In this document: in pieces, positions 1-64,000 of the stretch | How positions within the stretch are numbered: position 1 is the first letter of the stretch | Layout: every line of letters begins with the position of its first letter | Source: Thermoanaerobaculales bacterium | GTDB lineage: Bacteria; Acidobacteriota; Thermoanaerobaculia; Thermoanaerobaculales; Sulfomarinibacteraceae | NCBI GenBank assembly: GCA_029287235.1 | Contig: JARFRM010000284.1 | Location: 1-64,000 of the forward strand | Length of the DNA stretch: 64,000 bases | Direction of reading: 5' to 3' | The notes under the pieces: generated by a model | Told to the model about the DNA's origin: nothing | Seen by the model: the letters and a program-made list of their open reading frames with translations, nothing else | Databases searched by the model: none | Program-made: the position numbers and the translations under genes

Positions 1-212
1 CCCAGAAGCTTTCCGGCAGCGTTCTTCCTCCCGCACATTGTCATACCGGGCAACCCACGGCGAAAGCGCTGTGAGCATCTCTCCCCGCTCGCCATGAGGC
101 CGCCGGGGCGCGGGCAGCGTGGTTACCGTCCCTCCAATCCCGCCCGAACGACCACGCTGATTGGGCGACGCTGGGACGTCCGACGTCCCAGAAGGCCGGG
201 GATGAAAGAATC

Positions 213-266
213 GGGAACGGGAACGGGAACGGGATCGGCAACGGACGCGGACGCGGACGCGGACGC
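213..266 (+). repeat. Hexanucleotide array (GGGAAC)3-GGGATC-GGCAAC-(GGACGC)4 just upstream of the sirtuin gene
   Basis: Direct reading: nine 6-nt units in register; contains GGGAACGGGAACGGGAACGGG (canonical G3N3 quadruplex pattern). Confidence 0.9.
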
Positions 267-281
267 GGGTAAGATCGGATC

Positions 282-1124
282 ATGGAAGATGCACTTCAAC
301 AATCACTCGACCGCTCTGCCGAGGCCGTCGAAACCGCCGACGCCCTCCTGATCACCGCCGGTGCGGGAATCGGGGTGGATTCGGGTCTGCCGGACTTTCG
401 CGGCAATGAGGGTTTTTGGCGGGCCTATCCGCCGCTGAAACGTCTCGGTATCAGCTTCTACGACATGGCGAATCCCATGTGGTTCAAACGCGACCCCGAA
501 CTCGCCTGGGGATTCTATGGTCACCGACTCGGTCTCTATCGCGCCACCGAGCCCCACGACGGGTTTCGGATCCTTCGTCAGTGGAGCGATAGATGTCCGC
601 TCGGCTCGTTCGTGTTCACCTCCAACGTTGACGGACAGTTTCAGCGAGCCGGCTTCGCCGGCGAGCAGATCCTCGAGTGCCACGGATCCATCCACCACAT
701 CCAGTGTCTCAATCACTGCGGCGAAATCTCACGCACGGAGACATTCGACATCGTGGTGGATCAAGAAACCTTTCGAGCCGCCCCTCCCCTGCCCTCGTGT
801 CCCAGATGCGGCGCACTGGCGCGACCCAACGTGCTCATGTTCGGCGATTTCGGATGGCTGCCGGAACGGACCAGCGCCCAGGAACAGCGATTCGCCGACT
901 GGGTGGCTCGCCTCGGTGACGCACCTCTCGTCATTCTGGAGATCGGCGCCGGCACTGCGGTGCCCACTGTCCGCATGACCTCCGAACAGCTTGCTAGGAG
1001 GCCGGGGGCGACACTGATCCGAATCAACATCCGAGAACCGCAGGTGCCGGGAGATCACATCGGGATCGCCCTGGGGGGGTTGGAAGCGTTGACTCAGGTG
1101 GATCGTCGCCTACGCGGTGCCTGA
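282..1124 (+). CDS. SIR2 family NAD-dependent deacylase
   Basis: GAGIGVDSGLPDFRG and TSNVDGQFQRAG motifs, zinc cysteines (CLNHCGE...CPRCG). Confidence 0.85.
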   Translation: MEDALQQSLDRSAEAVETADALLITAGAGIGVDSGLPDFRGNEGFWRAYPPLKRLGISFYDMANPMWFKRDPELAWGFYGHRLGLYRATEPHDGFRILRQWSDRCPLGSFVFTSNVDGQFQRAGFAGEQILECHGSIHHIQCLNHCGEISRTETFDIVVDQETFRAAPPLPSCPRCGALARPNVLMFGDFGWLPERTSAQEQRFADWVARLGDAPLVILEIGAGTAVPTVRMTSEQLARRPGATLIRINIREPQVPGDHIGIALGGLEALTQVDRRLRGA

Positions 1125-1139
1125 TTTCGAGAACTTGCT

Positions 1140-1186
1140 CTTTTTTTCTGGCCCTGGCTTTCAGAAAGCCAGGGCCAGAAAAAAAG
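1140..1186. repeat. Perfect 23-bp inverted repeat (1-nt centre), T7-stem...stem-A7
   Basis: CTTTTTTTCTGGCCCTGGCTTTC A GAAAGCCAGGGCCAGAAAAAAAG read directly. Confidence 0.9.
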
Positions 1187-1203
1187 GTCGAGCACCAATC
1201 TGC

Positions 1204-1232
1204 TTGACACCACACCGCCCCTGAAGTACAAC
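1204..1232 (+). promoter_or_regulatory. Candidate sigma70-type promoter: TTGACA (1204-1209), 17-nt spacer, TACAAC (1227-1232)
   Basis: Consensus -35, 4/6 -10, ideal spacing; predicted start lies next to the ATG at 1241. Confidence 0.55.
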
Positions 1233-1240
1233 TGATTTCG

Positions 1241-1333
1241 ATGAAGAACGCGACGCTTCCCACCATGGCAATGATGATGCGCATGTCGATGCGCAAGCTG
1301 TGGGTGAGGAGCCTCGCGGTCAGCTCGATCTAG
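1241..1333 (+). CDS. Met-rich leader peptide MKNATLPTMAMMMRMSMRKLWVRSLAVSSI (30 aa)
   Basis: Short ORF with 7 Met codons, six of them within 9 codons (1265-1291), directly upstream of a terminator and metY. Confidence 0.7.
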   Translation: MKNATLPTMAMMMRMSMRKLWVRSLAVSSI

Positions 1334-1353
1334 TAACACCGCCACAAAGCTCC

Positions 1354-1383
1354 AAACCCGCAGCCCGGTGCTGCGGGTTTTTT
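1354..1383 (+). terminator. Rho-independent terminator / attenuator (AAACCCGCAGC-CCGGT-GCTGCGGGTTT-TTT)
   Basis: 11-bp stem followed by U-run between the leader ORF and metY. Confidence 0.85.
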
Positions 1384-1412
1384 CGTGGCAGAAAAATAGG
1401 AGCCGGACATGA

Positions 1413-3892
<2,480 letters not shown>

Positions 3893-3894
3893 TC

Positions 3895-5364
3895 ATGCGG
3901 GTTCTCAAGTTCGGAGGAAGCTCCGTCGCCGATGCCGATCGAATCCGACGGGTGGTTTCCATCGTCGCCGCCGAGCGTGCTCACGGGCCCATCGTGGTCG
4001 TGGTCTCAGCCCTCGGCGGGGTCACCGATGAACTGGTGGCCCTGGCCGATGGGGCGCCCGAAGAACGCGAACCGTTGAAGACGGCCATCGACCGGATCCT
4101 CAACCGCCACCTCTCGGTCATCGCCGAGCTTTCCCCGACAGACGACGACACCCGATCCGAGATCGCCGCCACCATCGACGAGCTCAGACGGCTCATCATC
4201 GGTGTCGGCTATATCGGCGAGAACCCGCCCGCCGTTCGCGATCGGATCACCGCCATCGGCGAGCGGCTGTCGGCGCCCATCGTTGCCTCAGCACTCAGGG
4301 CGTCGGGCCAACCGTCGGTCCCGGTGAGCGGGACCGAGGTCATCCGCACTGACTCTCGTCACGGTGCGGCCGAGGTGGCTTCGGCGGCCACCTCCGATCT
4401 CGCCAGGAAGCGCCTGCTCGGCATCTGCGACGCGGTCATCCCGGTGGTCACCGGCTTCATCGGCGCCGATGAGCGGGGTACCGCAACCACCCTGGGGCGC
4501 GGAGGCTCCGATCTCACGGCCACGGTTCTCGGCGCCGCACTCGAAGCCGATCGGGTGGAGATCTGGACCGATGTCAACGGTATTTTCACCGCCCCTCCGC
4601 GGGTCGTGGCGGGAGCCCGGCCTCAACCCTACGTGAGCTACGACGAGGCGGCCGAGATGGCACGATTCGGCGCGACGGTGCTCTTCACCAAGACCATCGC
4701 CCCGGTGCGCGAACTCGACATCCCGGTGGTCGTTTGCAACACATTTGACCCCGAAGGCCCGGAGACCTGGGTCGGTCGCGAACCCGAGTTGCCGTCAGGG
4801 GCACGCGCACTGGCGTCGGTCGAACACGCTGCTGTTCTCAAGATCCGATCAGCCGGCGATGCGACCTCCGCCGCCGGCGCGGTGGCCGAGGTTTCGCATC
4901 GCTGTCTCATGGCGACCATGGCCGCCGGCAGCGACGAGTGGACCATCGTCGCCGCGGAGACCGACGCCGATGAACTCCACCGTGATCTCGAAAGGTGCGG
5001 CCTCCAAGTGGAGTTCATCACCGAGACCAGCGTGGTCTCGGTGATCGGGTCCCGCCTGCTGCAGCAGCCGTGGGTGGCCGGGCGGGCGCTCGAGGCTCTG
5101 GGGCGCCGAGACATCGCCCTCAGGGGGGTCATCTGCCCCTCCGAACAGGTCTTCTGCATGGTGGTGGACCACACGGACCACCACCGTTGCCTGACAATCC
5201 TGCACGATGCCCTGATGCTCCCGCACCTGGCCGGCCGAGCCTCGGACGCGGCACGGCGCGAAGCCCTCAAGAAGGGCGACCGGGACGGGTCGACCCCGCT
5301 TCACCGCGGCAGTGCTCGGCACGACAGGGACCGTCGGTCAACGGCTCGTCCACCGGCCGCATAG
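3895..5364 (+). CDS. lysC: Aspartate kinase (C-terminal ~25 aa read through an asd remnant in another frame)
   Basis: KFGGSSVADADRIRRV, GFIGADERGTATTLGRGGSDLTAT, ACT-domain-like C-terminal part. Confidence 0.9.
   Translation: MRVLKFGGSSVADADRIRRVVSIVAAERAHGPIVVVVSALGGVTDELVALADGAPEEREPLKTAIDRILNRHLSVIAELSPTDDDTRSEIAATIDELRRLIIGVGYIGENPPAVRDRITAIGERLSAPIVASALRASGQPSVPVSGTEVIRTDSRHGAAEVASAATSDLARKRLLGICDAVIPVVTGFIGADERGTATTLGRGGSDLTATVLGAALEADRVEIWTDVNGIFTAPPRVVAGARPQPYVSYDEAAEMARFGATVLFTKTIAPVRELDIPVVVCNTFDPEGPETWVGREPELPSGARALASVEHAAVLKIRSAGDATSAAGAVAEVSHRCLMATMAAGSDEWTIVAAETDADELHRDLERCGLQVEFITETSVVSVIGSRLLQQPWVAGRALEALGRRDIALRGVICPSEQVFCMVVDHTDHHRCLTILHDALMLPHLAGRASDAARREALKKGDRDGSTPLHRGSARHDRDRRSTARPPAA
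5285..5350 (+). pseudogene. asd: Remnant of the aspartate-semialdehyde dehydrogenase N-terminus (GRPRFTAAVLGTTGTVGQRLV)
   Basis: Alternative-frame translation matches the Rossmann start of Asd (AVLGATGTVGQRFV) but degenerates after ~20 codons and stops at 5440. Confidence 0.55.
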
Positions 5365-5589
5365 GCAGGCGGTTCTGGATGCTGGATGTTGGAGAAGGCC
5401 ATGGCCGTGCGTTCCTCTCCGCATCCCTTTCCTTCTGTGATTCGATCGCACGCGGAAGCCACTGCTCCGGTTTCACACATCAGCCCGCTCTGCGATGAAT
5501 CCGTCATCCAGCATCGAGTACCTGGTCTCGCCGTGGCGGAGTGAATCTTGGTGGTGACGCGGTATGATGCGGTCTCGGAGGTCGATGAC

Positions 5590-5934
5590 ATGCCCAAGTA
5601 CTGGCTCCTCAAAGGGAATTTCGATGCTCCCGGGTGGGACGTCCTGCGCCGGGAGTACGATGACGAAAAGGTCGAGATCGTCCATCTGGATCCCAAAGTC
5701 TGGGCCATGGTCGAGGCCGATGATCCACCGGCCGGATACGACGGTCTGACCGCGGCCGAACCGGCCGACGGACTCTATCTCGACCCCCAGGGAAACGCGC
5801 TCTATCTGGTCAACGGCGCCGTGGTCAGGACGGCGGAGGAGGTCATCGCAGCTCTCGGCGATGAGGCCTCGGAGATGTTCGAAAAGATCGGCGACGCCCA
5901 CACCGTCCTCCAACGCATGGGTCGGGCTTTCTGA
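5590..5934 (+). CDS. Hypothetical protein (MPKYWLLKGNFDAPGWDVLRREYDDEK...)
   Basis: ORF with acidic, protein-like composition. Confidence 0.5.
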   Translation: MPKYWLLKGNFDAPGWDVLRREYDDEKVEIVHLDPKVWAMVEADDPPAGYDGLTAAEPADGLYLDPQGNALYLVNGAVVRTAEEVIAALGDEASEMFEKIGDAHTVLQRMGRAF

Positions 5935-5946
5935 GCCGGCGGTACG

Positions 5947-6621
5947 ATGAGATTTCATCCTCAGCCGTCGATGTTCAGAAGCCAGCGGTCCATTTTCGCT
6001 TTGATGGCAGTCATGCTTTGTGGAAGCTTCGCCTCCGCTGAGAAGGGCGATACAGAGGTCGGCTTTCGCCTGATGTATGCGACCGGCAGCGCCAAGGGCG
6101 CCGGGTCCATCGGTGACACGGGAAGCTCACCGACCCTGTCATCGGGACCCGGGATCGAGATCGACTGGGTTCTGTGGCCGTTGGACGAGCTCACCGTGGA
6201 GCTCTCGATCGGAGCGTCACCCCATCCAGTCGGCACATCTGGCGGGTCGCTCAGCGGTCCCGACGGCGGCACCCTGTGGCGTCTCCCCCTGAGCGCGGTG
6301 GCCCAGTACCGACCCGACCTCTATGGCAGGTTCGACCCCTATGTTGGTCTCGGTCTGGTCTACAACGCCGCGGTCTACGACATGTCATCGGCATACGCTG
6401 AAGTGTTTTCGAAGGTCTCGTTCTCCAGCGATGCCAACATCGTCGTCCAGGTGGGGGTCAACTACGACCTCGACGAACGATGGTCGGCCAACCTCGATCT
6501 GCGCTACATGGGGATGACGACGGACGGCACTTTCACAAGCCTCGACGGCGCCACCCGCGACGAATTGAGCTTGAAGTTCGACCCATGGGTTGTGGGCCTG
6601 GGCTTTCGCTATCGGTACTGA
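5947..6621 (+). CDS. Outer-membrane beta-barrel (OmpW/porin-like) protein
   Basis: Signal peptide, alternating hydrophobic strands, C-terminal aromatic FRYRY. Confidence 0.7.
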   Translation: MRFHPQPSMFRSQRSIFALMAVMLCGSFASAEKGDTEVGFRLMYATGSAKGAGSIGDTGSSPTLSSGPGIEIDWVLWPLDELTVELSIGASPHPVGTSGGSLSGPDGGTLWRLPLSAVAQYRPDLYGRFDPYVGLGLVYNAAVYDMSSAYAEVFSKVSFSSDANIVVQVGVNYDLDERWSANLDLRYMGMTTDGTFTSLDGATRDELSLKFDPWVVGLGFRYRY

Positions 6622-6648
6622 AGCCCGGGGGATCCTTCGATCCTCACG

Positions 6649-7437
6649 TCATCTCAGGATCACGCCCCGTCCCGTGGTGTCGATGAAGTCGAGAACCACA
6701 TCCACTTCGGCCTGCCCACCGAGCTCGATCTTGGCCTGCGCCACTGCCTCGGTTGTGGTCATTTTCGGGCTCCGCAGGAACCGCCACAGCTGCTTCAGCG
6801 CCTTCCGGCTGTCCGAAGAAAAGCCCTTTCGTTCGAGACCGATGATGTTGGGCCCGTAGCACTTGGGCGGCCGGTTCCCGGTCGTGTTCATATAGGGCAG
6901 GCAGTCCTTGCTCGGGGTGGTGAATCCTCCGAGGAAGGCATACTGCCCGACCCGGGTGAACTGGTGGATCGCGCTGAAGGCGCCGATTGTGGCGTGGTCC
7001 TGTACCTCAACGTGGCCGGCGAGGGTGGCCGCGTTGGCGAAGATGGTCCGTGAACCCACGCTGCAATCGTGCGCCACATGGACATAGGCCATGAACAGGC
7101 TCTCGTCGCCGATCCGCGTGATCCCGCCGCCTCCGGGGGTTCCCCGGTGGATGGTGACGAACTCCCTGAAGGTGTTGCCGTTGCCGATTTCGAGCAGGGT
7201 CTTCTCGCCGGCGTACTTGAGGTCCTGGGGTGGGGCGCCCACGGAACAGTGGCTCTCGAAGCGGTTTCCCGCCCCGATGGTCGTCCAACCGGTGATCCGG
7301 CTGTGGGGCCCGACCCGGCAGCCATCTCCGATCACGACATTGCCATCGATGATGGCGTACGGTTCGACGACAACGCCCTCGCCCAGTTCGGCGCCGGGAT
7401 CAACGATCGCGGTGGGGTGAATTTCTCTCGCCATCAT
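6649..7437 (-). CDS. lpxA: Acyl-ACP--UDP-N-acetylglucosamine O-acyltransferase
   Basis: Left-handed beta-helix hexapeptides; IHPTAIVDPGAELGEGVVVEPYAII; start overlaps fabZ stop (ATGA). Confidence 0.93.
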   Translation of the reverse strand: MMAREIHPTAIVDPGAELGEGVVVEPYAIIDGNVVIGDGCRVGPHSRITGWTTIGAGNRFESHCSVGAPPQDLKYAGEKTLLEIGNGNTFREFVTIHRGTPGGGGITRIGDESLFMAYVHVAHDCSVGSRTIFANAATLAGHVEVQDHATIGAFSAIHQFTRVGQYAFLGGFTTPSKDCLPYMNTTGNRPPKCYGPNIIGLERKGFSSDSRKALKQLWRFLRSPKMTTTEAVAQAKIELGGQAEVDVVLDFIDTTGRGVILR

Positions 7438-7862
7438 CGCTCCATCATCGCCGACATCATGTCGGCCTCGCACGCGAGTTCACCATCCACCGTCGCCGTT
7501 CCGTGGAGCTTGGCAAAGCCCCTCCTGACCGATTTGACCTCGAGATCGAAGACCACCTGGTCGCCGGGCACAACTGGACGACGGAACCGACAGTTGTCGA
7601 TCCCGGCGAAGTAGATCAGCTTGTTCTGACGGTCCTCGACCTGGTTGAGAAACAAAAAGCCCCCGGCCTGCGCCATGGCTTCCACCAGCAGCACCCCCGG
7701 CATCACGGGGTGATCGGGGAAATGGCCCATGAAGTGGGGCTCGTTGAAGGTGACGTTCTTGATCGCCCGAATGTGCTTCTCGTCCATCTCCAGCACTCGG
7801 TCGATGAGCAGGATCGGGTACCGGTGGGGCATCACCTCGAGAATGTCCTGGATGCTATTCAT
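7434..7862 (-). CDS. fabZ: 3-hydroxyacyl-ACP dehydratase
   Basis: MPHRYPILLIDRVLE, FPDHPVMPGVLLVEAMAQ. Confidence 0.95.
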   Translation of the reverse strand: MNSIQDILEVMPHRYPILLIDRVLEMDEKHIRAIKNVTFNEPHFMGHFPDHPVMPGVLLVEAMAQAGGFLFLNQVEDRQNKLIYFAGIDNCRFRRPVVPGDQVVFDLEVKSVRRGFAKLHGTATVDGELACEADMMSAMMER

Positions 7863-8905
7863 GATTTCTCCCCTTCCGGCGACGATTCCAACTGACGCAG
7901 ACGGCGCTCCAACTGCTGGACTTTTTTCCGCAGTCCATCGATCCGGGCCAAAGCGGCCTGCGATCTCATCCAGTCCTTCTGTGGTCTCGCCGGGAAACCG
8001 GCCAGCACGTTGCCTTCTTCAGGGAACGACTTCATGGCGGCCCCCCTGGCTCCGACCATTGTCCGGTCACCGAGCTCGAGGTGGCCTGCTGCGGCGGCCT
8101 GGCCGGCGAAGACCGAGTGACTGCCGATCTTGGTTGATCCCGAAATCCCGACCTGTGAGACCAGCAGGCAGTGCTCACCGACCTGGACGTTGTGCGCGAG
8201 CTGCACGAGATTGTCGACCTTGGTTCCACGCCCGATCCGGGTCTCACCCATGGTGGCTCGATCGATGGTGGTGTTCGCCTGGATCTCGACATCGTCCTCG
8301 AGGACCACGATTCCCACCTGCGGGACCTTGTGGTGGACACCGTCCACGGTGGCGAACCCGTAGCCGTCGGAGCCGATGACCGCCCCGGATTGGAGAATGC
8401 ACCGGTCACCCAGACGGCATCCATCCTCAACCACCGCTCGCGGGTGCATCAGGCACTCCTTCCCGATCGTGACTCCATCCCCCACAACGCATCCGGCACC
8501 GATGACCGTCCCGGCGCCGATCTGGACTCCGCGGCCGACGGCAGTCAGGGGCCCGACGCTCGCGCCCTCGCCAAGCTCGAGATCATCGGCGACCACCGAA
8601 CTGGGATGAACGCCGGTTTCGGGCCTCGGCCGAGGGTGGAAAAGCTCGAGCGCTCTCGCGACGGCCAGATACGGTTGGCCACTGATCAAGAGATCCCGGC
8701 CGGGCAGTTGATCCGCGCTGTGAACCAGAATGGCCCCCGCGCGGGATTCAACCGCCTGCTCGACATACTTGGGATTGTGCAGAAACGACAGATGCTCGGG
8801 CCCCGCCTGGTCGAGGGGTCGAATCCCCTCGACCAACCGGTGGCCGTCGCCCACCACCTCGGCACCGAGAATATTCGCGACCTCGGTGAGGGTGTACGAA
8901 CTCAC
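7859..8905 (-). CDS. lpxD: UDP-3-O-acylglucosamine N-acyltransferase
   Basis: LpxD N-domain plus hexapeptide repeats, GSDGYGF motif. Confidence 0.94.
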   Translation of the reverse strand: MSSYTLTEVANILGAEVVGDGHRLVEGIRPLDQAGPEHLSFLHNPKYVEQAVESRAGAILVHSADQLPGRDLLISGQPYLAVARALELFHPRPRPETGVHPSSVVADDLELGEGASVGPLTAVGRGVQIGAGTVIGAGCVVGDGVTIGKECLMHPRAVVEDGCRLGDRCILQSGAVIGSDGYGFATVDGVHHKVPQVGIVVLEDDVEIQANTTIDRATMGETRIGRGTKVDNLVQLAHNVQVGEHCLLVSQVGISGSTKIGSHSVFAGQAAAAGHLELGDRTMVGARGAAMKSFPEEGNVLAGFPARPQKDWMRSQAALARIDGLRKKVQQLERRLRQLESSPEGEKS

Positions 8906-9420
8906 TGGGTGGTGTTGAACCGGAGAATCACGTCGTCGGTGATGTCCACCGTGTCGTCGGCATAGACCAGTCCGGACTGGAACTTGTTGAAGATCAGCGT
9001 GAAACCGCGCTCGGCGCCAATCTCGTTGATGACCGGAATGATCCGACCCTCGAGACCACCGAGCTCGCGGCGGCGGGCCTCGTCCAGCTCGCGCTCAGCG
9101 TCGTCCTGAAAGCGTTGGAGGGCAATCTGCCCATCCTCCATCTGCTTGCTGAGTTCGGCCAGCCGCTCCTCGGAGAGGGTGAAGCGCTGTTTCGACATCT
9201 GCTCCTGCATGGTGGTGAGCTCCTGCTGAAGAGCGCGTCCCTCGTCGATCTTGGCGTCCTGAAGAAGCTTGAGCTTCTGCAGGGCCTCTTTGCCGGGGTC
9301 GGACTCGGTCACGACACGTTGAACGTCGATCACCGCAATATTGACCCCCTGTGCCGCCGCAGGCAGGGCCGCAGCCAACACGATCGCCACGATTCCAACG
9401 GCTAGTCTTGAACGATGCAT
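8902..9420 (-). CDS. OmpH/Skp family periplasmic chaperone
   Basis: Signal peptide, NIAVIDVQRVVTESDPGK, coiled-coil, position between bamA and lpxD. Confidence 0.88.
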   Translation of the reverse strand: MHRSRLAVGIVAIVLAAALPAAAQGVNIAVIDVQRVVTESDPGKEALQKLKLLQDAKIDEGRALQQELTTMQEQMSKQRFTLSEERLAELSKQMEDGQIALQRFQDDAERELDEARRRELGGLEGRIIPVINEIGAERGFTLIFNKFQSGLVYADDTVDITDDVILRFNTTQ

Positions 9421-9466
9421 AGTGAAAACCTCCATGGTCGGCCTTTTCAGGCTGGTTGAATCTCGG

Positions 9467-11881
9467 TCAGAATGTCGTCCCGATGGAGAACTGGAAGTCG
9501 CTCTTGTCCTCCCCCGGCCACGGGTCGAGATTATACCCATAAATAAACCGGATCGGTGCCTGGAAGATCGGAAGAAGAACCCTCAGCTCGACCCCGGTGG
9601 TGCGCCGCCACAGCGAGAAATCCCACCCCTGGTCTTCGTGGTAGGTGTTCCCCATGTCGACGAAGAACACCAGCTTCACCGGGCCACCCAGGGCGAACTG
9701 CTGTTCGAGATTGAGCAGCCAATAGCGGTCGCCGCCCTCTCGGACTCCGCTCGGGCTGAGGAAGTAAAAGCCTTCAGCCGTCCGCGGAAGCACCGTGTAG
9801 TACGGAATGCCGCGCAGGGTACGGTCGCCACCCAACCGGTAGCGCTCGTAGATCGGAATCTCCGAGTCGTTGTAGGGGAAGAACTGCCCGATCTCCGCGT
9901 TGAAGGCAAAGATGAACTTCTGCCTCCGATCGTAGGGGAACCACTGGGTATGGGAGATCTCCGGCTTGAAGTAGTCGAAATCGCCGCCGAGCGGCCCGCC
10001 GGCCATTCTCAGCCGAGCACTGAAACGTTTCCCCTTGGTGGTGTCGAACGGGTCGTTGCGATTGTCGATGGTGAACGCCGGTGTGAACGACGCGGTGCGC
10101 CCTTTGAACTCCTCGTAGAACTGTTCGAAGGGAACCGGTTCCACCGGTGGTACCGAAACCGGAGGTACATGCCCGACTGTCGGATCGCCGGGAACTCCGA
10201 ACCGGGACACCGCGTACCTCGAATTCACATTCTCGAAGGAGTAAACACCGGTCACCGAGGTGTAGGCACGTAGACCCGTCCCCAGTGAGATCGAGAACCC
10301 GGTCGTTTCACGGAAATAGTCGGCAACCTCTTGATTGGTTCTGAAGATCGAGCCGCCGAGAAGGATCCGGCGGTCGAGGAAATAGGGTTCGGTGTAGCTC
10401 AAGGTGTAGAAATCGGAGCGGCGGCCGATCTGCACCGACACGCCCAGGGTGTTGCCTCGGCCGAGGAAGTTGCGGGTGTTGAACTGGGCCTGGGCGAAGA
10501 AACCGTCGAGCTCGGAGTATCCGGCGCCGAACTGGATGTCGTTTCTGCCGACCTCGGTGCCCGAAACGTTGACGTTGACCCTCTTGGCCTCGTCGTCGAA
10601 ATCGAAATCGAGGGGCTCTTCCTCCAGCTTCCAGTACCCCAGGGCGTTGACCTTGAACACCGAGCTCTTGAGGGCTCCCATGTTCATCCAGTTGCCTTCG
10701 ACGATCCGAAACTCACGTCTCAGCACCTTGTCGCGGGTGTTCGAGTTGCCGACGAATTCGATCCGCCCAAGGTTGAATCGATCGCCCTCGAAGACATCCA
10801 CCGTGACATCGACGGCCAACTCCTTGTCCTCGACCCTTTCGAAACGTTCGTTGGCGTAGGCGTAGATATATCCGGAATTGTGGTAGATCTCCTGGATCTT
10901 CTCCTTGGCGCTGTCGAATGCCTTTTTGCTGTAGGTCTTGCCGAGATCGACCTCGAACATGCCCTGCAGGGCGTCGGCGTTGAAGATCTCCACCCCTTCG
11001 AGCTTGAGGGATTCGACGGAGTAGGGCTCGCCCTCCTCGACCGGGATGCTCACTTTCATACGGTATTTCTTGCCTTCAAGGGTGTCCGCATCCGGCTTCT
11101 TGGCGATCAGCTCGAGCGCCGGCTCGCCGATCTTGATATCGAGATAGCCGTTGTTCAAGTAAAAGTCTCGCAGGTTGTCGCGATCCGCCTCCCAGTTTTC
11201 CCGGGTGTAGATGATCTTCTTGCCCCACTTGCGGTAGAGATTGATCGCCTTGACCTCTTTGAGCTGCCCGCGGAGCTTGCCGTCTGAAAAGACCTCGTTG
11301 CCGACGAACTCGATCTCGTCGATCTTGACCTTCCCTCCCTCGTCGATGAGGAACACCACCTTGCGCCGGTTCCGCCCTTCGTCCTGAATCTCGAAGGTCA
11401 CCCTCGCCGAGCGGAATCCCTCTTCGTCATAGATTTCCTTGACGGCCGACTGAATCCGCGACAGCTGCGACATCTTGAGAGGGACGTTGCGGGGAACATC
11501 GACGCCCTTCTCGTCGAGGAAGTCCTTCATCTCCGACGTGCTGACCTTCTTGTTGCCTTCGAAGACCACCGTGCTGACGAACGGACGTTCCGTAATGACG
11601 ATGTAGAGCACGACCTCGCCGTCCTCGGTTTCCTCGCTCTCGATGCGCACTGTTTCGAAGAGACCGGAGTCCCAGAGACGATGGAATCCTTCGGCGATGA
11701 GGTCGGATTCAAGCGGGTCTCCGGCCTCGAGTCCGAGGTAGTAGGTAACCGTGTCGAGGGTGACGGTCACACCCCCTTCGACAACAATCTCGGATATATA
11801 GACTTCATCGTCCTGGCCACTGGCGGGCGGCGCGAACGCCCAGACCAGGAGAGCGATGAAAATGACCGCTCGCACCTTCAT
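9467..11881 (-). CDS. bamA: Outer membrane protein assembly factor BamA
   Basis: POTRA repeats and C-terminal Omp85 barrel (GGDRTLRG, FQFSIGTTF). Confidence 0.95.
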   Translation of the reverse strand: MKVRAVIFIALLVWAFAPPASGQDDEVYISEIVVEGGVTVTLDTVTYYLGLEAGDPLESDLIAEGFHRLWDSGLFETVRIESEETEDGEVVLYIVITERPFVSTVVFEGNKKVSTSEMKDFLDEKGVDVPRNVPLKMSQLSRIQSAVKEIYDEEGFRSARVTFEIQDEGRNRRKVVFLIDEGGKVKIDEIEFVGNEVFSDGKLRGQLKEVKAINLYRKWGKKIIYTRENWEADRDNLRDFYLNNGYLDIKIGEPALELIAKKPDADTLEGKKYRMKVSIPVEEGEPYSVESLKLEGVEIFNADALQGMFEVDLGKTYSKKAFDSAKEKIQEIYHNSGYIYAYANERFERVEDKELAVDVTVDVFEGDRFNLGRIEFVGNSNTRDKVLRREFRIVEGNWMNMGALKSSVFKVNALGYWKLEEEPLDFDFDDEAKRVNVNVSGTEVGRNDIQFGAGYSELDGFFAQAQFNTRNFLGRGNTLGVSVQIGRRSDFYTLSYTEPYFLDRRILLGGSIFRTNQEVADYFRETTGFSISLGTGLRAYTSVTGVYSFENVNSRYAVSRFGVPGDPTVGHVPPVSVPPVEPVPFEQFYEEFKGRTASFTPAFTIDNRNDPFDTTKGKRFSARLRMAGGPLGGDFDYFKPEISHTQWFPYDRRQKFIFAFNAEIGQFFPYNDSEIPIYERYRLGGDRTLRGIPYYTVLPRTAEGFYFLSPSGVREGGDRYWLLNLEQQFALGGPVKLVFFVDMGNTYHEDQGWDFSLWRRTTGVELRVLLPIFQAPIRFIYGYNLDPWPGEDKSDFQFSIGTTF

Positions 11882-14310
11882 GAAACCTCCTGGGGGTGGA
11901 CGAGGTTCTCGACGACGACCGCTTCCGGCCGCTCATCGCCCATTCGAACTCTGAGACGGATCTCACCGGAGGTCCGGTGATCGATGAGGACATCGGCCAC
12001 CGCGTCCTCCACCCACAGTTTGATCAACCGCCTCAGCGGTCTGGCGCCCGCCTGTGGGTCCAGACCGCACTGGTCCAGCAACCACCTCGCCACATCGGGG
12101 TCGTATTCGAGCTCGACGTGGCGCCGGCTGAGGTTGTCGACGGTCTCGTCGAGCAACAACCCTGCGACCCGAAGCATGCTCTCTTCGTCGAGGGGTTCGA
12201 AGACGATGATGTCGTCAAGACGGTTGACGAACTCGGGCGGGAAATGCCGCCTCAGCTGACGATCGACGATCTCGCGCATCCGGGCCGACCCGAGTTCCTT
12301 CCTTCCGTCACCGAAACCGACGCCGTCCTCGGCGACAAGATCACGACTGCCCAGGTTCGACGTCATGATGATGAGAGTGTTGGTGAAGTCGATCACATTG
12401 CCGTAGTTGTCGGTCAATCGACCATCCTCCAGAACCTGGAGGAGTAGGTTGTAGATGTCGGGGTGGGCCTTCTCGACCTCGTCGAGCAGGATCACCGAGT
12501 AGGGGTTTCGCCGCACCTGTTCCGAGAGCTGACCGCCCTCTTCGAACCCGACATAGCCGGGAGGCGAACCAATGAGCCTCGAGACTGTGTGTTTTTCCAT
12601 GTACTCCGACATGTCGAATCTGAGGAGATGGCGGACATCCTGGAAGAGGAACGCCGCGAGCTGTCTCGCGACCTCGGTCTTGCCGACCCCGGATGGCCCC
12701 AAAAATACGAACGAGCCGATCGGTCGATGCGGGCTGGTCACCCCGAGCCGGCTGCGCCGGATGGCTCGAGCGAGGGCCTTGATGGAATCATCCTGACCCA
12801 CGACTCTCTGGCGGAGCAGGTCCTCCATGCGACGAAGCCGGTCCGCTTCATCCTCTTTGATCGACGTCACCGGGATCCCCGTCCACGATGCCACGACCTC
12901 TTCAATATCAGCCTGGTCGACCGTGATCTCCTCGACCGATTCGGCGGCATGGCTCTCGAGCATCTCGAGCTCCTCGCGCAGCCGCAGCTCCTCTTCACGA
13001 AGCTCCACCGCGGTCTCGAATTCCTTCTTGGAAATGGCGTCCTTCATGCCGCGAACCGCGTCCCGGATCTCCCTCTGCACCTGGCGCAGGGACGAGGACG
13101 ACGCGACCTTCCTCAGTTTGACCCGAGCCCCGGCTTCGTCGAGGACGTCAATGGCCTTGTCGGGGAAGGCCCGATCGGTGATGTAACGGCCCGAATGGGA
13201 AACAGCGGCATGCACCGCTCCGTCGGTGTAACGCACCCCGTGGAACTCCTCGTAACGGCTTTGAACTCCTCGCAGAATCCTCACGGTTTCCTCGTCGGAC
13301 GGCTGGCGGATCGTGACCGCCTGGAACCGGCGCGAGAGCGCGCGGTCCTTCTCGACGTACTTGCGATACTCACGCACCGTGGTCGCCCCGACACAGGTGA
13401 TCTCGCCGCGAGACAGGGCCGGTTTGATGATGTTCGCGGCATCCAGGGAGCCTTCGGCGGATCCGGTGCCGATGAGTGAGTGGATTTCGTCGATGAAGAT
13501 GATGATCTCACTGTTCTCCCGGATCTCCTTGAGCAGGCCCTTCAGCCGCTCTTCGAACTGTCCCCGATACTTGGTGCCGGCGACGAGCAACGACAGATCG
13601 AGGGCGAGGATTCTCCGGTCGGCGAGCGGCAGCGGCACCGATCCCTCGACGATCCTCGTCGCAAGACCTTCGACTATGGCGGTCTTGCCGACCCCGGATT
13701 CACCGAGGAGCAACGGGTTGTTCTTGGTTCTGCGGCTGAGAATCTGGATGACTCGCTCGACCTCTTCGTCACGTCCGATGAGCGGATCGAATCCACCGTT
13801 CACGGCAATCTGATTGAGGTCCCGTGAGTACTCGACGATGTGCGGGGTGGCGCTCGCAGATTCCTCGGCCTCGAGCTCGTGGCCGCGGCGAATCACCTCT
13901 TCACGAAGCTGGAAGAGCTCGAAACCTCTGACAGTCAAATATTTGGCAGCGTTGGACTCCTCGATCCGCAGCAGACCCAGAATCAGATGTTCGGTTCCAA
14001 CCCGACCGTGGCCCATGCTCTCGGCCTCGTGCACGGAGAAGGCGAGCACCTTCTTGGTGTCTTCGGACAGAGGAAGATCGGGCGAGGAGCTCACGGGGTC
14101 GAGGGTCACACCTTCACCGAGCAACTCGTCACGAAGCTCGCGCACGTCGATCCCGACCGACTCGCAGAGATCCACCAGCGTCTCGTCGGCCTCGCGCAGC
14201 ATCCCGAGCAGGACATGCTCGGTCGCAATCTGATGACTCGCCGCACGGCTCGCCTCATAGCGGGCAAAGAAGAGCGCCCGGCGGACGTTTTCGTTAAATC
14301 TTTCGAACAT
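11878..14310 (-). CDS. clpC: ATP-dependent Clp protease ATP-binding subunit ClpC-like (two AAA+ domains, UVR motif)
   Basis: Clp N-domains, GESGVGKTAIVEGLA, GPSGVGKTEVARQLA, UVR-like linker. Confidence 0.93.
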   Translation of the reverse strand: MFERFNENVRRALFFARYEASRAASHQIATEHVLLGMLREADETLVDLCESVGIDVRELRDELLGEGVTLDPVSSSPDLPLSEDTKKVLAFSVHEAESMGHGRVGTEHLILGLLRIEESNAAKYLTVRGFELFQLREEVIRRGHELEAEESASATPHIVEYSRDLNQIAVNGGFDPLIGRDEEVERVIQILSRRTKNNPLLLGESGVGKTAIVEGLATRIVEGSVPLPLADRRILALDLSLLVAGTKYRGQFEERLKGLLKEIRENSEIIIFIDEIHSLIGTGSAEGSLDAANIIKPALSRGEITCVGATTVREYRKYVEKDRALSRRFQAVTIRQPSDEETVRILRGVQSRYEEFHGVRYTDGAVHAAVSHSGRYITDRAFPDKAIDVLDEAGARVKLRKVASSSSLRQVQREIRDAVRGMKDAISKKEFETAVELREEELRLREELEMLESHAAESVEEITVDQADIEEVVASWTGIPVTSIKEDEADRLRRMEDLLRQRVVGQDDSIKALARAIRRSRLGVTSPHRPIGSFVFLGPSGVGKTEVARQLAAFLFQDVRHLLRFDMSEYMEKHTVSRLIGSPPGYVGFEEGGQLSEQVRRNPYSVILLDEVEKAHPDIYNLLLQVLEDGRLTDNYGNVIDFTNTLIIMTSNLGSRDLVAEDGVGFGDGRKELGSARMREIVDRQLRRHFPPEFVNRLDDIIVFEPLDEESMLRVAGLLLDETVDNLSRRHVELEYDPDVARWLLDQCGLDPQAGARPLRRLIKLWVEDAVADVLIDHRTSGEIRLRVRMGDERPEAVVVENLVHPQEVS

Positions 14311-14995
14311 TTTCTGATAAATCAGCCCGCCGGGCGAGACGGAAGATCCGGTCGCACCTGCGGGCCATCTCCTCGTTGTGCGTCACTATAATTGATGTCA
14401 GACCCGCCTTCAAATGCAGCTCGGTCACCAGCTGGAAGAGTCGTTCGGCATTTGCGCTGTCGAGGTTGCCGGTGGGCTCGTCCGCGAGCAGGAGTTTCGG
14501 CCGCATGGCGAGCGCACGGGCAACAGAGACCCGCTGCTGCTCCCCGCCCGACAGCTGATCCGGAAAGTGCGAGGCGCGGTCGCTCAGACCCACTGCATCC
14601 AGTAACCCGGCGGCCCGGTCGCGAGCAACCCGCCCCTTCTCACCGGCGATCCTCACCGGCAGGGCGACGTTGTCGAGAGCATCGAGCTCTTCGAGAAGGT
14701 GGTGATGCTGGAAGACAAACCCGATGTCGCAGTTGCGCAGCTCGGCGCGAGCGTCCGGTTCGAGGTCGTCGGTCTGGACTCCGTCCAGTACGATCCGGCC
14801 CAGCTCCGGTCGATCGAGCAGTCCGATCAGGTGGAGCAGGGTGCTCTTGCCGACACCCGACGGACCGACCACGGCCACCATCTCGCCGGTTGCGACCTCG
14901 AGGTCGAGCTCTTGGATGACCTCGACACGGGTCAATCCTGCACCGAACCCCTTGGACAGTCCCGTCGCCCGCACCATGCTGGAGCTCTCACTCAT
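14294..14995 (-). CDS. lolD: Lipoprotein-releasing ABC transporter ATP-binding protein
   Basis: Walker A GPSGVGKSTLLH, LSGGEQQRVSVARAL, operon position. Confidence 0.9.
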   Translation of the reverse strand: MSESSSMVRATGLSKGFGAGLTRVEVIQELDLEVATGEMVAVVGPSGVGKSTLLHLIGLLDRPELGRIVLDGVQTDDLEPDARAELRNCDIGFVFQHHHLLEELDALDNVALPVRIAGEKGRVARDRAAGLLDAVGLSDRASHFPDQLSGGEQQRVSVARALAMRPKLLLADEPTGNLDSANAERLFQLVTELHLKAGLTSIIVTHNEEMARRCDRIFRLARRADLSENVRKI

Positions 14996-16142
14996 AGCGC
15001 AGACCTTCCGACGGCTCTCGCCTGGCGACCATCCTCGCCGGCAGCCACGCCGCCAGTGCGGCCAATCCGAGGGCGACCGCCACGACGAGTCCGACCGTCA
15101 TGGGATCAATGCTGAACGGAACCGCAGTCACCATGAATACGCCCTGTGGAAGTTCGAGTGCTCCGGTCCGATCGAGGACGAAGGCGAGTCCGCTGCCCAA
15201 AACCGCGCCCGCCACAGACCCGACGAGACCGATCGACAGACCGAGGACGAGAAAGAGCCGACGAAGCGAAGAGGGCGAGAAACCGAGCCCGGCCATGACC
15301 GCCAGATCCTTGCGCTTCTCGGCGGCGACCATGGCAACGTTGCACAACAGATTCAAGGCCGCCACCACCAGCATGAGCCCGACGGCGACGAAAATCATGA
15401 TCTTTTCCAGGGCGAGAGCGGTGAGAAGCGGGCGGTGGAGCTCTTCGAGTCCCGCCACCCGGACGGCCACACCAGCTTCATCGAGAACCTTGCGGGCTCG
15501 CTGCCCCAGGGTCCACGGATCCGCCTTCTCCCGAAGCTCGATAGCTTCAATCACCCGTTCGCCCCAAAGCAGACGCTGCGCTCGCTCAATGGGTAGGACA
15601 ACCTCGCCGGACTCGGCTCCGGGTTCCGGGGTGGAAATCCGCGCAATCTCGGTCCGGATCCGAACCGGAAGCGGGCCCATCGGGGTCAGTCGCTGACGGG
15701 CCGAGATCACCTCGACGCGGTCGCCGGATGCCACCCCCAACCGACGGGAGAGGATTCGGTCCACCGTCACCCGGTCGGTGTCAGAGCGGCCGATCACCGA
15801 TGCCGGAACGGCATCCGTGTCCGAGCTGACCAGACAAGTTCCCCTCACCATCTGCACGATTTCCACATCGCCAAGGGCGCCTTGCAAGAGCGAGGCCAGC
15901 TTTTCCGGTTCCTCGATTCTCCGGCCGGCCGCCGGCCAAATCTCGGCGTGACTCGCGTGGGCCACGATCTGGGAACGAATGCCCGATTGGAAACCATCGA
16001 GGAGGGCAAGGGTCACGACCAGCGCAAACACTCCCAGTCCCAAACCGAAGAGCGAGATCAACGTCACGGTCACAACCGGCGTCCATCGGCGGGTCCCGAC
16101 GAGATAGCGACTCGCCACATGGAGTTCGGCGCTGAGACTCAT
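14988..16142 (-). CDS. lolC: Lipoprotein-releasing ABC transporter permease (LolC/E family)
   Basis: FtsX-like permease, MSLSAELHVASRYLVG N-terminus, operon position. Confidence 0.88.
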   Translation of the reverse strand: MSLSAELHVASRYLVGTRRWTPVVTVTLISLFGLGLGVFALVVTLALLDGFQSGIRSQIVAHASHAEIWPAAGRRIEEPEKLASLLQGALGDVEIVQMVRGTCLVSSDTDAVPASVIGRSDTDRVTVDRILSRRLGVASGDRVEVISARQRLTPMGPLPVRIRTEIARISTPEPGAESGEVVLPIERAQRLLWGERVIEAIELREKADPWTLGQRARKVLDEAGVAVRVAGLEELHRPLLTALALEKIMIFVAVGLMLVVAALNLLCNVAMVAAEKRKDLAVMAGLGFSPSSLRRLFLVLGLSIGLVGSVAGAVLGSGLAFVLDRTGALELPQGVFMVTAVPFSIDPMTVGLVVAVALGLAALAAWLPARMVARREPSEGLRYE

Positions 16143-16147
16143 TATTT

Positions 16148-17629
<1,482 letters not shown>

Positions 17630-17661
17630 ACGACCTCCTGCGGGCGCGTGATTGTACCACG

Positions 17662-17684
17662 GCAATTCGCCAGCGGCGAATTGC
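17662..17684. repeat. 10-bp perfect inverted repeat GCAATTCGCC-AGC-GGCGAATTGC
   Basis: Direct reading; between rsuA-like stop and lysS start. Confidence 0.85.
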
Positions 17685-17706
17685 TAAGGAATTTCATTTC
17701 AATGGG

Positions 17707-18537
17707 TTACCGGCGATTTTTCGGTCTTCCGCGGTGCTTTGCGCTGGCGGAGCGCTTCACCGGCTTTCGCTTCTGCGCTCGCTTCGCCTGCGAGGGCTTC
17801 GGTTCTTGTCCCGCCGCCCGGCGGAGAGACTTGACCTCTTCTTCGGTCAGCATCCGGAAATCTCCGGCACGCAGGGAGCTGTCCCTCAATGGTCCGATGG
17901 CCGAGCGGCGGAGCCGCTGGACAAGGTGGCCGGCGCGGAAAAAGAGTTGCCTCACCTCGTGGGTGCGTCCCTCGGTCACCTCCACACACCACCAGGTCGA
18001 GGTGCCGCCCGGGCTTTTTCTCACCCGCGCGGCCGACAGCGGCTTGACATGGTGGCCGTCAACTGTCGTGCCCGCTCGAAGCTGATGGATCTGGTTCTCG
18101 TCGAGATCGCCCCGAATCTTGACCATGTATTCCCGCACGACGCCGTAACGTGGGTGGGTCACACGAGCGGCGAGATCCCCATCATTGGTGAGCAACAAAA
18201 GGCCCTCGGACTGGTAGTCGAGCCGCCCGACCGGAAAGACCCGTTCTTTGACGATGGGTCGCACCAGATCAATCACCGTGGTTCGCTCTTCCGGATCGTC
18301 GCACGTGGTCATCACCGCCCGGGGTTTGTAGAGGAGCACATAGCGGTTGGGTTCAGCAGCTTTGAGGCGCTTGCCGTCAACCTTGATGTGGTCGGTCGCG
18401 GGATCGGCCTTGTCACCGAGCGCAGCCGTTTGGCCGTTGACGGTCACCCGACCCTCGCTCACCAAACGGTCGGCGTCACGGCGGGAACACAATCCCGAAC
18501 GGGCGATCAGCTTCTGGAGTCGTTCCTTGGTCATCAT
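17707..18537 (-). CDS. Ribosomal large/small subunit pseudouridine synthase (RsuA/RluB family) with basic C-terminal tail
   Basis: S4-like N-terminus MMTKERLQKLIARSGLCSRRDADRLV, VGRLDYQSEGLLLLTNDG. Confidence 0.9.
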   Translation of the reverse strand: MMTKERLQKLIARSGLCSRRDADRLVSEGRVTVNGQTAALGDKADPATDHIKVDGKRLKAAEPNRYVLLYKPRAVMTTCDDPEERTTVIDLVRPIVKERVFPVGRLDYQSEGLLLLTNDGDLAARVTHPRYGVVREYMVKIRGDLDENQIHQLRAGTTVDGHHVKPLSAARVRKSPGGTSTWWCVEVTEGRTHEVRQLFFRAGHLVQRLRRSAIGPLRDSSLRAGDFRMLTEEEVKSLRRAAGQEPKPSQAKRAQKRKPVKRSASAKHRGRPKNRR

Positions 18538-18703
18538 TCCTCCGGTGCTGCCGGGCAGCGGGACGTTCCGCCTCTCGGCGGGGAGGCGGACTCTATCACA
18601 GGGGGCCTCCGCCCCCATCCTGGTCCCGCGGGAGTAGCCGTGGCCGCGACCGTGGCCCCGCCCCAGCATGGTTCTTCCGGGTTGGTGGATAATCGAGACG
18701 GCG

Positions 18704-19945
18704 ATGAAGACAATCGATCCTACGGTTCTCCGCAAGGACCCGCTGCTTCGGCGAGTCTGGGAGCAGCTCGGGCGGCCATCGCGCTGCCGCGTGACCGGAG
18801 GGTATGTTCGCGATCGGCTCCTGGGACGATCGAGCCGGGATCTCGACCTCACTATCGAACGGGACGAAGACCAGGCGGCCGGGCCGGCGCACCGACTCGC
18901 CGCGGCAAACGGCGTCCGCGCCCACCTCTTCGGCACCGCACCGCACCGGATCTGGCGAATCGACTTCCCCTCCCTCAAAGTCGAGATCTGGCCGCTCGGC
19001 GGACTGACCTTCGAAGAGGATATGAAACGACGAGATTTCGGCTGCAACGCTCTGAGCTGGGAGTTGCCTGACGGACCTCTTGTCGATATTGTCGGCGGTC
19101 TTCGCGACCTCGAGCAACGTCTCTTTCGCACGACCTCGCGATCGAACCTCGAGGATGATCCCGTTCGGCTTCTGCGCGCGCCACGGTTTCTCGCACAGTT
19201 CGAAACCTTCACCCTCGACCCGACCACGAGACGCTGGATCCGCGAGCTCGCACCCTCGCTGAGTCTGGCCCCGCGAGCACGGGTCGGCCAGGAGCTTCTG
19301 GCCTTGTTGCGCGGACCGTCGGCAGCCCGCGGTCTCCTCGCGTGTGTGGATCTCGGTTTGATACGGTGGCTCTCCCCTGGGGCTCACCCGATCGACGCGG
19401 GTTGGCTCAGCGAGAATCTGGCGGCCGCCGACCTCCTGGTGTCGCCGACGCGACATCGGTTGCGCCGCGCACTCGAAGAGTCGGGCGACGCGGTTCGACT
19501 CTCCTTCCTCTTTCGCGCATGGGGATCCCCCGAAGACGAACGACTCACTCCTTACGGGTGGTCGAGGTCCGACCGCGCGAAAGCCCTCCGCGCCGCCCGG
19601 ATGCTCGACGACGCTCTCGAGACCGTCGACGCTCCGCCTGCCGCCCGCCGCGAGCTCGCGTGGCGCGCGGGGACGTCGTTCCCGACCCTCATCACCCTCG
19701 CCGCCGCCCTCGACCCCGGCCGATCCGGATGGCGCAGGTGGTGGCGCCAGTGGCAACGACAACCCTCAGCGCTCGAGCATCCGCGTCCGCTGCTGACGGG
19801 GGTCGAGGTCGCCGAGATCGCGGGAATCGAGCCTGGTCCGGAACTCGGGAGGATCGCCCATGCTCTTCTCCGCGCTCAGGTGAGGGGGGAAGTCCGCAGT
19901 CGCGGGGGCGCACGACGCTGGATTCGAAAAAGCTCGCCTCGGTGA
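18704..19945 (+). CDS. CCA tRNA nucleotidyltransferase / poly(A) polymerase family protein
   Basis: GGYVRDRLLGRSSRDLDLT, RRDFGCNALSW, DDPVRLLRAPRF. Confidence 0.85.
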   Translation: MKTIDPTVLRKDPLLRRVWEQLGRPSRCRVTGGYVRDRLLGRSSRDLDLTIERDEDQAAGPAHRLAAANGVRAHLFGTAPHRIWRIDFPSLKVEIWPLGGLTFEEDMKRRDFGCNALSWELPDGPLVDIVGGLRDLEQRLFRTTSRSNLEDDPVRLLRAPRFLAQFETFTLDPTTRRWIRELAPSLSLAPRARVGQELLALLRGPSAARGLLACVDLGLIRWLSPGAHPIDAGWLSENLAAADLLVSPTRHRLRRALEESGDAVRLSFLFRAWGSPEDERLTPYGWSRSDRAKALRAARMLDDALETVDAPPAARRELAWRAGTSFPTLITLAAALDPGRSGWRRWWRQWQRQPSALEHPRPLLTGVEVAEIAGIEPGPELGRIAHALLRAQVRGEVRSRGGARRWIRKSSPR

Positions 19946-20034
19946 CGCAAAGGGCAGAGGGCCATGCGGTTCCACGATCGACACCGATCCGGAGAGGAAG
20001 GCACCGTTCTCGAGGCTCCCCTTCCGGCTTTGTC

Positions 20035-21033
20035 CTACTTCACAACGTTCGAGGCCGCGATTTCCAACTCCTCCAGCCAGCCGGTACTCAGTTTTTCCGG
20101 CAGACAATCCCCGTAGAGCACCATGATCACGCGGTCCTCGATGCTGAGCGGTATCGCCACCGACTTGCTCGGGGACGGGCCTCCGAGGGCGTCCAGAATC
20201 CTGCCGTCCTCTCCGTTCTCCTCCAGCCTGGCGAGGATCGTCTGTCGTTGTTCGGCCGCTCGCGCCAGAATGCTGGGGCTCGCACTCGGAATCTCGAGAT
20301 TCGAGAGGCGCTCGGCCAGGGCGATCAGGCCCTGATCGAGCCCGACATGACCGACCACTTGGAACCGCCCGGGTTGCACGGCGAACAACAGACACCGCCC
20401 GCAGGTGTTGAGCCCGAGATTGAGCAGCAGGTAGACGACCTCTCCATGGATCGTCGGCGAGGTCGACTGCTCGAGCAGGACATCGAGGGAGTCCGGCTGC
20501 TCGGCTTCCGACTCCTCTTCGAGTTTCCTTTCGTCGGCACGCCGAGCCGCGTCGAGGAGAACGTGGGTCGACTCGACCTCAGACACGGCAAGAAAGTCTG
20601 CCGCCTCGAGCTCGACCTCGCCGCGATCGACCAGCTCTTTGACCTCGAACGAAAACGTTCCCGTGCACCAGCCGACGAACTCGGAGATCACGGTGGAGAA
20701 CTGTTCTCTGACCACGTCCTCGAGGATGGTGTGCTCGAGAACACCCATCTCGACCAAGATCGTACCCAATCGTGTTTTGTCGCCGCCGGCGGTCTGCCGC
20801 AACAATGCCGCGTTGAGGTCTGCCTCGCTGATCAGTCTTTTCGCCATCAGCAGGCTTCCCAGGCTCTTGCGCACCGATGGCGACGCCGCGAAGATCACCT
20901 TGCCGCCTCGAAAGGCGATGACACCTTCCTCGTCGACATTCTGGAGTCGCAACACGCCGCTCTTGCCGAGAAACCCGATGATCTGGATCAGCTCGCTGGG
21001 ACTGAAATCTTCCAAATTCCCGTTCACCGACAC
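20035..21033 (-). CDS. DUF4388 (PatA-type) domain protein
   Basis: MSVNGNLEDFSPSELIQIIGFLGKSGVLRLQ...GGKVIFA. Confidence 0.75.
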   Translation of the reverse strand: MSVNGNLEDFSPSELIQIIGFLGKSGVLRLQNVDEEGVIAFRGGKVIFAASPSVRKSLGSLLMAKRLISEADLNAALLRQTAGGDKTRLGTILVEMGVLEHTILEDVVREQFSTVISEFVGWCTGTFSFEVKELVDRGEVELEAADFLAVSEVESTHVLLDAARRADERKLEEESEAEQPDSLDVLLEQSTSPTIHGEVVYLLLNLGLNTCGRCLLFAVQPGRFQVVGHVGLDQGLIALAERLSNLEIPSASPSILARAAEQRQTILARLEENGEDGRILDALGGPSPSKSVAIPLSIEDRVIMVLYGDCLPEKLSTGWLEELEIAASNVVK

Positions 21034-21207
21034 CTCCTTCGTGCCCGGTGGCCGCTTCTCGGCAACCCGCGACGCCGGTTCTCAGACAGACCACGGCTGC
21101 GGCGCGCATGAGCACTGTGCTCACAGTATAGGTGGCTTCGGATGTCAACGGCTCGATCGTTCACCATCCTCGATCACGCGGCCCACCGGCCGTCTCAGAG
21201 TTTGAGA

Positions 21208-24200
21208 TCAGGGAGTCGTCTCTGACCATCCTCCAGTTGTTCCCATCTCGAAGCCGTCGCAGAAGATCGGCGGTTCGAGAGCGTCGATGTCCGTCCACAC
21301 GGCGTTGTCCGGCGTCGGGTCGATCACACTGGGATCCGTTGCGACATAACCGGTTGTGATCAGCCAACCGGTGGCTCCCGGATCGACGGTTCCGGTCATC
21401 GAGAAGACCATCGATGATCCCGCCGGAAGATCGACGGCCGTGAAGATGTCACCCGTCCCGCTCGCCGGACAGCTCGCTCCACCGGTCGGGGTGCATGTCC
21501 AGGTGACTCCAGTGAGGTTGACAGTGGCATATGTGTCCACGAGGCTTCCCATGGCGTCGGCCGGACCGTCGTTGAAGACCTCGAGGGTGTAGGTCGTCGG
21601 ATCGCCCGGAGGCACCCAGCAGCGGAAGTCGGTGAGGTTTCCGTAGACCTCGGCCACGGCGACGACATCCGTCGTGTCGGTCGCCAGGTTGTTGGAGAAA
21701 TCGAGTTCAGTCACCCCTGGGGGCGCGGTCACCGTCGAAATGTTGGTGATGGTTCCCGCCGCCCAATTCGCAAAGGAGCCCGTCGCCGTGTAGACCAACG
21801 AGCCTCCAACCGGGAGGGACACCGTGTCTGAAATGTCGCCGGCCCCAGTCGGGGTGCAGCTCGCGCCGCCGGACGCCGCGCAGGTCCACGTCACCCCGAT
21901 CACCTCGGCCGGACAGGTGTCCGTCACCAACGCACCGGGAGCGTTTGACGGGCCTGGGTGGACCGCGGTGATGGTGTAGACGACCGGGTCGCCGGACATC
22001 GCGGTGCTCAACCCGTCGGTCTTGGTCGTCGAGAGATCGACCTCGGGGGTCAGGGCGGTGGTGTCGGTCGCGTTGTTGTTACCCGGAATGGGGTCGGTGG
22101 CCCCGGAGGGCGCGGTCACCGTTGCGGTGTTGCTCAACGTGCCGGTGGCACCGGCGTCGATGGTGGCGGTGACGGTGTAGGTCGCCGATCCCCCTACGGG
22201 TAGGTTGACAATATCGGCGATGTCACCGCTGCCCGCCGCGGTGCACGAGGCGCCGCCTGCGGCCAGACAGGTCCAACTCACCCCTGTGAGGTCGGCCGGG
22301 AAGGTATCGGCAACGGTTGCGCCCGGGGCATCACTCGGCCCCGAGTTGGTCACCGAGATCGTGTAGACCGCGCCGGTTCCGGGAACGGCCGTCGTCACCC
22401 CGTCTGTCTTGGTCACCGCGAGATCGACCTCCGGCGTCAGGGTGGTGCCGTCGGCCATGCCGTTGTTGCCCGGGTTGGGATCGGTGACCCCGGCGGGCGG
22501 AGCCACCGTCGCGGTGTTGCTCAAGGTGCCGGTGGCGGCAGGGTCGATGGTGGCGTTGGCTGTGTAGGTCGCCGATCCCCCCACGGGTAGGTTGACGGTG
22601 TCGGCGATGTCGCCGCTGCCGGCCGCGGTGCACGAGGCACCGCCCGCGGACAGACAGGTCCAGGTCACCCCCGTGAGGACGGCCGGGAAGGTATCCGAGA
22701 CGGTCGCCCCGACCACATCGTCCGGACCGGCGTTGCTGACCACGATGGTGTAGGCGTGGCCGGTTCCGGGAACCGCGGTCGTGACACCGTCGTCCTTGCT
22801 GAGGGCGAGATCGGCGGTGGTGATGAGGTCTTCGCAGTGCAGGGTGAGCGGAATGTCCACCGTCACGGCGCAGGGATCGTTGGTGGTCAGACGCAGAGCT
22901 CCGGTCTCGTCACCTGGGCTGGCGCCGCAGGTGAAGGTCAGGGTCACATCCTCGGTTCCACCACTCGCGATCTGGCCGCTGACCGGCGCCTCGCTGACCC
23001 AGGGCAGCCAATCGGTATTGCAGAAGGCCGCCGCCTGAATCACCGCCTCGAGAGCGTCGATCTCGCCCCAGCCGGTTGCCATGTTGGGGACGTTGCCCGG
23101 TCCCTCGCCGCCGCAGTTGGAGGCGTACGGGATGGCGACGGCCGAGTTCTGGATTATGTCCTCGGTCTGAGCGTAGTTGCCCGCCAGACACGGCGCCGCC
23201 TGCCACATGAGGGCGACGAGACCGCTGACATGGGGCGCCGACATGGAGGTGCCGTTCCAGCTGCCGTAGTCGGAGTTGCTGCCGTTGAGGCTCGACCGGA
23301 TGCTCACCCCCGGAGCCGTGACCTGCGGCTTGAGGGTCGGGTAGCCGTTGGGGTTGACGGTGTCGAGGTTGTCGGTTGGGCCCCAGTTCGAGTGCGTGGC
23401 GTAGGCGCCGTTCGACTGGCCCGTGGAGCCGACGCCGGTGACGTTGCCGTAGCGGCCCGGGTTGCCGACGGTGTCGCACCCTGGTGGAGCCGGGTAGCCG
23501 CAGTTGGAGTTGTTGCCGTTGGAAAAGATCGGGTAGATGCCCGCGGCGTGCCAGCTGTCGACCGAGCCCTGGTACCAATTGTCGTAGGACCGGTCACAGT
23601 CGCCCCACGAGTTGTTGACGACGTGCGGCCGCTTCGTAGGATCCGGGGACGACGGATCGCCGACCGGATAGGGCGCCGCGATCCACTGGGCGCAGGTCAA
23701 CAGCGCGGCGGTCGGGCAACCGCCTGATGCCTCGCAGGCGTCACACGCGATCCACGTCGCCCCAGGTGCCATCCCGACCTGGTTAGCGCCGCCGTCGTCG
23801 CCGATCATGGTGCCCATGGTGTGCGATCCGTGGCCGTGATCGTCAAACGGCGCCGCGCTTGAACCATCGACGCCGTCGAGCCAGTTGTAGTCGTGGTTGA
23901 AGGCGCCGCCGCCGAGATTGCCGCGGTAGTGTGGCTCGAGCACCTCGTGGGTATAGCGGACGCCGGTGTCGAGATTGGCGACCACCATCCCGGTGCCGTC
24001 AATTCCCAGGGCCCAGACCTGGTCTGCCAGAACGTGGGTGATGTTGGCCTCGATCGCGCGTCCCTCCGCCAATGCGGGGCTCCGTTTGTCCGGCTCGATG
24101 AGACCGATCAGCCGCTCGGCGCGCAGAACTTCGATCTCCTCGAAGGCCAGAAGCCCTTCCATATCCTCCCGCGAAGACGACGGCACGGCGATGATGTTGT

Positions 24201-25449
24201 CGATCCAGAAGGCCTCGTAGGACACCTTCCGGCCGTCGAGGTAGTCGCGCACGCGGCTCTGGGTACGCTTCGCTGTGGCCATGAGCGCATTGACCACGAA
24301 TCGGCCCCGCTCGTCCCATCCCATGGTCAGGGCGGGGCTCAGATCGGGTCGCTCGCGGAAGTCGATGAGGTAACCGGCCTCACCCGCGCTGCGCATCTCG
24401 GCCTCGAGCTTGGGTTCGATCGTGACCGGGCCGGCCGCTGGCGGCGCGGAAAGCGGGTTCGCCGCCTCGGTGGGTGGCAGCTCACTGAGGGTCCAGTCCA
24501 GCGGTGGCAGGTATCCTTGATTGCTCAGGGTGAGGGTTTCGTCCGCGCTGCTACTGGTGGGCACGGTGGTGTCGAAGCTCGTCGGCGCGGCTCCCAGCAC
24601 GGGCCGCAACAGATCGAAGTCCATCGTCGTCGTGGTGCCCGCGATCACGGTGACGCCAGTGGCCGATTCGTCGCCGAAGCCCGAGGCTGAAGCGGTGACA
24701 TCGTAGGTGCCGTCCGCCAGGAAAACCGGTCCATAGTCGCCCGCCGCATCGGCCGGTGCGGTGATGTCGCCGGGAACGATAGTCGCCGACGCACCAGTGC
24801 AGGTGGGTCCCGAGGTGTAGGCATCCCGGATCTGTCCCTCGAGACTGCCGAAGGAGGAGCAGTCAGGAATCAGCGCCCGCGGCAGGGTGCTTTCGTCGCA
24901 CGCCGACTGCCCGGACGGGGTGTAGCCATCGTCGCTACACGGCCAATGGGGCGCACTACCGTATTCGTCGCCGTCCCAGAACCACGACACGAGCACGTCG
25001 CCGCTGCCGGCGCCGGTCAGCACATCGACGCAGTAGGAGGCCGTGCAGTGGTCGATGGGTTCCATGGCCCACGTTTGGTCGATGTCGATCTCGTACGACG
25101 GGGTCTGGAACGACCACGCGAACCCGCCGAAACTCCCGTTGTCGCAGGAAGGAGATCCAGCCACGGCAACGTTGGACACCGTCCAGTCGGACGGCAGCAA
25201 CAACCAGAGGTTGTAAACCCACTCCCAGTCGTCGGTGAAAGACTCGGCCGTGAAACAGAGGGTCTGTGTCGTCGACGGCGTCCAGCACGCCGAGCCTCCG
25301 GCCGCAGGGTCAAAAACGACGAAGGAGCCGCTGAGCGACTTCAGGTCGCCCGGGGCCGTCGGCGGGTCCGCAATCGCCGCCATCGGCAGCGAGCAGATCA
25401 CAACGGTTAGACAGAAAAGGCGCAGCGAATCAACGGTCCGTGGGTTCAT
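21208..25449 (-). CDS. Secreted S8 subtilisin-like peptidase with DUF11-type repeats and C-terminal DGFEMG..WS tail
   Basis: Catalytic DTGVRYTHE, HGSHTMGTM, GTSMSAPHVSGLVAL; repeated TKTDGVTTAVPGTG..YTI..SGP; signal peptide. Confidence 0.9.
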   Translation of the reverse strand: MNPRTVDSLRLFCLTVVICSLPMAAIADPPTAPGDLKSLSGSFVVFDPAAGGSACWTPSTTQTLCFTAESFTDDWEWVYNLWLLLPSDWTVSNVAVAGSPSCDNGSFGGFAWSFQTPSYEIDIDQTWAMEPIDHCTASYCVDVLTGAGSGDVLVSWFWDGDEYGSAPHWPCSDDGYTPSGQSACDESTLPRALIPDCSSFGSLEGQIRDAYTSGPTCTGASATIVPGDITAPADAAGDYGPVFLADGTYDVTASASGFGDESATGVTVIAGTTTTMDFDLLRPVLGAAPTSFDTTVPTSSSADETLTLSNQGYLPPLDWTLSELPPTEAANPLSAPPAAGPVTIEPKLEAEMRSAGEAGYLIDFRERPDLSPALTMGWDERGRFVVNALMATAKRTQSRVRDYLDGRKVSYEAFWIDNIIAVPSSSREDMEGLLAFEEIEVLRAERLIGLIEPDKRSPALAEGRAIEANITHVLADQVWALGIDGTGMVVANLDTGVRYTHEVLEPHYRGNLGGGAFNHDYNWLDGVDGSSAAPFDDHGHGSHTMGTMIGDDGGANQVGMAPGATWIACDACEASGGCPTAALLTCAQWIAAPYPVGDPSSPDPTKRPHVVNNSWGDCDRSYDNWYQGSVDSWHAAGIYPIFSNGNNSNCGYPAPPGCDTVGNPGRYGNVTGVGSTGQSNGAYATHSNWGPTDNLDTVNPNGYPTLKPQVTAPGVSIRSSLNGSNSDYGSWNGTSMSAPHVSGLVALMWQAAPCLAGNYAQTEDIIQNSAVAIPYASNCGGEGPGNVPNMATGWGEIDALEAVIQAAAFCNTDWLPWVSEAPVSGQIASGGTEDVTLTFTCGASPGDETGALRLTTNDPCAVTVDIPLTLHCEDLITTADLALSKDDGVTTAVPGTGHAYTIVVSNAGPDDVVGATVSDTFPAVLTGVTWTCLSAGGASCTAAGSGDIADTVNLPVGGSATYTANATIDPAATGTLSNTATVAPPAGVTDPNPGNNGMADGTTLTPEVDLAVTKTDGVTTAVPGTGAVYTISVTNSGPSDAPGATVADTFPADLTGVSWTCLAAGGASCTAAGSGDIADIVNLPVGGSATYTVTATIDAGATGTLSNTATVTAPSGATDPIPGNNNATDTTALTPEVDLSTTKTDGLSTAMSGDPVVYTITAVHPGPSNAPGALVTDTCPAEVIGVTWTCAASGGASCTPTGAGDISDTVSLPVGGSLVYTATGSFANWAAGTITNISTVTAPPGVTELDFSNNLATDTTDVVAVAEVYGNLTDFRCWVPPGDPTTYTLEVFNDGPADAMGSLVDTYATVNLTGVTWTCTPTGGASCPASGTGDIFTAVDLPAGSSMVFSMTGTVDPGATGWLITTGYVATDPSVIDPTPDNAVWTDIDALEPPIFCDGFEMGTTGGWSETTP
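22170..22790 (-). repeat. Tandem highly similar DUF11-encoding DNA repeats
   Basis: GTGTAGGTCGCCGATCCCCC-CGGGTAGGTTGAC...GGGAAGGTATC recurs at about 22180 and about 22565. Confidence 0.8.
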
Positions 25450-25631
25450 GGCATCCTCCAACGATTTTCGGATGACGGTGCTCCGTCGCCCTCGGGACCG
25501 TCTGGAGACGATCTCAGAAGCCTGGCGCTCCATCGATACGCTCCACCTTGATTGTAACCTAAGCACCGGATCCCCAAAGTGTGCCGAATCTCACTTCCTA
25601 CCCGACTATGGACTGCGTTGCCGCAGCTTGC

Positions 25632-26339
25632 TCACAACAACCGGTCGAGCCAATCGCAGTTTGCAACGCGCTCCCGCACCCGATCCACCGCCCGTGCATA
25701 GCCGCGACTCGAGACACCCGGATGCCAGGTGGACGGCCGCGGTAAACCGGCGGCGATCTGGGCGGCCTGGTCGGCACTCAGATCGCCGGCCGGCACGCCG
25801 AAGAAACGGTCCGCCGCGGCCCCGACGCCATAGATTTCGGGACCGAACTGGGCCACGTTGAGGTAGAGCTCGAGGATCCGTTGTTTGGAGAGATGCCGTT
25901 CGAGCTGCCAGGTCAGCAGAGCCTCACGTAGCTTGCGCAGCGGCGAGCGCGACGGCGACAGCCAGAGATTCTTCGCCAGTTGTTGAGTGATTGTTGAGGC
26001 GCCGCGCACCCGTTTCCCCCGAACCGCATCTCGCGCCGCGTTCTTGAGCTCGTGGGTGTCGAATCCGTAGTGGGAAAAAAAGCTCAGGTCCTCTGCCGCG
26101 ATGACGGCTTTCTTGACCTCGATGGAAATCCCGTCGTAGGGAACCCAGCTCCACTCCACCCGATCGCCACGGGCCCGAGCAGCTTCAATGAAGGCGGTGG
26201 ATTCGGGGTTTTCGTTTGCGAGGGCAGGCACATCGGGCCACGTGAGCCAAACCCAACCCACGACGACGACAGCCGCGATGAGGACCCCGGCTGCGAGGCA
26301 CCCGATCTTCCGCAGACAACCTTTCTTCTTCTTGCTCAC
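25632..26339 (-). CDS. mtgA: Monofunctional biosynthetic peptidoglycan transglycosylase
   Basis: GT51: VKKAVIAAEDLSFFSHYGFD, GASTITQQLAKNLWLSPSRS, KQRILELYLNVAQFG. Confidence 0.92.
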   Translation of the reverse strand: MSKKKKGCLRKIGCLAAGVLIAAVVVVGWVWLTWPDVPALANENPESTAFIEAARARGDRVEWSWVPYDGISIEVKKAVIAAEDLSFFSHYGFDTHELKNAARDAVRGKRVRGASTITQQLAKNLWLSPSRSPLRKLREALLTWQLERHLSKQRILELYLNVAQFGPEIYGVGAAADRFFGVPAGDLSADQAAQIAAGLPRPSTWHPGVSSRGYARAVDRVRERVANCDWLDRLL

Positions 26340-26378
26340 CGAGGCAGTGTAGCGGGACGCGCCGGCTCCGCGGCCGTG

Positions 26379-26456
26379 TCCGTCTACGTTTCCGTTTCCG
26401 TTCCCAATCCCGATCCCGATCCCGATCTCGATCCCGATCCCAATCCCTATCCCGTT
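26379..26456 (-). repeat. Hexanucleotide array (13 units; ATCGGG/AACGGA on mtgA sense strand)
   Basis: TCCGTC TACGTT TCCGTT TCCGTT CCCAAT (CCCGAT)3 CTCGAT CCCGAT CCCAAT CCCTAT CCCGTT on + strand. Confidence 0.9.
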
Positions 26457-26759
26457 GAGATGTTCCGAGGCATCGGCAGCGGCAACCCGCGCTCGTCTGG
26501 CGTACGAGTCAGGCCGAGATCGCAGAAAGCGGGATCGGGGCTCGTCGGATCAGCCGACCCGGTCTGGAGAGTCGAGGAAGACTTCAATCTGACGCCCCGC
26601 GACTCCACCGACGACATCGGCGCCCACCACGCCGCGCCCGGCGGCAACCCGGGATGGACCTTGAACGCCGGCTTCAAACCGTCGCGACGGATCTTCGAGG
26701 ATGGCTTCGAGCTCGGCTCGACCGTTGAGTGGAGCGCGGTTTTCTCCCCGTCACCCTGA
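26457..26759 (+). pseudogene. Orphan C-terminal fragment of a secreted protein ending in RIFEDGFELGSTVEWSAVF
   Basis: Protein-like C-terminus with no upstream domain; the array replaces the upstream part. Confidence 0.45.
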
Positions 26760-28484
26760 CTACCGAACCCGACCCGCCTTCCACGCCTCGAGCAGCTGGT
26801 CGTAGGGCACGGTCTCGCCCTGAGGTTTTTCGTTGGCGAGCTTGGGTTTGGGTGAGCCCGGCCGCTTCAGCCACTCATCGGCGCTGGTGGCCGGGTTGAG
26901 CTTGGGGCCACAGGTTTTCTGAACCTTGGCGCGCTCGAGTCTTTGGAGCATGCGGTCCTGTTGCGCGGCGAGATTGTCCATGGCCTCCTGCGGCGTCTTC
27001 TCGCCGCTCGCCGCCTCGGCCACGTTCTGCCACCAGAGCTGGGCGAGCTTGGGGTAGTCGGGAACGTTGGTTCCGGTGGGGGTCCAGGCGACCCGCGCCG
27101 GGCTGCGGTAGAACTCGACCAGACCACCCAGCCGGGGCGCGGCTTCGGTCATGGCATCCGACTGGAGATCGGACTCACGGATCGGGGTCAATCCCTCGAG
27201 GGTCTTCTTGAGCGAGACCGTCTTCGAGACGGTGAACTGGGCGTAGAGCCATGCCGCCTTGCGCCGCTCCACCGGGGTGCTCTTCAAGAGTGTCCAGGAC
27301 CCTGCGTCCTGGTAACCGAGCTTCATCCCCTCTTCCCAGTACGGACCGTGGGGCGACGGCGCCATCCGCCACTTGGGTGTCCCGTCGGCGTTGACCACCG
27401 GGAGTCCCGGTTTGGTCATGGCCGCTGTGAAAGCGGTGTACCAGAAGACCTGCTGGGCGATGTTGCCCTGACCGGGGACGGGCCCCGCTTCGGAGAAAGT
27501 CATCCCCGCAGCCTCTGGGGGCGCATACTTGCCCATCCACTCGATGTATTTGGTGGTGGCGAAGACCGCGGCAGGGCCGTTGGTGGCGCCGCCGCGCGCG
27601 ACGCTGGAGCCTACGGGGCTGCAGCCTTCGACCCGGATCCCCCACTCGTCCACGGGTTTGCCGTTGGGGATGCCCTTGTCACCGGCGCCGGCCATCACCA
27701 GCCACGCGTCGGTGAAGCGCCAACCCAACGAGGGGTCCTTCTTCCCGTAGTCCATGTGGCCCCAGACACGCTCGCCGTCGATTGTCTTGACATCATTGGT
27801 GAAGAAGTCGGCGATGTCCTCATACGCCGACCAGTTGACCGGGACCCCGAGCTCGTAGCCGTACTTGGCCTTGAAGCGCCTCTTGAGGTCGGGGCGTGAG
27901 AACCAGTCGGCGCGGAACCAGTAGAGATTGGCGAACTGCTGGTCCGGGAGTTGGTAGAGCTTACCGTCGGGGGCGGTTGTGAAGCTCTTTCCGATGAAAT
28001 CGTCGATGTCGAGGGTGGGCAGGGTCACGGTCTTGCCCTCACCCGCCATCCAGTCCGAGAGCGGAACCACCTTGCCGTAGCGGAAGTGGGTGCCGATGAG
28101 ATCCGAGTCGTTGACCCAGGCGTCGTAGATGTTGCGGTCGGACTGCATCTGGGTCTGGAGCTTCTCGACGACATCGCCCTCCTGGATGAGATCGTGGGTG
28201 AGCTCGATCCCGGTGAGCTCCGAGAATGCCTTGGCCAACACCTTCGATTCAAAAACATGCGTGTAGATGGTCTCCGAAACGACGTTGATCTTCATGCCTT
28301 TGTATGGCTTTGCCGCCTCGATGAACCACTCGAGCTCCTTGCGCTGTTCCTCGCGGGTCAGGGTGGATGGCGAGAAGGTGTCGAGCCATTTCTCGACGGC
28401 CGCTTTCTGGGCGGCGGCGTCCGTCAATGTGAGCCCGAGGGCGATCAGGAGGGCGAGACCGATCCGAAGGGTGGTTGCCTGCAT
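26760..28484 (-). CDS. glpV: Glycerol-type ABC transporter extracellular substrate-binding protein (GlpV-like)
   Basis: Signal peptide, solute-binding family 1 composition, downstream of DUF2160 and permeases. Confidence 0.8.
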   Translation of the reverse strand: MQATTLRIGLALLIALGLTLTDAAAQKAAVEKWLDTFSPSTLTREEQRKELEWFIEAAKPYKGMKINVVSETIYTHVFESKVLAKAFSELTGIELTHDLIQEGDVVEKLQTQMQSDRNIYDAWVNDSDLIGTHFRYGKVVPLSDWMAGEGKTVTLPTLDIDDFIGKSFTTAPDGKLYQLPDQQFANLYWFRADWFSRPDLKRRFKAKYGYELGVPVNWSAYEDIADFFTNDVKTIDGERVWGHMDYGKKDPSLGWRFTDAWLVMAGAGDKGIPNGKPVDEWGIRVEGCSPVGSSVARGGATNGPAAVFATTKYIEWMGKYAPPEAAGMTFSEAGPVPGQGNIAQQVFWYTAFTAAMTKPGLPVVNADGTPKWRMAPSPHGPYWEEGMKLGYQDAGSWTLLKSTPVERRKAAWLYAQFTVSKTVSLKKTLEGLTPIRESDLQSDAMTEAAPRLGGLVEFYRSPARVAWTPTGTNVPDYPKLAQLWWQNVAEAASGEKTPQEAMDNLAAQQDRMLQRLERAKVQKTCGPKLNPATSADEWLKRPGSPKPKLANEKPQGETVPYDQLLEAWKAGRVR

Positions 28485-28541
28485 GGGTTCTCCTCGTTCT
28501 GCCGTCTTGGCGGCGCTCAATTCTGCCACAGCGACTCTGAT

Positions 28542-28570
28542 GGGCAGGCTGGAAGCCTACCCCACAATGG
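28542..28570. repeat. Dispersed element GGGCAGGCTGGAAGCC-TA-CCCCACAATGG (copy 1)
   Basis: Matches copy at about 33350. Confidence 0.75.
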
Positions 28571-28621
28571 CGGACCAGTGGTTGTGGAGCAGGCATCTTG
28601 CCTGCTCGCGACAGCCCTTGA

Positions 28622-28903
28622 TCATCCCCAGCGCATCGTGGCGACGAGGAAGACAATCGAAATCGCCAACGCCCACCACAGGGGCAGCCCGGTGGCGGCC
28701 ATCCAACCGAGGTGGATGAAGGCGCTGCCCAGGAGCCCGATGAAGAGTCGGTCGCCGCGGGTTGTGGCCATGGGCAGAAGACCGCGTCGTTCGACGCTCG
28801 GCGAAACGAGCTGCCAGACGGTCATCCCGGTCAGCATCACGGCGATGGCGGCAAAGAAGATCGCCGTGGGAACGGTCCAGGCCATCCAACCGAGGAAGGA
28901 CAT
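28622..28903 (-). CDS. DUF2160 small membrane protein of glycerol ABC operon
   Basis: MSFLGWMAWTVPTAIFFAAIAVMLTGMTVWQ. Confidence 0.75.
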   Translation of the reverse strand: MSFLGWMAWTVPTAIFFAAIAVMLTGMTVWQLVSPSVERRGLLPMATTRGDRLFIGLLGSAFIHLGWMAATGLPLWWALAISIVFLVATMRWG

Positions 28904-29696
28904 CACACCCTCCCCAGGGCGAAGCCTTTGGCGATGTGATTGCGGACAAACCAGATCACGAGTGCGCCCGGGACGATGGTCAACACCCCCGCAGCAGCGA
29001 GGACGCCCCAGTCCATGCCCGACGCGCTGACCGTGCGGGTCATGACGGCGGCGATGGGTTTGGCGTTGACCGAGGTCAGGGTGCGGGCGAGCAGGAGCTC
29101 GACCCAGCTGAACATGAAGCAGAAGAAGGCCGTGACCCCGATCCCGGAACGGATCATCGGCAGGAAGATGGTCAGAAAGAACCGAGTAAAGCCGTAGCCG
29201 TCGACAAAGGCGGTCTCGTCGATCTCCTTCGGGACACCGGACATGAACCCCTCGAGGATCCACACCGAGAGGGGCACGTTGAAGAGACAGTGGGCCAGGG
29301 CCACCGCGATGTGGGTGTCAAACAGACCGATGCTCGAGTAGAGCTGGAAGAAGGGCAGCAGAAAGACCGCAGGCGGCGCCATCCGGTTGGTCAGGAGCCA
29401 GAAGAAGAGATGCTTGTCGCCGACAAAGGTGTAGCGCGAGAAGGCGTAGGCAGCGGGCAGAGCGACGGAGAGCGAGATGAGGGTGTTGAGAGTGACGTAG
29501 ATGATGGAGTTGACATAGCCCATGTACCAGCTGGCGTCGGTGAAGATGACCCGGTAGTTGTCGAGGGTGAAGTCGTGCGGAAAGAGGGTGAAGGCGCCGA
29601 GGATCTCCTCGTTGGTCTTGAACGACATGTTGAGCAGCCAGTAGAGCGGCAGCATGAGGAAGACCACGTAGACCACGAGGAGAAGGTGCCGAGGCT

Positions 29697-29700
<4 letters not shown>
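28903..29700 (-). CDS. glpQ: ABC transporter permease (GlpQ-like)
   Basis: MalG-type permease, EIDETAFVDGYGFTRFFLTIFLPMIRSG EAA-like loop. Confidence 0.85.
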
Positions 29701-30565
<865 letters not shown>

Positions 30566-30566
<1 letters not shown>

Positions 30567-31672
30567 CACGGCTGACCCGCCGCGGACTTCCCGCACAGAC
30601 GTGAGTTCCGGTAGAGCAGACTCTGCTCGGGTGGGAATACGACCCACGCGGACCCATCTCGGATCTCTTCCTCTCCGCCGACTCGGACCTTGAGGTTGCC
30701 GCCACCCGTGGTTGCGGTGACGATCTTCGAGCTCCCGAGATCCTCTACATGGGTGATCCTCACCGGCACGCCCTCAGTGGGCCGCTCGAAAACGAGCTCG
30801 AGGAACATCGGCCGGACGCCGAGCTCCCACCGGTCGCCCTGCTTTGCGCCATCCATCGCCGTGTCATCGGCGAGGCGTATTCTGCGCCCATCGACCACCG
30901 CGCACCCGCCGTCGACCTCGCAGGAGAGGAAATTCATCCCCGGGCTGCCGACGAAGTGCCCGACAAAGGTGTGGGCCGGACGTTCGAAGAGGGCCTGCGG
31001 GGTGTCGGCCTGGACAATCTCGCCCTCGTGCATCACCACCACCCTGTCGGCGAAGGTCAGCGCTTCGGTCTGATCATGGGTCACATAGATCAGCGTCAAC
31101 CGGCTCTCTCTGTGGACCTCCCCGAGCTTGCGGCGCAGGGAGTTCTTGAGGTGGGGGTCGATGACCGTCAGGGGCTCGTCGAAGAGGATGGCCGAGACAT
31201 CGGTTCGTACCAGCCCGCGTCCCATCGAGATCTTCTGTCGGGCGTCGGAAGCCAGGGTTCCCGCCCGCTGCCGCAGACACGAGGCGAGATCGAGAATCTC
31301 CGCGACCTCTTCGATCCGACTCCGGATCTCCGCTTCCGGTGTTTTTCGGTTGCGCAAGGGGAAGGCGAGATTGTCGAAGACCGACATGGTGTCGTACACC
31401 ACAGGGAACTGAAAGACCTGAGCGATGTTACGATCCTCGGTCGGGAGATCGGTCACATCCCGGCCATCGAACAACACCCTTCCCGATGTCGGTCGAAGCA
31501 GTCCGGACATGATGTTGAGCAGGGTCGTCTTGCCGCAGCCGGATGGCCCCAGCAGGGCGTAGGCGACCCCGTCCTCCCAGACGTGGCTCGTGGGCCGAAG
31601 GGCATAGTCGCCCTCCTCCGCAGGTTTGCCCAGATAGGAGTGGGCGAGATGGGCGAGTTCAATCCTTGCCAC
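30566..31672 (-). CDS. glpT: ABC transporter ATP-binding protein (GlpT-like; degenerate signature LASDARQKIS)
   Basis: Walker A GPSGCGKTTLLNIM, AILFDEPLTVID, TOBE region; GTG start. Confidence 0.82.
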
Positions 31673-31679
31673 CGGCGCC

Positions 31680-32777
31680 TCAGGCCACCGGCGCTTCAGA
31701 ATCGTTGCCGGGAGCCGCCAGGAGGGCCCCACCGGTGTCGAAAGCGAAAATGCGCCGGGGCTCCACGTAGATGCCGATCGGATCGTCGACGCCACGAGGG
31801 TGAACGCCATCCTGCAGGGACACCCATGGGGCTCCCGCGTACTCGAAGTGGACCGAGGTTTCCGACCCGCTGATCTCCGCAAGACCGACCCGCGCGCCGA
31901 TTTCGATCTCCGCTGTTCCGCTCGACATCGTCCGCACATGGTGGGGGCGAACCCCGAAGACATAGGGACCATCGGACAGCGTAAGGAGGTGTTCCGGCAC
32001 CTCCACGGGGTCGGCAGTCCCCAACCGCAGGGTGGCGTCCCCGATGGTTCCTTCCACCATATTCATTGGGGGATCACCCACGAGTCTGGCGGTCCGCACA
32101 CTCTCGGGACGCCGGTAGACTTCGGCAGCGAGGCCCTGCTGGAGGATCCGTCCCTGGTCGACGATGATGGTGTTGCCGCCCAGGGCAAGGGCTTCCTGCG
32201 GCTCGGCGGTAGCATAGACGACGATGGCGCCCGAATCGGCCAGGGGGTTTCGAAGCTCGATCCGCAGCTCTTCGCGGAGCTTGAAATCCAGGTTGACCAG
32301 GGGTTCGTCCAGGAGCAGGAGATCCGCCTCCTTGACCAGCGCGCGAGCCAGGGCGACACGCTGCTGCTGTCCCCCGGAGAGCTCGGCGGGCAGGCGGTCG
32401 AGATAGTCCTCGAGGTGCATCATCTCCGCGACTCTGCCCACCCTCTGCCGGATTTCCTCGAGGTCGACCCCGGCAACTTCGAGGGGCGAGGCCATGTTCT
32501 TGTAGACCGTGAAGTTGGGGTAATTGATGAACTGCTGGTAGACCATGGCGACGTTGCGGCGGCGAACCGCAACCGTCGTCACATCCCGGCCCCCCATCAG
32601 GATCCGGCCGCTCGAAGGTCGATCCAGACCCGCCATCAACCGCAGCATAGTAGTCTTGCCCGCGCCGGTCCGGCCCAGGAGCGTGTTGAAGCTCCCGGAT
32701 TCGAGGCGGAGATTCATCGACTGAATGTGGACCTCGTCGCCGACGATCTTGCTGATGTTGTCGAAAACCAGGGACAT
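31680..32777 (-). CDS. glpS: ABC transporter ATP-binding protein (GlpS-like)
   Basis: GRTGAGKTTMLRLMAG, LSGGQQQRVALARAL, LLLDEPLVNLD. Confidence 0.82.
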   Translation of the reverse strand: MSLVFDNISKIVGDEVHIQSMNLRLESGSFNTLLGRTGAGKTTMLRLMAGLDRPSSGRILMGGRDVTTVAVRRRNVAMVYQQFINYPNFTVYKNMASPLEVAGVDLEEIRQRVGRVAEMMHLEDYLDRLPAELSGGQQQRVALARALVKEADLLLLDEPLVNLDFKLREELRIELRNPLADSGAIVVYATAEPQEALALGGNTIIVDQGRILQQGLAAEVYRRPESVRTARLVGDPPMNMVEGTIGDATLRLGTADPVEVPEHLLTLSDGPYVFGVRPHHVRTMSSGTAEIEIGARVGLAEISGSETSVHFEYAGAPWVSLQDGVHPRGVDDPIGIYVEPRRIFAFDTGGALLAAPGNDSEAPVA

Positions 32778-32881
32778 ACCGTTCTTTCGGGGCGGACAAT
32801 CAGGATCGACCCGTTGGGTTGTCGCCATGATACAACGCCGAGAACCGTTTTCCGGGTCGCCCGTATTATCTGGGAGGAGAC

Positions 32882-33124
32882 GTGATGATCAAGACGCTGC
32901 GCGCGCTGAAGTTCCTTGTTGTCGGGCCCATGATTCTGGTCCTGCTCTTCGTCATCAATTGGATGACCTCACCCGGTGACTGGTGGGTCCAGTGGGCGGC
33001 GCTGGGCATCGGTATCGCCTGGGTCATCAGTCTGTTCAGGGTGATCTTCGCCATCGTCGTCGCGGGTGGATTGGCCGCGCTCATCGTCGGGCTGAAAAAC
33101 CGGGCGACGCCGATGAGGTTCTGA
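32882..33124 (+). CDS. Small membrane protein, hypothetical
   Basis: Two hydrophobic segments, SD GGGAGGAG upstream. Confidence 0.6.
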   Translation: MMIKTLRALKFLVVGPMILVLLFVINWMTSPGDWWVQWAALGIGIAWVISLFRVIFAIVVAGGLAALIVGLKNRATPMRF

Positions 33125-33349
33125 GGACGCCATCGCACGGAGAAACCGCAGATAGCGCAGATGGACGCAGATTCCATCGCAACGTCCCAACCACGAAGAC
33201 ACAGAGGCTCGAAGCCGAGGAATCGTGACGAGAACTAGAGAAACCAGAGGCGTGGCGCTGCAAAGGCATCGCAATTGAGAGAGGGTGAGGCGTGGATTGA
33301 TGGTCGTCTGACTTCGTGGTGACATCCTGCCTACTGGAAGGTATCTGAA

Positions 33350-33379
33350 GGGCAGGCTGGAAGCCCGCCCCACAATCCA
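33350..33379. repeat. Dispersed element GGGCAGGCTGGAAGCC-CG-CCCCACAATCC (copy 2)
   Basis: Matches copy at 28542. Confidence 0.75.
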
Positions 33380-33412
33380 TCGCAGGTCTTGAACTTGGAC
33401 GAATCAGTCGGT

Positions 33413-33649
33413 GGCCCGCCCCACACTTCATTCCGGGTCGTCGAACTCGAGGAGCAGGCATTATCAACCTGGAATCTCGATCACGAGCAAATGGGCGTGG
33501 GCGGCGACACATCGTGGGGCCGCCCCGTGCACGAGGAGTACACCATCCCTGCCGAGTCGCAGCGCTACCGGTTCAGACTCATCCCCTACGACGGAACGGA
33601 CAGCTGGGCCGCGAAGATCGTGGAGTCATATCGGGTCACATCGCCATAA
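33413..33649 (+). pseudogene. C-terminal fragment of a GH2 beta-galactosidase (LacZ small-chain domain)
   Basis: WNLDHEQMGVGGDTSWGRPVHEEYTIPAESQRYRFRLIP resembles LacZ C-terminal domain; the rest of the gene is absent. Confidence 0.65.
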
Positions 33650-33664
33650 CCACCGCCACGGCGA

Positions 33665-36451
33665 TCAATCGCCGGCGGTCAGCTCCCGGACTTCGTCGAA
33701 CCAGCGGGTGATGACCTCGACATTACCGCGAGGCGGGTTCTTGATCATCACGAAGTACTCGCCGCTGGGGTGGATGTCGTACTGCCGCGACCACCGGTAG
33801 TGCACGTACTCGCCCTCGAAAAGCTCCTCGCGACCGGTCACCCGGAATCTCGGTTCGGTTTCGATGGTCACAGCGATCATCCGGCTGCTCTGGAAATAGT
33901 AGAGCGTCCTGCCGTCGGGGGCCCACGTGGGTGAGTGCCCACCCTTCATGGAGATCTTGTAGCGCGCCTCGGGCACCGGGAAGGCCGTCACGAAGATTTC
34001 GTCGATGCCCGAGTAGTTGGAGACATAGGCCAGCCACTTGCCGTCGGCCGAGACCACCGGCGCCAGCTCGTCATCCGGGCCTTCGAGCAGCGAAGCGAGG
34101 GTTGAAGGATCATCGGGGTCGTGCCACACCCGGAGATCCATCCCCTTGCCCGGGATCTCCTCACGAATCACGACGGGACCCTGACCGGTCCAATCCCCGG
34201 CGCGGAGGTTGTTCTCGAGATCGAGAACGAGCTCCTCGGGCCGGCTGAGATCCACCGGTCTCCGGTAAATGTCGAAGGTCTTGTTGCGGGTGGACCCGAA
34301 GAGCACCTCGCGTCCGTCTGGGCTCCACTGGGGATAGAAGCCCTCCTCGGTCATCAGCGTCGGCGTCTGGGTGTCGAGATCAAACATCCAGATGGCGCCG
34401 CTATCCACCGAGAGCATGAGGCGGCGCCCGTCCGGAGAGATTCGCGGATCATTGAGACTGGCGAAAGGAAGACCCTCGGGCGCAAGCTCCTCGACCTTGC
34501 CGTTGACGTTGACGGCGACCAGGGCCTGGGTCTCGCCCCGAGAGTTGGGAAGATAGACCACGGTGCCGTTGTCGGCAACGTCCGCCTGGACATTGCCCTG
34601 ATCGACCCACGCCCGGTCGAGGACAGGGGCGGATTGGCCCGTGATCCGCATCTCATCTATGTCGAACGGCGCGACAAAGACCCGGGCAGCCTGAGCGAAG
34701 AGCACGTGTCCGGTGGGCAGATAGCGGGGGCTGCTCCCCTGCATCTCGAGCGATGTGATTTCCTTGCTCTGCAGGTCGAAAATAAAGAGCTCACCCGAAT
34801 CACCGAGGCCGACCCGAGAGCTGCACAGCAGCGCGTTCGTGCCGGGGATCGCGAACGGCTCGCCAAAGCCCCGGCTTTGGCCGAGATCGTTCTCTAACAA
34901 CCGCTCGGACTCGCCACCGTCTTCGGAGATCCTCCAGATCTCACCCTGGTGGGCGTAGTAGATCCACCCGTCGTCGGCCCAGTCGATCCCGTCCGGTGAA
35001 GACGGAAACTGAGTCAGGAAAACCGACGGCCCCCCCGTGGATCGTACTTTCTGGAGACCGGCGGCGTCGACGAACGCGATCCAGCGGTCGTCGGGCGAGA
35101 AGATCGGGGATCGCCCGTTCACCGTGCCCTCGATGCCCTTGGCCTTGAAATCATCCATGTGACGGATGTGGAGCATGTCCTCGGCGCCGGACCCTCCCCG
35201 GGTTACGACGCTGCGCCCGTCCGATGAAATGGCCACCGCCCTTCCGTCACCCTGTCTCGTGTTGCCGCTGTTGGGAACTTCGAGGGCGAATCGGCGAACC
35301 GGTTCTGCGGATGGCGCCACGCCCTCCGAACCGGTGAAGAAACCCACGGCGGCGAGAAAAGCGGCCGCCGCTGCGACCAGCCACGGCAGGCGTCTCGCCA
35401 CAGATGGCGTCTGGACCGCCCCCTCGGTCGGTTCCGCCGAACGCTCGTCGGGCGCATTGATGGCGTCATCCAGCGCGATCCTCGCTTCCCCGATGTCGCG
35501 CAGACGGCGCATCCGATCGCGCTCGAGGCATCGCCCGACCAACCGTCGCACCGAGCCGGGGACCTCGTCGGGGTAGGAACCGACATCAATCGGAGCGCGC
35601 AGCACATCGGCCAACGTGTGCGAAATGGTTTCGCCGTCGAAGAGACGCTTACCGGTGATCATCTCGTGAAGGATCACGCCAAAGGACCAGATGTCGCAGC
35701 GGCGGTCGGTGGGCTGGCCGGATGCCTGCTCTGGGCTCATATAGGCCGCGGTGCCCAGGATCAGCCCGGTCATGGTTCCCGCCGACGTGATGGTCTGAGA
35801 GTGTTCGGTGTCGTCGTCCGGGGCGGGCTCGAAGGCCTTGGCGAGGCCGAAATCGAGGACCTTGGCGTTGCCGTCGGTGGTCAGCCGCACGTTGGCGGGT
35901 TTGAGATCGCGGTGGATCACACCCCTCTCGTGGGCGGCCTCGAGGGCCTCCGCGATCTGCAGGGCGAGGGGAAGCGCTTCGGCGATCGGGATTGGTCCGC
36001 GGCCGATCCGGTCGGAGAGGTCCTCACCTTCGACGAGCTCCATGACGAGGAAGGTCACGGCGGAGCCTGAGGGCTTGGGGTCTTGAGGTCTTGAGCTCTT
36101 GAGGTCTTGAGGTCCTGAGGGGTTGAGGGTTTGAGGGCCTGAGGGCTCGAGGACCTGACCCGCTCCCACTGCCGACTCGATCGTCTCCAAACCGTACAAG
36201 TGCGCGATATTGGGGTGATTCAGGCTCGCAAGGACCTTGGCCTCGCGTTCGAACCGGGCCAATCGCTCCGGATCGGCGGCGAAGGCGTCTGGGAGGATTT
36301 TGAGCGCCACCTCGCGTTCGAGCCTGGAGTCCCGGGCGCGCCAGACCTCGCCCATCCCTCCCTCGCCGAGACGGGCCTTGATCTCGAATTGTGAAAGTGT
36401 CTTTCCGATCATCTCGTGTACATCGCCTTCCGGGATCTTCACAGCTTTCAC
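33665..36451 (-). CDS. Ser/Thr protein kinase with TM and C-terminal TolB/WD40-like beta-propeller
   Basis: LGEGGMGEVWRARD, HRDLKPANVRL, DFGLAKAF, TM VAAAAAFLAAVGFF, repeats such as SPDGREVLFGS. Confidence 0.9.
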   Translation of the reverse strand: MKAVKIPEGDVHEMIGKTLSQFEIKARLGEGGMGEVWRARDSRLEREVALKILPDAFAADPERLARFEREAKVLASLNHPNIAHLYGLETIESAVGAGQVLEPSGPQTLNPSGPQDLKSSRPQDPKPSGSAVTFLVMELVEGEDLSDRIGRGPIPIAEALPLALQIAEALEAAHERGVIHRDLKPANVRLTTDGNAKVLDFGLAKAFEPAPDDDTEHSQTITSAGTMTGLILGTAAYMSPEQASGQPTDRRCDIWSFGVILHEMITGKRLFDGETISHTLADVLRAPIDVGSYPDEVPGSVRRLVGRCLERDRMRRLRDIGEARIALDDAINAPDERSAEPTEGAVQTPSVARRLPWLVAAAAAFLAAVGFFTGSEGVAPSAEPVRRFALEVPNSGNTRQGDGRAVAISSDGRSVVTRGGSGAEDMLHIRHMDDFKAKGIEGTVNGRSPIFSPDDRWIAFVDAAGLQKVRSTGGPSVFLTQFPSSPDGIDWADDGWIYYAHQGEIWRISEDGGESERLLENDLGQSRGFGEPFAIPGTNALLCSSRVGLGDSGELFIFDLQSKEITSLEMQGSSPRYLPTGHVLFAQAARVFVAPFDIDEMRITGQSAPVLDRAWVDQGNVQADVADNGTVVYLPNSRGETQALVAVNVNGKVEELAPEGLPFASLNDPRISPDGRRLMLSVDSGAIWMFDLDTQTPTLMTEEGFYPQWSPDGREVLFGSTRNKTFDIYRRPVDLSRPEELVLDLENNLRAGDWTGQGPVVIREEIPGKGMDLRVWHDPDDPSTLASLLEGPDDELAPVVSADGKWLAYVSNYSGIDEIFVTAFPVPEARYKISMKGGHSPTWAPDGRTLYYFQSSRMIAVTIETEPRFRVTGREELFEGEYVHYRWSRQYDIHPSGEYFVMIKNPPRGNVEVITRWFDEVRELTAGD
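36067..36162 (-). repeat. Octanucleotide array (about 12 imperfect copies of TTGAGGTC on + strand) inside the kinase-domain coding sequence
   Basis: Direct reading; encodes 8-aa period LEPSGPQT/LNPSGPQD/LKSSRPQD/PKPSG. Confidence 0.9.
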
Positions 36452-36669
36452 GGATCAAGGCCGGACGTGGCGCACCGGTCGCGGGTCTGCTCGCCGTTGC
36501 CTCAAACTGAGTCAGTGAATGACCACCTCTCAGGACAACGTAATGAGACAGGATTGCATTTCTTTTGAAGAACATCTCCCGTCGATCAACCCAACCCATG
36601 GCGGATCCAGTCGGTCATATTGCATGAGCATCCCGTTGGAAAAGGAACCTGAATCCGGACGCAAACGCG

Positions 36670-36999
36670 TCAGTGAGGCTCACGGCGGACAATGGCCTCC
36701 TTGATGCCTGCGACCTGTTCCACGGGGATGACGAAGACCACTCCGGTGCCGTGCTCGTCGAGCCGACCTGCGGTATGGATGGCGGCCATGACGGGATCAA
36801 CCAACTCGTCCTCGGTCAGAAAAATCACGACATCGGTCTGGGTCTCGAGGGTCAGGCCGAGGAAGGTCTTCGCTTCGTGAACGCCCGTGCCTCTCCCGGG
36901 GACGATGGTCGCGCCGGAGATTCCGCACTCTTTGGCGGCGTCCACCACAGCATCGGTCACATCCGGTTTCAATGCAGCGATGACGACCTTGAAGTTCAT
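36670..36999 (-). CDS. P-II-like regulatory protein
   Basis: MNFKVVIAALKPDVTDAVVDAAKECGISGATIVPGRGTG, adjacent to DUF1538 genes. Confidence 0.75.
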   Translation of the reverse strand: MNFKVVIAALKPDVTDAVVDAAKECGISGATIVPGRGTGVHEAKTFLGLTLETQTDVVIFLTEDELVDPVMAAIHTAGRLDEHGTGVVFVIPVEQVAGIKEAIVRREPH

Positions 37000-37784
37000 G
37001 GTTTCTTTCCTTTCTCGGCGCGGATGACGAGACGCTTGGCGCGCCAGTCCGCCAGCTGGGCATAACCCATCACGGTGATCATGGGGAACAGACTCGCGAA
37101 CGCGATGAGACCGAAACCGTCCAAGGCCGGGTTTCGCCCGGGAATGGTCGCGGCCAGACCGAGACCGAGGGCGGTGACCAACGGCACTGTCACCGTCGAG
37201 GTTGTCACCCCACCCGAGTCGTAAGCGAGCGGAATGATCGACTTCGGCGCAAAGGCGGTTTGGACGATGACGACCAAGTATCCGACGGCAACGAAGAGCA
37301 CCAGCGAGGTGCCGGTGACGATCCGCAACGCGCCCAGGGTTATGCCGGCCGCAACCCCGACCGCGACCACCAGGCGTAAGCCCCACGGACGGATGGTCCC
37401 GCGCGAGGCTTTGCTCGCCTTGAAGGCGACCGCGATGAGGGCGGGCTCGGCCAGGGTGGTCGAAAATCCGATGATGGCGGCAAAGAGATAGACCCAACCG
37501 TATTTCCACCAGGGCGGCGAATCGGGCACTGTCTCGCCGCCGAAAACAAACTGAGGCGAGGACAGCTGGGCCGCCATGAGTTCGCCGAGGGGAAAGAGCG
37601 CAAGCTCCAGCCCGATGAGGAAGAAGGCGAGCCCGAGCACCACAAGCACCAGACCCGCGAGCAAACGGCGCAGGTGGGGGATCGGCTGGCGCAGGACGAT
37701 GTACTGGAACCCGAGCAGCAGGGCGCTGACCGCGAACACATCGCGTCCGGTGTCGACCAGGGCGGTGGCGAGGCCGTCGATCAT
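36996..37784 (-). CDS. DUF1538 membrane protein
   Basis: STTLAEPALIAVAFKA, YDSGGVTTSTVTVPLVTALGLGLA. Confidence 0.8.
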   Translation of the reverse strand: MIDGLATALVDTGRDVFAVSALLLGFQYIVLRQPIPHLRRLLAGLVLVVLGLAFFLIGLELALFPLGELMAAQLSSPQFVFGGETVPDSPPWWKYGWVYLFAAIIGFSTTLAEPALIAVAFKASKASRGTIRPWGLRLVVAVGVAAGITLGALRIVTGTSLVLFVAVGYLVVIVQTAFAPKSIIPLAYDSGGVTTSTVTVPLVTALGLGLAATIPGRNPALDGFGLIAFASLFPMITVMGYAQLADWRAKRLVIRAEKGKKP

Positions 37785-37806
37785 GGGCGCGGTCCCAGCG
37801 GCGTCA

Positions 37807-38589
37807 TCAGCCCACCCCCGAGGTGCGGACGCCGAACCGGATGATTCCGAAGAGCATGACGAAGATCATCGGCGTCAGCGATGCGAGCGCGATCATCCCG
37901 AAGCCGTCGATCAGCGGATCGCGGCCCCGGATCGATGTCGCCAGCCCGACCCCAAGAGCCGTCACCAACGGAACCGTCACCGTCGACGTCGTCACCCCGC
38001 CGGAATCGAAGGCGATGCCGACGATGGCCTCGGGGGCGACGAAAGTGACGGCCACCACGATCACGTAGCCGCCGATGATGAGCCACTGGATCGGCCAGCC
38101 ACGGAGGATGCGAAAGATACCGAGGACGATGGCCGCGCCAACCGACAGTGCCACCGTAAGTCGGAGCTGGAGGGCGTAGGCCGACCGCACGGCGTCGTCG
38201 GAAGAGATGTAGCCGGCATCGGACGCCACACCGGCCGCCTCCCCGGCGATGGCGATGAGGGCGGGCTCAGCCACGGTGGTCGAGAAACCGAGGAGAAAGC
38301 CGAAGACGAGGAGCCACGCGAGACTGCCCTTCTTCGCGAACGCGTAGGCCATGGCCTCGCCGATCGGAAACAGCCCCATCTCCAATCCCTGAACAAAGAG
38401 CATCAGACCGAATACGACGAAGAACGCCCCGAGGAGAAGCTCTCCCACGTTGGGGAAAGGCTGACGCAGGACGAGGGTCTGGAATCCCACGACCACGACG
38501 ACGATCGGCAGCAGGTCGCGCACCGCCTCCCAAAAACGGTGAGCCAGCATCCGCGCCATTGGCGCAACGAAGTCGAGTCGTCGAAGCAC
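37807..38589 (-). CDS. DUF1538 membrane protein (paralog)
   Basis: GFSTTVAEPALIAIAGEA, FDSGGVTTSTVTVPLVTALGVGLA. Confidence 0.8.
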   Translation of the reverse strand: MLRRLDFVAPMARMLAHRFWEAVRDLLPIVVVVVGFQTLVLRQPFPNVGELLLGAFFVVFGLMLFVQGLEMGLFPIGEAMAYAFAKKGSLAWLLVFGFLLGFSTTVAEPALIAIAGEAAGVASDAGYISSDDAVRSAYALQLRLTVALSVGAAIVLGIFRILRGWPIQWLIIGGYVIVVAVTFVAPEAIVGIAFDSGGVTTSTVTVPLVTALGVGLATSIRGRDPLIDGFGMIALASLTPMIFVMLFGIIRFGVRTSGVG

Positions 38590-38812
38590 GGTCTGAAATC
38601 ACTCCAACAGCTGCAGATCGGCACCGGAACCGGTGGGTCCGGACAACGGGGAGGTTAGCACGTTTCGAATCTCGGGAAGTCGGTCTCGAAACCGATCTAT
38701 CCGGTCGGCGCCCCACTGCAGCAGATCCTCCAGGGAAACTGAACCGCTCCAGTTGCCTTTTCGCTCGAAAGCCCCTATTTTCTATGGACAAGGATCTCGG
38801 AAAGAGGGCCAA

Positions 38813-40501
38813 ATGATGAGACTAATTATCTTCGCGCTTGCTTTTTCCTGTCTTGTGCCCCCCGCCTCGGCTGCGACCTTTGCTTGGTTGCACCTGATCA
38901 ATGAGAACTTCGTGGCCCTTGGCGAAGAAATCGACTACCACATCGTCGTTGTCGCCGGAACGGCTACCGCCGACAACACATCGATTGTCGATCCACTCCC
39001 ACTCGGTCTGGAGATGGTTCCCGGGAGCCTCGTCTGTTACATGCCGGCGGGATCCGGAGACTGCAGCTACGATGCCCCGACCCGCACCGTGAGCTGGACC
39101 GGAAACCTCGTCGCCTATGACGCGGTTGATGTCCAGTTCACAGCGACCACCACCGGTCTCGCCGGACCCGGGTATGTCACCAACGCCGTGACAACCTCGG
39201 CTGACGGCTACACCACCGAAGTGGAGGAGCACACGACCGTTTTCTTTAGCGAGGACGAGTGGCCGATTCTCGGTGACGTCATCCCGTTGGCGACCAGCGA
39301 CCCGAATTATCTGATGCGCTATGCGAAGGGCGTGGCGTGGAACCCGGTCTCTGAGACGTTTGTGGCCGCATGGAATCGAGTTGACCAGAACACGACCCAG
39401 GAGGTCGTGGTCTTGCGAACCGTAGACACCACCGGCGTACTCGGTCAGATCCGCCAGGTCAACGAGGTTCAGGTGGCTGGAGAGATGCCCGAGGCGGCCG
39501 AGGTGGCCTGCTCGAGCACTACTGCCAACTGCCTCGTGGCATGGCAAGAGTCCCAGCCGCCGGACTGGTACTACGGCGTCCGTGCCCGACTGATCAACGG
39601 CGATGGAGTTCCGGTGGGGAGCGAGTTCATCATCGCCGAAAACTACGGCGTGAATCGAAGAGATGTCCATGCGGCCTACAACCCGGTCCGCGACGAGTAC
39701 CTCGTCGTGTATGTCAACTACTGGGACGGCGGCGTCGTCGATGTGGCGGTAACCAGGGTGCGGGCGTCTGACGGCGCCCCGCTGGGCTCTGCCGTCATCG
39801 CCACCGGAAGCGACGGCGACCGGGACGGGATTCGGCTCGCCCACCTGACGGGCCGGGACCAGTATCTGCTGGTCTACGATTTCGAGGACCCCGCCGAAAA
39901 CGAAGAGGTCCGCGCCAAGTTGGCGCCCGGCGATCTCAGCGGGGTCGGCGCCGCTCCCGAACTGATTCTCGCCTCCGGATCGGGCGATCACAGGGCCCCC
40001 GCTGCGGCAGCTGAAGGTGACGAATATCTCGTCGCATGGACCTACTACGACGACAATTGGCCAAACCTGACAACCGAGATTCGAGCCCGACGATTTGCCG
40101 GTGACGGCACACCGTTGGGACCGGCGGGCGGTTTCCTGGTCGACGAGTTCCAGGGGGCAAGAGGGATTCAGACCAGACAGGTGCGGTTCGCGGGGGAGCA
40201 GGGCTTCCTGATCGGTTGGTACTACAACGATCCCAGTTGCCCGACCGGAGGCGACCTGCACGGTCGCTTCGTCGAGTTCGGCGCCGATCAGGCCGCCTAT
40301 CTCGAGTTTCCCACCGTCGCGACCGACAACTCGGACCAACCGGGCTACTTCGCCTGCGCTGGTTCCGGCCAGTGCATGATCCTCACCGACGACAACGACG
40401 GCGTCGATGTGCACTTCGCCACGGCGTGGCGTACCCATACCGACGGTTTCGAGGACGGGGGCTTCGGCGGCTGGAGCGTGGTCGTCGGCAATATCCCCTA
40501 A
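38813..40501 (+). CDS. Secreted protein with DUF11-like N-terminal domain and C-terminal DGFEDG..WS tail
   Basis: Signal peptide MMRLIIFALAFSCLVPPASAA; VDPLPLGLEMVPGS; C-terminus TDGFEDGGFGGWSVVVGNIP. Confidence 0.75.
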   Translation: MMRLIIFALAFSCLVPPASAATFAWLHLINENFVALGEEIDYHIVVVAGTATADNTSIVDPLPLGLEMVPGSLVCYMPAGSGDCSYDAPTRTVSWTGNLVAYDAVDVQFTATTTGLAGPGYVTNAVTTSADGYTTEVEEHTTVFFSEDEWPILGDVIPLATSDPNYLMRYAKGVAWNPVSETFVAAWNRVDQNTTQEVVVLRTVDTTGVLGQIRQVNEVQVAGEMPEAAEVACSSTTANCLVAWQESQPPDWYYGVRARLINGDGVPVGSEFIIAENYGVNRRDVHAAYNPVRDEYLVVYVNYWDGGVVDVAVTRVRASDGAPLGSAVIATGSDGDRDGIRLAHLTGRDQYLLVYDFEDPAENEEVRAKLAPGDLSGVGAAPELILASGSGDHRAPAAAAEGDEYLVAWTYYDDNWPNLTTEIRARRFAGDGTPLGPAGGFLVDEFQGARGIQTRQVRFAGEQGFLIGWYYNDPSCPTGGDLHGRFVEFGADQAAYLEFPTVATDNSDQPGYFACAGSGQCMILTDDNDGVDVHFATAWRTHTDGFEDGGFGGWSVVVGNIP

Positions 40502-40734
40502 CCCGGACCCTCACCAGGTTTCGCGGCGAGGGCAACGAGGCGCTGTGGCCAGGCGGGTTTTCTCAGCTCGGGGCGCGGCCTGTACCTTGCGGTACGTTCG
40601 CCGGCACCGCTGGGTGGCATGCGTCTCTCAGTGCGCCTCTATGCCTCTGTGGTTCGACCGATCGTGCATGTTCACGGGAAGGATCAAACCCTCCCCTACA
40701 AAAAAACTGCAACGGCAGGGTTGATCTCCAGCCG

Positions 40735-43700
40735 CTACGGCTCGGGGGTCGGTTCTGCTTCGAGCGCCCCCGCGCTCTTTGCCCGAAGCGCATTGAGAAA
40801 CGCCGGTATCGCCGTGCCGAGGTCATCGAAGAGAGTGTAGAAGACCGGTACCACGAGGAGGGTCAACAGGGTCGCGGTGGTCAGACCGCCGATGAGGGTG
40901 AGACCGAAGCTGGTGTAGCTCAGACCGATGGAGTTGGTCCCGGACAGAGTCACCGGGATCATCCCGCAGATGGTGGTCAGGGCGGTCATCATGATCGGCC
41001 GGAAGCGGCGTTGGGCTGCGGTGAGCAGAGCCTCGCCGCGCTCCATCCCCGATCCCCGGAGACGATTGACATAATCCACCAGGACGATGCCGTTGTTGAC
41101 CACAACACCGATGAGCAGGACCAATCCGACGCCACCGAGAAAGTCGAGGTTGTAGCCGAAGACGAAGTGGGTCCAGTAGACCCCGAGCCCGGCCAAGGGG
41201 ATGGTGAGGATGATCGACAACGGCAGCGAGAAGCTCTCGAAGAGAAAACCCATGAGGAGATAGATGAAGACCACCGACAGGAGCGCCGCCAGTCCCAGAC
41301 TCTTGAGATCCTCGGCCGCGCTGTCCGCCCTCGGCGGTCGTCCGAGCCGCACGCCCTCGGGCAGCTCGATGGCCCTCTCCAACGCGGTCACCCGTTTCCT
41401 CGTCTCGTCCTCGCTGCCCTCCTCGAGCTCCAGGGTGATGGTGTGCGAGGTCTGTTTGTCGCGGCGGAAGATCCGACGCGCGGTCTTGAGGTAGGAGGTG
41501 TCGGTGACCGAGGACAGCGGGACGAACCCACCCGAACCGGTCGGCAGATAGAAGCTCTTGAGCTGGGTCAAGGTCTCGCGGTCCTCTTCGGCGAATCGAA
41601 TCCTCACCGGGATGTCGTTGCCGTCCGTGCGGTAGCGGTTGAGCTGCTGACCGCGCAGGGCATAGCCCACCATCCCGGCCACCACCCGGGGGCTGATGTT
41701 CTGCGCCTGGGCCCTTTCGCGGTCGATGACGAGCCCGAGCTCCGACGGCGCCGGGTCACCGGTGGCCTTGACACCCAGCACCCCGGGAATCGCGGTGAAG
41801 AGCGCCTCGAGATTTTCGGCGGTGGTCTCGAGCTGCTCGGAGTCATCGCCGTAGAGGGCGATGACGTGGACCTGCTCACCCTTTTCTTCCGACTCGGATT
41901 CCGAGCCGGTGTAATAGGTGATCCCGGGACGCTCCGGGAACCTCTCGAGCATCAGCTCGGTCACCTCCCGCGGCGTCAGATCGGTGGTTCGAGGATTGTT
42001 GAAGAAGCCCTGAACCTCGCCAAAGGTCTCGCGGTGGAAGATGAACCAACCCGAGAGTCCGAACTCCTCGGCCGAGCTCTCGACGATGGACTCGCACTCG
42101 AGGAAGAAGGCATCGGCCTCCTCCAAGGTGGTGCTTCTCGGCAGACGTACATCAATCTCGAACCCGCCGCGCTCCTCCTCTTGAATCTCGACGAACTTGA
42201 CCTGCCTCATCGGAACCGCTGCGGTGATGGCAAAGACCACCATCACCCCGATCACCAGGTCCAGCCGGTGGCGGAGGAAGACCCCGAGCAGTCGACCGTA
42301 GAGATGGTTGAGACGCCCGAAGGTGGCGTGGTAGATCCTCTCCATCAGGGCCACGAACCGCCGGTAGACTGGTCTGAAGATCCACTCCCGCCGGGTCTCG
42401 CCATCGCCGTTGCTAAGGGTCAGATAGACGCTGAGCGGGACAAAGATCCCGGCCACCATCAGCGACGCCAGGAGCGCGACCGAGATCGGGATCGACAACC
42501 GCAGGAGAAAGAACTGGGCCTGGCCCCCCACCAGCGAGACCGGAAGAAAGACCACGATCGTGGTCAGGGTGGCCATGGTGATGGCCAGGGCGATCTCCGC
42601 GGTCCCTCTGATGGCCGCCTCGCGCCGCGGCACCCCGGAGCGGGCGAGACGGTGGATGTTCTCTGCGACCACCACCGAGTTGTCGACCAACAGCCCCACC
42701 GAGATCATCAGCGCCAGCAGCGAGAGGATGTTGAGCGACTCTTCGGCGAAAAACATGGCCGTCAGCGCGATGAGCATGCTCAGGGGGATGGCCAGGGTGA
42801 TGATCAACGTCATTCTCAACCGACGGAGAAAGAAGTAGAGCACCAGGACCGCAAAGATCCCGCCGATCTTACCGCTGTCGAGGAGGGTGTCGAGGCTCTC
42901 GGTGATCACAGCTCCCTGGTCAAAAAGCGGCACCATGAAGATCCGCTGGAGCGCCGGGTTGTCCTGCATCCGTCGAAGCTCAAGACGGATGGACCGCGCC
43001 ACCTGGAGGGTGTTGGCGTCACCCTCCTTGAGAACCACCAGGGCCACCGCCGGACGCGAGTTGGCCCGCACCCGAAAACGGGCTTCGGGCTCCTTGTAGC
43101 TCACGGTGCCGATGTCGCGCAGCCGCACCCTTGGTGCGATGTAGCGGTCCTCGAGCTCCTCGAGGCTGTCGTATCGCGCCACCGATCGCAACAGCAACTT
43201 GCGTCCGGAGTAGCGGACATCGCCGGAGGCCATGGTGAAGTTGTCGGCGCCGAGCTGTTGGGCCAGAGCGTAGATGTTGAGACCCGCGGCCTCGGTGCGC
43301 TCACGGTCGAGCTCGATGAAGATCTCCTTCTCCAGTGCGCCGTTGACCTCCACCGAGGCGACGCCCTCGAGCCGCTGCAGCCGGACGACGATCTGTTTCT
43401 GGATCAGGGTGTAGGGGTCGGTGAGCCCGGGATCGATGGCGAGCCCGACCACAAAGACCGGGATCGCCGATTCGTCCTCCTTGCGGATGTAGATCCGGTC
43501 CGCGTCCGCCGGAAGCAGCGCCCGGGCCCGCTCGATCCTGTCGCGCACCTCGCGGTAGGCCACATCCATATCGGTGCCGCTCTTGAAGTTGAGGAAGCAG
43601 CGGCCGAAACCCGTGGTGGAGAAGGAAAACAGCGATTCGAGACCGCGGACGGTGCTGAGCTCGTCCTCGAGGGGCAGGATGACCTTGTCGAGAACCTCCT

Positions 43701-43895
43701 GGGCCGGCGCATCCCGCCACGGGACGTTGACCGCGAGGAAGGGAGGAGAGAAACCCGATGGGATCAGCTCCAGGGGGATTCCCAGCGCCGCCACCACCCC
43801 GATGACCACCATGGACGCGAGCAGTACCAGAACCCCGATCCGGCGGTTGAGGGAGAACCGCGGCAGGGCCTCCTCGATGTGGCGTTTGTCCCCGG

Positions 43896-43899
<4 letters not shown>
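40735..43899 (-). CDS. RND efflux/AcrB family permease
   Basis: About 1054 aa, tandem RND architecture, VVNNGIVLVDYVNRLR, conserved TM regions. Confidence 0.9.
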
Positions 43900-47350
<3,451 letters not shown>

Positions 47351-47354
<4 letters not shown>

Positions 47355-48490
47355 GCGTCGGCCTCGGTCTCAGCGCCGTTGTCGACATCCCCGCCTTCTT
47401 CATCCCCGTCATCGTCGTCCGGATCGGGATCACCGGGGAGCCGCACCAACGCCCCGTCCTTGAGGCTGGCCTGGCCCGCGGCCACGATGAGATCGCTCTC
47501 GGCGAGATCCCCCTTGGGCTCGATGTTCTCCACATCCTCGAGCACCCGATCCACCTTGATGCGCTCGACCCGGCGCTCTTCACCGAGCCGGAAGACAAAG
47601 AGCTGGTCGTTGTCGTAGACCACCGCTCGTTTCGGCAGGAGAAGCGCATCCTCGTGGACCGCCGTCACGAGCTCGACCTCGACATACATCCCGGGCCGGA
47701 GACTCTCCTGTCGAGGGGTGGCCACGGTGACCTTGACCGTCCCGGTGCCCGGGTCGACCACCGGCGAGATCCGGTCCACCGAGCCGACAAAGCTCACCCC
47801 GCCGATGGCCTCCGCCGTGAGCCTGGCGTCGAGCCCGGTGGCGAGATCCGGAAGCTCCTTCTCGGGGACATAGATCCGCGCCACGATGGAGTCGAAGTCG
47901 ACGATTCGAAAGAGCGGCTGGTTGAGGGTCACGTAGTCCCCGACATTGACCATTCGCTCGGTGACGATTCCGGCAAACGGCGCCCGAACCTCGGTGTAGG
48001 CGAGATTCCTTCGGGCGTCCTCCACGGCAATCTCGGCCTGATCGAAGAGCAGGGCCGCGTCGTTGAAGACCTGTTCGCTGACCAGGCTGCGTTCAAAGAG
48101 GTTCTTCTGCCGATCAAACTCGCGGGTGGCCTGACGGAGCTCGATCTCGGCCTTGTTGAGCGCGCTCTTCTGGGCATCGTCCTGAAGCCGGATGAGGAGC
48201 GCGCCGGCGCCCACCGCATCACCCTCCTCAACGCGAAGCTCAACCACCCGCCGTTGGGCTTCGGCAAAGACCCGCACATCCCGTTCCGCTTCGAGGGTGG
48301 CGGAGAACCGCAGCACAGACTCGATGGTGCCGCGCTCGAGCTCGATCACTTCCACCGGAACCGCCTCTTCGTCGCGGTCCTCGTCGCGGGGGGCGCCTTC
48401 GGCCCAGGTCTTGGAATCGTCGTCTCCGGAACAGGCGGCGAGGGTCAACGCGAGGATCAGGATCAGAAATCCGGAGCTGAAATTCTTCAT
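47351..48490 (-). CDS. RND efflux periplasmic adaptor (membrane fusion) subunit
   Basis: Lipoprotein signal LTLAACSGDD, FAEAQRRVVELRVEEGDAVGAGALL, YTEVRAPFAGIVTERMVNVGDYV. Confidence 0.9.
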
Positions 48491-48751
48491 GAGTGGCGGC
48501 TCATCCCTTCAGATCGTCATGGGCTGTCTCAACATCTTCAGCGGCAGAATCCGGGCGCAGGTTTCCCGCACCCGCAGAATCGCCGTCTTTACATTAAACG
48601 AAGAACCCTCGTCCGGGTTATCTACCGGAGCGAGCGCGACCGTCTCCACGCCGCCATCGAAGGAACCCGTGACGGGCAGCCCGTACGGATCGATTGGGTC
48701 TTCGAGCTCCAACCGAAGTCTGTCGCCGTCGTTGGTTTGCGGGGAGTCCGA

Positions 48752-49663
48752 CTACTCTCCCGATTCGTTTTCGGGTCGCGTCCGCCAGCGCCGGTGCATC
48801 CAGACCCACTGCTCCGGCCAGGCCCGTACCTGCCACTCCACCGCGGCGGTCGCCTCGGCCGTCATCACCTCGACCTTCTCCGCCAGGCTCCCCTCTTCGG
48901 GCACCTTGAGCGGAGGGTAGACCTTGATCTTGTGGGTTCCGTCGGGTTTTCGGTGGATGAAACCGGGCATGATCGGGCACCGCGCCCTGAGGGCGAGCAT
49001 CGCGGCGCCGGATGGCGTCCAGGCGAGCCGGTTGAAGAAAGGGACAAAGACCCCGGGGATGCTCGGAATGTCCTGATCGATGAGCAGGCCGACTCCTCTG
49101 CCCTTGCCGAGTGCGCGAATCAACTGCCGCCCGGCCGAGATTCCCCGCAGGATGACCTCGCTGCCGAATCGAGAACGAAGGGTGGTCACCAGATCATCCA
49201 CCCTTGTGTCGTCGAGCTCGCGGACGGCGACGGTGATGGGGACCCCGGCGACACCCAACCGGGCGTTGAGGAGCTCCCAATTGCCGAGGTGCCCGGTGGC
49301 GAGAATCCCGCCCCTGCCCCCTTCGAGAGCGTCAAAGAGGTACTCGATCCCCTCGATCTCGCACATCCGCTCGACATCAGCGGTATCCGCCCGCCACAAC
49401 CACGCGATCTCGGCGAGCACCCGACCGAGGTGATCGGCGCAGCCCCTCATGATCTGATCGCGCTGTTTCTCATCGAGCTCGGGGAACGCAATCGCAATAT
49501 TGTCGCGCATTCGTTTCCGCTCGCGCTTGCTGAACTTCAAGGCAAGACGAGTCAGGATCCTTGCGGGAAATCGAGTGAGCCGAAGCGGCAGCCGGCTACC
49601 CACGGCGAGGATCCCTCGGAGCGTGTGGTATACGAGGTTGTCGCGGGTGGCGCGGTCCATCAT
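48752..49663 (-). CDS. Lipid A biosynthesis lauroyl/lysophospholipid acyltransferase family (LpxL/HtrB)
   Basis: ATGHLGNWEL motif, LLIDQDIPSIPGVFVPFF, WVWMHRRWRTRP. Confidence 0.88.
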   Translation of the reverse strand: MMDRATRDNLVYHTLRGILAVGSRLPLRLTRFPARILTRLALKFSKRERKRMRDNIAIAFPELDEKQRDQIMRGCADHLGRVLAEIAWLWRADTADVERMCEIEGIEYLFDALEGGRGGILATGHLGNWELLNARLGVAGVPITVAVRELDDTRVDDLVTTLRSRFGSEVILRGISAGRQLIRALGKGRGVGLLIDQDIPSIPGVFVPFFNRLAWTPSGAAMLALRARCPIMPGFIHRKPDGTHKIKVYPPLKVPEEGSLAEKVEVMTAEATAAVEWQVRAWPEQWVWMHRRWRTRPENESGE

Positions 49664-49770
49664 GCGAGTGTAGCTTTTCCCGGGGCGATCGGCATTGGAA
49701 ACCGATGTTGTTCTCCCCGGGGAAAGGACGAATGGCGGACCGGCGCCGCAAACCCTACGCCTTCGCGGCT

Positions 49771-51714
49771 CTACTCGGCGGGTTTCGTGGTCACGAGTGC
49801 GGCGAACGCCGGCCGGCCGTGCAGCCGTTTGAATCGTCTGTCGTCAGCCAGACGTGCAAGCTCGCCCGGAGTGGACCACTCGGCGTAGCTCTCGATGTCC
49901 GCCAGAGCGCCCTCGACATCGTCGAGACGCTGAAGGCGAACCGCGGCACGCAGGCGGTAGGCCGGGCCGGGCCGTGAGGCGCGCTCGATGCTCACACCAA
50001 GATCGCTCATGATCCCGTTGATGTCGGCGCCCGTCAGAGCGGCGGATGCGGCCCTCAGATAGTGAAGTCGTCCGCCGGCATCGAAGGTTCGGCGAATCCC
50101 CTCACTCGCCACCGACGCCGCAGCCGGGGCCCTCCCGTTTTGGATCAAGAGCTCGGCAAGGTCAATGTAGGGCGCTTCGAAACCCGGCCGCAGCTCCATC
50201 GCCCTCCGGAAGGATGCTTCCGCGCGTTTCGGATCGGTTTCGACCACGCAGTTGCCGAGATACCACAGCAGAACCGGGCTCGAGGGATCCTCTGCGAGTT
50301 CGATTTCGAAAAGCTCTGCCGCCCGTTTCAGGTCGCCGTCGGCCTTCGCTTCGAGCGCCTGCCGGTGGATGGGGGCGAGATGGATGGCGTCGACGGGGTT
50401 ACGCCGTGTGCCGGCAGCCTCGCCCGGACTTCCGGCGACATAGCCGAGGGCCAGAAGCGCAGCCTCTTCGTCCGCGCTCAGCGCGATGGCCTCACCTTCG
50501 AAGGACTCGTCGTCGGGTCGGATCTCGGCCAGTCGCCGGCTGAGATCCACCGCCGTTTCGGGTCGGACCGAGGCCAGATCGCGGAGCTCGTTCGGGTCGG
50601 AAGCGAGGTCGTAGAGTTCCGGTCGCGGCGACTCGATGTATTTCGAGGAACCATGAACAACGGCAAAGAGCGGCGCCCAACCATGCTGCAGATAACCCTC
50701 CAGGCTCTCCATGTATACGATCCGGTCGGCGGTGGTGGGGTCTTTGCCCCGCAGGGTCGGCATCAACGACACCCCGTCTTCGGCGGTTGTGATTCCGAGC
50801 AGATCTCTCAGGGTCGGGGCGAGGTCGACCAGACCCACCGGCCGCCCGTGCCGAACGGCCTCGGTCTGACCGGGCGTGTGGATGAGCAGCGGTACCCGGG
50901 TCGTGGCCTCATAGAGAAGGATGCCGTGGGTCTCCTCGCCGTGCTCACCCAGGGCCTCACCATGGTCGCCGGCGATGATCACCAGCGTGGAGTCGAAGAG
51001 CCCCTTGGTGACGAGTGAGCCGATCAACCGCCCGACCTCGTTGTCCGTGTAGGCGACCTCGCCGGCGTAGGGTCGATCGGCGAAGCGCCCGGCGAAGGGC
51101 GGGGGCGGTTCGTAGGGCGCGTGCGGGTCAAAGAGATGGACCCAGACAAACCAGGGCGTTGGCCGGGTCGCGATCCACTCGGCGGCGAGGCGGACGGTGT
51201 CCCCGGCGCGACGTTCCATTCCGTCGCCGACGCGCGGCCGGATGTCCGGCGCGTCGTAGTGATCGAAACCCCGTTTGAATCCGAAGCGCCCATCGACCAC
51301 GTAGGAGCTGACGAAGGCGCCGGTCGCATAGCCCAGGTCGTGCAGCTCCTCGGCGATGAGCGGCACACCGGGTCCGACCACAACCGCGAGGTTCTTGCGC
51401 ACCCCATGGTTGAATGGGTGGAGCCCGGAGAAGATGGTCGTGTGCGACGGCATCGTCTGGGGAACCGATGCCTCACACCGTTCAAAAAGATGACTTCGGC
51501 CGGCGATGCGATCGATATTCGGGCTGACCTTGGGGTCGCCACCATAGCAGCCGAGCACGTCGGCACGGGTGGTGTCGAGGGTAATGAGCAGGATATTCGG
51601 ATGAGGGGCTTCGGCCTTGGGGGACACGGCGGTGGTAGCGGGAGCCGATCCCGACCCGGCCGCGACCGAAAGCAGCACGGCAAGCGTCACGGCTGAGATT
51701 CTGCAATGCGCCAT
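49771..51714 (-). CDS. Sulfatase-fold hydrolase with C-terminal TPR region
   Basis: PNILLITLDTTRADVLGCYG, PQTMPSHTTIFSGLHPFNHGVR, IAGDHGEALGEHGE; TPR-like C-terminus. Confidence 0.87.
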   Translation of the reverse strand: MAHCRISAVTLAVLLSVAAGSGSAPATTAVSPKAEAPHPNILLITLDTTRADVLGCYGGDPKVSPNIDRIAGRSHLFERCEASVPQTMPSHTTIFSGLHPFNHGVRKNLAVVVGPGVPLIAEELHDLGYATGAFVSSYVVDGRFGFKRGFDHYDAPDIRPRVGDGMERRAGDTVRLAAEWIATRPTPWFVWVHLFDPHAPYEPPPPFAGRFADRPYAGEVAYTDNEVGRLIGSLVTKGLFDSTLVIIAGDHGEALGEHGEETHGILLYEATTRVPLLIHTPGQTEAVRHGRPVGLVDLAPTLRDLLGITTAEDGVSLMPTLRGKDPTTADRIVYMESLEGYLQHGWAPLFAVVHGSSKYIESPRPELYDLASDPNELRDLASVRPETAVDLSRRLAEIRPDDESFEGEAIALSADEEAALLALGYVAGSPGEAAGTRRNPVDAIHLAPIHRQALEAKADGDLKRAAELFEIELAEDPSSPVLLWYLGNCVVETDPKRAEASFRRAMELRPGFEAPYIDLAELLIQNGRAPAAASVASEGIRRTFDAGGRLHYLRAASAALTGADINGIMSDLGVSIERASRPGPAYRLRAAVRLQRLDDVEGALADIESYAEWSTPGELARLADDRRFKRLHGRPAFAALVTTKPAE

Positions 51715-51855
51715 GGAAACCCTCTCGTCGAGGAGGATACGGCAAACTCGCCCTTGAGTCCCGATCAGCGTACCACCGGGGGGGGATCGGTACCGTGTCC
51801 GCCTCACACCGACAACGCCGTCCATGTGTTGTAGAGTGTCCCTCGGGGAGACCTG

Positions 51856-54513
51856 ATGAAACGAACCGGAACGAAAACCCGCCTCACAACCACCACAGTT
51901 CTGTTCCTGGCTGCGACCACCGTTCTCGCGCTGGAACCGCCGACGGCCGAACAGATCGAGAACTACCGACAGGACGGGACACTCGCCGCCAGGGCTGACG
52001 CCGCTCGATCCTTCGGCAATCACCGGGTGGCGCCGCAACTCGCAGCACGTTTCGGAGCGCAGGCGACCGTCCTCAAGGCGCTGCCCGATGCGCCCTCGGT
52101 GCTCCCGTCCGACGGGTCGCCTCGGGTTCTCACCCTGCTCATCGCCTTCGAAGACATGCCGGGCTTCACCGATCCCGCCATTGTCCACGATCGGATCTAC
52201 GGCGATGGCGAGGCCGAAGCGTTTCCCTACGAAAGCATGACCAACTTCTACCGGCGATCGTCCTACGGTCAACTCGAGATCGCGGGCTCGACTCTCGGTT
52301 GGTACACAACTCCCTACCAACGATCCGAAGTCGTGGAGAGCTACATCGGGCGCCAGGCTCTCATCAAGGAGGTCATCACCCACCACGACACCGAGGGCCA
52401 CGATTTCTCGCAGTACGACAATGACGGCGACGGGGTCATCGATTACCTCGTCATCATCTGGACCGGCGCCCACGGTGAGTGGGCCGAATTCTGGTGGGGT
52501 TACAAGACGAGCTTCTTCAACGACAACTTCACGGTCGACGGGGTCAAGGTCGGGACCTATTCGTGGCAGTGGGAGAACTACGACTGGCCGGGCGAGTTCA
52601 CTCCCGAGGTTCTGATCCACGAAACCGGTCACGCCCTCGGACTGCCCGACTTCTACGACTACGACGATGCCATCGGTCCCAGGGGCGGCGTCGGCGGGAT
52701 GGACCAGATGGATGGCAACTGGGGCGACCACAACGCCTTCTCCAAGTGGGTGCTGGGCTGGCTTGAACCCGAAATCTACAACCAGGATCTTCACTCCATT
52801 GTGTTCTCCCCCTCCGACGCTTTTCCCGACGCCGCGGTCCTCATGCACGGCGACCCAGTCGCCGACCCCTTCGCCGAGTACTACCTGGTCCAGGCCCGTC
52901 AGCCGGAGGGAAACGACGCCGAGCTTCCGACCCGCGGCGTGCTCATCTGGCACATTGACGCCCGGACCGATGCCGACGGCCATTTCCTCTACAACAACTC
53001 CTACACCGAGCACAAGCTGCTGCGACTCATGGAAGCCGACGGCCTCGAGGAGATCGAACAGGGCAGGCGCGCGGACGCCGACGACTTCTACTCGGTCGGC
53101 GATGTCTTCGATAGCGACAGCTTCCCGAGCTCTCACCGCTATGACGGAGTGCCGACAAACCTCTCCATCAACAGCATCTCCCACAGCTGGGCGGGCCCCG
53201 ACATGCAGATCGGAGCCGATCTCGGCTCCGGCTGCGCCCTGTGGTGCGACTCGTCGGTGACCCCCAACGCCTGGCCCGGGGTTCCCATCAGCTTCAACGG
53301 ATCTCTGGACACCGCCAATTGCGACGGAACCGCATCCTTCGGGTGGCTCTTCGGTGACGGCGCCGAATCGGGCGACACCAGCGCGTCACACGCCTATGTC
53401 TCCACCGGAACCTACGACTGGAGCGTCAATGCCGAACTCGAGGACGCCACCTGCGCCCACAACGGCTCCGTGCTGGTCTGCACCGATTTCCCGTGCTGGC
53501 AGTGGAGTCCGTCGACGCCGATGATCGAGGCGCGCGCCCAGCACGCCACGGTCGAGCTCGAAGATGGCCGGATCCTCGTCGTCGGCGGTGGGCTCTCGGT
53601 GCCGGAGATCTATGACCCCGAAACCGGGGTCTGGTCGCCGGCTGCGGCGACCGTCTACCCGCACCTCTTCACCCTGGCGGTGCTGCTTCATGACGGACGA
53701 GTCCTTGTGGTGGGCGATGATGCCGATGGCGAACCCGGAACGGAGATCTATGATCCGGCCACCGACGCCTGGGCCACAACCGGTCAGCTCAACCACAACC
53801 GAACCTCCCACTCGGCCATCACTCTCTCCGATGGGCGGGTGCTGGTCGCCGGCGGGATCTTCGGCGGGTTTCCCCATTACGACGAGGTTGAATCTGTCGA
53901 GGTCTTCGACCCTATGTCGGAGTCCTGGTCGGTGATCGGCGCCCTCAACGGAGAACGGTTCTACCCGGGGTTGGCCAACCTCCACGACGGTCGAACCGTG
54001 ATCGCCGGCGCCCGAGAGCTGTCCCTCTTCGACCCGGCGTCCGACGCCCTGACGCGGGCCGCTCCTCTGCCGGCGGAGTGGCAGGCGCCCATCGCCATCA
54101 CGCTTGACGACGGGCGGGTCCTGCTCACCGGGATCGCCAACGCCCCCATGACTCTGCTCTGGAATCCCGTCGACGGACGATGGACCATCGCCGGCCCCAC
54201 GAACACGCTCCGCCAACTTCCAACCGCCAACAAACTGGCCAACGGCCTCGTTCTCGTGACCGGAGGCATCGACATGTCGGGCATTCCCATCGCATCCACC
54301 GAGTTCTTCGACCCGGCGACGAAGAAGTGGTCGTCGGGCTCATCGCTGACCATGGAGCGGGGAGCGCACACGGCGACCCTGACGGCCGCCGGCAACCTGT
54401 TCATCGCGGGTGGATTCACCGATTCGGGACCGACGCCGATCACAAACGGTACCGAGATCTTTGTCCAACCGACCACCCCGCCGAGGGAAATCGGAGGGCG
54501 CGTCTCGCCGTGA
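51856..54513 (+). CDS. M6 family metalloprotease with PKD-like and kelch repeats
   Basis: HETGHALGLPDFYDYD zincin motif; FGWLFGDG PKD-like; repeated ILVVGGG..YDPETGVW kelch units. Confidence 0.85.
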   Translation: MKRTGTKTRLTTTTVLFLAATTVLALEPPTAEQIENYRQDGTLAARADAARSFGNHRVAPQLAARFGAQATVLKALPDAPSVLPSDGSPRVLTLLIAFEDMPGFTDPAIVHDRIYGDGEAEAFPYESMTNFYRRSSYGQLEIAGSTLGWYTTPYQRSEVVESYIGRQALIKEVITHHDTEGHDFSQYDNDGDGVIDYLVIIWTGAHGEWAEFWWGYKTSFFNDNFTVDGVKVGTYSWQWENYDWPGEFTPEVLIHETGHALGLPDFYDYDDAIGPRGGVGGMDQMDGNWGDHNAFSKWVLGWLEPEIYNQDLHSIVFSPSDAFPDAAVLMHGDPVADPFAEYYLVQARQPEGNDAELPTRGVLIWHIDARTDADGHFLYNNSYTEHKLLRLMEADGLEEIEQGRRADADDFYSVGDVFDSDSFPSSHRYDGVPTNLSINSISHSWAGPDMQIGADLGSGCALWCDSSVTPNAWPGVPISFNGSLDTANCDGTASFGWLFGDGAESGDTSASHAYVSTGTYDWSVNAELEDATCAHNGSVLVCTDFPCWQWSPSTPMIEARAQHATVELEDGRILVVGGGLSVPEIYDPETGVWSPAAATVYPHLFTLAVLLHDGRVLVVGDDADGEPGTEIYDPATDAWATTGQLNHNRTSHSAITLSDGRVLVAGGIFGGFPHYDEVESVEVFDPMSESWSVIGALNGERFYPGLANLHDGRTVIAGARELSLFDPASDALTRAAPLPAEWQAPIAITLDDGRVLLTGIANAPMTLLWNPVDGRWTIAGPTNTLRQLPTANKLANGLVLVTGGIDMSGIPIASTEFFDPATKKWSSGSSLTMERGAHTATLTAAGNLFIAGGFTDSGPTPITNGTEIFVQPTTPPREIGGRVSP

Positions 54514-54650
54514 TGGGGGTTAGGGGTTGGAAGGTGAAAAAGTTAGAGAGCTAGGAGTTAGGAATCGACGGAATTGGGGGCAGGCGGGGAACCACGTGCC
54601 CTACGGTGACACGTGCCCTACGGTGATCTGAAGACGCCCAAGGAAAGCAC

Positions 54651-54704
54651 CTTCTCACTTTCTCACTTTCTCACCCTCTGACTTTCTCACTCTTCACTCT
54701 TCCC
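54651..54704. repeat. 8/7-bp array (TTTCTCAC)n spanning the secA stop codon
   Basis: CTTCTCAC TTTCTCAC TTTCTCAC CCTCTGAC TTTCTCAC TCTTCAC TCTTCCC. Confidence 0.88.
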
Positions 54705-57105
54705 GTTTCTCGAGCTCCGCCTTGAGCTTTCGCCGCTTCCAGTGCAGAACGAGCCCCCACAGGAACAGCACCGGCGCCGCGGCGATGGCGCCGATGGCGG
54801 CGAAGCCCGCCCGGTTGGCGAGCTGACGCATGGAGTTGTCGCCGAAGGGCGCATCGCTCACCTGATAGGTCCAGGTCGAGGAGGGACCGGTTAGACCCTG
54901 GCCCCGCCAATCGACCCCGTCAGGGGTCACCTCGAGGGCGTTGAAAAAGGATGAGATTTCGTCGTCGATGGCGTTCTGGAGATCCTCGAAGGCCACACCC
55001 GCCTCCTTGCAGAACTCCGCCGCAGGGTCCTTGCCGACATAGCCGACCACGTGGATCCCGTCTCGGATTCGAGCCAACTCGGCGAGATGATCGCTCCAAC
55101 AGCGATCCATGACCACCAGGGTGAGACGTCGTTCGATCTCCTCGAGAAAATCGGGCCCGACCTTCATCGAGAGTTCATCCCACTTTTCCGGGCAACAGGA
55201 GCGAAGCAGATCCGGTCGCTCATCACCGAGCAGGATCCGCTGCCGACGATCCTGGAAGAAGAACCGCTGGGATTCGATCACCGCCGAGAACTCCCACAGG
55301 CGGCGACGAACATCCAGGTTTTCGCCCTCGATGATCCGCTGGGCGCGGTCGATCTCGTGGGCGAGCACCGGAGAATCGACGACCGCATCCTGCCGGTCGG
55401 GAAGCACCCGAGCGCTGATCAGCTTCTCAACCCCGTAACGTCGGATCAGCGGATCCTCCAGGCTGACGTAGAAACGCGACGAGCCCGGGTCCCCCTGGCG
55501 ACCCGCACGGCCGCGCAGCTGCCGATCGATCCGAAGGCTCTCGTGACGGTTTGTCCCGATCACATAGAGACCCCCGAGCTCGACGACACGATCCCGCTCA
55601 CTCTCGTCGGCACCGCCGAGCTTGATATCGGTTCCGCGGCCGGCCATGTTCGTGGAGATCGTCACCGCGCCGGGGGCTCCGGCTTCGGCAATGATGCCGG
55701 CCTCGAATTCGTCGTTCTTGGCATTGAGCACTCTGCACGGAACCCCCGACCGCACGAGCGCGTCGGAGAGCTCCTCGGACTCGGCGACGCTGGCCGTACC
55801 GACCAGGATCGGCCGCCCGGTTGCCTGGACCCGGGTGATCTCATCCATCAACGCACGGTGTTTCGCCTCGAGGTGAGTGAAATTCAGGTCCTGGTGATCG
55901 ACTCGAATGCAAGATCGGTGCGGCGGGATCACCACCACTTGAAGATCGTAGAAATCGCGAAGCTCATCGGCCGACGAGCTGGCGGTGGCGGTCATGCCGC
56001 ACAGTTTCGGGTAGGTCCTGAGGAAGTGGTGCATGGTGACGGAACCGAGAATCCGTCCTTCGTCCTGTAGACAAAGTTGTTCCTTGGCCTCGATGGCCGC
56101 CTGGAGTCCGTCGGGCCACTGGCGGTTATCGGCGACTCGGCCCGTGAAGTCGTCGACCAACTCGATCCGATCTCGACGGACGATGTAATCGCGGTCGCGC
56201 TCGAGGAGGTGAAGTGCATGGAGTGCGTTGCGCAGATCGGCGAGGAGCTCCAGATTTTCCGGCTCGTAGAGGTTTCCGCAGCCGAGGATGGCCTCCACCC
56301 GCGCCGAACCGGCTTCGGTGAGGAAGATGTTGTGTCCGTACTCGTCGGTGTCGAAGTCCACTTCCGGTTCGAGTTGACGGGCTATCACGGCGGTTCGCTC
56401 GGCGCGGTTGACGTGTCCCTCGACCGCACCGGCGATCACGAGAGGAATCCGGGCCTCGTCGATCAGAATGGAATCCGCCTCGTCCACCAAAGCGAATGAC
56501 GCATGGCGCCGCAACAGTCGGTCCGGCTCGAGCGCGAGAAAACCGCGGAGGAAATCAAACCCTGCTTCTTTGGCGGTGAGGTAGGTGATGTCGCAGTCGT
56601 AGGCGCGCTGCCGATCTTCCGGGGTCGATGTCTCCTGGACGACACCCACCGACAGACCGAAGGTCCGGTAGATGGGCCCCATCCAGGCGGCGTCGCGCCT
56701 GGCGAGATAATCGTTGAAGGTGAGCACGTGCGCCCCTCCGCCGCCGAGAGCCGCGAGGGTCACCGGCGCCACCGCGGCAAGGGTCTTGCCCTCACCGGTC
56801 GCCATTTCGACCACCGAACCCTCCGCCAACGCGAGACCGGCCGCGAGCTGTTCCTCAAAGGGGCGCAGACCGATGCTCCGGTGGGCCACCTCACGGACCA
56901 TGGCGAAGGTCTCGAGGAGCAGGCCCTCCGGATCGGATCCACTCCGAGCTCGCCCGTGAAGACCACCCGCAATCTCCTCAAGGGCATCGTCGCCGAGGTC
57001 CCGCCACGTCTGCTCCATCGCTTGGATTCGGCTCAGATGCTCCGCGTACCCGGCAACGCCGTACTCCACCGTGTCACCGAGCCACAGACGGACGCGGCGA
57101 GTCAA
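54694..57105 (-). CDS. Accessory SecA-type translocase ATPase with C-terminal transmembrane helix
   Basis: ATGEGKTLAAVAPVTLAAL, VDEADSILIDEARIPLVIAG, NMAGRGTDIKLG, RQLRGRAGRQGDPGSSRFYVSLEDPL; C-terminus AIGAIAAAPVLFLWGLVLHWKRRKLKAELEKREE. Confidence 0.92.
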   Translation of the reverse strand: MTRRVRLWLGDTVEYGVAGYAEHLSRIQAMEQTWRDLGDDALEEIAGGLHGRARSGSDPEGLLLETFAMVREVAHRSIGLRPFEEQLAAGLALAEGSVVEMATGEGKTLAAVAPVTLAALGGGGAHVLTFNDYLARRDAAWMGPIYRTFGLSVGVVQETSTPEDRQRAYDCDITYLTAKEAGFDFLRGFLALEPDRLLRRHASFALVDEADSILIDEARIPLVIAGAVEGHVNRAERTAVIARQLEPEVDFDTDEYGHNIFLTEAGSARVEAILGCGNLYEPENLELLADLRNALHALHLLERDRDYIVRRDRIELVDDFTGRVADNRQWPDGLQAAIEAKEQLCLQDEGRILGSVTMHHFLRTYPKLCGMTATASSSADELRDFYDLQVVVIPPHRSCIRVDHQDLNFTHLEAKHRALMDEITRVQATGRPILVGTASVAESEELSDALVRSGVPCRVLNAKNDEFEAGIIAEAGAPGAVTISTNMAGRGTDIKLGGADESERDRVVELGGLYVIGTNRHESLRIDRQLRGRAGRQGDPGSSRFYVSLEDPLIRRYGVEKLISARVLPDRQDAVVDSPVLAHEIDRAQRIIEGENLDVRRRLWEFSAVIESQRFFFQDRRQRILLGDERPDLLRSCCPEKWDELSMKVGPDFLEEIERRLTLVVMDRCWSDHLAELARIRDGIHVVGYVGKDPAAEFCKEAGVAFEDLQNAIDDEISSFFNALEVTPDGVDWRGQGLTGPSSTWTYQVSDAPFGDNSMRQLANRAGFAAIGAIAAAPVLFLWGLVLHWKRRKLKAELEKREE

Positions 57106-57397
57106 ACTGTCCGGAATTGCCCGAATCGCGCACCTCCCAGGCTGTTCAACACGATCTACGACCGCGTCGGTTCTTTTGTTCGGTCTTCTTCATCAACTCG
57201 GCGGCGCCTCAACGCATCATACTGGGACATCGATGCCCCCCCAGTCATTGATTCTTCCAGGGCTCGTCCCAAATCGGCACGAACCGTCGCTGAACAACTT
57301 CTGATCATCCGGCCCGAATCCGGCACGGATCGTGCTATCGATCAGCATGAGTGACGAAAGAGCGGCCCGTTGGATGCGCGGCGAAGGGAGACTGATC

Positions 57398-57775
57398 ATG
57401 AGCGACGGAACACAGGGCGACACGGATCGGCGTCCAGACTGGTTTGCCGACTTTGAAGACAAGCTGGTCGATCTCATCCGAACGGCTCCCGGTTCCCAGA
57501 CCCAGGATCTCGGCGCCTGCCTGACCGTGCTCATCCCGCGTGGAGGTGGCGCCGACAACGCCATTTTCGGCGGGCTCGTCACCGCCAAGGACGAACATCC
57601 GAATCAGATGCAGGAAGAGCTGTTGACGGCGGTGGTCTGGGCGCTGCTAGCCGACGGAGTCTCTCCGGATGTGCTGCGCGCGACCTTCGAGCACTCCATG
57701 ATCACCGCTGAGCCCGTGACCACCGATCTCGATGTCCTGCTGACGGATGAATTCACGGACGACATCGTCAACTAG
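57398..57775 (+). CDS. Hypothetical acidic protein
   Basis: ORF MSDGTQGDTDRRPDWFADFEDKLVDLIRTAPG...; protein-like composition. Confidence 0.55.
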   Translation: MSDGTQGDTDRRPDWFADFEDKLVDLIRTAPGSQTQDLGACLTVLIPRGGGADNAIFGGLVTAKDEHPNQMQEELLTAVVWALLADGVSPDVLRATFEHSMITAEPVTTDLDVLLTDEFTDDIVN

Positions 57776-57796
57776 GGGATCCCAAGCTTCAGGTCT

Positions 57797-57831
57797 CAAT
57801 CAACAATCCACAATTCATCATTCATGATTTC
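57797..57831. repeat. 7-bp array CAATCAA CAATCCA CAATTCA TCATTCA TGATTTC spanning the downstream gene stop codon
   Basis: Direct reading. Confidence 0.75.
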
Positions 57832-59330
57832 TCGAGCCTCATCGTCGCTCCGAGCCACCGGTCTCGGATTTCGTCGGGAATCTCGAGGTCCTCTCGCGTC
57901 ACCGCGAGGAGAGCCGGATAGAGCCACTCATCACCGAAGGCCACAGCTGCCGCAGCGGCCCTGACCTCGGGTCTCTCCCGTCCAACGAGCGTGTGCAACC
58001 TTCGTTTCCGAGCCGAACCCGATCCCGCACACAACGCCAGCCTGACACCGGCGACGGAGGCGATCTCCACCAGACGACCCTCCCGGGCGGTCAGCTCGTG
58101 AGGGCGAAGAGGCCCCGGGCTCCAGAGACTCCGCACAGCACCCCACCCTCGGCGAAGGCCGTCGACGATCCTCGGCCAGAAATCCAGCGGGCGCCCCCGG
58201 CTGCCGACGTTCTCGATCCGGATTCCGAGGAGCTCCGACAACAAGCTCCGCTCCTCGGTGGTGACTTCGACAACCATGGAGTGACCCGCATCGCCCGATC
58301 CGGGCTCGGTGGCGACCACCACGCCGCCTCGCTTCGCCGCCCACCGCACCAACGAGGACGGGGACTCCATCCGCCTCGTCGCTCCCTTCCTCGTCTGGAC
58401 GACGGGCGAGGCCATAATCTGATCACGGCGAAGCCCGAGGACCGCTGATCGCAGAAGCAGCGCACTCAGCCGTCGGCGGACCGGCTCGTCCACCGACGGC
58501 AACCGATCGACCAGGAGCAGCAGCATCCGCACCGCCTCGTCGATGAGGGGCTCGAGGTGCGGGTTGGCAGCGGCGCGGAGCTCGTCGGCGCTCGACCCGG
58601 CAGCCGCGCCGCCGATCATCTCGACCGCGGCGGAAAACGGTGGGTAGCCCGGCACCACCGCTCTGGCCGACAGGACCCCGTGCTCGAGGAGCCACAACCG
58701 GGGCGACTCACCCGATGCCGTCACGGCGATCTCCCCCGGCAACGGATCGGCGATTCTCATGCGATAGAGGCCCTCCGGGAACCCCCGCTCGACGGGACGA
58801 CCGCAGACGACAACGGGGATCGGCACGAAGCGGAGCGCCGTTCGGAGCCAGGCCACGGCCCGGTGTGAGGCGAGCCCCCGGCAACGCCAGTTCACGACAG
58901 TCGATGGCGAGCCGGTGTCCGACTCGGTGATCTCGAGCTCGATCCGACCCCGACGGGCCTCCATCCGGCCCGACCGACCCCCGGATCGGGTCTGCAACGT
59001 GATCCGGGCGCCCGGCAGACCCGTTGCCCACAGCAGGGCCAAGAGCCCGGCCGCCTCGACACGACCGATGGCGGCCTGACGACGGACCCGAGGAACATCG
59101 GGACCAAAGACCTCCCCGAGATCCCGAAGCTCGTCGGGAGCGGCAAGGGCGCCATCACATCGGATTTCGAATCCACCCCAGGCACAGTCGATCTCTACTC
59201 CGGCCACCCCCCGGGCATTGGCGAGACGAACCAGCTCTGCCGGAACCTGCCACGGACCCTGGAGCTGGGCGCCGCACAGGGTCGCAATCTCCGCGGCGAC
59301 GTCGATGGCGAAGAGTTCGTCCGCTCTCAC
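57822..59330 (-). CDS. Conserved-looking protein, apparently a degenerate GHKL-fold paralog of the upstream gene
   Basis: GTG start overlapping upstream TGA (GTGA); PAELVRLANARGVAGVEIDCAWGGFEIRCDG aligns by eye to VRELLQNSRDAGAGRIDLSVERLGGFDRILCRDDG. Confidence 0.7.
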   Translation of the reverse strand: MRADELFAIDVAAEIATLCGAQLQGPWQVPAELVRLANARGVAGVEIDCAWGGFEIRCDGALAAPDELRDLGEVFGPDVPRVRRQAAIGRVEAAGLLALLWATGLPGARITLQTRSGGRSGRMEARRGRIELEITESDTGSPSTVVNWRCRGLASHRAVAWLRTALRFVPIPVVVCGRPVERGFPEGLYRMRIADPLPGEIAVTASGESPRLWLLEHGVLSARAVVPGYPPFSAAVEMIGGAAAGSSADELRAAANPHLEPLIDEAVRMLLLLVDRLPSVDEPVRRRLSALLLRSAVLGLRRDQIMASPVVQTRKGATRRMESPSSLVRWAAKRGGVVVATEPGSGDAGHSMVVEVTTEERSLLSELLGIRIENVGSRGRPLDFWPRIVDGLRRGWGAVRSLWSPGPLRPHELTAREGRLVEIASVAGVRLALCAGSGSARKRRLHTLVGRERPEVRAAAAAVAFGDEWLYPALLAVTREDLEIPDEIRDRWLGATMRLEKS

Positions 59331-62113
59331 GATGACCCCTGGGCCCGTTCCATGACGGCCTCCGCCGCCAGCATCGACAGCAGGAGCCGTTTCCGGCTCG
59401 GTGAAGCCTGGAGGCGCTCGATCACATGGTCGGCGAGAAGCAACATCGCGCTTGCAGGCTGGCCCGCATCGAGCCGACAGACTCGATCCCACAAAGCACT
59501 CCCTCTGTCCACAACCACAACAGGGTGACGCCCTGCCAACCGTCCGTCGAGGACGACGACCTCATCGGCGAGCCCGGATCCGATGATCACCTTCCAGATC
59601 TCACCCACTCCCGCCGCGGCCCGCTCGAGATCCTCGGTCACCGGATGCGCTTCGCTGCGACGCACGATCCCGTCCCACCGGTCGAGATCGATGGCCCCGA
59701 GAGTCGAGGCCACCGCTTCTCCCTCGGGGCGGCTGCCGTCGATGACCGGCAGACCGTTTTTCGCTGCGCGGAGCGCGAGCTTCGATGAACGGAAGCTCAC
59801 CGCCAAACGACCGCGATGGGAGAGGGATCGGGCACGGTCGAGGCTGATGGCCGAGGCACCGAGAACCGGCACCACCCTCCGAGCGAAGAGCGACGGCATC
59901 TCGCGATACGCCTCGGGCCGTGCCAACGCGCCCTGCAGAAGCCCGGCGAGATCGGGGGCGCCCTCCGGTTGAACGATGTGGACAGCCCAACGGCGCCGGA
60001 CGACCCACGCCGATCCCACCGCTACGAACGCGACGAAGACCACCGCGACGACGCCCAGCGCTCGGCCCGATACTCCGGTCCACGACCTGGTTGGCGCCCT
60101 CCTTCGGATCGAGATCTCCTCTTCGGCCACTCCGGGAGGAGCTTCGGCGTCAACGAAAGGCCGATGTGGGAGAGGACTGGCCGGGGCACCCCGGCTGGCA
60201 TCGACAGCCCGCCACCCCCCACCCTCGCCGCGGTACTCAACCCACGCATGGAGGCCGGGCATCGCCCGCCCCTGTGCCCCGACAAATCCCACGGCCATCC
60301 GGACCGGGACACCGGCTCGAGCGAGAATCGCCGCGACCAGCGCATTCTGAACATCACAGTCGCCGGCGCCGACCATCAGGCAGCGTTGGGCGAATGAAGG
60401 CTCCTGTCGGGCGGCTGCCCGGTGGCGGTCGACGGTCCGCTCGGAGGTGTCGTAGACGACCTGACGCTGAACCCAGTCCCTCGCCACACGTGCCGCCTCG
60501 TCGGTTTCGAGGGGCCGCAGCTGAAGAGCAAAGTCATCCGCCGTCTTCGGCAGGATGGGCCAGGATCCCGCGAGGATGGGCTGACTCTCGAATCCCTGCC
60601 CCGTGCGGTACCGGACGCTCCCGCTGATGATCCCCTCGATGACAAGGAGCGGACCACCATCCGGGGCGGCCCACAAAACTCCTTCGCCCCCCTCCAAACG
60701 CAAGCTCGCGGGATCGAGAAGCTGGCCCGTCGGCACCGGTAATCGGACCCCACCGGACATCCCATCGAGGTCGAGCGCGATCTCGAGGCATGATGCACTG
60801 CAGGTTGCGCCGAGATACGGCCGCCGGCCGGAACTCGGCGCCGCCGGTACGACCCGGCCGTCGTCGGCCAGGGCGATGATACGAAAGACCGACAGGAGGG
60901 GTTCGACGTGGGACGGTAGATAGCGGAGAGGAATTTCCGCCGACAGCGCCTCCAGGCGATCGGCCGCCGGGCCAAGGTAGCGGTCGGCCGCTTCGGCCTC
61001 GAGGACGGCGTCCGGGCGGCGAACACTCTGGGCCAAGGCGTCCGTTCCCAGGGCGCCGGGTCCGATCTTTCGGTCCGGCCCCTTTTCGGCCAACCACCAA
61101 GCGCCGACAGCCAGAATCGCCGCCACCACCAGCCCGACTGCGAGCCTTCTGGCCCACCTGGCCGGCAGCAGCTCGAGGCAGCGCAAACCGGCACGACGAA
61201 ACGACCCCAACCCCGATCCCTGATCAAGTTGGTCACGAACCAGGCGTCGCACACCCCTGCGACCGATGGCCACCAGCTTCCGCAGCTCCCGGTCGGTCCG
61301 TGCGTCGCCACGCGCCATGAGCACATGGAGGCGCCGACTGTCGACAATCACCCTCGGGACCAGCCCCTCGGGAGTGCTCGAACTCCGCCGCCGCCGCCGT
61401 CGATCCGGCTGGGTCAGGAGCTCGTCGAGGGTGGCGGTGGTGCGAACCCTGAGACCGTGCGCCAGAAGATCCACGCGCGGCCGGTCCGTCAGGGCTACGG
61501 CTCCACGGAGACCCGATCCTGCAAAGCCCAGACTCGGCGGTTCAAGCTCGATCTCGGACGTCGCCCGGCGCGAGTTGACCCAGACTTCGAGAATCTCACC
61601 GTCTTCCCCGCGGAGATGGCGGGCATCACGTTGTACCGCATCCCACACCGCAGCCACCGGGTCATCACCCCGGGCGGTTCGGGTGAGCTCGATTTCGGTA
61701 CCCCCGCCGAGGGAAGATTCACCGCGTTCGATCTCCTCGAGGTCACCGCTCATCCTGAGCTGCCAGCCCGGCCCCTGTCCCGGCTTTGAACGCACGGTCA
61801 CCTCGTCGGGTTCGAAACGGAGAACGGCCCAGAAGCCGATCCCGAATCGTCCCGCCGTGTCGCTCCGCCCGCTCTTGGACGAGGCATAGAGGGTGAAGAG
61901 GTATCGACGGGCGTGATCAAAGGTCATTCCACAGCCGTCGTCGCGACAAAGGATGCGATCAAACCCACCGAGTCGTTCGACCGAGAGATCGATGCGACCG
62001 GCACCGGCATCGCGCGAGTTCTGGAGCAGCTCCCGCACGAAGACCCAGGCATCGCCTCCATAGCGACGCGCCTCATGAAAGGCCCGTCGACGAAACTCAC
62101 CCGCATTGGTCAC
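59327..62113 (-). CDS. GHKL (HSP90-like) ATPase - TM - transglutaminase-like - TM - C-terminal domain fusion
   Basis: N-box ELLQNSRDAG, G1 CRDDGCGM, G2 AGRFGIGFWA; TGase GDCDVQNALVAAILARAGVPVRMAVGF, LHAWVEY, WRAVDAS; TMs LAVGLVVAAILAVGAWWLA and LGVVAVVFVAFVAVGSAWVV. Confidence 0.85.
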   Translation of the reverse strand: MTNAGEFRRRAFHEARRYGGDAWVFVRELLQNSRDAGAGRIDLSVERLGGFDRILCRDDGCGMTFDHARRYLFTLYASSKSGRSDTAGRFGIGFWAVLRFEPDEVTVRSKPGQGPGWQLRMSGDLEEIERGESSLGGGTEIELTRTARGDDPVAAVWDAVQRDARHLRGEDGEILEVWVNSRRATSEIELEPPSLGFAGSGLRGAVALTDRPRVDLLAHGLRVRTTATLDELLTQPDRRRRRRSSSTPEGLVPRVIVDSRRLHVLMARGDARTDRELRKLVAIGRRGVRRLVRDQLDQGSGLGSFRRAGLRCLELLPARWARRLAVGLVVAAILAVGAWWLAEKGPDRKIGPGALGTDALAQSVRRPDAVLEAEAADRYLGPAADRLEALSAEIPLRYLPSHVEPLLSVFRIIALADDGRVVPAAPSSGRRPYLGATCSASCLEIALDLDGMSGGVRLPVPTGQLLDPASLRLEGGEGVLWAAPDGGPLLVIEGIISGSVRYRTGQGFESQPILAGSWPILPKTADDFALQLRPLETDEAARVARDWVQRQVVYDTSERTVDRHRAAARQEPSFAQRCLMVGAGDCDVQNALVAAILARAGVPVRMAVGFVGAQGRAMPGLHAWVEYRGEGGGWRAVDASRGAPASPLPHRPFVDAEAPPGVAEEEISIRRRAPTRSWTGVSGRALGVVAVVFVAFVAVGSAWVVRRRWAVHIVQPEGAPDLAGLLQGALARPEAYREMPSLFARRVVPVLGASAISLDRARSLSHRGRLAVSFRSSKLALRAAKNGLPVIDGSRPEGEAVASTLGAIDLDRWDGIVRRSEAHPVTEDLERAAAGVGEIWKVIIGSGLADEVVVLDGRLAGRHPVVVVDRGSALWDRVCRLDAGQPASAMLLLADHVIERLQASPSRKRLLLSMLAAEAVMERAQGSS

Positions 62114-62155
62114 GGGAACAGTCTATAGGGGGATCTACGGAGCGGTCTGTGCGGG

Positions 62156-62359
62156 CTAGTAGATCGGGTCGGCCTCCAGCCAGTACATGTTCTTGGCCGG
62201 TTCGAGATTCTGGTTGGTCTCCTCATTCCACGAGGAGGTCTGTTGACCGCAGCCCGTACAGGCGTGCTCCTCGCCCAACATGGTCGCATCGGTGCGCTCC
62301 GAGGACCAGTCGGAGATGGCACCACAATAGGTGCAGCGGATCGGATCAGGTCGTTGCAT
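62156..62359 (-). CDS. Small zinc-ribbon protein
   Basis: MQRPDPIRCTYCGAISDWSS...HACTGCGQQT: paired CxxC motifs. Confidence 0.65.
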   Translation of the reverse strand: MQRPDPIRCTYCGAISDWSSERTDATMLGEEHACTGCGQQTSSWNEETNQNLEPAKNMYWLEADPIY

Positions 62360-62477
62360 GGTACGTATCCTCCACGAGTACGAACGGCACGCTACTCCAC
62401 TTGAGCAGATGAAGGAAAGGCGCGTTGCGGCACAGCATGCCGCAACGCGCCGTGAATGAATGCTCATTCACGTAAGA

Positions 62478-62519
62478 GCTATTAGCTATCAGCAATTAGC
62501 CGTTAGCTGTTAGCTCTTA
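62478..62519. repeat. 7-bp array (GCTATTA-type, six units)
   Basis: GCTATTA GCTATCA GCAATTA GCCGTTA GCTGTTA GCTCTTA. Confidence 0.85.
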
Positions 62520-62704
62520 GCTCCATCGCAGTTTCGTCTCAATTTCATCTCGGTTCCATCGCAGGAGAAACCGCAGGTGACGTCGCAACCATCGCAGGGG
62601 TGGAAGGTGCCGCGCTCGGTTCGCCACCGGAATGGGAGAGATTCCAGAATCCGTGGAGCTGTCGGCGGAGCCGGCAGCGGTGGGTCGGCTTAGAACGCCA
62701 ATCG

Positions 62705-63979
62705 CTACAGGAGCGCTTCGTCGGAGTCGGGGTCTTTCGATACGACCGTGCGGAAGAGCGCTTTGACGATGTCGATGTTGTTCGACAACAGATCGAAGAA
62801 GTCCTCGGCCTCGATTGTCAGCAGCCGGGTCTCGGTCTCGGCCACGGCATCGCCCGACCGTGGCCTCCCGCTCAGGATGTCCAACACCCCGAATCGCCCG
62901 CTCGATCCGACGACCGTTCCACTATCGCCGCCGCTCCCGAGGCGAATCCGGCCTTCGACAACACAGTAGAGCGCATCGGGGGCATCGCCCTTTCGGAAGA
63001 CTTCCTCGCCCCTGGCGAATCTGTTTTCAGCGGCGATGGCGGCCAACCGCAGAACCTGGTCCGCGTTGCAGTGCGCGAAGAGGTCGACGCCCTGAAGGAA
63101 GACCATCATCTCGATATGTGCCATGGGTGCCATTTGACTCGTCTCCCCTTTGCCGATCAGTCCCTTGCCCGGAGCCACCTTGCCTGCCCTCGCCATGACC
63201 CACTCTGCGGTCTGCCGCACAAGCGGCTCCTCTGCCTTCTCCACCATCTTCGCCACCAGTGGATAAAGCGAAATGACTTCCTCGGCCCAAACCGCGTGCA
63301 TGGCGGCCAACACGATCCCGCGCGCAGCGGGGTCGAGCCTGGAGTCGGTCTGAATGAGACGATCCAGGGTCGCTTCGGGCGACTCCATGAGGATCCCGAA
63401 GTAGAGTCTCGCGCGCCGAAGCTTCTCCTCTGGGGGCGAATCGTCGATCACCGAAAACACGTCGCGTCTGAGGGTTCCCGACAGACTGTTGTCGAGGTAC
63501 TCGAGGGCTCGCGCGCGGAGGTTCGGCTGCCGGCTCATGAGGCTGCGCCGAGCCGCCCGCACATCTTCCGGCCGCTCAACGAGTTCGAGCAGACCGAAAA
63601 TGTTGCTGACCAGCGTTTGCATCCGTTGTGCGAGGAGCTGCTGCGGCAGCGTCGGCACCCTGTCGGACTTCTGCCACACCGCAAACGGCCCCTCGAGTTG
63701 GGCTTCATGCAGAGAGGAGATCGCCCACAGATCCGCCAGACACCGCAGATATCGAGATGCCTCGGCCTGAACCTGCGCCCGAACCGCGCGATCGGAGAAC
63801 CGGGTTGCCCGATGGCGGCCTCGCATATAACACAGGGCCTCGACGATCTTGGAACGCAGAAGGGTGTCACCGGCGTCGAGACTCTCTTCGAGGGCATCGG
63901 CTGCAGACTGGACGCCGAGGAGGGCGAGGGTCTTGGGCACGGCTCGCCGAACCCAGATCTGCTCGTCGTCGGAGTTCAT
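62705..63979 (-). CDS. HEAT-repeat plus cyclic nucleotide-binding (Crp-like) domain protein, truncated at window edge
   Basis: FLQGVDLFAHCNADQVLRLAAIAAENRFARGEEVFRKGDAPDALYCVVEGRIRL; helical repeats upstream; reading frame open to the window end. Confidence 0.8.
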   Translation of the reverse strand: MNSDDEQIWVRRAVPKTLALLGVQSAADALEESLDAGDTLLRSKIVEALCYMRGRHRATRFSDRAVRAQVQAEASRYLRCLADLWAISSLHEAQLEGPFAVWQKSDRVPTLPQQLLAQRMQTLVSNIFGLLELVERPEDVRAARRSLMSRQPNLRARALEYLDNSLSGTLRRDVFSVIDDSPPEEKLRRARLYFGILMESPEATLDRLIQTDSRLDPAARGIVLAAMHAVWAEEVISLYPLVAKMVEKAEEPLVRQTAEWVMARAGKVAPGKGLIGKGETSQMAPMAHIEMMVFLQGVDLFAHCNADQVLRLAAIAAENRFARGEEVFRKGDAPDALYCVVEGRIRLGSGGDSGTVVGSSGRFGVLDILSGRPRSGDAVAETETRLLTIEAEDFFDLLSNNIDIVKALFRTVVSKDPDSDEALL

Positions 63980-64000
63980 GAAATGGCGCAGCGGCTGAAC

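What the first reader, a model, noticed from the sequence alone, without database searches (positions are those of the whole stretch)
1204..1383. Candidate methionine leader-peptide transcription attenuator upstream of metY-metX-lysC
Seen: a 30-codon ORF (1241-1333, MKNATLPTMAMMMRMSMRKLWVRSLAVSSI) with six Met codons in nine codons (1265-1291), then a strong intrinsic terminator (1354-1383) before metY. The terminator 5' arm can instead pair with sequence just after the Met run: 1297-1305 GCUGUGGGU with 1356-1364 ACCCGCAGC (one GU), 1308-1312 GGAGC with 1349-1353 GCUCC, and 1316-1320 GCGGU with 1338-1342 ACCGC. That gives about 19 bp, mutually exclusive with the terminator. A ribosome stalled on the Met codons would leave this arm free (readthrough); one reaching the stop at 1331 would disrupt it (termination). 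This is the classical trp/his attenuation logic applied to Met. I do not know of a described example in this lineage; methionine genes are more often controlled by SAM riboswitches, T-boxes or MetJ.
Basis: partly seen in the sequence, partly recalled or inferred. Interest (0 to 1): 0.88.

Follow-up and report, generated by a model that had tools for sequence, protein, structure and literature searches.

The report
Methionine/cysteine leader-peptide attenuator before metY
A tiny reading frame packed with methionine codons sits at the very start of the methionine-synthesis mRNA, followed by a switchable stop signal, so the cell very probably lets the operon be read only when its ribosomes run short of methionine (and, in relatives, cysteine); sequence comparison shows the same device in Acidobacteriota and several other bacterial phyla, but nobody has tested it at the bench.

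Summary
A TTGACA promoter puts the transcript start at about 1239-1241, so the uORF (1241-1333, six Met in nine codons) is essentially leaderless. Arm 2 (1297-1320) can pair with arm 3 (1349-1364; antiterminator), arm 3 with arm 4 (terminator), and arm 1 (1245-1264) with arm 2. The same anatomy precedes metY in 36 of 125 metY loci scanned (Acidobacteriota, Acidimicrobiia, Eisenbacteria, Gemmatimonadetes, Ignavibacteria/Bacteroidota). ORFs chosen only by promoter-to-ATG spacing had 152 Met in 1281 codons, against 7 and 0 ATG in the other frames. Arms covary: partner-swap permutations gave 0/5000. One family of the class is only weakly supported.

New here: Cys is also strongly enriched inside the Met run, so the device probably reads sulfur amino acids. 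Similar leaders precede sulfate-uptake, sulfone-monooxygenase and cystathionine-synthase-like genes. In four Ignavibacteria/Bacteroidota loci the leader precedes a SAM-I riboswitch. A second Met-bearing uORF (1409-1534) overlaps the metY start.

The closest precedent found is a predicted Streptomyces metL leader before metNIQ. I call it a new variant of ribosome-mediated attenuation, untested experimentally.

The parts
1204..1209 (+). -35 hexamer TTGACA
   Evidence: sequence; TTGAC lies 36-42 nt 5' of the uORF ATG in 36 of 125 metY loci
1227..1232 (+). -10 hexamer TACAAC, 17 nt spacer; predicted transcript start about 1239-1241
   Evidence: sequence; TACAAC, TAGAAC, TATAAA and the like at the same spacing in relatives
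1241..1333 (+). uORF1, leader peptide MKNATLPTMAMMMRMSMRKLWVRSLAVSSI, essentially leaderless
1265..1291 (+). regulatory Met codons (6 in 9 codons)
   Evidence: sequence; in-frame Met enrichment over the family
1245..1264 (+). arm 1 (protector), pairs with about 1302-1322
   Evidence: partner-swap test 2 of 5000 in 16 Acidobacteriota leaders
1297..1320 (+). arm 2 (antiterminator 5' arm)
1349..1364 (+). arm 3 (shared: antiterminator 3' arm and terminator 5' arm)
1354..1383 (+). intrinsic terminator hairpin (arms 3 and 4) with T run
1409..1534 (+). uORF2 [17 protein letters not shown]..., has a Shine-Dalgarno-like sequence, overlaps the metY start in another frame
1503..2825 (+). metY, O-acetylhomoserine aminocarboxypropyltransferase (TIGR01326)
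2822..3892 (+). metX, homoserine O-acetyltransferase
3895..5364 (+). lysC, aspartate kinase; a second copy lies elsewhere in the assembly

Best explanation
It is a ribosome-mediated (trp/his-type) transcription attenuator of the metY-metX-lysC operon that reads charged Met-tRNA, and in the wider family Met- and Cys-tRNA. RNA polymerase starts at about 1239-1241 and a ribosome starts directly on the 5'-terminal AUG (1241). If charged Met-tRNA is plentiful, the ribosome crosses the Met run and reaches the stop codon (1331). It covers or disrupts arm 2, arm 3 pairs with arm 4, and transcription ends at about 1383. If charged Met-tRNA is scarce, the ribosome stalls at 1265-1280. Arm 1 is masked, arm 2 is free and pairs with arm 3 before arm 4 is made, and the polymerase reads into metY-metX-lysC. 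With no ribosome, arm 1 pairs with arm 2 and the terminator forms. Shown by sequence: promoter spacing, codon run, mutually exclusive arms, their covariation and spread across phyla. Inferred: leaderless initiation, stalling, termination and readthrough efficiencies, and the sensing of Cys. A second, unexplained layer is uORF2, which probably adds a Met-dependent translational gate on metY.
For: (1) Codon run: ORFs upstream of 125 metY loci chosen only by geometry (TTGAC + 36-42 nt + ATG, 15-60 codons) gave 38 hits in 36 loci. 37 had at least 2 Met beyond the start; 152 of 1281 codons were Met, with 7 and 0 ATG in the other frames. The rest of the same loci gave 20 hits with 10 Met in 664 codons. 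(2) Antiterminator: arm 2:arm 3 pairing beats dinucleotide shuffles; Fisher P 4e-11 in 16 Acidobacteriota leaders, 6e-6 in 5 leaders of other phyla, 6e-5 in 3 Ignavibacteria/Bacteroidota leaders. (3) Covariation: swapping partners between species weakens pairing (own -24.4 against -21.4 +/- 0.7 kcal/mol, 0 of 5000). In the core helix, U-A changes to C-G at one pair (10 against 6 sequences), and G-C changes to A-U at two pairs in L056 and/or L067. (4) Protector 1:2: own -30.2 against -26.6 +/- 1.1, 2 of 5000. (5) State folds: with a ribosome at the first Met codons the antiterminator is the predicted fold even when arm 4 exists (-48.5); with a ribosome at the stop codon the terminator forms. 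(6) The window and its nearest relative (L009) are 95% identical over the uORF run and arm 2, against 42-46% in flanking spacers and 69% at metY third codon positions. (7) The same motif was found genome-wide before other sulfur genes. (8) No riboswitch or T-box in the window.
Against: No expression, transcript-start or termination data. The relatives are mostly metagenome-assembled. In one family (f5, 11 leaders with CCGGCCCTCYC terminators) pairing is only weakly above shuffles (Fisher 0.004, 1 of 11 individually) and the swap test is not significant (557 of 5000). Arm 1:arm 2 pairing exceeds shuffles individually in only 7 of 36. Related leaders are not independent samples. The window's own leader has no Cys codon. 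The initiator codon is also Met, so severe starvation might lower initiation and blunt the response.
Confidence: 0.9

Rival explanations
1. The leader RNA binds a ligand or tRNA directly (a SAM/SAH or unknown riboswitch, or a Met T-box), and the Met-rich ORF is incidental.
For: metY in other bacteria often has SAM-I riboswitches, including many loci fetched here.
Against: No Rfam family matches anywhere in the 64 kb window. Conservation lies in codons and frame (152 in-frame against 7 and 0 out-of-frame ATG) and in arm complementarity rather than a fixed aptamer; peptide length and sequence vary freely outside M/C residues.
Confidence: 0.04
2. The uORF encodes a functional small protein or a nascent-chain arrest peptide that senses Met or SAM by its sequence, not by tRNA charging.
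For: Conserved, translated-looking ORF; arrest peptides controlling downstream genes are known in general.
Against: Residues around the Met run differ between leaders (MAMMMRMSM, MVMCMC, MSMSMPMC, MMCMA); only Met and Cys recur. Arms covary, as expected of RNA switching.
Confidence: 0.03
3. A plain 5'-UTR terminator with a chance or repeat-derived ATG run; no amino-acid response.
For: One-off hairpins are common; the consensus scanner expects about 0.9 terminators per kb by chance in this region.
Against: Recurrence with fixed promoter spacing, frame bias, Cys co-enrichment and covarying arms in several phyla.
Confidence: 0.02
4. The element acts mainly at translation, with uORF2 as the Met-dependent gate on metY and terminator read-through constitutive.
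For: uORF2 with Met codons overlaps the metY start in the same frame in 9 of 9 genomes that have it; 20 of 162 in-frame Met codons against 0 and 0.
Against: uORF2 is confined to a subset of the window's class; the leader and terminator exist without it in most loci. No consistent sequestering of the metY ribosome-binding site was found. It would explain a second layer, not the covarying antiterminator.
Confidence: 0.06

Closest known systems
Predicted metL leader before metNIQ in Streptomyces lividans TK24 (PMC8079986)
   Same: Leaderless leader peptide with Met and Cys codons (...RCMCRRMCAF) before a methionine gene cluster; proposed attenuation.
   Different: Transporter operon, one organism, no clear terminator and untested there. 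Here: biosynthetic metY, clear terminator and antiterminator, covariation, several phyla.
Classical ribosome-mediated attenuators (trp, his, leu, thr, ilv, phe leaders)
   Same: Cognate-codon run, mutually exclusive 1:2, 2:3 and 3:4 arms, intrinsic terminator before the biosynthetic genes.
   Different: Amino acid is Met (with Cys), which is also the initiator; no Shine-Dalgarno (leaderless start); outside the usual lineages. Rfam's leader families in the 2013 survey cover only His, Trp, Thr, Leu (PMC3766115).
Polycysteine leaderless short-ORF attenuators of mycobacteria (Canestrari 2020; title seen in the reference list of PMC13236596; paper not readable here)
   Same: Leaderless ORF with a run of sulfur-amino-acid codons before an operon.
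   Different: There Cys runs; here Met runs with interspersed Cys. The mechanism in that paper could not be compared in detail.
SAM-I riboswitch (RF00162) control of metY
   Same: Same target gene; terminator-based feedback on Met supply.
   Different: Senses SAM by an aptamer; the window has none. In four Ignavibacteria/Bacteroidota loci it follows the Met leader in tandem.
Met-specific T-box
   Same: Reads Met-tRNA charging to control terminator choice.
   Different: Direct tRNA binding, no translated ORF; no RF00230 match in the window.

Membership tests
Ribosome-mediated (trp/his-type) transcription attenuator | Short leader ORF with a run of codons for the amino acid made by the operon | tested here: met
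   6 Met in 9 codons before metY-metX-lysC; enrichment over 36 loci with frame control
Ribosome-mediated (trp/his-type) transcription attenuator | Intrinsic terminator between leader ORF and first gene | tested here: met
   1354-1383; present in all but possibly one of 36 leaders (L012 has only a distant one)
Ribosome-mediated (trp/his-type) transcription attenuator | Antiterminator exclusive with the terminator, its 5' arm just after the codon run | tested here: met
   shuffles and partner swaps; covariation. Weak in family f5
Ribosome-mediated (trp/his-type) transcription attenuator | Protector arm that frees the terminator when no ribosome is present | tested here: met
   1245-1264 with 1302-1322 in the window; supported as a group in 16 Acidobacteriota leaders, not individually in most other loci
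Ribosome-mediated (trp/his-type) transcription attenuator | Leader ORF translated | tested here: inconclusive
   Promoter-to-ATG spacing and frame conservation imply leaderless translation; no ribosome profiling
Ribosome-mediated (trp/his-type) transcription attenuator | Termination falls when the cognate tRNA is uncharged | not testable with these tools
   needs in vitro transcription-translation or reporter assays
SAM riboswitches | SAM aptamer fold | tested here: not met
   No Rfam match at gathering threshold in the window
T-box | RF00230 match with specifier loop and antiterminator bulge | tested here: not met
   No Rfam match in the window
Leaderless Cys-codon attenuators (mycobacterial type) | Run of Cys codons | tested here: not met
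   Window leader has no Cys; relatives have Cys mixed with Met
Leaderless Cys-codon attenuators (mycobacterial type) | Leaderless start of the short ORF | tested here: met
   TTGACA 37 nt before ATG; inferred from sequence, not mapped

The most novel reading that the evidence does not exclude
The metY mRNA carries two Met-coded uORFs in series: a leaderless Met/Cys transcription attenuator and then a second Met-bearing uORF overlapping the metY start as a translational gate. The first belongs to a previously unnamed, multi-phylum family of sulfur-amino-acid attenuators, which in Ignavibacteria/Bacteroidota works in series with a SAM-I riboswitch and so computes on both Met-tRNA and SAM.
Probability: 0.4. 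Interest if true: 0.82.

Novelty: new variant of a known kind. Interest (0 to 1): 0.68.

Why it matters
Met is missing from the classical list of amino acids read by leader-peptide attenuators, perhaps because it is also the initiator. Here is a widespread candidate family with a testable prediction about that paradox: a graded response at moderate Met shortage, and lost readthrough at extreme shortage when initiation fails. It assigns a function to attenuators in Acidobacteriota, a phylum where almost none had one (PMC2965389). It shows sensor exchange at one gene (Met leader or SAM riboswitch before metY within Acidimicrobiia) and stacking of both sensors in Ignavibacteria/Bacteroidota. The geometry (TTGACA, 36-42 nt, ATG, M/C run, terminator) is a simple search rule for sulfur regulons in uncultured bacteria.

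Tried and rejected
First genome pattern with too short a gap found only chance hits and not even the known leaders. Arm tests that left out the terminator loop made family f5 look unsupported; redone with the loop included it is weakly positive. Sequestering of the metY ribosome-binding site by uORF2: no consistent structure. Riboswitch or T-box in the window: none. An initial scan misread loci on the minus strand; corrected. The mycobacterial polycysteine paper was not held. The L066 (Thermonema) Met/Cys ORF lies after a SAM riboswitch without a clear terminator and was left out of the counts. Genome hits in long coding sequences (several with one shared, recurring sequence) were taken as chance matches.

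Full report
WHAT IS THERE. The window is G000:C201:1-64000 of a 5.07 Mb metagenome-type assembly. Same-order and same-class relatives match public records titled 'Acidobacteria bacterium': G036:C36 has the length of JACQZW010000059.1, and G093:C10 that of JACTMI010000036.1. Downstream of the leader are metY (TIGR01326), metX and lysC. The assembly holds a second aspartate kinase, so this lysC is plausibly dedicated to the Met branch.

PROMOTER AND START. TTGACA at 1204-1209, a 17-base spacer and TACAAC at 1227-1232 put the transcript start at about 1239-1241, and the uORF ATG is at 1241. In relatives TTGAC lies 36-42 bases before the uORF ATG almost without exception. The leader ORF is therefore leaderless or has a 5'-UTR of a few bases. 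This is inferred from sequence; no 5' ends are mapped.

MORE THAN CHANCE. ORFs were picked purely by geometry (TTGAC, 36-42 bases, ATG, 15-60 codons) upstream of 125 metY loci, with no use of Met content. This gave 38 ORFs in 36 loci; 37 have at least two Met beyond the start. Met is 152 of 1281 codons; ATG in the other two frames occurs 7 and 0 times. The rest of the same loci gave 20 such ORFs with 10 Met in 664 codons. In the window's own genome, the pattern of leaderless ATG plus Met-x-Met-x-Met occurs once, at this locus.

TAXONOMIC SPREAD. Leaders with a terminator precede metY in Acidobacteriota (28 loci). They also occur in Acidimicrobiia (L050, L063) and an 'Actinomycetes bacterium' record (L056), Eisenbacteria (L067), a Gemmatimonadetes bin (L068), and Ignavibacteria/Bacteroidota bins (L073, L079, L087, L089, L100). 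In Acidimicrobiia, other metY genes have a SAM-I riboswitch instead (L062, L064).

RNA SWITCH. With the Met run covered, 1293-1366 folds as the antiterminator (-33.9 kcal/mol, z -4.8), and the terminator forms when a ribosome sits on the stop codon. Without a ribosome, arm 1 (1245-1264) pairs with arm 2 and the terminator forms. Over the family, arm 2:arm 3 pairing beats dinucleotide shuffles: Fisher P 4e-11 for 16 Acidobacteriota, 6e-6 for five leaders from other phyla, 6e-5 for three Ignavibacteria/Bacteroidota, 0.004 for family f5. Swapping arms between species weakens pairing (0 of 5000 permutations for the 16, 38 of 5000 for the five, 557 of 5000 for f5). Arm 1:arm 2 gives 2 of 5000 for the 16. 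In 20 core-aligned leaders one pair changes U-A to C-G (10 against 6 sequences) and two change G-C to A-U in L056 and/or L067; permuted partners never reach the observed pairing (0 of 2000). L089 has two leaders in tandem whose arms differ in step (GAAGGG with CCCTTC, GTGAAGGG with CCCTTCAC; read from the sequence). Related sequences are not independent, so these figures measure consistency rather than exact significance.

CYSTEINE. Among non-Met residues within or next to the Met cluster, 61 of 181 are Cys; elsewhere in the uORFs 26 of 927 are. The window and L009 have none. The wider family therefore probably reads Cys as well as Met supply. Consistent with this, genome-wide searches for the geometry in the class also hit Met/Cys leaders before a sulfate-binding protein (L199, MKIPAEQMHMCC..., with a hairpin but no clear T run), an operon with a protein related to dimethylsulfone/alkanesulfonate monooxygenases (L185, MTHQSLAMSMCCC...), and a cystathionine gamma-synthase-like gene (L162). 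The many other hits of these loose patterns lie in coding sequence and look like chance.

SECOND LAYER. After the terminator, the window and eight relatives carry uORF2, with a Shine-Dalgarno-like sequence (window 1409-1534). It overlaps the metY start, always in the same frame, and has 20 in-frame Met in 162 codons (codons 2-19), with 0 and 0 in the other frames. No conserved structure hides the metY ribosome-binding site. A plausible but unproven mechanism is that ribosomes translating uORF2 run over the metY start and interfere, while stalling at its early Met codons leaves the start free. In one relative (G018, L203) metY is reduced to a 39-codon remnant and metX is gone, yet leader, terminator and uORF2 persist before lysC.

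TANDEM WITH A RIBOSWITCH. In L073, L079, L087 and L100 the Met leader and its terminator are followed by a SAM-I riboswitch with its own terminator and then metY, two gates in series reading Met-tRNA and SAM.

COMPARISON WITH THE LITERATURE. The library searched is open-access PMC only. The one clear precedent is the predicted metL leader before metNIQ in Streptomyces lividans, leaderless, with Met and Cys codons and no clear terminator (PMC8079986). A 2013 survey listed His, Trp, Thr and Leu leaders (PMC3766115). A 2010 survey noted that almost no predicted attenuators in Acidobacteria had a function (PMC2965389). Searches for Met leader terms found nothing else relevant. Absence from this library is not proof of novelty.

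VERDICT. The finding is real and its interpretation is well supported by anatomy and comparison. It works like a trp/his attenuator and meets the sequence-testable defining features; translation of the leader and the response to tRNA charging are untested. It is a new variant of a known kind, unusual in its amino acid, leaderless start, breadth and stacking with other sensors.

Noticed in passing
window 1409-1534; L009, L010, L011, L013, L020, L021, L022, L203: Second Met-bearing uORF after the terminator, overlapping the metY start, same frame in 9 of 9; motif (ATG)CGAATGCGAATG; mechanism unknown.
   Followed up: partly
L073, L079, L087, L100 (about 500 bases before metY): Met leader plus terminator in tandem with a SAM-I riboswitch plus terminator.
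   Followed up: partly
L089, about 460 bases before metY: Two complete Met leaders with terminators in tandem, arms differing in step.
   Followed up: partly
L203 (G018:C169): metY reduced to a 39-codon remnant and metX missing, but leader, terminator and uORF2 kept directly before lysC.
   Followed up: partly
L199, L185, L162: Met/Cys leaders before a sulfate-binding protein, a sulfone/alkanesulfonate-monooxygenase-like operon and a cystathionine gamma-synthase-like gene (frame broken in the assembly): a possible sulfur regulon.
   Followed up: partly
L062, L064 against L050, L063: Within Acidimicrobiia, metY has either a SAM-I riboswitch or a Met leader: sensor exchange at one gene.
   Followed up: partly
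window 1141-1188: Near-perfect inverted repeat with T and A runs (bidirectional-terminator-like) between a Sir2-family gene (282-1124) and the leader.
   Followed up: no
G000:C336:32735-34105: A second aspartate kinase in the same genome, 40% identical to the lysC of this operon.
   Followed up: no

Follow-up and report, generated by a model that had tools for sequence, protein, structure and literature searches.

Organization of the locus

The window, i.e., the whole 64,000-nt stretch of a Thermoanaerobaculales bacterium contig (JARFRM010000284.1) that was analysed, carries on its reverse strand two overlapping genes, here called A and B. Gene A, a single open reading frame uninterrupted from the GTG to the TGA codon, encodes a membrane protein whose N-terminal GHKL ATPase and C-terminal domain flank a transglutaminase (TGase)-like domain that has a transmembrane (TM) helix on either side. 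Gene B adjoins A and encodes a protein without a TM helix or a TGase domain. The features of the two genes are as follows:

57822..59330, reverse strand: gene B, putative pseudo-HSP90 partner, 502 aa, predicted HSP90 fold
59327..59330, reverse strand: GTGA, in which the stop codon of A overlaps the start codon of B by 4 nt (read from the sequence)
59327..62113, reverse strand: gene A, membrane HSP90-TGase, 928 aa, GTG start, TGA stop; relatives align over the whole length
61619..62113, reverse strand: A residues 1-165, GHKL/HSP90 N-domain (Pfam, invariant residues, Foldseek match to TRAP1)
61214..61618, reverse strand: A residues 166-300, middle segment of HSP90/MutL type, predicted HSP90 N-M fold
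61085..61162, reverse strand: A residues 318-343, predicted TM helix 1, N-in (AlphaFold2 helix, hydrophobicity, charge counts)
60554..60988, reverse strand: A residues 376-520, predicted periplasmic beta-rich domain (predicted structure, topology)
60179..60553, reverse strand: A residues 521-645, TGase-like domain (Pfam, triad, closest solved structure)
59987..60061, reverse strand: A residues 685-709, predicted TM helix 2, C-in (AlphaFold2 helix, hydrophobicity, charge counts)
59330..59980, reverse strand: A residues 712-928, predicted cytoplasmic HSP90-like C-terminal part, comprising the small alpha/beta part of the middle domain and the CTD (profile alignments)

The ATPase domain of A

The N-terminal domain of A matches HATPase_c_3 at residues 25-109 (39.6 bits versus a cut-off of 25) and, together with the middle segment, resembles TRAP1 in Foldseek (E 4e-13). 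In particular, residues E28, N32, D35, D58, G60, G62, M63, K80, G88, F90, G91, and G93 are invariant in 55/55 relatives; these GHKL residues and the TGase triad (see below) are conserved throughout at identities of 25-65%. Arg268 of the middle segment (61310-61312), kept in all 54 relatives compared, lies in the loop 'DSRRLHVLMARGDA', which, judged by eye, is similar to the HSP90 catalytic Arg loop and may be its equivalent. A is a putative active ATPase. Three other identities were considered and rejected. A is not a sensor histidine kinase, since its ATPase domain begins at residue ~20 and no HisKA match (HisKA/DHp) precedes it in 45 A-family members searched with Pfam. It is not MutL, the match to which covers only residues 26-80 and reaches 33.9 bits versus a cut-off of 180, and it is not sacsin, as the SACS domain scores 18.6 bits versus 32.8 and no other sacsin domains were matched.

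Predicted membrane topology and the putative periplasmic enzyme

A contains exactly two strong hydrophobic segments (residues 324-343 and 686-705), and the limits of the TM helices given above are those of the corresponding AlphaFold2 helices. Among 45 relatives, positive-inside counts favour N-in for TM helix 1 (32 versus 4) and C-in for TM helix 2 (41 versus 2), which supports a cytoplasmic location of the ATPase and the C-terminus and a periplasmic location of the TGase. An N-in/C-in topology of A is therefore supported by prediction.

The predicted periplasmic part begins with the beta-rich domain, in which a Cys pair is found in 31 of the 45 relatives, and continues with the TGase-like domain. 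Transglut_core matches A at residues 538-639 (41.8 bits versus a cut-off of 23) and is found at E <= 0.01 in every one of 45 family members. The triad of C586 (60356-60358), H622 (60248-60250), and D638 (60200-60202) is invariant in 56/56 relatives, and the closest solved structure is that of TgpA (6g49, E 2.2e-11). The domain may have TGase activity.

A probable split HSP90 and its putative pseudo-HSP90 partner

The C-terminal part of A aligns with the C-half of B (88%, E 2.8e-6; reversed controls 0.1%) and with columns 358-549 of a family of soluble HSP90-like proteins (97.6%, E 3.8e-12). These soluble proteins of ~560 aa, found in Myxococcota (L158-L170), are homologous to the N and C parts of A, which align to the family in order (100% and 97.6%), and the family in turn aligns with HtpG along most of its length (99.1% over 474 columns). 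Compared with HtpG directly, the C-terminal part of A gives a non-significant 0.5%, and the connection runs only via the soluble family; Pfam HSP90 (PF00183) matches neither A nor B. A appears to be an HSP90 split between its N/middle and C-terminal parts by an inserted TM-beta-TGase-TM module, and in all full-length relatives the insertion lies inside the HSP90 body, not at an end.

Along its length, over ~620 alignment columns, B aligns with the HSP90 fold (E 4.9e-14). Its N-half is homologous to A (98%), and reversed-profile controls for B against the cytoplasmic parts of A remain below 1%. The Asn of the ATPase N-box is replaced in 43/43 copies of B. From its sequence, B appears to have the HSP90 fold but a non-functional nucleotide pocket, and it lacks any membrane part. 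For the cytoplasmic parts of A as for B, the HSP90 fold is supported by prediction.

The soluble HSP90-like ATPase proteins differ from A in lacking both the TM helices and the TGase. In 13 of 16 loci, however, a gene containing B-like units accompanies them as well. These partners are mostly 1300-1700 aa long and contain repeated partial pseudo-HSP90 units, and a domain search found no convincing known domain in them. Since the soluble relatives mostly adjoin such giant pseudo-HSP90 genes, the A-B pair seems to represent the membrane-bound branch of a broader HSP90/pseudo-HSP90 class.

The original prediction had described A as an intact HSP90-like ATPase fold fused through a TM helix to a TGase-like domain with Cys, His, and Asp all present, beyond which a further TM helix leads to a C-terminal domain of roughly 220 aa, with only the TGase in the periplasm. 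The intact frame, the Pfam domains, the key GHKL residues, the triad, the two hydrophobic segments, the quoted motifs, and the charge counts agree with this reading. Its domain order, topology, and conservation stand, but the ATPase is no independent GHKL module: it is apparently the N-terminal part of an HSP90, the C-terminal part of which follows TM helix 2. The prediction had missed the HSP90-like nature of the C-terminal domain, the beta domain that precedes the TGase, and the partner gene that overlaps A (57822-59330).

Distribution and linkage of A and B

About 55 other genomes, from Acidobacteriota and Myxococcota (Nannocystis, Plesiocystis, Enhygromyxa), carry relatives of A. The fusion is thus found in two phyla with its triad intact; neither confinement to this genome nor loss of the triad in orthologs, which had been named as grounds for abandoning the prediction, was observed. 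Wherever the contig extends far enough, B adjoins A on the same strand, in most cases overlapping it slightly, with a median spacing of -4 nt at the 32 loci with a placeable start. Moreover, every B match at E < 1e-100 in the genomes tested adjoins A, and weaker, phylum-wide matches likewise adjoin an A part. The A and B trees are largely congruent, with a distance correlation of 0.94, though shared descent alone gives some correlation. Both the architecture of A and its pairing with B are well supported. A viral or mobile origin of A was rejected, as viral contigs gave two matches, confined to ATPase motifs.

Relation to known systems

HSP90s are known as homodimers, either soluble or luminal, that carry no inserted enzyme. 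A shares with HSP90, HtpG, and TRAP1 the N-domain ATPase residues; its middle segment has a similar Arg loop, and the N-M-C order is indicated via the soluble relatives. Unlike these chaperones, it is split by the TM-TGase-TM module, is paired genetically with a pseudo-ATPase, and has no Pfam HSP90 match. Sacsin, considered here along with prokaryotic sacsin-like ATPases, resembles A in its N-terminal ATPase motif, which in A stays below the cut-off (44.9 versus 50 bits), and its repeated HSP90-like units are reminiscent of the giant pseudo-HSP90 partners; however, sacsin is a single soluble chain, and A has no DnaJ, UBL, or HEPN match.

TgpA of Pseudomonas aeruginosa (PDB 6g49) is, like A, a membrane protein with a periplasmic TGase domain, and its Cys, His, and Asp align with those of A. 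The match is confined to profile positions 98-267 of the periplasmic part of A, around the TGase domain; unlike TgpA, A has two TM helices instead of a multi-TM N-terminal region, and it has HSP90 parts inside. No further Pfam family was matched, and A does not qualify as a TgpA-family member. In vitro, the TGase domain of TgpA is active as a transglutaminase, and viability depends on the gene (PMC3507681). The LapD/LapG system (PMC4359373) offers a parallel to the mode of action proposed for A, in that c-di-GMP controls a periplasmic TGase-fold protease from the inside out; there, however, the enzyme and the membrane receptor are two proteins, and the input is c-di-GMP rather than ATP hydrolysis.

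A search of the literature, largely outside the subscription journals, on GHKL or HSP90-like proteins with transglutaminase found nothing of A's kind; the initial suggestion that this domain combination has no named family apparently holds. Within the same reach, the HSP90/pseudo-HSP90 gene pairs of Myxococcota also appear undescribed.

Proposed mechanism and alternatives

HSP90s are regarded as soluble clamps acting on client proteins, and the periplasm is ATP-free. The architecture of A and B suggests, though it does not establish, a conserved two-gene system in which ATP within the cell governs an enzyme beyond the inner membrane. A and B would form a two-subunit inner-membrane machine, with both HSP90 parts of A in the cytoplasm and the Cys-His-Asp TGase-fold enzyme in the periplasm. 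A most likely pairs with B via the HSP90-like parts, or else with itself, in which case B would be a regulator. Binding and hydrolysis of ATP in the N-domain of A would open and close the clamp, its motion would shift the two TM helices, which begin and end within the HSP90 body, and the periplasmic enzyme might thereby be switched on or off. Since the enzyme resembles TgpA and further TGase-fold enzymes of the periplasm, its proposed substrates are proteins of the envelope or peptides of the cell wall, which might be cross-linked, deamidated, or cleaved. The ATPase and TGase activities, the A-B heterodimer, the inside-out direction, and the substrate are all inferred. The scheme fits the first proposal, in which ATP-driven dimerisation would control a papain-fold enzyme of the periplasm, and makes it more specific, since the cytoplasmic parts of A appear to form a split HSP90. 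The reading that the TGase-fold enzyme is gated by an HSP90 clamp driven by ATP and partnered by a pseudo-ATPase has, in our estimation, about an even chance of being right. The fuller picture, i.e., an undescribed transmembrane machine with an asymmetric cytoplasmic HSP90/pseudo-HSP90 clamp whose ATP cycle mechanically gates the enzyme, and which belongs, as the membrane branch, to a broader bacterial two-gene class likewise undescribed, is put forward tentatively. If true, an HSP90 would work across the membrane as a motor or a switch, and the ATP-free periplasm would gain an ATP-controlled enzyme. Moreover, the role of the HSP90 ATPase cycle when the cargo is fixed in the chain would become testable in the culturable Nannocystis and Plesiocystis.

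The same architecture and topology would also fit the opposite direction, in which the periplasmic domain would bind or process a signal from the envelope (e.g., a cell-wall peptide) and, via the TM helices, alter the HSP90 clamp as well as its clients in the cytoplasm or B, with energy and information passing inward. In the soluble counterparts, only the cytoplasmic HSP90 and pseudo-HSP90 parts are present, so that the main task may lie in the cytoplasm, with the TGase as an input added to it. However, an invariant full triad exceeds the needs of a sensor that merely binds, though signal processing would need it too; such a sensor is possible but unlikely.

A chaperone anchored in the membrane is rather improbable. 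Here, the HSP90 pair would fold or hold clients at the inner membrane, such as exported proteins, and the TGase would independently cross-link or process emerging proteins, the two being co-localised and not allosterically coupled. The HSP90 fold of the cytoplasmic parts is in keeping with this, as is the presence in the window of a SecA2-like gene some 700 bp away from B, but SecA2 is not a conserved neighbour, and the position of the insertion within the HSP90 body in all full-length relatives suggests mechanical coupling.

It is very unlikely that A belongs to an anti-phage or conflict system based on a GHKL ATPase, although the PADLOC models TmtA and MzaB match its ATPase domain and transglutaminase domains are present in some conflict systems (PMC3710099). 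The matches are limited to ~100 aa of common ATPase motifs, and no defence neighbours, including the TmtA/MzaB partners, were seen at A loci; with no full-length match either, identity with TmtA/MzaB was rejected. Moreover, seven Myxococcota carry a single full-length copy of A per genome, the trees show persistent clades and not scattered islands, and viral contigs hold nothing beyond the ATPase motifs. A chance fusion of ATPase and TGase genes without function, for which nothing but the unusual domain combination speaks, is practically negligible and, as a gene fusion artefact, is ruled out by two-phylum conservation with both active sites invariant, next to the linked partner B.

Neighbouring genes

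Beyond the A-B pair, nothing is conserved in the gene neighbourhood of A relatives, which therefore indicates no substrate or pathway. Two further features upstream of A are given as context only:

62156..62467, reverse strand: small ORF with two CxxC pairs, 42 nt upstream of A; probable start at an internal Met (62359)
62705..64000, reverse strand: 3' part of a gene for an MFS/nucleotide-transporter-like protein with HEAT and cNMP-binding parts

A full-length relative of the MFS/HEAT/cNMP protein is found at L028:11977-15348, and the gene is linked to A in 4 genomes. The small CxxC ORF also precedes A at loci L028, L029, and L030.

Architecture and conservation of gene A

The window contains a pair of adjacent genes, A and B:

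59327-62113, minus strand: gene A, an intact ORF of 928 aa encoding a membrane HSP90-transglutaminase (TGase)
57822-59330, minus strand: gene B (P0002), encoding its 502-aa pseudo-HSP90 partner

The original prediction that A joins an ATPase, a TM helix, a TGase, a second TM helix and a C-terminal domain in one ORF is borne out by Pfam, by hydrophobicity and by an AlphaFold2 model built on 45 sequences (mean pLDDT 85.7), in which the ATP lid (77-89) and linker 643-683 are of low confidence.

Features of the A protein (residues)
25-109: HATPase_c_3, over the Pfam cut-off
318-343: TM helix 1 (TM1), model
324-343 and 686-705: the two prominent hydrophobic segments
approx. 396 to 506: beta-rich region, model
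538-639: Transglut_core, over the Pfam cut-off
approx. 640: end of the TGase fold, model
685-709: TM helix 2 (TM2), model
from 713: C-terminal domain, model, high confidence

The predicted topology, with cytoplasmic termini and a periplasmic TGase, is supported by positive charges, which favour the N-terminus inside at TM1 (32 vs. 4 of 45 sequences, the remainder ties) and the C-terminus inside at TM2 (41 vs. 2 of 45, the remainder ties). Moreover, 31/45 sequences have a pair of Cys residues in the beta domain, which suits a periplasmic location.

Full-length relatives in genomes of the same family share 37-65% identity with A, and a class-wide HMM search added two from another family. The fusion is not an artefact confined to the window genome: scanning 84,980 species genomes yielded 55 loci. 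By genome title these belong to Acidobacteriota, among them Vicinamibacteria, Holophagae and Aminicenantes, or to Myxococcota/Deltaproteobacteria, except for one 'proteobacterium' and two called simply 'bacterium'. Named carriers include Nannocystis exedens DSM 71, N. pusilla (in strain Na p29, A is broken across two frames in the record), Plesiocystis pacifica SIR-1, Enhygromyxa salina and Paraliomyxa miuraensis. The ATPase residues E28, N32, D35, D58, G60, G62, M63, K80, G88, F90, G91 and G93 are invariant (55/55 sequences), as are R268 (54/54 relatives) and the TGase triad (C586, H622, D638; 56/56), whose conservation the original prediction had made a test.

Gene B, a linked pseudo-HSP90

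B starts within the stop codon of A (GTGA). Every contig long enough to show it has a B relative downstream of A, in the same orientation; among 32 loci with a placeable start, the A-B spacing has a median of -4 nt, and 25 of the pairs overlap or lie within 30 nt. A phylum-wide search found B relatives in 10/396 genomes, and the B loci retrieved also contain the TGase/C-terminal part of A. The main clades of the A and B trees match, and pairwise distances correlate at 0.94, partly owing to shared descent. Outside the A-B pair, the surrounding genes vary between orthologs.

B itself matches no Pfam family, and HATPase_c matches weakly in 6/43 relatives (best E 6.5e-4). In profile comparison, its N-half aligns with the ATPase/middle region of A (98.4%, E 8e-15) and its C-half with the C-terminal domain of A (88.4%, E 2.8e-6), E-values being those of single pairwise comparisons; reversed and unrelated profiles gave <1%. 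The B model (pLDDT 90.6) matches HSP90s (TRAP1, human HSP90B, HtpG) over approx. 620 alignment columns (best E 4.9e-14), with a TM-score of approx. 0.4 and a high rmsd, as expected if the domain arrangement differs. At the N-box Asn position, all 43 aligned sequences carry Leu, Arg or another residue; given this replacement, B is not expected to bind Mg-ATP in the normal way.

A probable interrupted HSP90 and its soluble relatives

The N part of A resembles the N-terminal and middle parts of TRAP1 (E 4e-13, 19-20% identity). Seven Myxococcota genomes each encode one full-length A plus soluble homologues of approx. 530-650 aa without TM helices. This soluble family, drawn from few related genomes and therefore not independent, aligns with A residues 20-290 (100%), past a gap with the A C-terminal domain (97.6%, E 3.8e-12), and with HtpG (99.1% across 474 columns); reversed profiles gave <3%. 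On these alignments, A is best read as an HSP90 with a TM-beta-TGase-TM insertion in its middle region, the link of the C-part being transitive since its direct comparison with HtpG was not significant. A search for canonical HSP90 (PF00183) detected it in only 6 of the 61 class genomes, with no match in the window genome.

At 13 of the 16 soluble HSP90-like loci examined in the seven genomes, a long same-strand ORF is present (approx. 900 to 2300 codons; trimmed products mostly 1300-1700 aa), with a B-like unit and frequently additional partial ones (E 2e-6 to 2e-20).

Soluble HSP90-like genes with giant partners
L158-L170: Nannocystis, Plesiocystis, Enhygromyxa, Paraliomyxa (genomes G498-G504)

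In profile comparison, these giants have one N-terminal B-like unit (99.3%) followed by partial repeats (96.9%, then weaker); no convincing Pfam domain was found in them. Soluble HSP90-like genes and their giants apparently constitute an undescribed class of gene pairs. On this evidence, the window pair looks like a membrane branch of such HSP90/pseudo-HSP90 pairs, one that carries a TGase.

Possible mechanism and novelty

HSP90s alternate between open dimers and ATP-bound closed dimers, and Cys-His-Asp enzymes of the TGase fold catalyse amide bond cleavage, deamidation or cross-linking. Because both TM helices of A start and finish within the HSP90 body, a clamp formed by A with B, or by A with itself, would be expected on closing to shift them and so alter the periplasmic enzyme; control may run either from inside outwards or from outside inwards. 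A B without ATPase would render the clamp asymmetric. The nearest solved TGase domain is that of TgpA (E 2.2e-11), which lies in the periplasm and shows transglutaminase activity in vitro; TgpA is required for P. aeruginosa viability (PMC3507681).

The combination in A is not known as a named family; likewise, Pfam, NCBIfam and PADLOC contain none covering A or B, and the literature searched yielded nothing comparable. The parts of A are known, its ATPase being of the HSP90 type; what seems new is their combination and the asymmetric pair.

Neighbouring genes

62705-64000, minus strand: MFS/ATP-ADP-transporter-like membrane domain (weak matches), HEAT repeats and cyclic-nucleotide-binding domain
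62156-62467, minus strand: small ORF (two CxxC pairs) flanked by A and the transporter gene
54694-57105, minus strand: SecA2-like protein (TIGR04221, 801.6 bits, cut-off 725)
51856-54513, plus strand: 885-aa secreted-looking protein with an HExxH-type motif (HETGHALGLPDFYD)

The transporter-like fusion lies upstream of A in four genomes, with a full-length relative at L028:11977-15348, and the small ORF is retained in three related genomes. Unusually, the SecA2-like protein carries a TM helix (768-787) at its C-terminus; in L028, a near relative, its gene matches just as fragments in several frames. Judged by eye, the 885-aa protein has apparent PKD and kelch repeats after its HExxH-type motif. 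In a distant branch of A relatives (L106 and L107, Acidobacteriota OFTM223 and OFTM268), the gene immediately preceding A, in the same orientation, encodes a DUF4388 response regulator.
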